DNA from: an uncultured beta proteobacterium
GTDB taxonomy: Bacteria > Pseudomonadota > Gammaproteobacteria > Burkholderiales > Rhodocyclaceae
Direction of reading: 5' to 3'
Length of the DNA stretch: 36,388 nucleotides
NCBI GenBank assembly: GCA_903946745.1
Contig: CAJAWW010000241.1
Coordinates: 1-36,388 of the forward strand
Every line of letters starts with the position of its first letter. Within the stretch, counting starts at the first letter, position 1. The notes beneath the pieces are model-generated. The model made no database searches. It worked only from the letters and a program-made list of their open reading frames with translations, and was not told the DNA's origin. This document shows, one piece after another, positions 1 to 36,388 of the stretch. Made by a program: the position numbers and the translations under genes.

Positions 1-1
1 C

Positions 2-283
2 GGTGAAACCTTGCGCCGCATCCATCTGCCCTTGCTGCGCGGTTGCGTGCTCACCGCCGCGCTGCGGGTTTTCGTTGATGTGATGAAGGAGCTGCCAGCC
101 ACGCTGGTGATGCGCCCGTTCAACTTCGATACGCTGGCGACGCAGACCTACACGCTGGCTGCGGATGAGCGCCTTGCCGAGGCCTCCGGTGCGGCGCTGG
201 CGATTGTCGCAGTCGGTTTGTTGCCGATCATCCTGCTGGCCCGCCAGATTTCAGCGGGCCGCAGTGATATTAAGGGATGCTGA
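2..283 (+). CDS. fbpB: Ferric-iron ABC transporter permease, C-terminal end (5' truncated by window)
   Basis: The open frame runs in from the window edge (it reads through from base 2 with no stop), so only about the last 93 residues are present. The tail contains the stretch MKELPATLVMRPFNFDTLA, which is characteristic of inner-membrane permeases of Fe(III) ABC importers (FbpB/AfuB type). It is followed by a hydrophobic segment (ALAIVAVGLLPIILLA) that would be the last membrane span. The gene ends with TGA at 281-283 and faces the iron-binding protein gene on the opposite strand, so the two components of the presumed importer are convergent here rather than in one operon. The family call is good; substrate (ferric iron) is inferred from family and neighbour. 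Confidence 0.8.
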   Translation, partial: GETLRRIHLPLLRGCVLTAALRVFVDVMKELPATLVMRPFNFDTLATQTYTLAADERLAEASGAALAIVAVGLLPIILLARQISAGRSDIKGC

Positions 284-296
284 ATTTTAGAATCTT

Positions 297-414
297 AGTT
301 TAACCACGGGGAACACGGGGGTCACGGGGAAAAATAGTGCGTTGCGACGCATTTCGGGCACCGTATTGCTTTCCCTTGATTTTCCCCGTGCGCCCCGTGC
401 CCCCCCGTGGTCAA
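297..414. repeat. Large imperfect inverted repeat in convergent gap
   Basis: The arms lie at about 297-334 and 379-414. The left arm is built of ACCACGGGG / ACACGGGG / TCACGGGGAAAA units and the right arm is its near reverse complement ending in CCCCGTGGTCAA. Each arm is itself a degenerate repeat of a CACGGGG motif. The element fills the gap between the 3' ends of the permease and iron-binding protein genes, so it could act as a bidirectional transcription stop or be a copy of a dispersed palindromic element. Confidence 0.75.
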
Positions 415-433
415 CTGTTTTTCAGGCGGGTCG

Positions 434-1459
434 TCATTTCCATCCAGCGCGGTCGTAGATGCGTTGCGCGGTGACAGCATTTTTGGACAGGGTTGAAATC
501 GGCAGCGTATCGGCCTTGAATTTCCCCATGGATTCCAGCGCCGGATTTTTGACCACAACACTGGCAACGGCCGGCCATTCGTTGTTGCCATCGGCAAAGT
601 AGCGCTGTGCTTCATCGGTCACCAGATATTCAAGAAACTTGACGGCCGATTCCTTGTTTGGCGCCGTCTTCAGCATGCCGCCGCCGGAGATGTTGATATG
701 TGTACCGTAGCTTTTCTGGTTCGGCCAGACGATGACCACCTGTGACATGAGACGGCGATCTTCGGCTTTTTCAGAACGCAGCAGGCGTGCCAGATAGTAG
801 CTGTTGGAAATCGTCACGCCGCATTCTCCGGCGGCGACAGACTTGATCTGATCGGTGTCCCCCCCCTTGGGCTGGCGGGCAAAGTTTGCCACCACGCCGC
901 GCGCCCATACCTCTGCCTGGGCTTCACCCAGATGTGCGATCAGCGCCGCCATCAAAGAGATGTTGTAGGGATGGGCACCAGAGCGCGAACAGACCTTGCC
1001 CTTGAGTCGTGGATTCGCCAAGTCTTCGTAATTCTGCACGTCTTCCGCTTTGACCATATCCTTGTTCATGACGATGACGCGCGCGCGGGTGGAAAACGCA
1101 AACCAGTCGGCGCTGCGTAGGTTGGCGGGCAGTCGCTCTTCAAGCAGGCGTGATTTGACGGGTGCAAACAGCCCCATTTCGTCAGCTTTGGCCAGACGTG
1201 CCGCATCAACGGTGAGGAAAATGTCGGCCGGGCTGTTGGCACCCTCGTTGCGGATGATTTCGAGGAGCTCGTCTTCCTTGGCTTCCTTGCGGTTGATCTT
1301 GATGCCGGTCTGTTTGGTGAAGTTGGCGTAGAGCGCCTCGTCGGTCTGGTAGTGCCGGGCTGAATACAGGTTCAGCACTTTTTCTTGTGCGTTGGCTGAA
1401 AAAGCGATGCAAAGCAGTAGTGCGGACAGTATTGGAAGGGGGCGACGATGTTTGGTCAT
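434..1459 (-). CDS. fbpA: Periplasmic Fe(III)-binding protein of an ABC importer
   Basis: The protein has 341 residues, a normal length for FbpA/FutA/AfuA. An N-terminal signal peptide (basic start, hydrophobic core, cleavage near SANA/QEK at about residue 24) sends it to the periplasm. The mature start LNLYSARHYQTDEALY and the following KQTGIKIN are typical of FutA-type ferric-binding proteins, and the Tyr pair in SNSYYLARL fits the iron-coordinating tyrosines of the family. It should capture ferric iron and deliver it to the permease encoded by the convergent gene at 2-283. A Fur-like box lies 39 bp upstream of the start codon, implying iron repression. The ATPase partner is not in the window. 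The Fe(III) assignment is from family, not shown directly. Confidence 0.88.
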   Translation of the reverse strand: MTKHRRPLPILSALLLCIAFSANAQEKVLNLYSARHYQTDEALYANFTKQTGIKINRKEAKEDELLEIIRNEGANSPADIFLTVDAARLAKADEMGLFAPVKSRLLEERLPANLRSADWFAFSTRARVIVMNKDMVKAEDVQNYEDLANPRLKGKVCSRSGAHPYNISLMAALIAHLGEAQAEVWARGVVANFARQPKGGDTDQIKSVAAGECGVTISNSYYLARLLRSEKAEDRRLMSQVVIVWPNQKSYGTHINISGGGMLKTAPNKESAVKFLEYLVTDEAQRYFADGNNEWPAVASVVVKNPALESMGKFKADTLPISTLSKNAVTAQRIYDRAGWK

Positions 1460-1497
1460 GGATGCAAAGCCTCTGTCAATGTCGGAAAATGAATTGT

Positions 1498-1516
1498 ATT
1501 GATAGTCATTCGCAAT
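1498..1516 (-). promoter_or_regulatory. Putative Fur box upstream of fbpA
   Basis: The core TGATAGTCATTCGCA at 1500-1514 matches the 7-1-7 Fur consensus TGATAATnATTATCA at 11 of 14 fixed positions. It sits 39-57 bp upstream of the fbpA start in an AT-richer stretch, where an iron-responsive promoter would be expected. Only pattern matching supports it. Confidence 0.6.
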
Positions 1517-1532
1517 TGCAAGCCAAAGAAAA

Positions 1533-1549
1533 GCCGGCGCATGGCCGGC
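1533..1549 (-). terminator. Rho-independent terminator after the NlpC/P60 gene
   Basis: A 6-bp GCCGGC stem (1533-1538 with 1544-1549) and a 5-nt loop are followed, reading on the minus strand, by TTTTCTTT. It lies 24 bp past the stop codon of the minus-strand gene ending at 1573. Confidence 0.65.
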
Positions 1550-1572
1550 GGTGGTATCGGTGCCAAAAGAGC

Positions 1573-2133
1573 TTAGTCCGTGCGAACGCGGCGTGCGCCG
1601 TTGAAGCGTTTGTTCCAGTAGGTATCGCGCAGATCTTCGATGCGAACCCGGCCACCGGCGCGTGGTGCATGAACAAACTGGTTGTCGCCGAGATAGATGC
1701 CGACATGGGAAAAAGCGCGTCGCATGGTGTTGAAAAAAACCAGATCTCCGGGTTGGAGTTCGTTTTTTTCAATCTCGTCACCTGATTGGCTCAACTCGCG
1801 TGAGTTACGCGGCAGAATCAAGCCGAGGCCTTCGCGAAAGACGTGACTGACGAATCCTGAGCAGTCAAATCCGGCTTCTGGAGAGCTGCCGCCCCGGCGG
1901 TAACGGATTCCGAGCAAGCCCATGGCCTGATCGATTGCATCCTGCGCGCTCGCAGTGGCGCGGTCTACAAAAGAAACAGCGGGCGGATTGGGCAGAACGA
2001 TAACGGCTTCTTCGGCACGCGCAACCGGGGAGATTGCAAACACGGCGGCCAAAAAAAGCCCACGAAAAAAGTGGGTATTGAATTCATGCTTCGGACTATA
2101 CCGTGGTTTGGCCGTTTTGAAAACAGCGAGCAT
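1573..2133 (-). CDS. Secreted NlpC/P60 (C40) peptidoglycan hydrolase
   Basis: The protein has 186 residues with an N-terminal export signal (hydrophobic core around residues 23-36, likely cleavage after ARA at about 40). The C-terminal half is an NlpC/P60 domain: the catalytic Cys is in DCSGFV (C91), the first His in SHVGIYLG (H143) and the second His in FVHAPR (H155), with the conserved LQPGDLVFF between them. Such enzymes are cysteine endopeptidases cutting peptide stems of peptidoglycan in the periplasm. The gene is monocistronic, with its own terminator at 1533-1549 and a divergent neighbour (acuI). The first ATG is used; no better internal start is evident. Confidence 0.88.
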   Translation of the reverse strand: MLAVFKTAKPRYSPKHEFNTHFFRGLFLAAVFAISPVARAEEAVIVLPNPPAVSFVDRATASAQDAIDQAMGLLGIRYRRGGSSPEAGFDCSGFVSHVFREGLGLILPRNSRELSQSGDEIEKNELQPGDLVFFNTMRRAFSHVGIYLGDNQFVHAPRAGGRVRIEDLRDTYWNKRFNGARRVRTD

Positions 2134-2177
2134 TTCGAGTGGGTTTTCGATTCAGATGCGCGTAAGCTTCATATGGC

Positions 2178-2183
2178 TATAAT
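2178..2183 (+). promoter_or_regulatory. Candidate -10 element for acuI
   Basis: A perfect TATAAT occurs in the 142-bp divergent gap (2134-2275) between the NlpC/P60 gene and acuI. No convincing -35 hexamer lies at the usual distance, so the call is weak. Nothing else is recognised in this gap apart from the GAGGAG ribosome-binding site just before acuI. Confidence 0.3.
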
Positions 2184-2275
2184 CAAATTCCATTTTGATG
2201 ACAAGATCGGCAACAAGCCGGCATACTCGAATGGTGAATGGCGCATTTTGTGGGACGCAATGAGGAGACCCGTGC

Positions 2276-3265
2276 ATGACGTTCAAGGCTTACCTGATCG
2301 ATCAAGAAGACGGCAAGGTCGTCAGTCGTTTCGTCGACATGAACGACAGCCAGCTTGATTCCGGCGAAGTCGTCATTGCTGTTTCTCATTCCAGCATCAA
2401 CTATAAAGATGCACTCGCTGCTACAGGTGCAGGGCGCATTATTCGTCGCTTTCCCTGTGTTGGCGGCATCGATCTGGCGGGTCGTGTTGTCGCCAGCAGC
2501 GATGCACGTTTTGCCACGGGCGACAATGTCTTGGCGACCAGCTACGATATTGGTGTCGCGCATCATGGCGGATACGCTGAGCGGGCGCGCGTGCCTGCCG
2601 ATTGGGTAGTCAAACTACCGGCGGGTTTGACGCATCGTGACGCCATGGCGTTGGGTACGGCAGGGTTCACGGCTGCGCTGGCAGTGGTTCGCATGGAGCA
2701 CGAAGGACTGACACCCGCCCATGGCCCGGTCGTTGTTTCCGGCGCAACCGGGGGGGTGGGTTGCATTGCCATCCAGATTCTGGCGAGCCTTGGCTATCAT
2801 GTAGTTGCTCTGACCGGGAAGGAGGCGGAAGGCGATTATCTCAAGAGTCTTGGTGCTGGCGAGGTTATGTTGCGACAGTCGCTTGATCTGGCGAAAATCA
2901 AGCCGCTTGGTAAAGAGACTTGGGCGGGTGCCGTGGATAATCTCGGCGGCGACGTGCTGGCTTGGATATTGAGCACCACAAAAACCAATGGCGCAGTCGC
3001 AGCGATCGGATTGGCCGCAAGCATGAGCCTCAACACAACCGTAGCGCCCTTTATCCTGCGCGGCGCGAGTCTGCTCGGCGTGGATTCGGTCAATTGTGCG
3101 ATGTCGCAACGTATGGAGGTCTGGCGCCGTCTGGCGACCGACATGCGGCCTGCGCACTTGGCGAAAATCACGCGCGATGTGGCTTTTGCCGATCTTCCTG
3201 CGGCATTTGATGATTTTATTCAGGGGCGCGCCAAAGGCCGAACCGTCGTCAACGTGGCCGCATGA
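2276..3265 (+). CDS. acuI: Acrylyl-CoA reductase (NADPH), MDR family
   Basis: The protein has 329 residues, the usual length of the AcuI/YhdH group of zinc-independent medium-chain dehydrogenase/reductases. The N-terminal half has the quinone-oxidoreductase-like SSINYKDALAATG and GIDLAGRV motifs, and the NADPH-binding Rossmann motif is VSGATGGVGCIAIQIL near residues 153-168. AcuI reduces toxic acryloyl-CoA to propionyl-CoA in the cytoplasm. The next gene, 80 bp downstream on the same strand, is propionyl-CoA synthetase, which fits a shared role in C3-CoA metabolism. A GAGGAG ribosome-binding site lies about 8 bp before the ATG. YhdH-type reductases of uncertain substrate are the alternative. 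Confidence 0.85.
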   Translation: MTFKAYLIDQEDGKVVSRFVDMNDSQLDSGEVVIAVSHSSINYKDALAATGAGRIIRRFPCVGGIDLAGRVVASSDARFATGDNVLATSYDIGVAHHGGYAERARVPADWVVKLPAGLTHRDAMALGTAGFTAALAVVRMEHEGLTPAHGPVVVSGATGGVGCIAIQILASLGYHVVALTGKEAEGDYLKSLGAGEVMLRQSLDLAKIKPLGKETWAGAVDNLGGDVLAWILSTTKTNGAVAAIGLAASMSLNTTVAPFILRGASLLGVDSVNCAMSQRMEVWRRLATDMRPAHLAKITRDVAFADLPAAFDDFIQGRAKGRTVVNVAA

Positions 3266-3345
3266 GGCCGTATCTGAATCAGTTTTTTTACCCGTAAGCA
3301 CAGCGTCACCTTCGATCAAAACGTCAGACAATAAACGAGGAAAAC

Positions 3346-5238
3346 ATGGGCAATTACGCAGAGTTTTACAAACGTTCCATCGAGCAACCCGATGCCTTCT
3401 GGAGTGAGCAGGCGCAACTGGTGGACTGGCAAACGCCGTTTACGCAGGTGTGTGATTATTCGCGGCCGCCGTTTGCTAAATGGTTCGCCGGCGGCAAGAT
3501 CAACCTCTGTCACAACGCGGTTGACCGCCATGCGGCGAAACGCCCGAATGATCGTGCGCTGATTTTTGTCTCGACCGAGACGAATGAGGAAACCGTTTAC
3601 AGCTTCGCCGAACTCAAGACCGAAGTCATGCGCATGGCGGCGATCTACAAGAGCCTCGGTGTCAAACGCGGCGACCGGGTGCTGATCTACATGCCGATGA
3701 TTGCGCAAGCGACATTCGCGATTCTGGCCTGTGCTCGCATTGGGGCAATTCACTCGGTGGTGTTCGGCGGCTTTGCTTCCGGCTCGCTGGCGACGCGGAT
3801 TGACGATGCCAAGCCGGTGCTGATCGTGTCGTCCGACGCCGGCATGCGCAATGGCAAGCCCGTTCCCTACAAGCACTTGCTCGACGAAGCGATTACGCTG
3901 GCCGAATACAAGCCGGCCAATGTGCTGATGATTGATCGTGGCCTTGAAAAAGACTATTCAAAGGTCGCCGGTCGCGACGTCGACTACGCCACGCTGCGCA
4001 GCCAGTTCATGGATGCCGACGTACCCTGTGAGTGGCTTGAGTCTTCTGAGCCTTCCTACATTCTGTATACCTCCGGCACCACCGGCAAGCCCAAGGGTGT
4101 GCAGCGTGACACCGGCGGCTATTGCGTTGCGCTGGCCGCGAGCATGAAGCATATTTACTGCGGCAACGAGGGCGAGACGTATTTTTCAACCTCCGATATT
4201 GGCTGGGTGGTCGGCCATAGTTACATCATTTACGGCCCGCTGATCGCCGGTATGGCGACCGTGATGTACGAAGGCACGCCGTTGCGTCCTGATCCGGGTA
4301 TTTGGTGGCAGATTGTGGAAAAGTACAAGGTCAACGTTATGTTCTCGGCACCGACCGCTGCGCGGGTGCTGAAGAAGCAAGACCCGGCTTACATGCACAA
4401 GTATGACATCTCGACGCTGAAGCACTTATTCATGGCCGGCGAGCCGCTGGATACGCCGACGCATGAGTGGATCATGGGCGAACTGGGCATCCCAGTGATC
4501 GACAACTACTGGCAGACCGAAACCGGCTGGCCGATGCTGTCATCGTGCCCCGGTGTGGAAAAGACCAAGCTCAAGTTCGGCTCGCCGAGTTTTCCGGTCT
4601 ATGGCTACAACCTGAAGATTTTCCGTGAAGATGGTTCCGAGTGCCCGGCCAATGAAAAGGGTATCGCTGCTGTGATTCCACCGCTGCCGCCCGGTTGTTT
4701 GACGACCGTGTGGGGGCAGGACGATCGTTTTGTCAGCACCTACTTCAAGCTGTTCAAGGAACCGGTTGTCTATTCGTCTTTCGACTGGGCGATCAAGGAT
4801 GACGAAGGTTATTACTTCATTTTGGGACGTACCGACGACGTCATCAACGTTGCCGGCCATCGTCTAGGCACGCGCGAAATCGAAGAGGCCGTGCAGGCGC
4901 ATCCGTCTATCGCTGAGGTTGCGGTGGTGGGTGTCGAAGATAAGCTCAAAGGGCAGGAGCCGGTGGCGTTCGCCGTGGTGAAGAATCAGGCCGATGTGGC
5001 CACACCCGAGCAGCGTGCGGCCTTGGAGGCGGCCATCAAGAAAACCGTCGATGGCATTTTGGGTGCGATTGCCCGTCCCAAACATGTGCACTTCGTGACT
5101 GGTTTGCCTAAAACGCGCTCTGGCAAGATGCTGCGTCGCTCGATTCAGGCGCTGGCTGAAGGGCGCGATCCAGGCGATCTGGCCACCATTGACGACCCCG
5201 CAACGCTGGATCAGATCAAGAACGCACTGGCTGGCTAA
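3346..5238 (+). CDS. prpE: Propionate--CoA ligase (propionyl-CoA synthetase)
   Basis: The protein has 630 residues and belongs to the acetyl-CoA synthetase-like adenylate-forming enzymes. The N-terminal ACAS domain is followed by the AMP-binding signature YTSGTTGKPKG at 241-251, the A5-like WQTETGWP, and the C-terminal catalytic Lys in RSGKMLRR (K594), whose acetylation usually controls these enzymes. It converts propionate, ATP and CoA to propionyl-CoA. It follows acuI with 80 bp between them, so the two may be cotranscribed; no prpBCD genes for the 2-methylcitrate cycle are in the window. The ATG is preceded by GAGGAA. Acetyl-CoA synthetase is the alternative, but sequence style (MGNYAEFYKRSIEQPDAFW) favours PrpE. 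Confidence 0.92.
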   Translation: MGNYAEFYKRSIEQPDAFWSEQAQLVDWQTPFTQVCDYSRPPFAKWFAGGKINLCHNAVDRHAAKRPNDRALIFVSTETNEETVYSFAELKTEVMRMAAIYKSLGVKRGDRVLIYMPMIAQATFAILACARIGAIHSVVFGGFASGSLATRIDDAKPVLIVSSDAGMRNGKPVPYKHLLDEAITLAEYKPANVLMIDRGLEKDYSKVAGRDVDYATLRSQFMDADVPCEWLESSEPSYILYTSGTTGKPKGVQRDTGGYCVALAASMKHIYCGNEGETYFSTSDIGWVVGHSYIIYGPLIAGMATVMYEGTPLRPDPGIWWQIVEKYKVNVMFSAPTAARVLKKQDPAYMHKYDISTLKHLFMAGEPLDTPTHEWIMGELGIPVIDNYWQTETGWPMLSSCPGVEKTKLKFGSPSFPVYGYNLKIFREDGSECPANEKGIAAVIPPLPPGCLTTVWGQDDRFVSTYFKLFKEPVVYSSFDWAIKDDEGYYFILGRTDDVINVAGHRLGTREIEEAVQAHPSIAEVAVVGVEDKLKGQEPVAFAVVKNQADVATPEQRAALEAAIKKTVDGILGAIARPKHVHFVTGLPKTRSGKMLRRSIQALAEGRDPGDLATIDDPATLDQIKNALAG

Positions 5239-5263
5239 GTTGTCATAGCGTTGTCATAGCGCA

Positions 5264-5308
5264 AAAACAGAGGGGGTGGCGATGTTGAATCGCCACCCCC
5301 TCTGTTTT
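5264..5308. terminator. Perfect 19-bp bidirectional terminator hairpin
   Basis: The arms 5264-5282 and 5290-5308 are exact reverse complements, with a 7-nt loop. The stem starts with AAAA and ends with TTTT, so it has a U-tract in both directions. It sits between the convergent ends of prpE (5238) and the last nos-cluster gene (5322) and should stop transcripts from both sides. Just before it TTGTCATAGCG occurs twice in tandem (5240-5261). Confidence 0.92.
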
Positions 5309-5321
5309 GTTACGGGCTTAC

Positions 5322-5726
5322 TTATTTCGAGAGCATGAAGTCCACGGCGGCCTTGACGTCTTCGTCAGCGGCTGCGGCGTTGCCGCCCTTGGCCGGCATC
5401 ATGCCTGCCTTGCCGGTGAAGCCGGCAATTGCATGCTTGTAGAGCACTTCCTTGCCTTGTGCAATGCGGGCATCCCATTGATCCTTTTTGCCGGGGATCG
5501 GTGCGCCTGCCGTGCCTGAAGCGTGGCACATGGCGCAGGTGGTTTTGTACAGCGCTTCGCCCTTGGGGTTTGCCGCAGCAACGGCCGCAGGTGCCGCCGC
5601 CGCCGCTGGTGCCGCTGCAGCGGGTGCTGGCGTGCTGGCCGGTGCCGGTGCCGATGCAGGTGCCTTATCTTGACCGCAAGCGGCGAGCACCAGCAACAAG
5701 GCGCTGGCTGTGATGAGTTTGTTCAT
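5322..5726 (-). CDS. Lipoprotein c-type cytochrome (c5-like) closing the nos cluster
   Basis: The protein has 134 residues. The signal peptide MNKLITASALLLVLAAC ends in a lipobox (L-A-A-C17), so it is predicted to be lipid-anchored. Residues about 22-52 form an Ala/Pro linker. A single-haem domain follows, with CAMCH at 64-68, a candidate axial Met in AGMMPAKGG, and a short C-terminal helix (DFMLSK). This resembles small class I cytochromes of the c5 family. The start at 5726 is chosen because AGGAGAAG precedes it at a good distance and the lipoprotein signal begins there; the frame stays open to 5783. Its position at the end of the nos cluster suggests it supplies electrons to NosZ, which is inference. 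Confidence 0.85.
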   Translation of the reverse strand: MNKLITASALLLVLAACGQDKAPASAPAPASTPAPAAAAPAAAAAPAAVAAANPKGEALYKTTCAMCHASGTAGAPIPGKKDQWDARIAQGKEVLYKHAIAGFTGKAGMMPAKGGNAAAADEDVKAAVDFMLSK

Positions 5727-5779
5727 GGATACTTCTCCTGAAAAATAAAATGATGAGTGAGCAGTGTTGCCCGATACGT

Positions 5780-6280
5780 TCAATGACTGCTACCGCCATG
5801 CAGCGCGCCGCCGTCCATCACCACCATGTCGGGTTTGATGCTGGCGAATTGTAAAATTGTTCCGCCCTGTTGGGCGACAAATGTCTTGGCCGCAGCTTCG
5901 TCTGCAAACGATACAAAAGTTGCGCCCATCGCACCACGTTTGCGGCTGTCTTTGACGAACCACGCGGTGCGCGCATCGATCCAGTTGCCACGCGGTGCAT
6001 TCCAGTCGGCCTTGCCCATATCATTCACAAAGGCGGCAAGCACTTTGCGTTTTTGTTCCGGTTGCAGCAGCATGGAAAGCACTTCAACGGTGTCACAGAA
6101 AAAATCAGTTTTACCGTCAGCGTACTGAATTTGCCCTTTGGGGCCTGGGTAGTCCGCCAGCGACATGCCGTCGAGCGTGCAGACGGTGGTTTTGGTGAAT
6201 TCCTGTGCGACCGCAGGCGCTGGCTTCTGTTCGCAAGCGCTTAGCAAAAACAGTGCTCCGAGCATGATTGTCCACTTCAT
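5780..6280 (-). CDS. nosL: NosL, copper-binding lipoprotein for nitrous oxide reductase maturation
   Basis: The protein has 166 residues. The signal peptide ends in L-S-A-C16, a lipobox. The NosL copper site CTLDGM (C34, D37, M39) follows, then the conserved FVNDMGKADW and the TWFVKDS region. NosL is an outer/periplasmic Cu(I) chaperone that works with the NosDFY transporter to build the CuZ centre of NosZ. The gene lies 54 bp after nosY on the same strand and 53 bp before the cytochrome gene. The C-terminal tail DGGALHGGSSH is His/Gly-rich and might add metal ligands, but this is speculative. Confidence 0.92.
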   Translation of the reverse strand: MKWTIMLGALFLLSACEQKPAPAVAQEFTKTTVCTLDGMSLADYPGPKGQIQYADGKTDFFCDTVEVLSMLLQPEQKRKVLAAFVNDMGKADWNAPRGNWIDARTAWFVKDSRKRGAMGATFVSFADEAAAKTFVAQQGGTILQFASIKPDMVVMDGGALHGGSSH

Positions 6281-6334
6281 GGGGCTTCCTTTTGATGGGT
6301 TGTGCAGGGGTTGATCGCGTATATTTTGCCAGCT

Positions 6335-7183
6335 TCATGCCTTGTTGAAGCGCCAAGCGGCCACACCCAGCGGTACGACTATCCACGCGGTCATGACGCC
6401 GCCGAGCAAGGCCGGGTTGGCCAGCGAATCCGGGAATACCGTGGCCAGCCCGTAGATGGTTTTGACCTCTTCAAGACTGAAAATGTTCAGCAGTCGATAG
6501 ACATCGGCCGGGTTTAGTAACAGCAGCACAGGGAACAGCGCTGCACCGGTTTCTCCGCCGGTTTCGCCACCGGTTGCGACCAGAGCGCCCAGCAGCAGCA
6601 GGTCATAGATCAGTACCAGAAAAAACCATGCGGCAATGGCCGTGCCGCTGGCGCGGGTGCGGTCTTTTGCCAGCACGGAAATCAGCACCGCGATGCTGAG
6701 AAATGCCAGCCCTAGCAGCAGCGTGCTGAAGATGAAGCCGCCATAGTGAAAGAGTGCGTTCCAACCGCCTTGCCAGGCGATCATGCCGCCCACCAGACCG
6801 AATCCGCCCAGTGTGGGCAGTGCCAGTGCGGCAGCTAGCCCCAAAAACTTGCCTAGCAGCAGTTCGCTGCGGGTGATCGGCATCGACAACAGCAGATCAA
6901 GCGAGCCGCGTTCGCGTTCGCCGACGATGGCATCAAAGCCCAGCATGAGCGCAATCAGGGGGATCAGGTAAATCACCAGACTGACGAGGCTGGCGATGGT
7001 GTAGGCCAGCCCGCGAAAGCCGATGGCGCCTTGTTGTGCAGCGCCAAAATAGGCGATCGCCATGGCGAAAATGGCAAACACGATGGCCACGGCCAGCACC
7101 CAGCGGCTGCGCACGCGATCGCGGAACTCTTTCGCGGCCATGGTGCGGATGGGTGCGAATTCGATGTTTGGCAAGAGGCTCAT
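6335..7183 (-). CDS. nosY: NosY, membrane permease of the NosDFY copper-site maturation transporter
   Basis: The protein has 282 residues and is an ABC-2 type permease with six predicted membrane spans, the first at about 28-48 and the last near 258-276. The conserved GERERGSLDLLLSMPITR stretch after the second span is typical of NosY and relatives. NosY pairs with the ATPase NosF and the periplasmic NosD. Its ATG overlaps the nosF stop codon (ATGA), which implies translational coupling and fixes the start. An internal Met at residue 15 is a possible alternative start. Confidence 0.92.
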   Translation of the reverse strand: MSLLPNIEFAPIRTMAAKEFRDRVRSRWVLAVAIVFAIFAMAIAYFGAAQQGAIGFRGLAYTIASLVSLVIYLIPLIALMLGFDAIVGERERGSLDLLLSMPITRSELLLGKFLGLAAALALPTLGGFGLVGGMIAWQGGWNALFHYGGFIFSTLLLGLAFLSIAVLISVLAKDRTRASGTAIAAWFFLVLIYDLLLLGALVATGGETGGETGAALFPVLLLLNPADVYRLLNIFSLEEVKTIYGLATVFPDSLANPALLGGVMTAWIVVPLGVAAWRFNKA

Positions 7184-8094
7184 GCGGTGTAACCCAAGTA
7201 GACATCTTCCAGCGAGGGCTCGCGCACATGCACGTCGCGCACGGTTTCACGTAGTGCCGCGACGGCTGCCAGCACGCTCATTTTTGATTTGCGGGCGCAG
7301 GAAAATTTGAGTTCGGTGTCATCGCTTTGCAATGCCTCGGCACCCGCTGCCACGAGATCGCGCTGGATATCTGCCAGCGGCGCACCCTCGGCCAGCAGCA
7401 GCACCATGCTCAGGGGTAAGTCCATTTTTTCGCGCAATTCATGAACCGAGCCGGTCGCTTGCAGACGGCCAGAGCGCAGGATTGCCAGCCGGCTGACCCG
7501 CTCCTGAATTTCCGAAAGGATGTGCGAGCTCAAGATGATGGTGACACCTTCCGCACGCAGGTTCTGGACGGCCTGATAAAACTCGTGGATGGCTTCCGGG
7601 TCGAGCCCGGTGGTGGGTTCGTCGAGAAACAGCAGTGCCGGTTTGCCCAGCAAAGCCTGTGCAAAGCCCAAGCGTTGCCGCATGCCTTTGGAGTATTGGC
7701 CGACCGGACGTCCGGCAGCAGCGGCCAGACCTACACGTTCGAGCAAGCCGCTACATTCGGTTTCATCCGCGCCCTTCATCCGAGCGAAGAAGCGCAGCGT
7801 TTCGATGCCAGTCAGGTTGTCGTAAAACACCACGTTTTCAGGCAGGTAGCCGACCTTGCGGCGAACGTCGCGAAAACCGTCGCCATGCACTGATTGGCCG
7901 AGTACGCGAATTTCACCGGCGGAGGGGGCAATCAGGCCGAGCATCATGCGGAACAGGGTGCTTTTGCCGGCACCGTTGTGTCCGATCAGGCCGAACAGTT
8001 CACCGGCGTCGACAGCCAGGTCGACGCCATCCACGGCACGCAGTGCGGCGAAATCTTTGGTGACGGCACACACTTCAATGGCGGATGCGTTCAA
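7180..8094 (-). CDS. nosF: NosF, ATPase of the NosDFY transporter
   Basis: The protein has 304 residues and is an ABC ATPase: Walker A GHNGAGKST (38-46), signature YSKGMRQRLG near 138-147, Walker B LLFLDEPTTGLDP shortly after, and a C-terminal extension of about 90 residues as in NosF. It powers the NosDFY complex, which is needed to assemble the copper-sulfide CuZ site of nitrous oxide reductase; the complex works at the inner membrane. The gene overlaps the end of nosD by 20 bp and the start of nosY by 4 bp, so nosDFY is tightly coupled. Confidence 0.93.
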   Translation of the reverse strand: MNASAIEVCAVTKDFAALRAVDGVDLAVDAGELFGLIGHNGAGKSTLFRMMLGLIAPSAGEIRVLGQSVHGDGFRDVRRKVGYLPENVVFYDNLTGIETLRFFARMKGADETECSGLLERVGLAAAAGRPVGQYSKGMRQRLGFAQALLGKPALLFLDEPTTGLDPEAIHEFYQAVQNLRAEGVTIILSSHILSEIQERVSRLAILRSGRLQATGSVHELREKMDLPLSMVLLLAEGAPLADIQRDLVAAGAEALQSDDTELKFSCARKSKMSVLAAVAALRETVRDVHVREPSLEDVYLGYTA

Positions 8095-9328
8095 TCCATT
8101 GTCTCCAGTCCGGGTTGGTAGGTTTCATGTGCGGTTTGTTATCGACCACGCTGGTTGCGCGCAGTAATGGGAATTGCCGGGCGATCATGCGCAGGGTTTG
8201 AATGGCCGGGCTGCCCATCAGCAAGCGCACCACAGGCTGGCGCCAGATCAGTCGGTCGACCAGATCGTTGGCCTCGTAGGGTACATCGCCGATGCCATCG
8301 CCGTCACGATCCCAACCCAGATAATTACCCCAGTAGTTGCCCGACTTGACGCCCCAGTATTCGTCACGCGAGGCGACATAGCGAATTTGTTCCTGATTCT
8401 GAATGAAATGATTGCCTTCAACCTCGTTGCGCGTCGAGCCTGCCCAGAGATGCACGCCGACGGCATTGCCGACCACCAGATTGTTGCGCAGGGTATTGTA
8501 TTCTGCGTCATAGATGAAGAATCCCCGCGCATTGCCGGCCACGACGTTGTTTTCGATCACCGAATCCTGAATGGTGCGCAGCATGATGCCATGATCGGAG
8601 TTGCCCCAGGCGCGGTTGTTGCGCACGATCTGGTCGCGCACTTCCATCAGTGCCAGCCCGCCACGATTCAGATAGGTCTCGTTGTTCTCCCAGACATTAT
8701 TGAATGACGTCATGTAATGGGTGCCGTAGCGCGAGTGGTGCATGCGGTTGCCACGGAAGATTGCATGATGGGTGACGTCGACATAGAGTGCATCGCGCGC
8801 GAAACTGATGTTGTTGCCTTCGATCAGCGCACCCTGCGTGTTGTAAAGCTGGATGCCGTTGCCGCGCGCAACGGAGGCAAGATCGCGCTTGCCGGTAATC
8901 AGATTGCCGATGATGCGCACGTCTTTCACGCCCTCGATCCACAGCCCGAACAGCGAATAGACAACGTCGCAGCGACGAACGATGGCGCGATCTGAGCCTT
9001 TTGTGATGTAGATGCCGGCGTTCTGCTCGCCCAAGTCGTCGCCGCTGTCGGTGACGATCAGGTCTTCGATGATGACATCGGGTGATTTTACCCGGATGAC
9101 ATCACCCTTCAAGCCTCCGCTGATCGTTGGCCGGTCGATGCCACGCAGTGTGAGCGGGCGGGGTACGACAAGATTTTCTGCGTAACGCCCGCGCAGAATT
9201 TTCACCACATCGCCCGACGCGGCTGCGTCGATGGTGCGCTGGATAGATTCGCCGGGGCGCACCGTCCACTCTGCCGCCATGACCGACGTGCATTGCAGGC
9301 ACAGCAAAAAAATGCACAGGCCGCGCAT
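8075..9328 (-). CDS. nosD: NosD, periplasmic beta-helix protein for NosZ copper insertion
   Basis: The protein has about 417 residues. A signal peptide (MRGLCIFLLCLQCTSVMA/A) exports it. The body is a right-handed parallel beta-helix of the NosD/CASH type, visible as repeated short strands with Asn/Gly/Ile turns such as GNGIQLYNTQGALIEGNNIS. NosD binds NosFY on the periplasmic side and passes copper from NosL to apo-NosZ. The start at 9328 gives the cleanest signal peptide and lies 4 bp after the stop of the preceding gene; a start at 9358, inside that gene, would add ten residues. Confidence 0.9.
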   Translation of the reverse strand: MRGLCIFLLCLQCTSVMAAEWTVRPGESIQRTIDAAASGDVVKILRGRYAENLVVPRPLTLRGIDRPTISGGLKGDVIRVKSPDVIIEDLIVTDSGDDLGEQNAGIYITKGSDRAIVRRCDVVYSLFGLWIEGVKDVRIIGNLITGKRDLASVARGNGIQLYNTQGALIEGNNISFARDALYVDVTHHAIFRGNRMHHSRYGTHYMTSFNNVWENNETYLNRGGLALMEVRDQIVRNNRAWGNSDHGIMLRTIQDSVIENNVVAGNARGFFIYDAEYNTLRNNLVVGNAVGVHLWAGSTRNEVEGNHFIQNQEQIRYVASRDEYWGVKSGNYWGNYLGWDRDGDGIGDVPYEANDLVDRLIWRQPVVRLLMGSPAIQTLRMIARQFPLLRATSVVDNKPHMKPTNPDWRQWIERIRH

Positions 9329-9332
9329 GGCT

Positions 9333-9761
9333 TTAGTCGGCCAGCAGCCCCAGCGCATTGAGCATCAGGAATAGCCCGCTGCCCAGCAGCAGGTTTTTGA
9401 ACAGCACATAGCTGATGAGATCCATCCAGTTGGCGACCCGCCAGGTTGAGCCCCACCACGGGCCTTCTTTCACATAGGGCTTGCTGTGATGCCGGATCAG
9501 CACTTCCAGCAGGCTCCAGCCAAACCACCAGGCGATGACGCTGTGGCGTGACAGGTGCCCCAGTGCAGCCGCGCCCCACGCCACCGAGACCAGCACGGCC
9601 AGCACGATGCTGGCCATGGCCAGCGCGCGTTGACGCCGCAGAATCGAGGAAGTCCATGGCCACAGGTGATCCCAGGCTTCATGCGCCAGGCGCAGCCAGA
9701 TGTTGGCCGTGCCTTGCTGATAGGCCGGAAATTGAACACGATCGTTCGTGGCAGTTTTCAT
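9333..9761 (-). CDS. Small Trp-rich membrane protein between nosR and nosD, function unknown
   Basis: The protein has 142 residues and I do not recognise the family. It has about three membrane spans (roughly 46-68, 73-90 and 113-139) and a soluble N-terminus of about 45 residues without a cleavable signal. It contains 12 Trp (including WPW, AWWFGW and PWW) and several His near the membrane borders (H27, H32, H69, H73, H91, H92). The start at 9761 (MKTATNDRVQ) leaves 10 bp after the nosR stop; an upstream extension of the frame inside nosR looks like non-coding arginine-rich shadow. The stop is 4 bp before nosD. Its position inside a tight nos operon suggests a role in N2O reductase electron supply or assembly, but nothing in the sequence proves this. 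Confidence 0.75.
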   Translation of the reverse strand: MKTATNDRVQFPAYQQGTANIWLRLAHEAWDHLWPWTSSILRRQRALAMASIVLAVLVSVAWGAAALGHLSRHSVIAWWFGWSLLEVLIRHHSKPYVKEGPWWGSTWRVANWMDLISYVLFKNLLLGSGLFLMLNALGLLAD

Positions 9762-9771
9762 GAGGACACGC

Positions 9772-11913
9772 TCACTGAACAGGTTTGATGGGAATGTAAT
9801 AACCGTCGGCACCGATGGGCGTGAGCGGCAGCCCGGCCTTGGTGCGTTGCTTGCGCTCACTCGACAGCGGCGGGCAGGCATGTTCTTCGTAATACATTAC
9901 CATGCAATCAAGGCACAACATGCACTCGCGCTGGTCGATGGCACCGCTGTTGTCGATGGCCAGCGAGCCGCAACCGACCGCGCAGGCCTTGCATGGCCCG
10001 CATTCTTCCTTGCGCTTGAGACCAAACCAGCGGAAGGTGGTCGGCATCGCCAGCGCAGCGCCGAGCGGGCAGAGATATTTGCAGAAGGGACGCTCCGTAA
10101 AGAGTGAAAGCCCCAGCAAACCGCCGGCAAACAGCGTGTAAGGCCAGGCACGGTTGAACAGGCCGACCAGAAAGGTGGTTTTGAACGGCTCGATTTCGGC
10201 CAATTTTTCGGCCAGCGTCATGGAGAAAAATGACACCACGATCAGCCCGAAAAATACGCCGTATTTCACCCATTTCAAGCGATCATGCCAGTGTTGCGGC
10301 AATTGCCCTTGCCAACGCTTGAGCCCGATTGCTCCGGCGATTTTGTAGAGCAGTTCAGAGAGCGAACCGAAGGGGCAGACCCAGCCGCAGAAGAGCCCGC
10401 GCCCCCACAAAAATACGGTGATGATGATGAACCACCAGAACACGAAAATCAGCGGATCGGACAGGAACAGTTCCCACTTCCACTGGAATAGCAGCGAGTG
10501 GAACCACGTCAGCACTTGCGTGATCGACGGCTGCGCCATGGCGGTGAAGCCGACAAAGCCGATGCTGACGATCCAGGCGATGTATTTCGGAATCGACACC
10601 CAGCGTTTGTCGTTGCGCCTGGAGCGACGTACCAGCGCGTCGCGCTTGGCGTACACCACGGCGACGGCAACGAGGAACGCGGTAAATAGGGCAATTTCGA
10701 CGGCGCGTTGCTTCCACACCTTCAACCAGGTGGGATCGGCCTCTTCAACCACAGGGCGGCCGCCGTCGAGATGGCGTGCCGGCGTCCAGTAGGTTTTGTC
10801 GAAACTGGCGAAACTGCGTGCGCCGGTATCACGATCCATGCGATTGCCGAGGAATACCAGATTCCATGGATAGGCTGATGAAAATGCCGGGTTGCGGATG
10901 ATGAAGATGACTGACTCGTTGTAGGCCGGCGCGCCGGCGGCTTCAATGCCGTAGAGGTTGATGTAATCGAGATCGCGGAAGGTGGTGGTTTCGCCATCCT
11001 GCACCACTTGCACGCGGTCGAAGATGCCGCCACGCACGAAGCCGGAACCCTTGAAGGATTCGCGGCCGGAGCCAATGACGAAAATCGGATGGTCACCCGG
11101 TTGCATGCGCGCCATCAGGTCGGCATAGCCGCTGTCGCCAAGTATGCTGCGACCGATGGCCGGGGCTTCCAGTGGGCCGAACCAGAGATCGATAAAGGCT
11201 TCGCCACCACGGGGCAGACCCACATCTTTCGGATCAACCCGCAGACGTTGCACCGCGCCTTCCTTGACGAGGCCAGCCCAGTCAAACTTGCCTGCCGGAT
11301 CGAGATAGCGCGCCTGCGCACGCACCTTGGGTTTGATGATGCCAACTTGCTGTGCCACAGCGCGCCCGGAACGCAGCATGACCTGATTTTGCGCAATCAC
11401 GGTGACGGTGGCACCCGTAATGGCATCGAGACCTAGTACGCCCTGATCTTTGTGCGAATGGCCGATCTCGATGTAGTCACCGACGAACTTGCCGAGATAC
11501 TGGTTATTGAAATTGGTCAGTGCATCTTCCGGAATGCCTAGCAGCAAGATGGGTTCGGAGTGTTTGAGAATGCGTACCCCGGTAAATTTGCCCTGCAAAT
11601 CCATGCCGATCAGGGTGATGACCGGTTTGCCGGAATAGGCGGGAATGTCGACAATGTCGGTCGACAAAAAGACATAGCCGAGCGGAATTTTTTTACCCGC
11701 TTCGGTGCGGTAGGCCTCAACGTAGGGCGGGCGTCCCTTGCGTTCGGAAAAGCTGTCGGCACCTGGCATCACTTCGCGGCATGGCGCATAGGCGCACATA
11801 TCTGGTGATGAGGTGAGTTCTGGCGGGAGTTGCGCTTCGTAGGACTGTGCGCAGACGACGCCCGTCTGGAACAGCAGCACGGCGATACACCACTGCAACA
11901 ACCGAATCAACAT
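9772..11913 (-). CDS. nosR: NosR, membrane flavo-iron-sulfur protein of N2O respiration
   Basis: The protein has about 713 residues. Order: signal/first span (LIRLLQWCIAVLLFQTGVVCA), a periplasmic FMN-binding domain with the covalent flavin motif T-G-A-T (AITGATV, Thr at about 169), a long periplasmic part, several membrane spans from about residue 405, the two CxxxCP motifs CGWVCP and CKYLCP, and a C-terminal ferredoxin domain with CGPCKACAVGC and CMLCLDC for [4Fe-4S] clusters. NosR sends electrons from quinol to NosZ and is needed for nos expression and NosZ activity. The ATG at 11913 has GGGGA 6 nt upstream and starts the signal directly; 11934 is an alternative adding seven residues. In most denitrifiers nosR precedes nosZ; here it follows it, behind a terminator. 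Confidence 0.93.
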   Translation of the reverse strand: MLIRLLQWCIAVLLFQTGVVCAQSYEAQLPPELTSSPDMCAYAPCREVMPGADSFSERKGRPPYVEAYRTEAGKKIPLGYVFLSTDIVDIPAYSGKPVITLIGMDLQGKFTGVRILKHSEPILLLGIPEDALTNFNNQYLGKFVGDYIEIGHSHKDQGVLGLDAITGATVTVIAQNQVMLRSGRAVAQQVGIIKPKVRAQARYLDPAGKFDWAGLVKEGAVQRLRVDPKDVGLPRGGEAFIDLWFGPLEAPAIGRSILGDSGYADLMARMQPGDHPIFVIGSGRESFKGSGFVRGGIFDRVQVVQDGETTTFRDLDYINLYGIEAAGAPAYNESVIFIIRNPAFSSAYPWNLVFLGNRMDRDTGARSFASFDKTYWTPARHLDGGRPVVEEADPTWLKVWKQRAVEIALFTAFLVAVAVVYAKRDALVRRSRRNDKRWVSIPKYIAWIVSIGFVGFTAMAQPSITQVLTWFHSLLFQWKWELFLSDPLIFVFWWFIIITVFLWGRGLFCGWVCPFGSLSELLYKIAGAIGLKRWQGQLPQHWHDRLKWVKYGVFFGLIVVSFFSMTLAEKLAEIEPFKTTFLVGLFNRAWPYTLFAGGLLGLSLFTERPFCKYLCPLGAALAMPTTFRWFGLKRKEECGPCKACAVGCGSLAIDNSGAIDQRECMLCLDCMVMYYEEHACPPLSSERKQRTKAGLPLTPIGADGYYIPIKPVQ

Positions 11914-11962
11914 TGCCAATCCCCGACAAAACATGCTTTTTCGCTCACGGCGGCCAAGCGCA

Positions 11963-11990
11963 CAAAAAAAACGGAGGGCAAGCCCTCCGT
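11963..11990 (-). terminator. Rho-independent terminator or attenuator between nosZ and nosR
   Basis: The arms ACGGAGGGC (11971-11979) and GCCCTCCGT (11982-11990) form a 9-bp GC-rich stem, followed on the minus strand by eight consecutive U. It lies 80 bp after the nosZ stop, and the nosR start is only 29-50 bp further on. It should stop much of the nosZ transcript. Confidence 0.88.
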
Positions 11991-12014
11991 AATGCTCGTC
12001 CTAAAAATCGTTGT

Positions 12015-12055
12015 ATCAGCGCATCGCTGGTCGATTGATCTGGCGATGCGCTGAT
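12015..12055. repeat. 13-bp perfect inverted repeat just after nosZ
   Basis: The arms ATCAGCGCATCGC (12015-12027) and its exact reverse complement (12043-12055) are separated by 15 nt. It begins 15 bp past the nosZ stop and is followed on the minus strand by a short ATTTTTAG. It may protect the nosZ mRNA 3' end or act as a first, weaker terminator before the one at 11963-11990. Confidence 0.75.
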
Positions 12056-12069
12056 GATTCTGCAGTAGC

Positions 12070-14022
12070 TTAGCCTTCGACGATCATGCGCGAGCGCATT
12101 TCGAGGTGTAAGGCATGGCAGAAGTGGGTGCAATAACACCAGAACACGCCAGCCTTGTCAGCCTTGAATGTCACCGACGCAGTTTCCTGCGGGTTCACGA
12201 TGAAGTTGACATCATGGTTCGGGATCGCAAAGCCGTGACCCAAGTCTTCGATTTTGTCGAGATTGGTCAGGATGATGGTGACTTCGTCACCCTTCTTTAC
12301 CTTGAAATCACGCAGACCGAAGGCCGGTGCCAGCGAGCCGATGAACACGGTAACTTTGTTGCCCTTGCGTTCGACACGCGAATCCTTGATGTCCTTGATC
12401 GCCAAGGGGTGCTCTTCAAGTTTATTGACCTGCGAAGTCTTGATCTTGTTGCGCTTGACGATGATGAAATCGTGCGGCTCCGGCCAACACGGGTGGTCGG
12501 ACAACAACTTCATCTTTTCACCGGAAATGTCGATCAACTGCTCGTTTTCCGGGTGTAGCGGGCCGACTGGCAGGAAGCGATCCTTGGAGAATTTGCAACC
12601 CACATTGAGATATTTGCCGTCGGCCTCTTTGGTTTCGGACATCGAAGCATTCAGGTGCCCCGGCTGGTATTGCACATCCAAGCGATCAACGATGTACTTG
12701 GCATTCTTGTCGCCCTTGAAGAAGGCGATGGCCTTGTCTACGTTCCACTTCACCACCTGGCTGTCGAGGAACAGCGTGGTGAAGGCGTTGCCGCGACCGT
12801 CGAAGGCGGTGTGCAGCGGGCCAAGGCCCAGTTCCACTTCGGCAGCGATAGTTTTCTTGAGATCATCGACGCCACCGTCAAACCATTTCAGCACTTCGGC
12901 CAGATCAATCACCGTTGCCGTGGGCGACAGCTTACCGGCGCAGATGAAGTATTTGCCATCCGGGCTCGCATTGACGCCGTGGGGGTTCTTCGGTACTGGC
13001 ACATAGCCGGTGAGTGCGGTTTTGGCATCTTTGTTGGCAGCCTTGGTGCCATCGACCACGGGCACTTTGGAGTCGCCGTAGGTCTTGAACTTGCCATCCT
13101 TAACAGCCTGTTCGATGCGCGCCACATGGAAGAACACGCAGGCGTCACGTTCGGCAGACATCATGTCTTCGTACTTGGCACCCATCTCGGTGTTGTACTG
13201 GTTGGTGGCAGCCAGTTTGCCGTCGTAAGACGTGGCGGTCAGGTCGCAGTTGCCATCGATCAGCACTTGCCAGCGCACGGCCATGGTTTCGGCATCGACG
13301 CAGGTGAACAGTGAGTGATACTTGGTCGGATCAGCGGCATCCTTGCCGGTGTTGGGCAGCGGAATCGAGAACTCGGAGCCGCAGAACACGCGCGTGGTGT
13401 GGTTGATCTTGGGATCAACCGGGTCACGCTTGTCCGGAAACACGCCATGGAAGCCCTGAATGTTCGGCAACTGTGTGATCTTGTCGCACACCATGTAGTC
13501 AAGACGGATACGCGCCAGACGCGAATTGATCTTGTCATTCACCCAGGCGTATTTGCCATTGTAGGTGCCGTCGGTGTATGAGGCATGCACATGGTGCGTG
13601 TCGCCGACGGTGTACTTCATGGAGCCATCGGGCTTGGTGCCGATGATGGCCTTGGATTCGTTGGTTGAACCCCAACCAGTCAAGGCGCAACGGTTGAACA
13701 CCGGAATGCGCTTGATTTCACGGCCGGAAGGCAGGCCGAGCACGCGCACTTCGCCGGAGTGACCACCCGACCATAGACCATAGTATTCATCGAGCTGACC
13801 GGGTTTGAGGTGCCCACCATCCCCAGCAGCGTGCGCTGCGGCAGCGGCGGGGGCAGCCGGAGCCGCACCAGCGGCCGGTGCTGCGGCTTGCGGTTCCTGC
13901 TTGCAGCCAACCAGTGTGGCCGCACCCAGTGCAACGCCCGCTGCGGCTGTGGAATTCAGAAAACGGCGGCGGGGCAGATCTGCGCCGGCATCCGGTTGTT
14001 TCTTGTCGTTAGTTGTATCCAT
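12070..14022 (-). CDS. nosZ: NosZ, nitrous oxide reductase (Tat-type, predicted lipoprotein)
   Basis: The protein has 650 residues and catalyses the reduction of N2O to N2 in the periplasm. The N-terminus has a Tat motif PRRRFLN (twin Arg at 18-19) and a hydrophobic core ending L-V-G-C40, a lipobox-like site, followed by an Ala/Pro linker of about 25 residues and a His/Gly patch before the beta-propeller. The CuZ ligands include DTHHVH and EPHDF. The C-terminal cupredoxin domain carries the CuA motif CTHFCHALHLEM. The Tat signal places it in clade I. The usual Trp in the CuA loop (CxWFC) is His here; that ligand binds through its backbone carbonyl, so function can be kept. The ATG has GGAGAT 5 bp upstream. 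It is the first gene of the cluster, with an FNR-type box 110 bp upstream. Confidence 0.96.
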   Translation of the reverse strand: MDTTNDKKQPDAGADLPRRRFLNSTAAAGVALGAATLVGCKQEPQAAAPAAGAAPAAPAAAAAHAAGDGGHLKPGQLDEYYGLWSGGHSGEVRVLGLPSGREIKRIPVFNRCALTGWGSTNESKAIIGTKPDGSMKYTVGDTHHVHASYTDGTYNGKYAWVNDKINSRLARIRLDYMVCDKITQLPNIQGFHGVFPDKRDPVDPKINHTTRVFCGSEFSIPLPNTGKDAADPTKYHSLFTCVDAETMAVRWQVLIDGNCDLTATSYDGKLAATNQYNTEMGAKYEDMMSAERDACVFFHVARIEQAVKDGKFKTYGDSKVPVVDGTKAANKDAKTALTGYVPVPKNPHGVNASPDGKYFICAGKLSPTATVIDLAEVLKWFDGGVDDLKKTIAAEVELGLGPLHTAFDGRGNAFTTLFLDSQVVKWNVDKAIAFFKGDKNAKYIVDRLDVQYQPGHLNASMSETKEADGKYLNVGCKFSKDRFLPVGPLHPENEQLIDISGEKMKLLSDHPCWPEPHDFIIVKRNKIKTSQVNKLEEHPLAIKDIKDSRVERKGNKVTVFIGSLAPAFGLRDFKVKKGDEVTIILTNLDKIEDLGHGFAIPNHDVNFIVNPQETASVTFKADKAGVFWCYCTHFCHALHLEMRSRMIVEG

Positions 14023-14131
14023 AAAAGATCTCCATCCGGGTAAATTTCAGTGAAAACCAAGCCTACCGCTGAAGAAGCAGGCTTTTGCTTGAATGCGTGC
14101 CAGAGTCTTGCGAATTTCTGTCACGCCGACA

Positions 14132-14145
14132 TTGATATTTATCAA
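14132..14145. promoter_or_regulatory. FNR/DNR-type box, TTGAT-N4-ATCAA
   Basis: The sequence TTGATATTTATCAA is a perfect 5-4-5 palindrome of the FNR/DNR/NNR family (oxygen or NO response). It lies in the 205-bp divergent gap, 110 bp upstream of nosZ and 83 bp upstream of the FHA gene. For nosZ no clear -10 lies at the class II activation distance; TATAGT is present on the minus strand at 14152-14157, on the far side of the box. On the plus strand TATACC (14153-14158) and TATAGC (14163-14168) follow the box. Which promoter it controls is therefore open. The nosZ leader also holds a small AAGCCT/AGGCTT hairpin (14059-14084). Confidence 0.75.
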
Positions 14146-14227
14146 GAAACACTATACCTGCATATAGCCTCGGCTGCTGTTGAATTTCTGAAGTAAAGTG
14201 GCAAAAAGGCGGAGGGAGCGCAATTCA

Positions 14228-14734
14228 ATGGCAAAAAAAGTGGCGGTGGTGGTGTACGCGGGCAACCTGCATTTTCGTGATTATCAGTTCGAGCAGGATG
14301 TCATTACCATAGGCCGGCGTCCGGATAATGATATTTTTCTGAAGCATGCCAGCGTCAGTGGTCTGCACGCGAAGATTGATGTGACGTTGATGCGGGTGAC
14401 CGATATGGAGAGTTCCAACGGGACGCTTGTTGCGGGCGAAGTCATTACCAGTACGCTTTTTCGCTTTGGCCAGCCGATCACCATCGCTCCGTATCACATC
14501 ACCGTTTCCGAACGCGTACTGCCTGCGGCTGAGCGGCATTCTGACACCCTGCCGGCGTACCGGGTTGCGTCGCTGGAGGGTGACAATGCGGAAGACCTCG
14601 TCGGTGAAACCGGGAAACCTTCCGCAGTCACAGGCGTCGTCGGTGACTTGCCGGATTGGCTCGCTGTGGGCTTTCTAGCGCTGGCTATCGCCGTCGCCGG
14701 GTTGCTGATTGCGTTGGCGTTGTGGGGTGATTAG
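14228..14734 (+). CDS. FHA-domain protein with C-terminal membrane anchor
   Basis: The protein has 168 residues. The FHA fold occupies about residues 5-95, with the phosphothreonine-binding motifs GRRPDND (29-35), SGLHAKI (44-50) and SSNGT (62-66). A flexible middle is followed by one hydrophobic segment at about 145-166 (LAVGFLALAIAVAGLLIALAL) at the very C-terminus, so it is probably tail-anchored with the FHA domain in the cytoplasm. The ATG at 14228 is chosen because GGAGGGAG lies about 10 bp before it; an in-frame GTG at 14198 has no good ribosome-binding site. It diverges from nosZ and shares its control region. No kinase gene is in the window; its partner is unknown. Confidence 0.8.
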   Translation: MAKKVAVVVYAGNLHFRDYQFEQDVITIGRRPDNDIFLKHASVSGLHAKIDVTLMRVTDMESSNGTLVAGEVITSTLFRFGQPITIAPYHITVSERVLPAAERHSDTLPAYRVASLEGDNAEDLVGETGKPSAVTGVVGDLPDWLAVGFLALAIAVAGLLIALALWGD

Positions 14735-14769
14735 TCGCCATTAGTTGCCATTAGTTGCCATTAGTTGCC
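14730..14769. repeat. Four tandem copies of a 10-bp unit
   Basis: ATTAGTTGCC is repeated four times (the first copy reads ATTAGTCGCC). It starts at the stop codon of the FHA gene and fills the 41-bp convergent gap to typA. No hairpin forms from it. Replication slippage is the simple explanation. Confidence 0.85.
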
Positions 14770-14775
14770 TTTGGG

Positions 14776-16596
14776 TCAGGCGGCCTCTTCGCGGCTGGCG
14801 CGCTTGCGCTCGTGCTCTTTGAGGAAGCGTTTACGCATACGGATCGATTTGGGCGTGATTTCGACCAACTCGTCGTCGTCAATGAATTCCACTGCGGATT
14901 CCAGCGTCAGTTGGATCGGCGTGGTCAGGCGCACGGCTTCGTCGGTGCCTGACGAGCGCACGTTGGTCAGTTGCTTGCCCTTGATCGGATTGACCACCAG
15001 ATCGTTGTCGCGGCTGTGGATGCCGATAATCATGCCTTCGTACAATTTGTCGCCGGGGCTGACAAACATGCGGCCGCGATCTTCCAGCTTCCACAGCGCA
15101 TAGGCCACGGCTTCGCCGTCGTCCTGCGAAATCAGCACGCCATTGTGACGGCCGGGCAGATCGGGCTTCACCGGGGCGTAGTCGTCAAAAATGTGGCTCA
15201 TGAGGCCGGTGCCACGCGTCATGGTCATGAAGTCGGACTGGAAGCCGATCAGACCGCGCGCGGGGATGTGGTATTCAAGGCGGGTGCGGCCCTTGCCATC
15301 GGATTCCATGTTGGTCAGCTCACCACGGCGGCGACCGATCTCTTCCATGATGGTGCCTTGTGTATTGTCCTCAAGGTCGATGGTGAGGTTTTCATAAGGT
15401 TCGCATTTCTCGCCATCCACGTCTTTGTAGACCACGCGCGGTTTGCCGCAGGCCAACTCAAAGCCTTCGCGGCGCATGGTTTCGAGCAGGATGGTGAGAT
15501 GCAATTCACCCCGGCCGGAAACGCGGAAAATGTCCGAGTCGCCCGTCTCTTCAACGCGCAGGGCGACGTTGACCAAGAGTTCTTTTTTCAGCCGCTCACG
15601 AATTTGGCGGCTGGTGACGAACTTGCCTTCGGTGCCGGCAAGTGGTGACGAGTTGACCATGAAGTCCATGGTCAGCGTCGGCTCATCCACGCCCATCACC
15701 GGCAGGCCGATCGGGTTGTCCTTGTCGCAAATGGTGACACCAATGCCAATGTCGTCGATGCCCGAAATAATGACGATGTCGCCGGCTTCGGCTTCTTCCA
15801 CGGGAATTCGCTGCAGGCCTTGAAAACCGAGCACCTGATTGATGCGCCCCTGCGCGACTTGTTCTTCGTGATTCATCACAGCAACAAATTGACCAGGCTT
15901 GATGCGGCCATTGAGTACCCGGCCGACGCCCAGACGCCCCGTGTAGCTAGAATAATCCAGTGCGGCCAGTTGCAATTGCAAGGGCGCGTCGGCGCTACCA
16001 GAGGGCGGCGGAACGTGCTTCAGTACCGTTTCAAACAAGGCCACCATATTGTCCGGATTTTCCTGTTCGAGATCCAGTTTGGCAAAGCCGTTGAGCGCGG
16101 AAGCGAAAATGATCGGAAAATCCAGTTGCTCGTCGGTAGCACCGAGTTTGTCGAATAGGTCGAAGGTTTGATCCACGACCCAGTTCGGGCGTGAGCCGGG
16201 GCGGTCTATCTTGTTGATGACGACAATGGGCTTTAGTCCCAGCGCCAGTGCTTTTTTGGTGACGAAGCGGGTTTGCGGCATCGGGCCTTCAACGGCATCG
16301 ACCAGCAGCAGCACACCATCGACCATGCCCAGCACGCGTTCCACTTCGCCGCCGAAGTCGGCGTGTCCGGGGGTGTCGACGATGTTGATGTGGGTGCCGT
16401 TGTAATCGACGGCGGTATTTTTTGCCAGAATAGTGATGCCGCGTTCTTTTTCCAGATCGTTGCTGTCCATCACTCGCTCGTCAACCTGCTGATTTTCGCG
16501 GAACGTGCCGGACTGGCGGAGAAGCTTGTCGACGAGGGTGGTCTTGCCGTGGTCGACGTGGGCGATAATGGCGATGTTTCTGAGGGCGCGGGACAT
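14776..16596 (-). CDS. typA: Ribosome-associated GTPase TypA/BipA
   Basis: The protein has 606 residues, full length for TypA. It is a translation-factor GTPase: G1 AHVDHGKTT at 12-20, G3 [12 protein letters not shown]4 NKID in [13 protein letters not shown], then EF-G-like beta-barrel and alpha/beta domains and the TypA-specific C-terminal domain ending in a basic tail ([10 protein letters not shown]). It binds the 70S ribosome and acts in stress and cold responses and in ribosome assembly. It is a single gene, convergent with the FHA gene. An extended -10 promoter motif lies about 90 bp upstream. Confidence 0.96.
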
Positions 16597-16683
16597 GATG
16601 GCGGCTACCGTAAAGTGTGAGGGCGCAGCGTGATTGGCGAAGACGCAGCGACGGCCAATGTTGCAGTGCGGAAAAAGGCGCGC

Positions 16684-16692
16684 ATTCTACCA
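16684..16692 (-). promoter_or_regulatory. Extended -10 promoter motif for typA
   Basis: Read on the minus strand, TGGTAGAAT matches the extended -10 form TGnTATAAT with one mismatch in the hexamer. No clear -35 is present, which is compatible with an extended -10 promoter. It lies in the 150-bp divergent gap between typA and the phosphorylase gene at 16747. Confidence 0.45.
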
Positions 16693-16746
16693 CGCCATCG
16701 CCCCTGCCACGTTGTTCGTCGCACTTGAATTATCAGGAGATTTTTA

Positions 16747-17487
16747 ATGCTTGGAATTATCGGTGGCAGTGGTCTGACGCAGTTGGCGAATCTCGACGTT
16801 TCACATCGCGAAGTTGTGCGCACGCCGTATGGCGAACCTTCCGGCCCGCTAACATTCGGCCACATTGGTCGTCATGATGTGGTTTTTCTGGCGCGTCACG
16901 GTTACGGGCATACCATTCCGCCGCATCTGGTCAATTACCGCGCCAACGCGTTTGCCCTGCAAAGCGCAGGCGTGACCGAGATTGTTTCCGTCGCCTCGGT
17001 CGGCGGTATCCGCAGTGATCTCGGTCCGGGTGTGTTGGTGGTGCCGAGTCAGATTATCGACTACACCTGGGGTCGTGAGATGACCTTTCAATCCGGCGGC
17101 GATGGCCCCGTGGTGCATGTCGACTTCACCGACCCCTATGATGAGGGTGTGCGCCGTCGTTTGCTCGATGCCGCGTGCAAACTTGGCGAGTGTGTGAAAG
17201 ATGGTGCCGTCTATGCGGCCACACAAGGGCCGCGTCTTGAAACGGCGGGTGAGATCAATCGCCTTGAACGCGATGGTGCCGATATTGTCGGTATGACCGG
17301 CATGCCCGAAGCGGCTTTGGCGCGCGAACTGGGCTTGCCTTATGCGGCATTGTGCGTGGTCGCCAACTGGGCGGCCGGACGGGGCGATTCTGCGCATGGC
17401 ATTCGTTTCGAAAGTCTTGAGGCGGTGTTGCATGTAGCGATGGGGCATGTGCGCCAGATCATCGATCAGTTCTGCGTCAAACCATGA
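16747..17487 (+). CDS. S-methyl-5'-thioinosine (or thioadenosine) phosphorylase
   Basis: The protein has 246 residues and belongs to the PNP/MTAP family. The phosphate-binding loop GGSGL is at 6-10, the HGYGH motif at 51-55, the ATQGPRLET motif at 158-166 and the [14 protein letters not shown] purine-site helix near 183-196. It phosphorolyses a methylthio-nucleoside in methionine salvage and polyamine by-product recycling. The purine-contacting residue in VVANWAAG is Asn (N207), as in 6-oxopurine enzymes, where MTA phosphorylases have Asp; this and the short length favour methylthioinosine. AGGAG precedes the ATG. The stop overlaps the deformylase start, so the two genes are coupled. Confidence 0.82.
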
Positions 17488-18014
17488 TCCGGTCGGTACT
17501 GCGCATGGGCGATCCGCGCCTGTTGCGGGTCGCGCAGCCGGTGACGGCCTTCGGTACGCCAGAACTTGATGCGTTGCTCGCCGATATGCGCGACACCATG
17601 GCGCATCTGGAGGGTGCGGGGTTGGCCGCGCCACAGATAGGCGTTGATCTGCGCGTGGTGATTTTTGGCGGCGGCACCAGCCCGCGCTATCCGGATGCGG
17701 CGGAAGTGCCTGATACGGTGCTCATCAACCCCGAACTGCTGGCGCTGGGCGACGAGGAGGAAGACGGCTGGGAAGGCTGCCTGTCGGTGCCCGGCCTGCG
17801 TGGTTGGGTGCCGCGCTGGAAACGGCTGCGCTACGTCGGCTACGATGAACACGGCAAGCGCCTTACCCGCGATGCCGAAGATTTTCATGCGCGCGTGGTG
17901 CAACATGAATGCGATCATCTGGATGGCATTCTTTACCCGATGCGCGTGCAGGACATGACGCGCTTCGGCTTTGTCGAAGAACTGTTTGGCGACAATCCGC
18001 CGCCGGCTGAATAA
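17484..18014 (+). CDS. def: Peptide deformylase
   Basis: The protein has 176 residues with all three deformylase motifs: GAGLAAPQ (44-51), EGCLS (97-101, metal-binding C99) and HECDH (141-145, two metal His and the catalytic Glu). It removes the formyl group from nascent protein N-termini. The start overlaps the end of the phosphorylase gene by 4 bp (ATGA). It is not next to fmt here, so it is probably an additional deformylase in the genome rather than the one of the def-fmt pair; that is inference. Confidence 0.93.
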
Positions 18015-18030
18015 GCGTAGCCCTGCACGC

Positions 18031-19119
18031 ATGAAGCATTTGCTGGTCGCTATCTCAGCGCACGGGTTCGGTCATCTGTCGCAGACCGCACCGGTGCTTG
18101 ATGCGTTGCAGCGGCGGTGTCCCGGGTTGCGCATGACGGTGCGTAGCGCATTGCCGGCGGCGCAACTGCGCAGACGACTGCCTATGCCGTTCGATCACAT
18201 TTGTGTCGATGATGATTTCGGTTTTGTCATGCACAACGCCATCGATATTGATTGTGCCGCCAGCGCCGCACGCTATCGGAAAATTCATGCCTGCTGGGCC
18301 GTGCGGGTTACCGACGAGACGGCACGGCTACGTTCGTTGCAGGTCGACGCGGTACTCAGCAACATCGCCTATGTGCCCTTGGCGGCAGCTGCGCAGGTGG
18401 GCGTTTCGGCTGCTGCGATGTGCTCGCTCAACTGGGCCGAGATGTTTGCTACCTGTTTCAGTGGCGAGCCATGGGCGACGGCCATTCACGCCCAGATGCA
18501 CGCCGCTTACCGCGCAGCGGATGTGTTCTTGCGTGTGACCCCAGGATTGGAAATGCAATCGCTTGGCAACATCCGGCCTGTCGGTCCGATTGCCAGAGTG
18601 CCCACGGTTGATCCGGAGCGTCGGGGGCGTATTGCGCGGCAACTGTCGTTGCCAGAGCGGGCGCGCTGGGTTCTGGTGGCGATGGGGGGCATGGATTTCC
18701 GTCAGCCGGTCGAAAATTGGCCGCTGGTGGACGGCATTTACTGGCTGCTGCCCGCCCAATGGGGTGTGGTACGGTCGGATGTGCGTTCGGTCGACAGCAA
18801 TGAAATCGCGTTTATTGAGTTGCTCGCCGCCGCAGATGCGGTGCTCACCAAGCCCGGTTATGGCACGTTCGTCGAGGCAGCGTGCAGTGGTACGTCGGTG
18901 GTGTATGTCGGTCGCGACGATTGGCCGGAGGAGGCGATGCTGGCGCAATGGCTTGCCGCGCACGGCCGTGCGGCGCGGGTGAGTCGTGCCCAATTGGCGC
19001 GTGGTGAATTGCATGAGGCACTGGCTTCCGTGTGGCAGGCAGCGCCAGAGGCTTCGGTGCGTCCGGTGCCCAGCGGCATTGATGAAGCCGTTGAGGCTTT
19101 ACTGGCGCTGTTGTGTTAA
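18031..19119 (+). CDS. Glycosyltransferase-like protein (GT-B/MurG-like fold), specificity unknown
   Basis: The protein has about 362 residues. The N-terminus MKHLLVAISAHGFGHLSQ resembles the nucleotide-sugar glycosyltransferase entry loop (G-x-G-H), and the C-terminal half contains AADAVLTKPGYGTFVEAACSG and the start VYVGRDDWPEE, a donor-binding pattern of GT-B enzymes. An upstream extension inside def is open but has no signal; the ATG at 18031, 16 bp after the def stop, gives the natural N-terminus. It seems cotranscribed with the phosphorylase and def. Acceptor, donor and pathway cannot be told. Confidence 0.65.
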   Translation: MKHLLVAISAHGFGHLSQTAPVLDALQRRCPGLRMTVRSALPAAQLRRRLPMPFDHICVDDDFGFVMHNAIDIDCAASAARYRKIHACWAVRVTDETARLRSLQVDAVLSNIAYVPLAAAAQVGVSAAAMCSLNWAEMFATCFSGEPWATAIHAQMHAAYRAADVFLRVTPGLEMQSLGNIRPVGPIARVPTVDPERRGRIARQLSLPERARWVLVAMGGMDFRQPVENWPLVDGIYWLLPAQWGVVRSDVRSVDSNEIAFIELLAAADAVLTKPGYGTFVEAACSGTSVVYVGRDDWPEEAMLAQWLAAHGRAARVSRAQLARGELHEALASVWQAAPEASVRPVPSGIDEAVEALLALLC

Positions 19120-19126
19120 CCGCAAA

Positions 19127-19462
19127 CTATTGTCTGTCGGGAATCCTGAGCACCAGCCCGTCGAGTGCGGGTGACAGCAGAATTTGACAGGACAGCCGGC
19201 TGGTTTTTTTGTCGCGCTGGGCGGCGGTGCCGCCCAGCATGGCGGCTTCATCGGGGGCGGGGGGCGGTAAGGCGCGCGGGCCTTTCAGGTGTTCGGCGCT
19301 TTCTACATAGACATGGCAGGTGGCGCAGGAGCAAAAACCGCCACAGGCGGCCTCGATGCCCGGAATGTTGTTGAACTGCGCCGCCTGCATGGCATTGGGA
19401 TGGTCGTCGATATCGACCATGCGGCGGCTGCCGTCCTTGAGAATGAAGGTGATTGTGCTCAT
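19127..19462 (-). CDS. 2Fe-2S ferredoxin (adrenodoxin/plant-type fold)
   Basis: The protein has 111 residues. The cluster ligands follow the C-x5-C-x2-C pattern (C40, C46, C49 in CGGFCSCATC) and the fourth Cys is C92 in SRLSCQI. This spacing and HVYVE after the loop match adrenodoxin-type ferredoxins, which carry electrons to oxygenases or Fe-S assembly. The start at 19462 (MSTITF) follows the prmB stop by 4 bp, making it the last gene of the dapC-to-ferredoxin run. The redox partner is unknown. Confidence 0.88.
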   Translation of the reverse strand: MSTITFILKDGSRRMVDIDDHPNAMQAAQFNNIPGIEAACGGFCSCATCHVYVESAEHLKGPRALPPPAPDEAAMLGGTAAQRDKKTSRLSCQILLSPALDGLVLRIPDRQ

Positions 19463-19466
19463 GGAG

Positions 19467-20375
19467 TCAGTCCGTTCTGGTGTTGTCCGGCAAATCCTCG
19501 CGGGTAACAAGGAATACCTTGCCGGCTGCGGTTTCGGTATCGAGCCAGGTGGTGGTCAGATCGGGAAACGCGGCGTCGACCAGATCACGGTTGTGTCCGA
19601 CTTCGATGGCAATAATGCCGCCGGGGTTCAGATGGCGGCGTGCCTGAGCGAGAATGCGTCGCACCACATCGAGCCCGTCTTCGCCGGCGGCCAGCGCTAG
19701 CGCCGGTTCGTGCCGGTATTCGGGGGGGAGGGCGGCCATTGCCGCCGAGGTGACATAGGGCGGGTTGCTGAGGATGAGGTCGTAGCGCTTCTTTTTTGCT
19801 GCTGCAAACAGGTCGGACTCAATGGCATGCACGCGCTCATTCAGCTTGTAGTCATCGATATTGCGCCGGGCCACGGCAAGCGCATCCGGTGAAATGTCAA
19901 TCGCATCGACTTGGGCGTTTTCGAAGACGTGTGCCATAAGAATGGCGAGACAGCCCGATCCGGTGCACAGATCGAGTACCGAAGTCACTTCGTCGGGATT
20001 TTCGATCCACGGGGAGAACCCTACCTCGAGCAGTTCGGCAAAATAGGAGCGCGGCACGATGACGCGTTCGTCAATATAAAAACGGAATTCGCCCAGCCAT
20101 GCTTCCTGCACCAGGTAGGCGGCGGGCAGACGCCGGGCAATGCGTTGCTGTAACACGTTAAGTATGGCCAGACGTTCGGTGTGCGTCAGGCGCGCGTCGA
20201 GCCAGGGTTGGAGCGTGTCGCGCGGCAGGTGCAGGGTGGCAAGAATCAGCCAGGCCGCTTCGTCCCACGCGCTGTCGGTACCATGGCCAAAAAACAGCTT
20301 CGATTCATTGAAGCGGCTGACGGCCCAGCGCATCCAGTCGCGCACGGTCAGCAGTTCGTCGGCGAGTGTGTTCAT
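19467..20375 (-). CDS. prmB: Ribosomal protein uL3 N5-glutamine methyltransferase
   Basis: The protein has 302 residues. The PrmB-type N-terminus ([20 protein letters not shown]) is followed by a class I SAM-dependent fold with DLCTGSG (135-141) and the catalytic NPPY (204-207). It methylates a Gln of ribosomal protein L3; PrmC, which acts on release factors, lacks this N-terminus. The ATG at 20375 overlaps the dapE stop (ATGA), which fixes the start against a long arginine-rich open extension. Confidence 0.92.
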
Positions 20376-21496
20376 CGGAGCAGGCGATCCAGCGTGTGTT
20401 GGTAGATGCGGGCGAGTGGTTCGAGATCGCTCACGGCGACGTGCTCGTCGATCTTGTGGATGCTGGCGTTGATCGGGCCGAACTCGGCTACTTGCTGGCA
20501 GATGTCTGCGATGAAACGTCCGTCGGAGGTGCCGCCGGTGGTCGATAATTCGGTGGTCACGCCGGTTGTCGCAAAGATGGCATCGCCAAGTGCCGCGCAC
20601 AGGTCGCCACGCGGGGTGAGAAACGGACGGCCACCGATGCTCCAGTGGATCTCGTAGTCGAGGTGATGGCGGTCGAGCAGGGCATGGACGCGTGACTGCA
20701 AGTCTTCCACGGTGCTGGCCGTGGAATGGCGAAAGTTGAACAGGATTTCAAAGCTGCCCGGTACCACGTTGGTCGCGCCGGTACCGGCATGGGCGTTGGA
20801 AATCTGAAAGCTGGTGGGCGGGAAATATTCGTTGCCGTCATCCCAGGTGCTGGCGGCGAGTTCGGCCAGCGCGGGGGCGGCCAGATGCACCGGATTTTTT
20901 ATCAGATGCGGATAGGCGACGTGGCCTTGCACGCCCTTGACGAGGAGCCGGGCGGAGAGTGAACCGCGACGGCCGTTTTTGACGGTATCGCCTAAGTGCG
21001 AAACGCAGGTGGGTTCTCCGACGATACAGCAATCAATGTGTTCATTGCGTGCCTTGAGTGCTTCCACGACGCGCACGGTGCCATTGACGGCGTCTCCTTC
21101 TTCGTCCGAAGTGAGCAGCAATGCCAAAGAGTCGACGGCCAGCACACGCTGCGCCAGCAAGCGCTCGATGGCGACGACAAATGCGGCAATCGAGCTTTTC
21201 ATGTCGGCAGCGCCACGGCCGTAGAGCATGCCGTCGCGGACGCTGGGCACGAAGGGGTCGGAGTGCCACTGGTCGAGCGGGCCGGTGGGCACCACGTCGG
21301 TGTGGCCGGCGAAGCAGATCACCTGACCGCTCGTGCCGCGTCGCGCCCACAGGTTAGAAACTCCGCCGGCATCGATACGTTCGATGCTGAAGCCCAGCGG
21401 TGTCAACCAGCTGGCGATGAGTTCAAGGCATCCGGCATCGTGCGGCGTGACCGATGGGCGGGCAATCAGCGCACAGGCTTTTTCCAGAACCGGCAT
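20372..21496 (-). CDS. dapE: Succinyl-diaminopimelate desuccinylase
   Basis: The protein has 374 residues and is an M20-family zinc hydrolase. Metal and catalytic residues: H65 and D67 in GHTDVVP, D98 in GRGAADMK, and the Glu pair in TSDEEGD (132-133). It releases succinate from N-succinyl-LL-diaminopimelate in meso-DAP/lysine synthesis. It shares one base with the pilU stop (TGATG) and overlaps the prmB start. dapD and dapC lie upstream in the same run, so three steps of the succinylase pathway are together. Confidence 0.95.
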
Positions 21497-22656
21497 CAGG
21501 AATCCATTTTCAGGGTGAATTCGCTGAATGAGGTGCCGGGCGCCATCGACTTGGTCGGGTTGGCAATTGCGGTTTCTGCTGCGTCCGGTTCTTCTTTGGC
21601 CGTATTGTTGATGAGTTGTTGCAGGTTGTTTGCCGAATCGGCGTTATTCAGGGCTTCATCAATGGTGATGATGCCGCTGCGATACAGCGAGAAAAGGCAC
21701 TGCTCGAAGGTCTGCGATCCGGGCACCATGCTGTGGTCCATGGCGTCCTTGATTTCGTTGAGTTCGCCCTTTTCGATGAGTTCGGCGATATGGCGCGAGT
21801 TGAGTAGTACTTCCACTGCGGCAACGCGGCCACCGCTGGGTGTCTTGACCAGACGCTGGGAGATCACGCATTTCAGTGTGACCGCAAGGTCGGCCAGCAG
21901 TGCGGCTCGGTTGTCGAGCGGATAGAAGCTGATGATGCGGCTCATGGCGTGGTAACTGTTGTTGGCGTGCAGTGTCGCCATGCACAGGTGTCCCGACTGG
22001 GCGTAGGCGATGGCCATGCCCATGGTGTCCTTGTCGCGCACTTCGCCGATGAAAATGACATCCGGCGCCTGGCGCAGGGCGTTTTTCAGTGCGGTCTGGA
22101 ACGCTTTGGTGTCGTTGCCGACTTCGCGCTGATTGACAATGGATTTTTTGTTCTTGAAGAGGAATTCGAGCGGGTCTTCCAGCGTCAGAATGTGGCCCGA
22201 TGCGTTCTCGTTGCGGTAATCGATCATCGAGGTCAGGGTGGTCGACTTGCCCGAACCGGTGGCACCTACCATCAGGATCAGCCCGCGCTTTTCCATGATG
22301 ACTTCTTTCAGTACCGGTGGCAGATTCAGCGAATCAAAGCTCGGAATATCCACCGGGATGTAGCGTGCAACCAGCGCTGGCGTGCCGCGCTGGAAAAAGC
22401 AGGAGAGTCGATAGACGCCCACATCAGGAACCACATAACGGGTTTGCAGTTCTTTTTCGTTTTCCAGTTCAGCAAATTGTTCGGGTTTCAGCACTTCTGC
22501 CAGCAGACTGCGAATCGTGGTGTTGTCGAGGATCGACGGATTGACGGGGATCGCGTTGCCTTGGATCTTGATGGTGATGGGGGCACCGACCGACAGAAAG
22601 AGGTCGGTCGCTTTCTTGTCAGACATCAGCTTGAACAGTTTGTCCATCGTTCCCAT
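21496..22656 (-). CDS. pilU: Type IV pilus retraction ATPase PilU
   Basis: The protein has 386 residues and is a GspE/PilT-family hexameric ATPase: Walker [10 protein letters not shown] at 131-139, Asp box near LTLEDPLEF, Walker B FIGEVRD, His box ATLHANN. The C-terminal extension beyond the PilT core (about 40 residues, rich in Asn/Ala/Glu) and the [18 protein letters not shown] start are PilU-like. It assists PilT in pilus retraction and twitching. No pilT is in the window. The ATG has AAGGAG 9 bp upstream. Its place between dapD and dapE is unexpected functionally but is tightly packed. Confidence 0.9.
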
Positions 22657-22695
22657 GATTGTGATCTCCTTGGTGCGTGGTGCTTAGTTGCAACC

Positions 22696-23514
22696 TTAGT
22701 CGCGCAACAACTCGTTGATGGCGGTCTTGGCGCGTGTTTGGGCGTCGACACGTTTGACGATGACCGCGCAGTAAAGGCTGTACTTGCCGTCGGCCGATGG
22801 CAGGTTGCCGGACACCACGACCGAGCCTTCGGGAATGCGGCCGTAAATCACCTCGCCCGTAGCGCGGTCGTAAATTTTGGTGCTCTGGCCGATATACACG
22901 CCCATCGAGATCACGCAGTTGTCTTCAACGATCACGCCTTCGACGACTTCCGAGCGTGCGCCGATGAAACAGTTATCGCCAATGATGGTGGGGTTGGCTT
23001 GCAGCGGTTCCAGCACGCCGCCGATACCAACGCCGCCGGACAGATGCACGTTTTTGCCGATCTGCGCGCAGGAGCCGACGGTGGCCCAAGCATCAACCAT
23101 GGTGCCTTCATCCACATACGCGCCGATGTTTACGAAGCTGGGCAGCAGCACCACGTTTTTGGCGATGAAACTGCCGCGTCGCGCTACGGCCGGGGGCACC
23201 ACGCGAAAGCCGCCTTTCTCAAACATGTGGGTGTCGTAGTGCGCGAACTTGGTCGGCACCTTGTCGAAATAACGCATCGGCCCGCCATCCATCAGCACGT
23301 TGTCTTCGAGACGGAACGAGAGCAGCACGGCCTTTTTGATCCACTGGTGCGTGACCCATTCGCCATTTTCTTTCGACGCTACGCGCAGCGTGCCGGCATC
23401 CAGTTCGGCAATAATGTGGTTGACCGCATCCCCGATGCGCGCCGGTGCAGTGCCGGGTTTCAGGTTGGCGCGATCGTCCCAGGCCTGTTCGATGATTTGC
23501 TGGAGTTCTTGCAT
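22696..23514 (-). CDS. dapD: Tetrahydrodipicolinate N-succinyltransferase
   Basis: The protein has 272 residues, full length for DapD. The helical N-domain is followed by a left-handed beta-helix with hexapeptide repeats (for example [20 protein letters not shown]). It uses succinyl-CoA to acylate tetrahydrodipicolinate. The start [12 protein letters not shown] at 23514 is chosen as the family's usual N-terminus; the open frame upstream overlaps dapC and is a shadow. The gap to dapC is 19 bp. Confidence 0.95.
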
Positions 23515-23533
23515 GATGGTTTCCTTGGTGAGA

Positions 23534-24727
23534 TCAGAGTGAAGTACAGAATGCGCTGATGCGCTGCGCTGCTTCGCGGCATTCTTCGAGGCTGGCAACC
23601 AGCGCGATGCGGATAAAATTTTCGCCGGGGTTGATGCCGTTTGATTCGCGCGCCAGAAAGCTGCCTGGCAGCACCACAACATTTTTCTGGCGCAACAGTT
23701 CGCGGGCGAATTCGGCATCCGGAATGGGCGTGCGCGCCCACAGATAGAAGCCGGCATCGGGTGCTTGGCAATCCAGATGGCGGGCGATCAGCGGCGTGAC
23801 TTCGTGAAACTTTTCGGCGTACTGGCGGCGGTTGTCGCGCACATGCGCTTCATCATTCCACGCCGCGATGCTGGCGGCCTGCACCGCCGGGTTCATGGCG
23901 CTGCCGTGATAGGTGCGGTAAAGCGTGAATTGCTTGATTACGCTGGCATCACCGGCCACAAAACCGGAACGCATGCCGGGCACGTTGGAACGCTTCGACA
24001 GGCTGGAGAAGATCACCAGGTTACGGTAATCGCTGCGCCCCAACTGCGCGGCGGCGGTCAGTCCACCCAGTGGCGGCGCGGCTTCGTCGCAATAGATTTC
24101 GGAATAGCATTCGTCGGAGGCGATGACGAAATTGTGGCGATCCGAGAGTTCAAACAGGGATTTCCACGCATCGAGATTCATGATCTTGCCGGTGGGGTTG
24201 CCGGGGGTGCAGACATAGACCAGTTGTACCGTGCGCCAGGTGGCTTCGGGCAAGGATGCCCAGTCCATCGCAAAATCGTGCGCCGGCAGGGTGTTCAGAA
24301 AAATCGGTTCGGCACCGGCAAGCAAGGCCGCGCCTTCGTAGATTTGATAAAACGGGTTGGGACAGACGACTTTTGCCTGCGGCTGCGTGCGATCGATCAC
24401 GGTCTGGGCGAAGGCAAACAGCGCCTCGCGCGAGCCATTGACCGGCAGCACCTGTGTGGCGGCATCGGGCGCAGCCACGCCGTAGCGCCGGCCGACCCAG
24501 GCGGCGATGCTCTGGCGCAGCGCGTCCGAGCCTGCGGTGGTGGGGTAGTTGGCCAGGCCGCCAATCCCCTGGGTGAGTGCGTGCTGGATGAAGGGCGGCG
24601 TGGGGTGCTGCGGTTCGCCAATGGAGAGTTTGATCTCTGAAAAAGTCGACGCTGGAACCACGCCGGCAAACAACTGGCGTAATTTCTCAAATGGATAGGG
24701 CTGGAGCCGGGCGAGATCAGGATTCAC
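23534..24727 (-). CDS. dapC: Succinyldiaminopimelate aminotransferase
   Basis: The protein has 397 residues and is a fold-type I PLP aminotransferase. [12 protein letters not shown] is the DapC-type N-terminus, TPGNPTGK (174-181) contacts the substrate, SDECYSE carries the Asp and Tyr that contact PLP, and K245 in [10 protein letters not shown] binds the cofactor. It makes N-succinyl-diaminopimelate from the keto precursor. It heads the minus-strand run dapC-dapD-pilU-dapE-prmB-ferredoxin. A TATAAT lies about 30 bp upstream. Confidence 0.93.
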
Positions 24728-24758
24728 GGAATGCCATCAAACAAATGCGGAAGCCGGC

Positions 24759-24764
24759 ATTATA
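24759..24764 (-). promoter_or_regulatory. Candidate -10 element for the dapC operon
   Basis: A perfect TATAAT on the minus strand lies 31 bp before the dapC start, in a 115-bp divergent gap. The -35 region is poor (no TTGACA-like hexamer at 16-18 bp). Confidence 0.45.
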
Positions 24765-24842
24765 GGCTGGGTCGGAGTGCGCAGATTTGCGGTAAATTCA
24801 TAACATGCGACTATTATTGCGATCAACTTAAAGGGGCACGAC

Positions 24843-25520
24843 ATGGGACAACTGATAGCTTTCAATCGACCCGACGGCAGCACATGCCGCGGCTATCTGG
24901 CAACGGCTACCGGTGACGGCAAAGCGCGGCCGGGTGTGGTGGTAATTCAGGAATGGTGGGGGCTCAACGATCAGATCTGTGGCGTGGCCGACCGCTTCGC
25001 CCGTGCCGGTTTCAATGCGCTGGCGCCCGATCTGTTTCAGGGGCGCGTCACACAGGCACCCGATGAGGCCAGTCATCTGATGAACGGGCTGGATTTTCCC
25101 GGTGCGACCCATCAGGATATTCGCGGTGCTGTGGATTATTTGCGCACACTCGGCAATGGCCGGGTGGCCGCCATGGGTTTTTGCATGGGCGGGGCGCTGA
25201 CGATCGCGGCGGCCGTGCATGTGCCGGGTGTTGCAGCGGCAATCTGCTTTTATGGTATCCCGCCGGCGGATTTCGCCGATCCGGCAAAAATTCGTGTTCC
25301 GTTTCAGGGGCATTTTGCCAATAAGGATGACTGGTGCACGGTGGCCGCCGTGGATGGCCTTGCGTCTGCGATGCGCAGCGCCGGTCAGTCGCCCGACATT
25401 CATCGTTACGATGCTGATCATGCGTTCTTCAATGAACGACGTGGCGAGGTGTATGACGCAGCGTGCGCCACGCAGGCGTGGGAGCGAACCGTGGCATTCC
25501 TACAGCAGCATACGGCGTGA
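24843..25520 (+). CDS. Dienelactone hydrolase family protein
   Basis: The protein has 225 residues and is an alpha/beta hydrolase of the DLH type: E36 in QEWWGL, nucleophile C114 in GFCMGG, acid at D162/D163 (FANKDDW) and H193 in DADHAFFN. Such enzymes hydrolyse dienelactone in the chlorocatechol pathway, but no ring-cleavage genes are near and many homologues have unknown substrates. AAAGGGG precedes the ATG. The next gene follows after 14 bp. Confidence 0.85.
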   Translation: MGQLIAFNRPDGSTCRGYLATATGDGKARPGVVVIQEWWGLNDQICGVADRFARAGFNALAPDLFQGRVTQAPDEASHLMNGLDFPGATHQDIRGAVDYLRTLGNGRVAAMGFCMGGALTIAAAVHVPGVAAAICFYGIPPADFADPAKIRVPFQGHFANKDDWCTVAAVDGLASAMRSAGQSPDIHRYDADHAFFNERRGEVYDAACATQAWERTVAFLQQHTA

Positions 25521-25534
25521 TCGGGAGTTGATTC

Positions 25535-25987
25535 GTGGCAATCATCGAACTGACGCCGGCGGATTGGGTCAATATCAGCCTGACCGAGGCCATGCTGGCA
25601 CGCGATGGACCGCCGCTGTATGTCGCAGCCCGGCTGGGTTGCATTGCGGCAGTGCGCGTGATGTGCGAGGCCGGAACGCATCTCGAAGTGCAGGGGCCGC
25701 GCGGTGAGCGGCCGCTGCATGCGGCGGCTGCCGGTGGGCACGCCAGCATCGCGGCGACGCTGGCCAGTGCCGGTTGTGAGATCAACGCCCAGGATGACGA
25801 TGGCAATACGCCGCTGATTACTGCGGTGCTTGCCGGGCAGGCCGGCCCGGTTGATCTCTTGCTGGCAATTGGGGCGGACACCAACATTGCGCGACTTGAC
25901 GGCATGACTGCGGTGCATCTGGCGAATCTTCCCGGTACGCCGCGCAATATCCAGGAACTGATGCTGCTGGGGCTTGAGCAGCGTTGA
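25535..25987 (+). CDS. Ankyrin-repeat protein
   Basis: The protein has 150 residues with about three ankyrin repeats, the clearest being GERPLHAAAAGGHASIAATL and DGNTPLITAVLAGQAGPVDL, preceded by a degenerate one (GPPLYVAARLGCIAAVRVM). No signal or membrane span is seen, so it is probably a cytoplasmic protein-binding module. GTG is the start, with GGGAG about 8 bp upstream. It lies between the dienelactone hydrolase and the deoxyribosyltransferase-like gene with gaps of 14 and 13 bp, so the three look cotranscribed. The partner is unknown. Confidence 0.78.
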   Translation: MAIIELTPADWVNISLTEAMLARDGPPLYVAARLGCIAAVRVMCEAGTHLEVQGPRGERPLHAAAAGGHASIAATLASAGCEINAQDDDGNTPLITAVLAGQAGPVDLLLAIGADTNIARLDGMTAVHLANLPGTPRNIQELMLLGLEQR

Positions 25988-26000
25988 GCGCGTGTTGCGG

Positions 26001-26489
26001 ATGAAGTTGTACATCGCCGGCCCCGACGTGTTTCGACCCGATGCGCTGCATTGGGCTGATACCGTGCGTGCACTCTGCCACGAGCGTGGTCACGAGGCAC
26101 TGATTCCGCTTGATGGCGATACCGCCACTGCTGAGGGTATTTTTCGCAACAACCTTGCGCTGTTGCAACGTGCTGACACCGTGCTGGCGAACCTGAATCC
26201 GTTTCGTGGTGCCGAGCCGGATTCTGGAACCTGTGTCGAGATTGGTTATGCGCTTGCACTTGGCAAGCCTGTCATTGGCTATGCGGCGGCACTAACTGCG
26301 TTGCGTCAGCGGGTTGGTGGCGGCAAGGCGGTGGATGCCGACGGTTACAGTGTGGAAAATTTCGGGCTGCCCTTTAATTTGATGCTCTCCGTGCCGCTGC
26401 AAATGGTGGCCGGCGACATCGCGGTGGCGCTGGATCTGCTTGCGCGGGAGTTTACGCAGAATGCGTCGCTTTCAGCACGACAGGCGTGA
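26001..26489 (+). CDS. Nucleoside 2-deoxyribosyltransferase-like protein
   Basis: The protein has 162 residues. MKLYIAGPDVF at the N-terminus is the family's first strand and loop, NLNPFRGAEPDSGT contains the substrate loop, and the Glu in CVEIGYALALGKPVIGY is at the position of the nucleophile. It may transfer or hydrolyse deoxyribose from (damaged) nucleosides. The ATG at 26001 is preferred to 25974, which lies inside the ankyrin gene. Its last 38 bp overlap the tail of the convergent yaeQ gene. Confidence 0.82.
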   Translation: MKLYIAGPDVFRPDALHWADTVRALCHERGHEALIPLDGDTATAEGIFRNNLALLQRADTVLANLNPFRGAEPDSGTCVEIGYALALGKPVIGYAAALTALRQRVGGGKAVDADGYSVENFGLPFNLMLSVPLQMVAGDIAVALDLLAREFTQNASLSARQA

Positions 26490-27003
26490 CGCGCAGGTTT
26501 TCGCCGTCGATAATCATCCACAGTTCGCCTTCTTGCAGCGTGCATTGAATCTGCATGTTGCGTGAAACGCGTGCTGCCAACGCACGGGTTTCATCCACGG
26601 CCAGCGTGATGACTGTGAGGTTGTCGTTCCGTTGCAGCGCGGCGGCGTTTTGTGCCCACCACAAATCGGCCACGCGGCCACCATAAGTGATGACCAGCAC
26701 TTGCGCAGCACGGCCGCAAGCGCGCCGGATGCGTTTTTCGTCGGGTTGACCAACCTCGATCCACTGCGCGATGGCACCGGTCAGATCCTTGCGCCAGAGG
26801 TCAGGTTCATCTTCCGACGACAAGCCCTTGGCAAACACCAGTTCATCGCCGGCGTTGAGCGCAAAGGCGATAATGCGCACCACCATGCGCTCATCGGTCT
26901 CCGACGGATGGCGGGCGATGGTGAGTGTATGGGTCTGGTAGTAGCCTCGGTCCAGATCGGCCATCTGGAGTTCGGCCTTGAATATGGTTGCTTTTAGCGC
27001 CAC
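26452..27003 (-). CDS. yaeQ: YaeQ family protein
   Basis: The protein has 183 residues and matches the YaeQ family from end to end: MALKATIFKAELQMADLDRGYY at the start (shown in part), then HPSETDERM, GLSSEDEPDLW and WIEVGQPDEKR. The fold is PD-(D/E)xK-like. YaeQ was first linked to haemolysin regulation, but its activity is not settled. It overlaps the 3' end of the convergent deoxyribosyltransferase gene by 38 bp. Confidence 0.88.
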   Translation of the reverse strand: MALKATIFKAELQMADLDRGYYQTHTLTIARHPSETDERMVVRIIAFALNAGDELVFAKGLSSEDEPDLWRKDLTGAIAQWIEVGQPDEKRIRRACGRAAQVLVITYGGRVADLWWAQNAAALQRNDNLTVITLAVDETRALAARVSRNMQIQCTLQEGELWMIIDGENLRVTPVVLKATHSA

Positions 27004-27039
27004 GGGAAAGGCAACCGGTGCAGGCAGGAATGCATCTGC

Positions 27040-27291
27040 TTACTGAAGGTAGCTGATTTCCATTTTCGAATCGAGACCGGTCACCATATCGAGAACCTCT
27101 TCGGTGAACTCCTCATCTTCGTCGCTCCATGTAGCATCTGCGTCAGTCGAGTGGGTCACCAGCGGAGCAATGTCGAAATCGACGAACTTGTCGCCCACCT
27201 TCAGTACGGTGATGCCCGAGGCGTGTTCGACGAGATCCCATTCATCGGGAATTTCGAGTTCAATCTGGAGGTTTATCGTCAGCGTTTTCAT
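27040..27291 (-). CDS. Small acidic conserved-looking protein, function unknown
   Basis: The protein has 83 residues and is strongly acidic in its second half (DADATWSDEDEEFTEEVLD). The start MKTLTINLQIELEIPDEW predicts a beta-strand pair. The ATG at 27291 has GGAG 8 bp upstream; the longer open frame to 27447 runs through the leader of the cold-shock gene and is not credible. No signal or membrane span. I do not recognise the family. It lies 36 bp upstream of yaeQ on the same strand. Confidence 0.7.
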   Translation of the reverse strand: MKTLTINLQIELEIPDEWDLVEHASGITVLKVGDKFVDFDIAPLVTHSTDADATWSDEDEEFTEEVLDMVTGLDSKMEISYLQ

Positions 27292-27400
27292 GCGGTGCTC
27301 CGGGAGGAAAATGGTTGAATCTGGCGTCTGTGGCGGAGCAAAAATGTGCTCTGAACAGAGGTCGAAATCGGGGTGCACCATAGCACACCGACTGATGTTC

Positions 27401-27429
27401 TTGACTCTCCGGCGAATCTCGCCCACAAT
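27401..27429 (+). promoter_or_regulatory. Sigma-70 promoter for the cold-shock gene
   Basis: TTGACT (27401-27406) and CACAAT (27424-27429) are spaced by 17 bp. The expected transcription start is about 27436, giving a leader of about 128 nt. Confidence 0.55.
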
Positions 27430-27432
27430 GCG

Positions 27433-27563
27433 CTCGCGCATCTTCAAGCGCGAGGTTTATGGTGCTCGACTGACTGACGCTTTATCAGTTCTTCATTTTC
27501 CCCGTCTTGGTGGTTGCATCCTGGGCATTTCGCCCGTCTTAATTTGATTTGGGAATTTGAATA
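27433..27563 (+). promoter_or_regulatory. Long structured 5' leader of the cold-shock mRNA
   Basis: The leader begins with a 7-bp stem-loop (CTCGCGC 27433-27439 with GCGCGAG 27448-27454) and has a second GGGC/GCCC hairpin near 27528-27540, followed by an AT-rich stretch up to the start codon with only a weak ribosome-binding site. Long structured leaders that refold at low temperature are known for cspA-type mRNAs; the role here is inferred. Confidence 0.5.
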
Positions 27564-27767
27564 ATGGCAACTGGTACTGTTAAGTGGTTCAACGACGCTA
27601 AGGGTTTTGGCTTTATTACTCCGGATGGTGGTGGCGACGATCTGTTCGCGCACTTCTCCGCAATCCAAGGCGGTGGCTTCAAAAGCCTGCAAGAAGGTCA
27701 AAAAGTCAGCTTCGAAGTCACGCAAGGCCCTAAGGGCAAGCAGGCTTCGAACATTCAGCCGGCTTAA
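27564..27767 (+). CDS. CspA-family cold-shock protein
   Basis: The protein has 67 residues and is a single cold-shock domain: [18 protein letters not shown] with RNP1 (KGFGFI) and RNP2 (DLFAHF). It binds single-stranded RNA or DNA as a chaperone. It has its own promoter, a long leader and a strong terminator, so it is monocistronic. Which paralogue it is (cold-induced or constitutive) cannot be told. Confidence 0.95.
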
Positions 27768-27791
27768 ATTTCGATTAATTTCGAAAAGGAA

Positions 27792-27856
27792 CGCCAGAAG
27801 AATATTCTGGCGCCCCAATAAAAAACCCGACTTTGGTCGGGTTTTTTATTGGGGCG
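27792..27856 (+). terminator. Double-hairpin terminator after the cold-shock gene
   Basis: A first 7-bp stem CGCCAGA/TCTGGCG (27792-27812) is followed at once by a perfect 21-bp stem (27811-27831 with 27836-27856, loop TTTG) containing ACCCGAC/GTCGGGT and a T6 run. The two share bases 27811-27812, so they compete at the base. The inner part is a standard Rho-independent terminator. Confidence 0.9.
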
Positions 27857-27960
27857 CAGGCTCTGTGCGGAGCGTTATCGTTGTTCAGTTTGGCGCGCCC
27901 CGCACCGATGGGTAGAATGGTGCACTCTCTTGCTGCCGAGACATCGAAAACCAGTTGTTC

Positions 27961-30900
27961 ATGACGGATCATCCTGCCCCGTTTTCCCGGCACCTGCTGC
28001 TCTGGATATTGCTGCTCAACCTGCTGGTAGGGGTGATGGCCGCCAGTTCGTTGTATGCGACGCGACTGGATTCCATAGAAAAAACGCGCACCGGCGCTGA
28101 AAATCTTGCGCTATCGCTGGAGCGCGATATCGCCGGCACCTTCGACAAGATCGATTTGGGGCTTCTGAATCTGGTCGATATTCATACGCGTGAAATGGCT
28201 CGGCCGCGGTTCGATGCAGCGGTCTGGAATCAGGCACTGATTCACCAACGGACACGTCATTCGCTGCTCAACGGTGTGCGCGCCACCGATGCGGCCGGAA
28301 ATGTTGTGTATGGGCTGGAAGCCGGCAGTAAGTCTGGCACCAGCATTGCTGATCGCGACTATTTCATTCGTCTGCACGACAACGCCGATGCCGGTTTGGT
28401 CATGACGCCACCGGTATTCGGACGTACCACCCAGACATGGGTGGTGGCCTTGGCGCGACGCCTGAATGATCGTGATGGAAAATTTGCAGGCATCGTCTAC
28501 GCGATTGTTCCACTTGAGCACTTCCGCCAGATGTTTTCCCAGATCAAACTAGATGGTGGCGCATCGGTGGCTTTCCGCGATGGCAATATGCGGGTCATTG
28601 TGCGTCATCCGTCCTTGCCGGGTGCCGGGGATGTCGGGGCATCAAAAATATCGGCGGAATTTGTTCAGGCATTGCGAGCCCGTGCGGATGATGGCAGTTA
28701 CCGTGTGGATGCGGGCAGTATTGATGGCATTCCGCGTTTGCATGCCTATCGTCGTAATGTTGCCTACGGCTTTTACATCAATGTGGGTTTTGCCCAGGTC
28801 GATTTTCTCAGTCAATGGCGCGGAGAGCTTTTCCGAACGCTTGGTCTCGTTGCGCTGTTCGCAATCATTACCGCTCTGCTGGGCTGGCAGGCACGGAAAA
28901 CATGGCAGGCGCAGCAATCCGGGTTGCTTGAACTGCAACTGAGCGACCGCCGCTTTCGTTCCTTGTTTGTCAATATGACCGAGGGGATGGCGCTGCATGA
29001 AATGGTTTTCGATGCGCAGGGTCGAGCAGTGAATTACCGGATTCTGGAGGTCAACCCGGCGTATGAGGCGCACACCGGTTTGTCGGCCGGGCAGGTGGTC
29101 GGCAAACTGGCGACCGAGGTTTACGGCGCACCGGATGCGCCCTATCTGGAAGCGTATGCGGCAGTTGTTTCAGGTGGACAGGCGGTCAGCATGGAAAGTC
29201 ATGTGCCGTCGATGGATCGCTATTTCCGCATCCTCGCCTATTCACCGCAAGCCGGACAATTTGTTTCGGTGTTTGAAGATATCACCGCGCGTAAAAAGGT
29301 GGAGGAAAGTACGCGGTTGATGGCCACGGTATTCTCGGGCAGTGATGAGGCGAATCTGATTACCGATGCCCATAATCGGATCATCACCGTGAATCCTGCA
29401 TTTTGCCGATTGACCGGCTATTCGCTGGAGGAGGTACGAGGCAAGAATCCCAGTTTTCTTTCTGCCGGAATCACCCCACGCGAGGTCTATGCCCAGATGT
29501 GGGAAGCCCTCACGCGCGACGATCGTTGGGAAGGCGAGATGTGGGATAGGCGCAAATCTGGCGAGACCTATCCAAAATGGCTGTCGATTAGTATCGTGCG
29601 TGACAGCGAGGGCAACATCAGCAACTACATCGGCACTTTTGTGGATATTGCCGAGCGCAAGGCGTCAGAAGAACGGATGCGTCATCTTGTGCATTTCGAT
29701 GTGCTGACCGGTCTGCCCAACCGCGCCAATTTGCAGGAACGCCTGCCGCAGATGCTGAGTTTCGCTAAGCGCAACAATAAGCAAATGGCATTAATGCTGA
29801 TCGATCTTGATCGATTCAAGGTCATCAACGATACGCTGGGTCATCATGCCGGTGACGAATTGCTGATACAGGTGGCGCAGCGTCTTTCTTTGTGCGTGCG
29901 AGAGAGCGACATGATTGCCCGTCTTGGCGGTGACGAGTTTGTCGTTGTTCTGCCGGTGATCGATGCCCCGGCCGATGCCGCCCATGTCGCGGGGAAAATC
30001 GTAAATGCGGTTTCGCAGCCGTATGCGTTCGAGAACAGCGAGATGCGCACTTCACCGAGTATCGGTATCTGCCTGTTTCCGGACGATGCCGCAGATATCG
30101 GCGACATGCTCAAAAATGCCGACGTCGCGATGTATCACGCCAAGTCGCGGGGCCGCAACAACTATCAGTTTTTTACCGAAGCGATGCAAATCGCCGCGTT
30201 GCAGCGCATGTCCATTGAGTCGGATCTGCGCCGCGCGCTGGAACAGCATCAGTTCGTGTTGCATTATCAGCCGCAACTCGATCTGCGTAGCGGGCGTGTT
30301 TCTGGTGTCGAGGCGCTGGTGCGATGGGAGCATCCGCAGCGCGGATTAGTGCCGCCGATGGACTTTATTCCGATCGCCGAAGAGACCGGGCTCATCGTCC
30401 CGCTGGGTGATTGGGTGCTGCGCGAGGCTTGCCGGCAATTATCCGCATGGCAAGCCATTGGCATCTCCGGGATCGAAATGTCCGTCAACCTCAGCGCCAG
30501 CCAGTTTCTCGATCCGCAATTGCCGGCACGCATTCGGGGCATGCTGAAAGAGTTCAACCTGAGCGCCGGCAGCCTGGATCTTGAAATTACCGAATCGATG
30601 TCCATGTCTTCCCCGGCAGCCACGATTGCCGCCATGGATATTCTGATCGAGCACGGCATGTCCTTGTCGATTGACGACTTCGGCACCGGTTATTCGTCGC
30701 TTTCCTATCTCAAATTATTCCCGATTCGCACGCTCAAGATCGACCGTTCCTTTGTCAAGGATATCGAGACGGACACCAATGATGCTGAAATCTGCGACGT
30801 CACTGTGCTGCTTGCACACAAGCTTGGGCTGGATGTGGTGGCCGAAGGCGTGGAGACTGAAGCGCAGCTGAAATATCTGCATAGCATCGGTTGCGAAAAG

Positions 30901-31005
30901 ATACAGGGCTTCCTTATCAGCAAACCGCTACGAGCCGATGAGGCCGAAACATTTTTGCGCAACGATGCGCCGATGAAAGGGCTGGGAACGATCGACCTGT
31001 GGTGA
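27961..31005 (+). CDS. Membrane sensor with Cache-like, two PAS, GGDEF and EAL domains
   Basis: The protein has 1014 residues. Order: membrane span at about 12-30, a periplasmic Cache-type sensor to about 288 (with DRDYFIRLHDNADAGLVM and the WVVALARRLND strand), a second span at about 293-309, two PAS domains (about 325-445 and 450-570), GGDEF (motif intact at 656-660) and EAL (EALVRW at 784-789, DDFGTGYSS and EGVET conserved). The inhibitory RxxD site (RESD) is present five residues before the GGDEF. It should make and/or degrade cyclic di-GMP in response to an external small molecule and an internal PAS signal. ATG at 27961 is preferred to a TTG two codons upstream; ribosome-binding site is weak. 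Confidence 0.93.
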   Translation: MTDHPAPFSRHLLLWILLLNLLVGVMAASSLYATRLDSIEKTRTGAENLALSLERDIAGTFDKIDLGLLNLVDIHTREMARPRFDAAVWNQALIHQRTRHSLLNGVRATDAAGNVVYGLEAGSKSGTSIADRDYFIRLHDNADAGLVMTPPVFGRTTQTWVVALARRLNDRDGKFAGIVYAIVPLEHFRQMFSQIKLDGGASVAFRDGNMRVIVRHPSLPGAGDVGASKISAEFVQALRARADDGSYRVDAGSIDGIPRLHAYRRNVAYGFYINVGFAQVDFLSQWRGELFRTLGLVALFAIITALLGWQARKTWQAQQSGLLELQLSDRRFRSLFVNMTEGMALHEMVFDAQGRAVNYRILEVNPAYEAHTGLSAGQVVGKLATEVYGAPDAPYLEAYAAVVSGGQAVSMESHVPSMDRYFRILAYSPQAGQFVSVFEDITARKKVEESTRLMATVFSGSDEANLITDAHNRIITVNPAFCRLTGYSLEEVRGKNPSFLSAGITPREVYAQMWEALTRDDRWEGEMWDRRKSGETYPKWLSISIVRDSEGNISNYIGTFVDIAERKASEERMRHLVHFDVLTGLPNRANLQERLPQMLSFAKRNNKQMALMLIDLDRFKVINDTLGHHAGDELLIQVAQRLSLCVRESDMIARLGGDEFVVVLPVIDAPADAAHVAGKIVNAVSQPYAFENSEMRTSPSIGICLFPDDAADIGDMLKNADVAMYHAKSRGRNNYQFFTEAMQIAALQRMSIESDLRRALEQHQFVLHYQPQLDLRSGRVSGVEALVRWEHPQRGLVPPMDFIPIAEETGLIVPLGDWVLREACRQLSAWQAIGISGIEMSVNLSASQFLDPQLPARIRGMLKEFNLSAGSLDLEITESMSMSSPAATIAAMDILIEHGMSLSIDDFGTGYSSLSYLKLFPIRTLKIDRSFVKDIETDTNDAEICDVTVLLAHKLGLDVVAEGVETEAQLKYLHSIGCEKIQGFLISKPLRADEAETFLRNDAPMKGLGTIDLW

Positions 31006-31020
31006 GCGGTCAGCCGATGG

Positions 31021-31545
31021 TCAAGATTGCAGCTGCAGTTGCTCCCCGTAGCGGCGGGCATTCTCGACATAGTGCGCCGCACTGCGCAAGAGGCCGGCAA
31101 CCTGTTCTTCGGTAAGTTGGCGCACCACCTTGCCCGGTGAGCCCATCACCAGCGAATAGTCGGGAATGATCTTGCCTTCCGGGATCAGCGAGTTGGCACC
31201 GATCAGGCAGCCACGGCCAATCACCGCGCCATTGAGGATCACGCTCTTGATGCCGATCAGTGCGCCCTCTCCAATCGTGCAGCCGTGCAGCATAACCAAA
31301 TGGCCGACGGTGACGTTGGCACCGATATGCATCGGCACGCCTTCGTCGGTGTGGAGCACCGAGCCATCCTGAATATTGGTGTTGGCACCGATGCAAATCG
31401 GGTCGTTGTCGCCGCGCAGCACCGCATTCCACCAGACGCTGGCGTTGCTGCCCAGGCGCACGTCGCCAATCACGGTGGCGTTGGGTGCCACCCAGACACC
31501 CTCAGCGCGTTGTGGGCTTCGGTCGCCGAGGCGGAAAATCGCCAT
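31021..31545 (-). CDS. Gamma-carbonic-anhydrase-like protein
   Basis: The protein has 174 residues and is a left-handed beta-helix of hexapeptide repeats, the gamma-CA/PaaY/YrdA group. Three His at metal-ligand positions are visible: VLHTDEG, and both His of [11 protein letters not shown]-terminal helix closes the fold. Many members bind Zn/Fe yet show no carbonic anhydrase activity. The start [11 protein letters not shown] at 31545 lies within the last 44 bp of the helicase gene, in another frame, so the pair is probably translationally coupled. Confidence 0.88.
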
Positions 31546-33484
31546 GAGTTTTCTCTGGTTTGCTGAATGGGGACGACGGGGAATATGGGCGTTTTTTGTC
31601 CGCACGCGGGGCGTCGGGTTTCCATTCTTTCTTGAAGGCCGGTTTGCTGCTGCGTGGTGGCCGGGTGTCCTCGATGAACTCACCGGCGGCCAGCGGACGG
31701 ACGCGCAGCGGCACCTGACGCACGCGAATGCGACCCAGGTTGGCGAGCATGTCGGCGGGCATGTCGGCGGGTAACTCCACCGTGCTGTAGTCATCGAACA
31801 GGTTGATCTGGCCGATGTTCTTGCCCTCGATGCCGCCTTCATTGGCGATGGCACCGACGATTTCCTTGGGCAGCACGCCAATGGCACGGCCGACTTCAAT
31901 GCGGTATTTGGCGAGTTTTCCGGCCGAGAATTCGCGCCGCTTGGCGAGCACTTCTTCACGGTTTTCGCGGACGGGGCGTTCGGTGCGCTCCGAACGCTCC
32001 GGGCGTTCGAACCGTTCAGTACGCTCCGGGCGTTCGAACCGTTCGGTACGCTCAGTTCTATCAAATCGTTCAGTGCGTTCCGGGCGTGTGTCGGTAAAAG
32101 TCGATACCCCAGGGGTACTTCCTTCGGGGCGCGCTGGCGCAACGCGGGCATCGCCGGCAATTTGCAATGGCCGCTCGCGTTGCTGCATCCACGCCAGCGT
32201 GGCAGCAATTTCGCGTGCCGAAAGGCCGTGGGTTTCTTCAATGTCGCGGATCATGTCGAAAAAGAAATCCAGCTTTTGCTCGTTGCGGGTATCGATGATC
32301 TGCTGCGTGAATTGCACCACGCGACGACTGACGACCTCATCAAGCGTGGGCATGGCCAGTGGCTGAATCTTTTGCCGCGTGGCATATTCAATCGACTTGA
32401 GCATGCGCATTTCGCGCGGCGCGATGAACAGGATGGCACGGCCGGTGCGCCCCGCACGGCCGGTGCGGCCGATGCGATGCACATAGGCTTCGGTGTCGTA
32501 GGGAATGTCGTAGTTGATGACGTGGCTGATGCGCGGCACATCCAGACCGCGTGCGGCGACGTCGGTGGCCACCACGATGTCGATGCTGCCTGCCTTGAGG
32601 CGTTCAATCACCTGTTCGCGTAAACCCTGCGTCAGGTCGCCATTGAGCGCGGCAACCGAGTAACCGCGCGCTTCGAGCTTTTCCGCGAGTTCCACCGTTG
32701 CGGTTTTGGTGCGCACAAAGATAAGTGCGGCATCGAAATCATTTTCCACTTCGAGGATGCGGGTCAACGCTTCCATTTTCTGCCCGGCATGGGTCTGACA
32801 GTAGGCCTGGCTGATGGCTGCAACGGTGGTGGTGGCGGCCTTGATCTTGATTTCTTTCGGGTGACGCAGATGCTTGTGCGCGACACGGCGGATCGGGTCG
32901 GGCATGGTGGCCGAGAACAAGGCCGTCTGGCGGCTTTCCGGCGTGTGTTCGAGAATCCATTCCACATCGTCGATAAAGCCCATGCGCAGCATTTCGTCGG
33001 CTTCGTCGAGCACCAGCGTGGTCAGGTGCTCCAGCGACAGGCTTTTGCGTTCGAGGTGATCCATGACCCGGCCGGGGGTGCCGACGATGACATGCGTACC
33101 GCGCGAGAGCTGGCGCAACTGCACCACCATGCTCTGGCCGCCATACACCGGCAACACATGAAAGCCGGGCAGATGATGGGCGTATTTCTGCAAGGCTTCG
33201 GCCACCTGAATGGCCAGTTCGCGCGTCGGTGTCAGCACCAAGGCCTGCGGTTTGGAGATGGATAGATTGATCTTTTGCAGCAGCGGCAGCGCAAACGCAG
33301 CGGTCTTGCCGGTGCCGGTCTGGGCTTCGCCAAGAATATCGTGGCCGGCCAGGAGCGGCGGGATGCACGCCGCCTGAATCGGCGACGGTGTTTCATAGCC
33401 GACATCGGCCAGGGCCTTGAGCAATGGGGGAATAAGGCCGAGTTGGGCGAACCCGGCGATGGAGTTGTCTGGGGTGGTGGTCAT
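31502..33484 (-). CDS. deaD: DEAD-box RNA helicase (DeaD/CsdA type)
   Basis: The protein has 660 residues. The helicase core has AQTGTGKT (54-61), PTREL, DEAD (160-163), SAT in LFSATMP, and [11 protein letters not shown]. It is followed by a dimerisation region, a low-complexity Arg/Glu segment (about 465-510), a DbpA-type RNA-binding domain ([19 protein letters not shown] to LRVRPL) and a basic tail ([16 protein letters not shown]). It unwinds RNA in ribosome assembly and mRNA decay, especially in the cold; the cold-shock gene is 4 kb away. The ATG follows a run without a clear ribosome-binding site. Confidence 0.94.
31995..32075 (-). repeat. Three 27-bp tandem repeats in the helicase tail
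   Basis: Units at 31995-32021 and 32022-32048 differ by one base; a third at 32049-32075 is degenerate. They encode a nine-residue RTERFERPE-type unit, alternating Arg and Glu, between the helicase core and the RNA-binding domain. Shorter remnants flank them on both sides. Confidence 0.88.
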
Positions 33485-33613
33485 GATGAGCCTGCGTCGA
33501 GCAGGGTTTTCCGAAGAAGATAAAAAAGCCGCGCGCAGTAAAAACCGGCAAATACAGCAAGCGCGAACCGCGCATTATCGCAGACAGGCTCGTGCTACGC
33601 CTGATTTTGTTCG

Positions 33614-34648
33614 TTAAACCCGCAACAGGGCAATCTTGAGCGGAGGCTGTCCGTCAGACGAGGGGAAATCTTCTTCCGGCACAATCCATTCCATCGATTG
33701 AATCGGCCGTCCGGCCTTGGCGGCGGTACGTTGCAATTGCTCGAACCAGAGCTCACGATCAACGTCCGCGACGTTATTGGTGCAGATCAAGGTGCCGCCG
33801 GGTGCTGTGCACAGTAGTGCCGGCTTGAACACCGAGGCGTAATCTTTGACCAGATCGACCACACCGAACGGGCTTTTGGCGTAGCGCGGCGGATCGAGAA
33901 ACACCATGTCGAAGGCCAGCTTTTCGAGCTTGGGGAAGGGCGGCATGGGCTTGCCGCGCACGCGCTCGGGCTGGCCAATGCCGGCGTATTGGCGCATCGC
34001 CGCGAAGGCATCACTTTTGATGAAGCGCGGCCGCACGGGGAGTTCGTTGAGACGTGCATTTTCCTTGCCGACTTTGATCGCGGTGTCGGCAAAATCGACA
34101 TTCACCACAAAGCGCGCACCGGCCTTGGCGGCCGCGATGCCGACACCACCGGTGTAGGCGAACAGATTGAGTAACGATTTCCCCGGCACTTCCTGCATCA
34201 CGCGGCGGCGTGCGGCGCGCAGGTCAAGAAACAGCCACGGGTCTTGCCCGGCGTGTCGCCCCTGAATGCGGTAGGTGACGCCGAGCTCGTGCATTTCGCG
34301 CGGCAGCATCGCGGCTTCTAGTTGCGCTTGTGACAAAGGGTTGCCGATGCGTGAGTTGGCCTGGCTGCGGTCATTCCAGACAAACGCCAGATCCGGCAGC
34401 CGGGTGGCGTAAAAGCTTTCCAGTGCGGTGAGTGCTTCAGCGTCCAGCGGGCTGTGAAAGCACTGTGCCAGCAGCAGATCGCCATAGCGGTCGACAGTCA
34501 GCCCCGGGTGTCCTTCGACGCTGCCATGAAACAGCCGCAGGGCATCGGTCTGCTCATTGGCGAGGCGCTGCATCAGCGCGGCGCGCGCATCGAGTGCGGC
34601 GGCAAGCTGGGCGGTGAGTGTGGCGGTGAGTATCGATGTGTCGGTCAT
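33614..34648 (-). CDS. Class I SAM-dependent rRNA-methyltransferase-like protein (RlmI-like)
   Basis: The protein has 344 residues. The central FHGSVEGHPGLTVDRYGD stretch and the Rossmann motif LLNLFAYTGGVGIAAAKAG are those of the RlmI/RlmK group, and FLDPPRYAKS is the catalytic DPPxY-like motif. These enzymes form 5-methylcytosine or related marks on 23S rRNA. It is shorter than RlmI (about 396), lacking the N-terminal PUA domain. The start MTDTSILTAT at 34648 is chosen; the open frame upstream to 34810 has no homology-like character. Confidence 0.82.
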   Translation of the reverse strand: MTDTSILTATLTAQLAAALDARAALMQRLANEQTDALRLFHGSVEGHPGLTVDRYGDLLLAQCFHSPLDAEALTALESFYATRLPDLAFVWNDRSQANSRIGNPLSQAQLEAAMLPREMHELGVTYRIQGRHAGQDPWLFLDLRAARRRVMQEVPGKSLLNLFAYTGGVGIAAAKAGARFVVNVDFADTAIKVGKENARLNELPVRPRFIKSDAFAAMRQYAGIGQPERVRGKPMPPFPKLEKLAFDMVFLDPPRYAKSPFGVVDLVKDYASVFKPALLCTAPGGTLICTNNVADVDRELWFEQLQRTAAKAGRPIQSMEWIVPEEDFPSSDGQPPLKIALLRV

Positions 34649-35201
34649 GGGTTTGGCGTAGCGGCTGAAACGGCGAAGGCCGCCATCATACGCGCCGAAG
34701 TCATGCGCTTCAGTGGAATTGCTGAACTGGTGGATTGTTGTACCTTGCTTGCCTTGTGTCGATGCGGGGTTTGATTCGGGCTTGATCCGCGCTTGAATCC
34801 GGGTTGGCAAAAAGTCGACGCTGAAACTACGCTGATTTTTTCGGCTATTTGCATTCTGAGGTTGGATTCAGCCTCTCGAGCGTAATTTTTCCAGAACTAC
34901 AATTGGTTGGAATTGCGTTCGTAGTGCCAATGGCGGCTAATGTCATGGACCAGCCCGTGTGTGTAATATGACGTCGGGCAGGTGCCGGCCTTGACCCGCC
35001 GGTGAATTTTCTGCTCCAATCCGGCCATTCGTTTTGGTTGATGCTCCGAACCGGTCGTTCAGCCGAGAAATTCGCCAATTTCAGCTTGGCGGTCGGCAGT
35101 GCAGCGGTTGCTGCCGTTCATGTCAGGGGCACCACGGGCAGGACCCGGCCAACAAGAGTCAGTGGTATGGTTTGCATAAATCGGCCACTGAAAATGCCGG
35201 A
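34649..35201. other. Long non-coding or decayed spacer
   Basis: About 550 bp without a credible gene. It holds three degenerate 11-bp tandem units (34771-34803; TTGATTCGGGC, TTGATCCGCGC, TTGAATCCGGG). The rest has only short open frames with no recognisable motif on either strand. Base composition is more mixed than in the core genes to the left. It may be remnant mobile or dispersed intergenic sequence at the border of an accessory region. Confidence 0.5.
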
Positions 35202-35231
35202 TTGACAGATGAATACAGAAATCTGTATATT
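35202..35231 (+). promoter_or_regulatory. VapB promoter with built-in operator palindrome
   Basis: TTGACA (35202-35207) and TATATT (35226-35231) are 18 bp apart. The spacer and -10 contain the inverted repeat ATACAGA-AA-TCTGTAT (35213-35228), well placed for autorepression by the antitoxin. The -10 ends only 6 bp before the antitoxin ATG, so the transcript is probably leaderless. Confidence 0.72.
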
Positions 35232-35237
35232 AAGTCC

Positions 35238-35483
35238 ATGAAGACCACTCTCGATATTAACGACTCCCTCCTTGCCAATGCGAAAGCGTTAGCAGCGCAG
35301 CAGCGAACCAGTTTGACGCGACTGATCGAGGAAGGATTGCAACTCCGCCTCCGATCTTCTTTCCCCTCAACCAAGGTAAGCAAACGAAAGATCCCTGTTT
35401 TCAAGGGACGAGGGGGATTGGTTGCCGGACTAGACCCCAGCAGCAATAAAGCTATGCTGGATGTCGCTGACAATGACGCCTGA
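35238..35483 (+). CDS. vapB: VapB-like antitoxin
   Basis: The protein has 81 residues. The N-terminal half (MKTTLDINDSLLANAKALAA then TSLTRLIEEGLQLRLR) has the strand and two helices of a small ribbon-helix-helix-like DNA-binding antitoxin; the C-terminal half is basic then acidic and would wrap the toxin. The next gene is a PIN-domain toxin overlapping by 11 bp. It should repress its own promoter through the palindrome at 35213-35228. No ribosome-binding site precedes the ATG. Confidence 0.8.
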   Translation: MKTTLDINDSLLANAKALAAQQRTSLTRLIEEGLQLRLRSSFPSTKVSKRKIPVFKGRGGLVAGLDPSSNKAMLDVADNDA

Positions 35484-35910
35484 TGTTAATGTTTTAATTG
35501 CGGCATCGCGTGGCGATCATCCTCACCACAGAACAGCCTATTCTTGGCTGGATGAGGCCATTTCTGCCTGTGCGGATGGCGCAAGCCTGAAACTGATGCC
35601 CATGGTTACTGCCAGCTTTTTGAGGCTAGTAACTAATTCCAAGATATTCATTCAACCAACTCCCGTAGTCGATGCCATCAAATTTCTGGACTCACTCCTT
35701 GCCGTGCCTGGCGTCGACATGCCCCATCTCGGTAGCGAATGGCCCTTATTGCGGCAACTTTGCATAGACAAGAAGTTGGCTGCCAATGATATTCCTGATG
35801 CGTGACTTGCGGCGGTGGTCATTCAACTTGGTGAACACCTTGTCACATTTGACGCCGATTTCAAGAAACTGCTTGGGCGGACGCAAGTAACCGTACTTAT
35901 TGCCGAATAA
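35473..35910 (+). pseudogene. vapC: VapC PIN-domain toxin interrupted by an in-frame TGA
   Basis: The frame starts at 35473 (MTPDVNVLIAA; an ATG at 35461 is also in frame) and meets TGA at 35803-35805, but continues in frame as LAAVVIQLGEHLVTFDADF and ends with TAA at 35908-35910, giving a normal length of about 145 residues. The stop falls after IPDA, where relatives read PDAWLAA, so a TGG Trp codon has most likely become TGA. The cut removes the last helix and the TFDxDF acidic residue of the PIN site, so the shortened protein (110 residues) is probably inactive as an RNase. The first acidic residue (PDVN) and the PDA Asp remain. Confidence 0.85.
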
Positions 35911-36206
35911 GTAGTTGGTAGTTTCGGGACCAATGGCCGCTTCCATTCTCTCCACCGTCGGCTAAGGGCATGCTGCCGTCACGCGATCGATCCAACGTTC
36001 AACGGCAGCAAACCGAGTAGACCGGCCATAGCGTATGCATATGTCAGCAGGCAGCAGTCAGTCTGGAACAGCCTCTGGCGTGGGGTTTCGCCATCATCTT
36101 TCCGGAATGAGTGCTACAGACTGGGAAGAGACGCTCAGATTGTTGGGGTCACTGACTTCTGGGTGTCCATTGAGGACATGGCGACTCATCCATTGACTAG
36201 ATTTTC
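35911..36206. other. Non-coding spacer with an 8-bp-arm inverted repeat
   Basis: About 300 bp with no gene seen on either strand. One notable structure is GCTGCCGT (35972-35979) and ACGGCAGC (36002-36009), exact complements with a 22-nt loop that contains GATCGATC and AACGTT. There is no U-tract, so it is not a standard terminator; it could be a remnant of a dispersed element. Confidence 0.5.
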
Positions 36207-36239
36207 TTGACCTTTGCTGCGCCTTACTGTAAAGTAAGG
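36207..36239 (+). promoter_or_regulatory. Promoter and operator palindrome of the AbrB-type antitoxin gene
   Basis: TTGACC (36207-36212) is followed after 17 bp by TAAAGT (36230-36235). The -10 lies inside the inverted repeat CCTTACT-GTAA-AGTAAGG (36222-36239), the layout expected for an autoregulated toxin-antitoxin operon. Confidence 0.6.
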
Positions 36240-36264
36240 ATTAGCAGATTACAGGAGATTTACT

Positions 36265-36388
36265 ATGACAACAGCGACCATGACAAGCAAAGGGCAGGTG
36301 ACCATACCCGCTGCCGTGAGAATGGCGCTCGGCGTGGAGTCGGGTGATCGCCTGGAGTTTGTTCAGGTACAGCCTGGACGCTTTGAAC
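36265..36388 (+). CDS. AbrB/MazE-type antitoxin, N-terminal part (3' truncated by window)
   Basis: The first 41 residues are present: [19 protein letters not shown], then [14 protein letters not shown]. This is a SpoVT/AbrB-type swapped-hairpin DNA-binding domain (T-S-K-G-Q-V-T-I-P), found in MazE/VapB-like antitoxins and in some transcription regulators. AGGAG lies 8 bp before the ATG. A palindromic operator and promoter precede it. The expected toxin gene would lie beyond the window edge; without it, a lone regulator is possible. Confidence 0.85.

Follow-up and report, generated by a model that had tools for sequence, protein, structure and literature searches.

The nos cluster of the window

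The window, a 36,388-nucleotide stretch of DNA from an uncultured beta proteobacterium (contig CAJAWW010000241.1), carries a nos cluster with the following genes and features:

5322..5726, minus strand: predicted lipoprotein of 134 aa, a c-type cytochrome with one haem (PF13442, ribosome site)
5571..5675, minus strand: Ala/Pro arm of the cytochrome, residues 18-52 (sequence, A+P 0.83)
5780..6280, minus strand: nosL, copper-binding lipoprotein (PF05573, 157 bits, over cut-off)
6335..7183, minus strand: nosY, ABC permease (PF12679)
7180..8094, minus strand: nosF, ABC ATPase (PF00005)
8075..9358, minus strand: nosD (TIGR04247, 442 bits, cut-off 300)
9333..9761, minus strand: C-terminal membrane module of NosR as a gene of its own, 142 aa (comparison with relatives)
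9772..11934, minus strand: nosR, transmembrane Fe-S/flavin protein, 720 aa (NF046105, PF12801)
12070..14022, minus strand: nosZ, TAT-dependent clade I nitrous oxide reductase, 650 aa (TIGR04244)
13813..13902, minus strand: Ala/Pro arm of NosZ, about residues 41-70, ~30 residues (sequence)
13903..13914, minus strand: NosZ lipobox L37-V38-G39-C40, closing the Tat signal (R18 R19 R20 F21) (sequence)
14132..14145, no strand: perfect palindrome TTGATNNNNATCAA of the FNR/DNR type upstream of nosZ (1 match, 0.03 expected)

NosZ scores 1005 bits against the curated family model TIGR04244 (cut-off 625), carries the twin-arginine motif RRRFL and reads LPRRRFLNSTAAAGVALGAATLVG-C40-KQEPQAAAPAAGAAPAAPAAAAAHAA around its lipobox. 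The cytochrome starts at an ATG at 5726, with AGGAG ahead of it, and its N-terminal run LLLVLAA-C17-GQDKAPASAPAPASTPAPAAAAP includes the lipobox LAA-C17 (Cys codon 5676-5678). A single CxxCH haem motif (CAMCH), a candidate Met ligand (GMMP) and matches over cut-off to PF13442 (48.5 bits) and PF00034 place the cytochrome in class I of the c-type (c5/c555-like); the closest solved chain is cytochrome c-555 (4j20, E 1e-17), with queries that started two codons 5' of the true ATG. The NosL lipobox is LSA-C16 (LLSA-C16-EQK, Cys codon 6233-6235). The coordinates and residues that the first-pass annotation had given for the NosZ Tat signal, LVG-C40 and Ala/Pro linker and for the cytochrome LAA-C17 and its Ala/Pro linker are correct, as is the LSA-C16 of NosL.

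NosR matches PF12801 and scores 615.7 bits against NF046105, below the cut-off of 1000. Its C-terminal membrane module is present in 98 of 100 nosR-downstream clusters vs 0 of 27 nosR-upstream clusters. Fusion of the module to NosR is the majority state (67 of 101 clusters, with 31 split and 3 other); one NosR scored as split, that of L076, ends oddly early. In Cupriavidus necator H16 the counterpart of the 142-aa frame is annotated as NosR. Queries for this frame, which started one codon 5' of its true start, have no match in Pfam or NCBIfam, while its predicted structure reaches a pLDDT of 86.6 with a top fold match at E 0.3.

Distribution of the NosZ lipobox

The lipobox cysteine is kept in 104 of the 107 distinct NosZ proteins of the clade with the order nosZ-nosR-nosDFYL (nosR-downstream) and occurs in 1 of 52 from nosR-nosZ (nosR-upstream) clusters, counts that omit NosZ with fewer than 560 aligned columns, fewer than 500 mature residues or an identical mature sequence. 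The first-pass annotation had named a lack of conservation of C40 in close relatives as one finding that would refute anchoring, and the residue is widely kept; a one-off peculiarity of the window is ruled out by this clade-wide conservation. A broken NosZ among those omitted (G015) is also Cys-less. Four nosR-upstream proteins with GVAC or GMAC (L149, L151, L161 and L166), where the Cys lies inside the hydrophobic stretch, are not scored as lipobox, nor is the EGGC of L180. RRxF is present in all 96 loci in which the anchor motif was found (111 loci scanned); the TAAC of L033 lay outside the first lipobox anchor expression and is covered by the later one behind the 104/107 count. The residues taken, from alignment and recall, to be the CuZ ligands (His 143, 144, 192, 348, 404, 456 and 517) and the CuA ligands (H596, C631, C635, H639 and M642) are kept in NosZ of both groups.

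The set of 80 loci consists of the best 80 of 212 and leans to close relatives. An even sample of the phylum, which is fairer, comprises 398 genomes with 54 above the NosZ cut-off; here the lipobox cysteine is found in 4/4 nosR-downstream NosZ vs 1/50 others (49 nosR-upstream and one of undetermined order). One Hydrogenophilales genome belongs to a genus in which all 25 NosZ read carry a lipobox, a count that leaves out the 3 of 28 full-length places without a locus. The NosZ of C. necator H16 has the lipobox VVAC and the adjacent cytochrome LVAC; the annotated start of that cytochrome yields an unusually short signal.

The lipobox changes four times on a FastTree tree of NosZ, which is interpreted as a single main transition, a pair of nested losses (L111 with L114; L112) and one separate gain, the lone nosR-upstream lipobox NosZ (L184) being probably an independent acquisition. 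Three Cys-less members are nested inside the nosR-downstream clade, and the long Ala/Pro arm is absent there too. Among the 106 lipobox NosZ, the arm is 22-36 residues long (median 29) with a median A+P of 0.56. When the 26 residues ahead of the folded domain are compared, the median A+P is 0.54 in these 106 proteins vs 0.38 in 51 Cys-less nosR-upstream proteins (Mann-Whitney p 2e-15, kinship ignored). By the same measure L184 has an A+P of 0.38 and no Ala/Pro enrichment.

The cytochrome and the two arms

The cytochrome lies close to nosZ in 63 of the 79 lipobox loci with enough flank, at varying positions in the cluster, and each of the 76 readable copies beside a lipobox NosZ has a lipobox (L060 and L074, cut by the contig end, fall outside the 76). 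The pairing of lipobox enzyme with lipobox cytochrome that was first noted in the window recurs across betaproteobacterial-type clusters. Among the family genomes, 16 of the 28 that have this NosZ type carry an ortholog scoring at least 100 bits, vs 1 of the remaining 73 (Fisher p 3e-10, kinship ignored). The ortholog is absent from 9 of the 24 family genomes carrying a lipobox NosZ, one of which (G092) is only 52% complete; thus, the cytochrome cannot be the sole donor to NosZ and is rejected as its universal partner. Nor is a lipobox rare among the family's cytochromes of other subfamilies, 5 of the 13 lower-scoring homologues read (L218-L230) having one. One genome (G037) pairs a Cys-less NosZ with a retained lipobox cytochrome and, having lost the NosZ Cys alone, leaves a joint loss of both tethers unsupported. 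At the single Cys-less nosR-downstream locus with enough flank, the cytochrome is not in reach.

The two arms of the window are alike in Ala/Pro composition, as the first-pass annotation had proposed, and the likeness is compositional. With A+P values of 0.83 (cytochrome) and 0.67 (NosZ), followed by 0.30, they rank as the top two among 13 lipoprotein candidates that a crude finder returned from 258 kb of own sequence, which takes in the window and amounts to about 9% of the genome. Those 258 kb give no sign that Ala/Pro arms are common to the lipoproteins of this genome at large. At the DNA level, with the two regions searched apart, a weak four-copy repeat family (68-77%) is found in and around the NosZ arm and none in the cytochrome region.

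Anchoring, choice of membrane and electron path

NosZ is likely a Tat-exported lipoprotein on a flexible arm, with the lipid-anchored cytochrome as its likely donor; lipidation, the donor role and the choice of membrane are inferred from sequence signals, the pattern of conservation and loss, and genomic linkage. NosZ would be exported folded by Tat, its signal cut by signal peptidase II and Cys40 lipidated, with the copper enzyme suspended from an envelope membrane by a flexible Ala/Pro arm of ~30 residues. The cytochrome would be exported by Sec and lipidated on Cys17, would carry its haem domain on an arm of like kind (~35 residues), and would be the foremost candidate for delivering electrons to the CuA site of NosZ. 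The own genome encodes TatC (PF00902, 238 bits) and the signal peptidase II Lsp (PF01252, 145 bits), as well as LolB and ApbE.

In the Lol rule of E. coli, Asp at position +2 is an inner-membrane signal. The +2 residue is Asp in 1 of the 106 lipobox NosZ and 1 of the 76 cytochromes; therefore, the rule would predict outer-membrane sorting of both proteins, which tips the balance slightly towards the inner leaflet of that membrane. If so placed, the arms would let NosZ and the cytochrome reach across the periplasm to NosR and the bc1 complex. The first-pass annotation had put the tethered proteins near NosR, an inner-membrane protein, a placement at odds with the scarcity of Asp at +2. The independence from diffusible carriers that it had also inferred stays hypothetical in view of the 9 of 24 genomes without the cytochrome ortholog and of G037, where the lipobox is on the cytochrome alone.

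That NosZ and the cytochrome instead sit next to NosR, anchored in the outer leaflet of the inner membrane, with an in-plane electron path and no diffusible carrier, is unlikely. NosR and NosZ do share an operon, and the +2 residue of the cytochrome is Gly in 70 of 76, a residue that some artificial constructs have tied to retention at the inner membrane; however, LolB is present, +2 is not Asp in 105/106 NosZ and 75/76 cytochromes, and 9/24 family genomes with a lipobox NosZ lack the cytochrome ortholog. The Neisseria parallel, Laz, also argues against this arrangement, as the cited part of PMC6277709 places it in the outer membrane, facing the periplasm. A tether that serves maturation, by holding NosZ where NosL and NosDFY can load it with copper and repair it, or that prevents loss of the enzyme, is likewise improbable: NosL of the same cluster is a predicted lipoprotein and lipobox NosZ occurs without the cytochrome ortholog in those 9 genomes, but the lipobox on the linked cytochrome points to electron transfer. 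In Paracoccus, NosZ purifies in soluble form despite a lipoprotein NosL; because the two are combined there, a lipoprotein NosL would need no tethered NosZ. For the Paracoccus NosL, the cited part of PMC7660919 describes a lipoprotein that binds copper and sits, putatively, at the outer membrane, which is nonetheless consistent with a maturation role. Very unlikely is a relic or false lipobox with signal peptidase I cleaving around Cys40 or inside the Ala-rich stretch to give soluble NosZ since, for all the AxA-like sites inside the arms and the further conserved Cys in mature NosZ of the clade, a useless Cys would hardly be kept in 104/107 vs 1/52 nosR-upstream proteins, the long arm is gone as well in the three Cys-less clade members, and a second lineage (L184) combines a lipobox with an Ala-containing arm.

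The NosZ proposed here to be lipid-anchored shares Tat export, family and all CuZ and CuA ligands with clade I NosZ of the Pseudomonas/Paracoccus type (nosRZDFYL), to which PDB 3sbp, 1qni and 1fwx are taken to belong. By contrast, identity to that type is about 46-54%, its nosR lies upstream of nosZ, and 51 of 52 nosR-upstream NosZ have no lipobox. A predicted lipoprotein cytochrome c beside a membrane-associated NosZ is described, in the cited part of PMC3475470, for nosC-nosZ of Bacillota (Bacillus azotoformans, Geobacillus), a Gram-positive system that differs by having no outer membrane, a distinct NosZ family and the order nosCZ-ORF-nosDYF without NosR. The window cluster is not a member of that system, as NosR is present, the cytochrome is at the far cluster end and NosZ is in TIGR04244. 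Gram-negative NosZ is held to be soluble in section 16 of the same source (PMC3475470), and NosR itself is proposed as electron donor to NosZ in the cited part of PMC7660919. Haloarchaeal NosZ (Haloferax mediterranei) is similar in its predicted Tat and lipobox anchoring but differs in that the archaeal lipidation machinery is not known and no comparable cytochrome is described in the cited part of PMC8301774. In Neisseria, also a betaproteobacterium, a denitrification enzyme and a small redox carrier (AniA and Laz) are both lipoproteins (cited parts of PMC6277709 and PMC8301774); the enzyme is NirK rather than NosZ, AniA is surface-displayed, and Laz is concluded not to be its donor (cited part of PMC6277709). 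The N2O reductase of the betaproteobacterium Thiobacillus denitrificans is reported to be membrane-bound, with the cause not stated in the cited part of that source (PMC8139620, citing Hole 1996).

A broader picture is offered tentatively, as a possibility somewhat short of even: the betaproteobacterial clade I branch may have a membrane-bound last step, in which flexible arms attach NosZ and a dedicated lipoprotein cytochrome to the outer membrane on its inner face, as a two-dimensional electron network that meets NosR and bc1 across the periplasm, and lipidation may lie behind the 'membranous' T. denitrificans enzyme. The enzyme that disposes of the greenhouse gas N2O is generally regarded as free-floating in bacteria of this sort; here it and the neighbouring electron carrier each have a flexible arm and a signal for lipid anchoring, a trait common to a large group of related bacteria. 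A full-text literature search, with subscription papers mostly outside its scope, found no statement of betaproteobacterial clade I NosZ as a lipoprotein. If the anchoring is real, denitrifiers of the genera Thauera, Azoarcus, Acidovorax, Hydrogenophaga and Cupriavidus would respire N2O via a membrane-tethered enzyme, with bearing on enzyme purification, donor assays and the modelling of electron competition in denitrification. All five genera are represented in the best 80 of the 212 loci.

The nos cluster and its lipoprotein signals

The nos cluster of the window, which is contig C241 of a 2.83-Mb genome of 332 contigs, lies on the minus strand in the gene order nosZ - nosR - 142-aa membrane-protein gene - nosD - nosF - nosY - nosL - cytochrome c. 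The features relevant here are:

12070-14022, minus strand: nosZ, start at 14022
9333-9761, minus strand: 142-aa membrane protein, split-off C-terminal module of NosR
start 5726, minus strand: cytochrome c gene, behind AGGAG and 53 bases after nosL
14132-14145: palindrome of the FNR/DNR type, perfect, some 110 bases ahead of nosZ

NosZ has a twin-arginine region (RRRFL, residues 18-22), a hydrophobic stretch ending in LVG-C40 and an Ala/Pro-rich arm of about 30 residues after C40, with the folded enzyme starting near residue 71. The cytochrome signal ends in LAA-C17 and is followed by a 35-residue Ala/Pro arm leading to CAMCH, while the NosL signal ends in LSA-C16. The first-pass annotation had described these three cysteines as lipid anchors and the arms of NosZ and the cytochrome as similar, and its reading of the sequence proves right in each detail when the sequence is re-read. 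The genome encodes TatC, signal peptidase II, LolB and one ApbE, so a route of Tat export, lipidation and cleavage would be available. NosZ retains the full set of seven CuZ His together with its CuA ligands and should therefore be an active enzyme.

Distribution of the NosZ lipobox and arm

N-termini were compared in 162 distinct NosZ from a combined set of 80 contigs (the best 80 of 212), a 101-genome family sample and an even 398-genome phylum sample. Of the 107 NosZ encoded with nosR downstream of nosZ, as in the window, 104 have the lipobox Cys; it occurs in 1/52 with nosR upstream and in 2/3 of unassigned gene order. The phylum sample alone gives 4/4 nosR-downstream NosZ with a lipobox and 1/50 among the others (49 nosR-upstream, 1 of unassigned order). 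In the genus of a Hydrogenophilales genome, where 29 of 56 genomes matched the search and 28 full-length places were found, the NosZ read at 25 of these places all carry the lipobox. On the NosZ tree, gene order takes a single change and the lipobox four. The best interpretation of the four is a main transition, a separate gain in L184, and two losses within the lipobox clade, one shared by L111 and L114 and the other in L112; the tree by itself is unable to distinguish gain from loss, and L184 is on a long branch.

The NosZ of the presumed separate gain, at L184:8972-10933, combines a Tat signal and a lipobox and has nosR upstream; it comes from a 1.8-Mb genome (G206) of the window's taxonomic order, and its neighbouring genes look neisserial. 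In L113, from a family genome (G015), nosZ is a broken or interrupted gene, read as two pieces with about 1.3 kb between them, and is Cys-less.

The arm and the lipobox Cys go together in NosZ. Among 106 lipobox NosZ the arm spans 22-36 residues (median 29), with a median Ala+Pro fraction (A+P) of 0.56. Over the 26 residues preceding the folded domain, median A+P is 0.54 with the Cys (range 0.27-0.85), 0.38 in 51 nosR-upstream NosZ and 0.35 in the three Cys-less clade members, the ranges of Cys-bearing and Cys-less NosZ overlapping; by the same measure L184, with LAGC and then an Ala-containing arm, reaches only 0.38. A crude-rule scan of 258 kb of the window's own genome returned 13 lipoprotein candidates, of which the cytochrome (0.83) and NosZ (0.67) have the most Ala/Pro-rich arms, followed by the next at 0.30; the trait is absent from NosL (0.27).

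The linked cytochrome and the predicted location of the pair

The sequence of the window's cytochrome places it among the small class I cytochromes, close to c555 and c5. Linkage was counted for loci with 1.2 kb or more of sequence before nosZ and 9 kb or more downstream of it, a homologue being a match of 70 bits or more. A homologue lies near nosZ in 63/79 lipobox nosR-downstream loci, in the single Cys-less nosR-downstream locus not at all (0/1), and in 1/15 nosR-upstream loci. The gene directly follows nosL in the window, is divergent just before nosZ in many Burkholderiales, and in others lies downstream, some 8-10 kb from where nosZ starts. All 76 readable cytochromes beside a lipobox NosZ have a lipobox, two further copies being truncated where their contigs end. 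The one copy from a nosR-upstream locus (L170) is without it, and lower-scoring homologues of the family have it in 5/13 read. In the family sample, an ortholog (at least 100 bits) occurs in 16/28 genomes with a nosR-downstream NosZ versus 1/73 others. Two findings speak against an exclusive partnership of the two proteins: the ortholog is missing in 9/24 family genomes with a lipobox NosZ, and one genome (G037) keeps the cytochrome although its NosZ is Cys-less.

Both proteins would thus be tethered, NosZ as the enzyme and the cytochrome as the carrier that most likely feeds CuA of NosZ. The residue after the Cys (+2) is T, N or K in 88/106 NosZ and Gly in 70/76 cytochromes; Asp occurs once in each set. 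In E. coli, lipoproteins with such +2 residues are sorted to the outer membrane. Since Asp is nearly never found, this rule, if it holds in these bacteria, predicts outer-membrane sorting for both proteins, which would speak against the gathering of enzyme and donor around inner-membrane NosR proposed in the first-pass annotation. The two extended arms together could reach roughly 20 nm (estimated at 0.35 nm per residue).

Reported or predicted membrane-bound reductases, and other traits of the clade

The tethered NosZ is already known as an idea. One paper describes Gram-negative NosZ as soluble and the Bacillus N2O reductase as membrane-associated, with a predicted lipoprotein cytochrome, NosC (PMC3475470). 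A review notes membrane-bound N2O reductase in Bacillus azotoformans and Thiobacillus denitrificans and labels both Gram-positive (PMC8139620); Thiobacillus denitrificans is a betaproteobacterium. Haloarchaeal NosZ is reported to have a predicted Tat signal plus lipobox (PMC8301774). For Gram-negative bacteria, full-text literature searches showed no description of a clade-wide clade I NosZ tether paired with a lipoprotein cytochrome to match. Cupriavidus necator H16, which has the lipobox in both NosZ and the cytochrome and an ApbE-type flavin transferase gene adjoining the cytochrome gene, is a ready test organism for the tether.

The C-terminal module of NosR is present in 98/100 nosR-downstream clusters versus 0/27 nosR-upstream clusters. 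Among 101 relatives, 67 have it fused to NosR, 31 have it split off and 3 show another arrangement. The 142-aa form has three long helices in its predicted model; it matches no Pfam or NCBIfam family, and fold comparison gave no significant hit. In an alignment, 20 columns are invariant among 50 sequences.

NosZ residues 179, 241, 259, 295, 361 and 629 are Cys at a conservation of 0.87-1.00 in the nosR-downstream group, and at each position the commonest nosR-upstream residue differs from Cys; these six further cysteines of the mature protein may possibly form lineage-specific disulphides. At residue 633, a position of the CuA loop close to the electron path, Trp occurs in 0.98 of the nosR-upstream group and His in 0.93 of the nosR-downstream group; the window's NosZ also has His.
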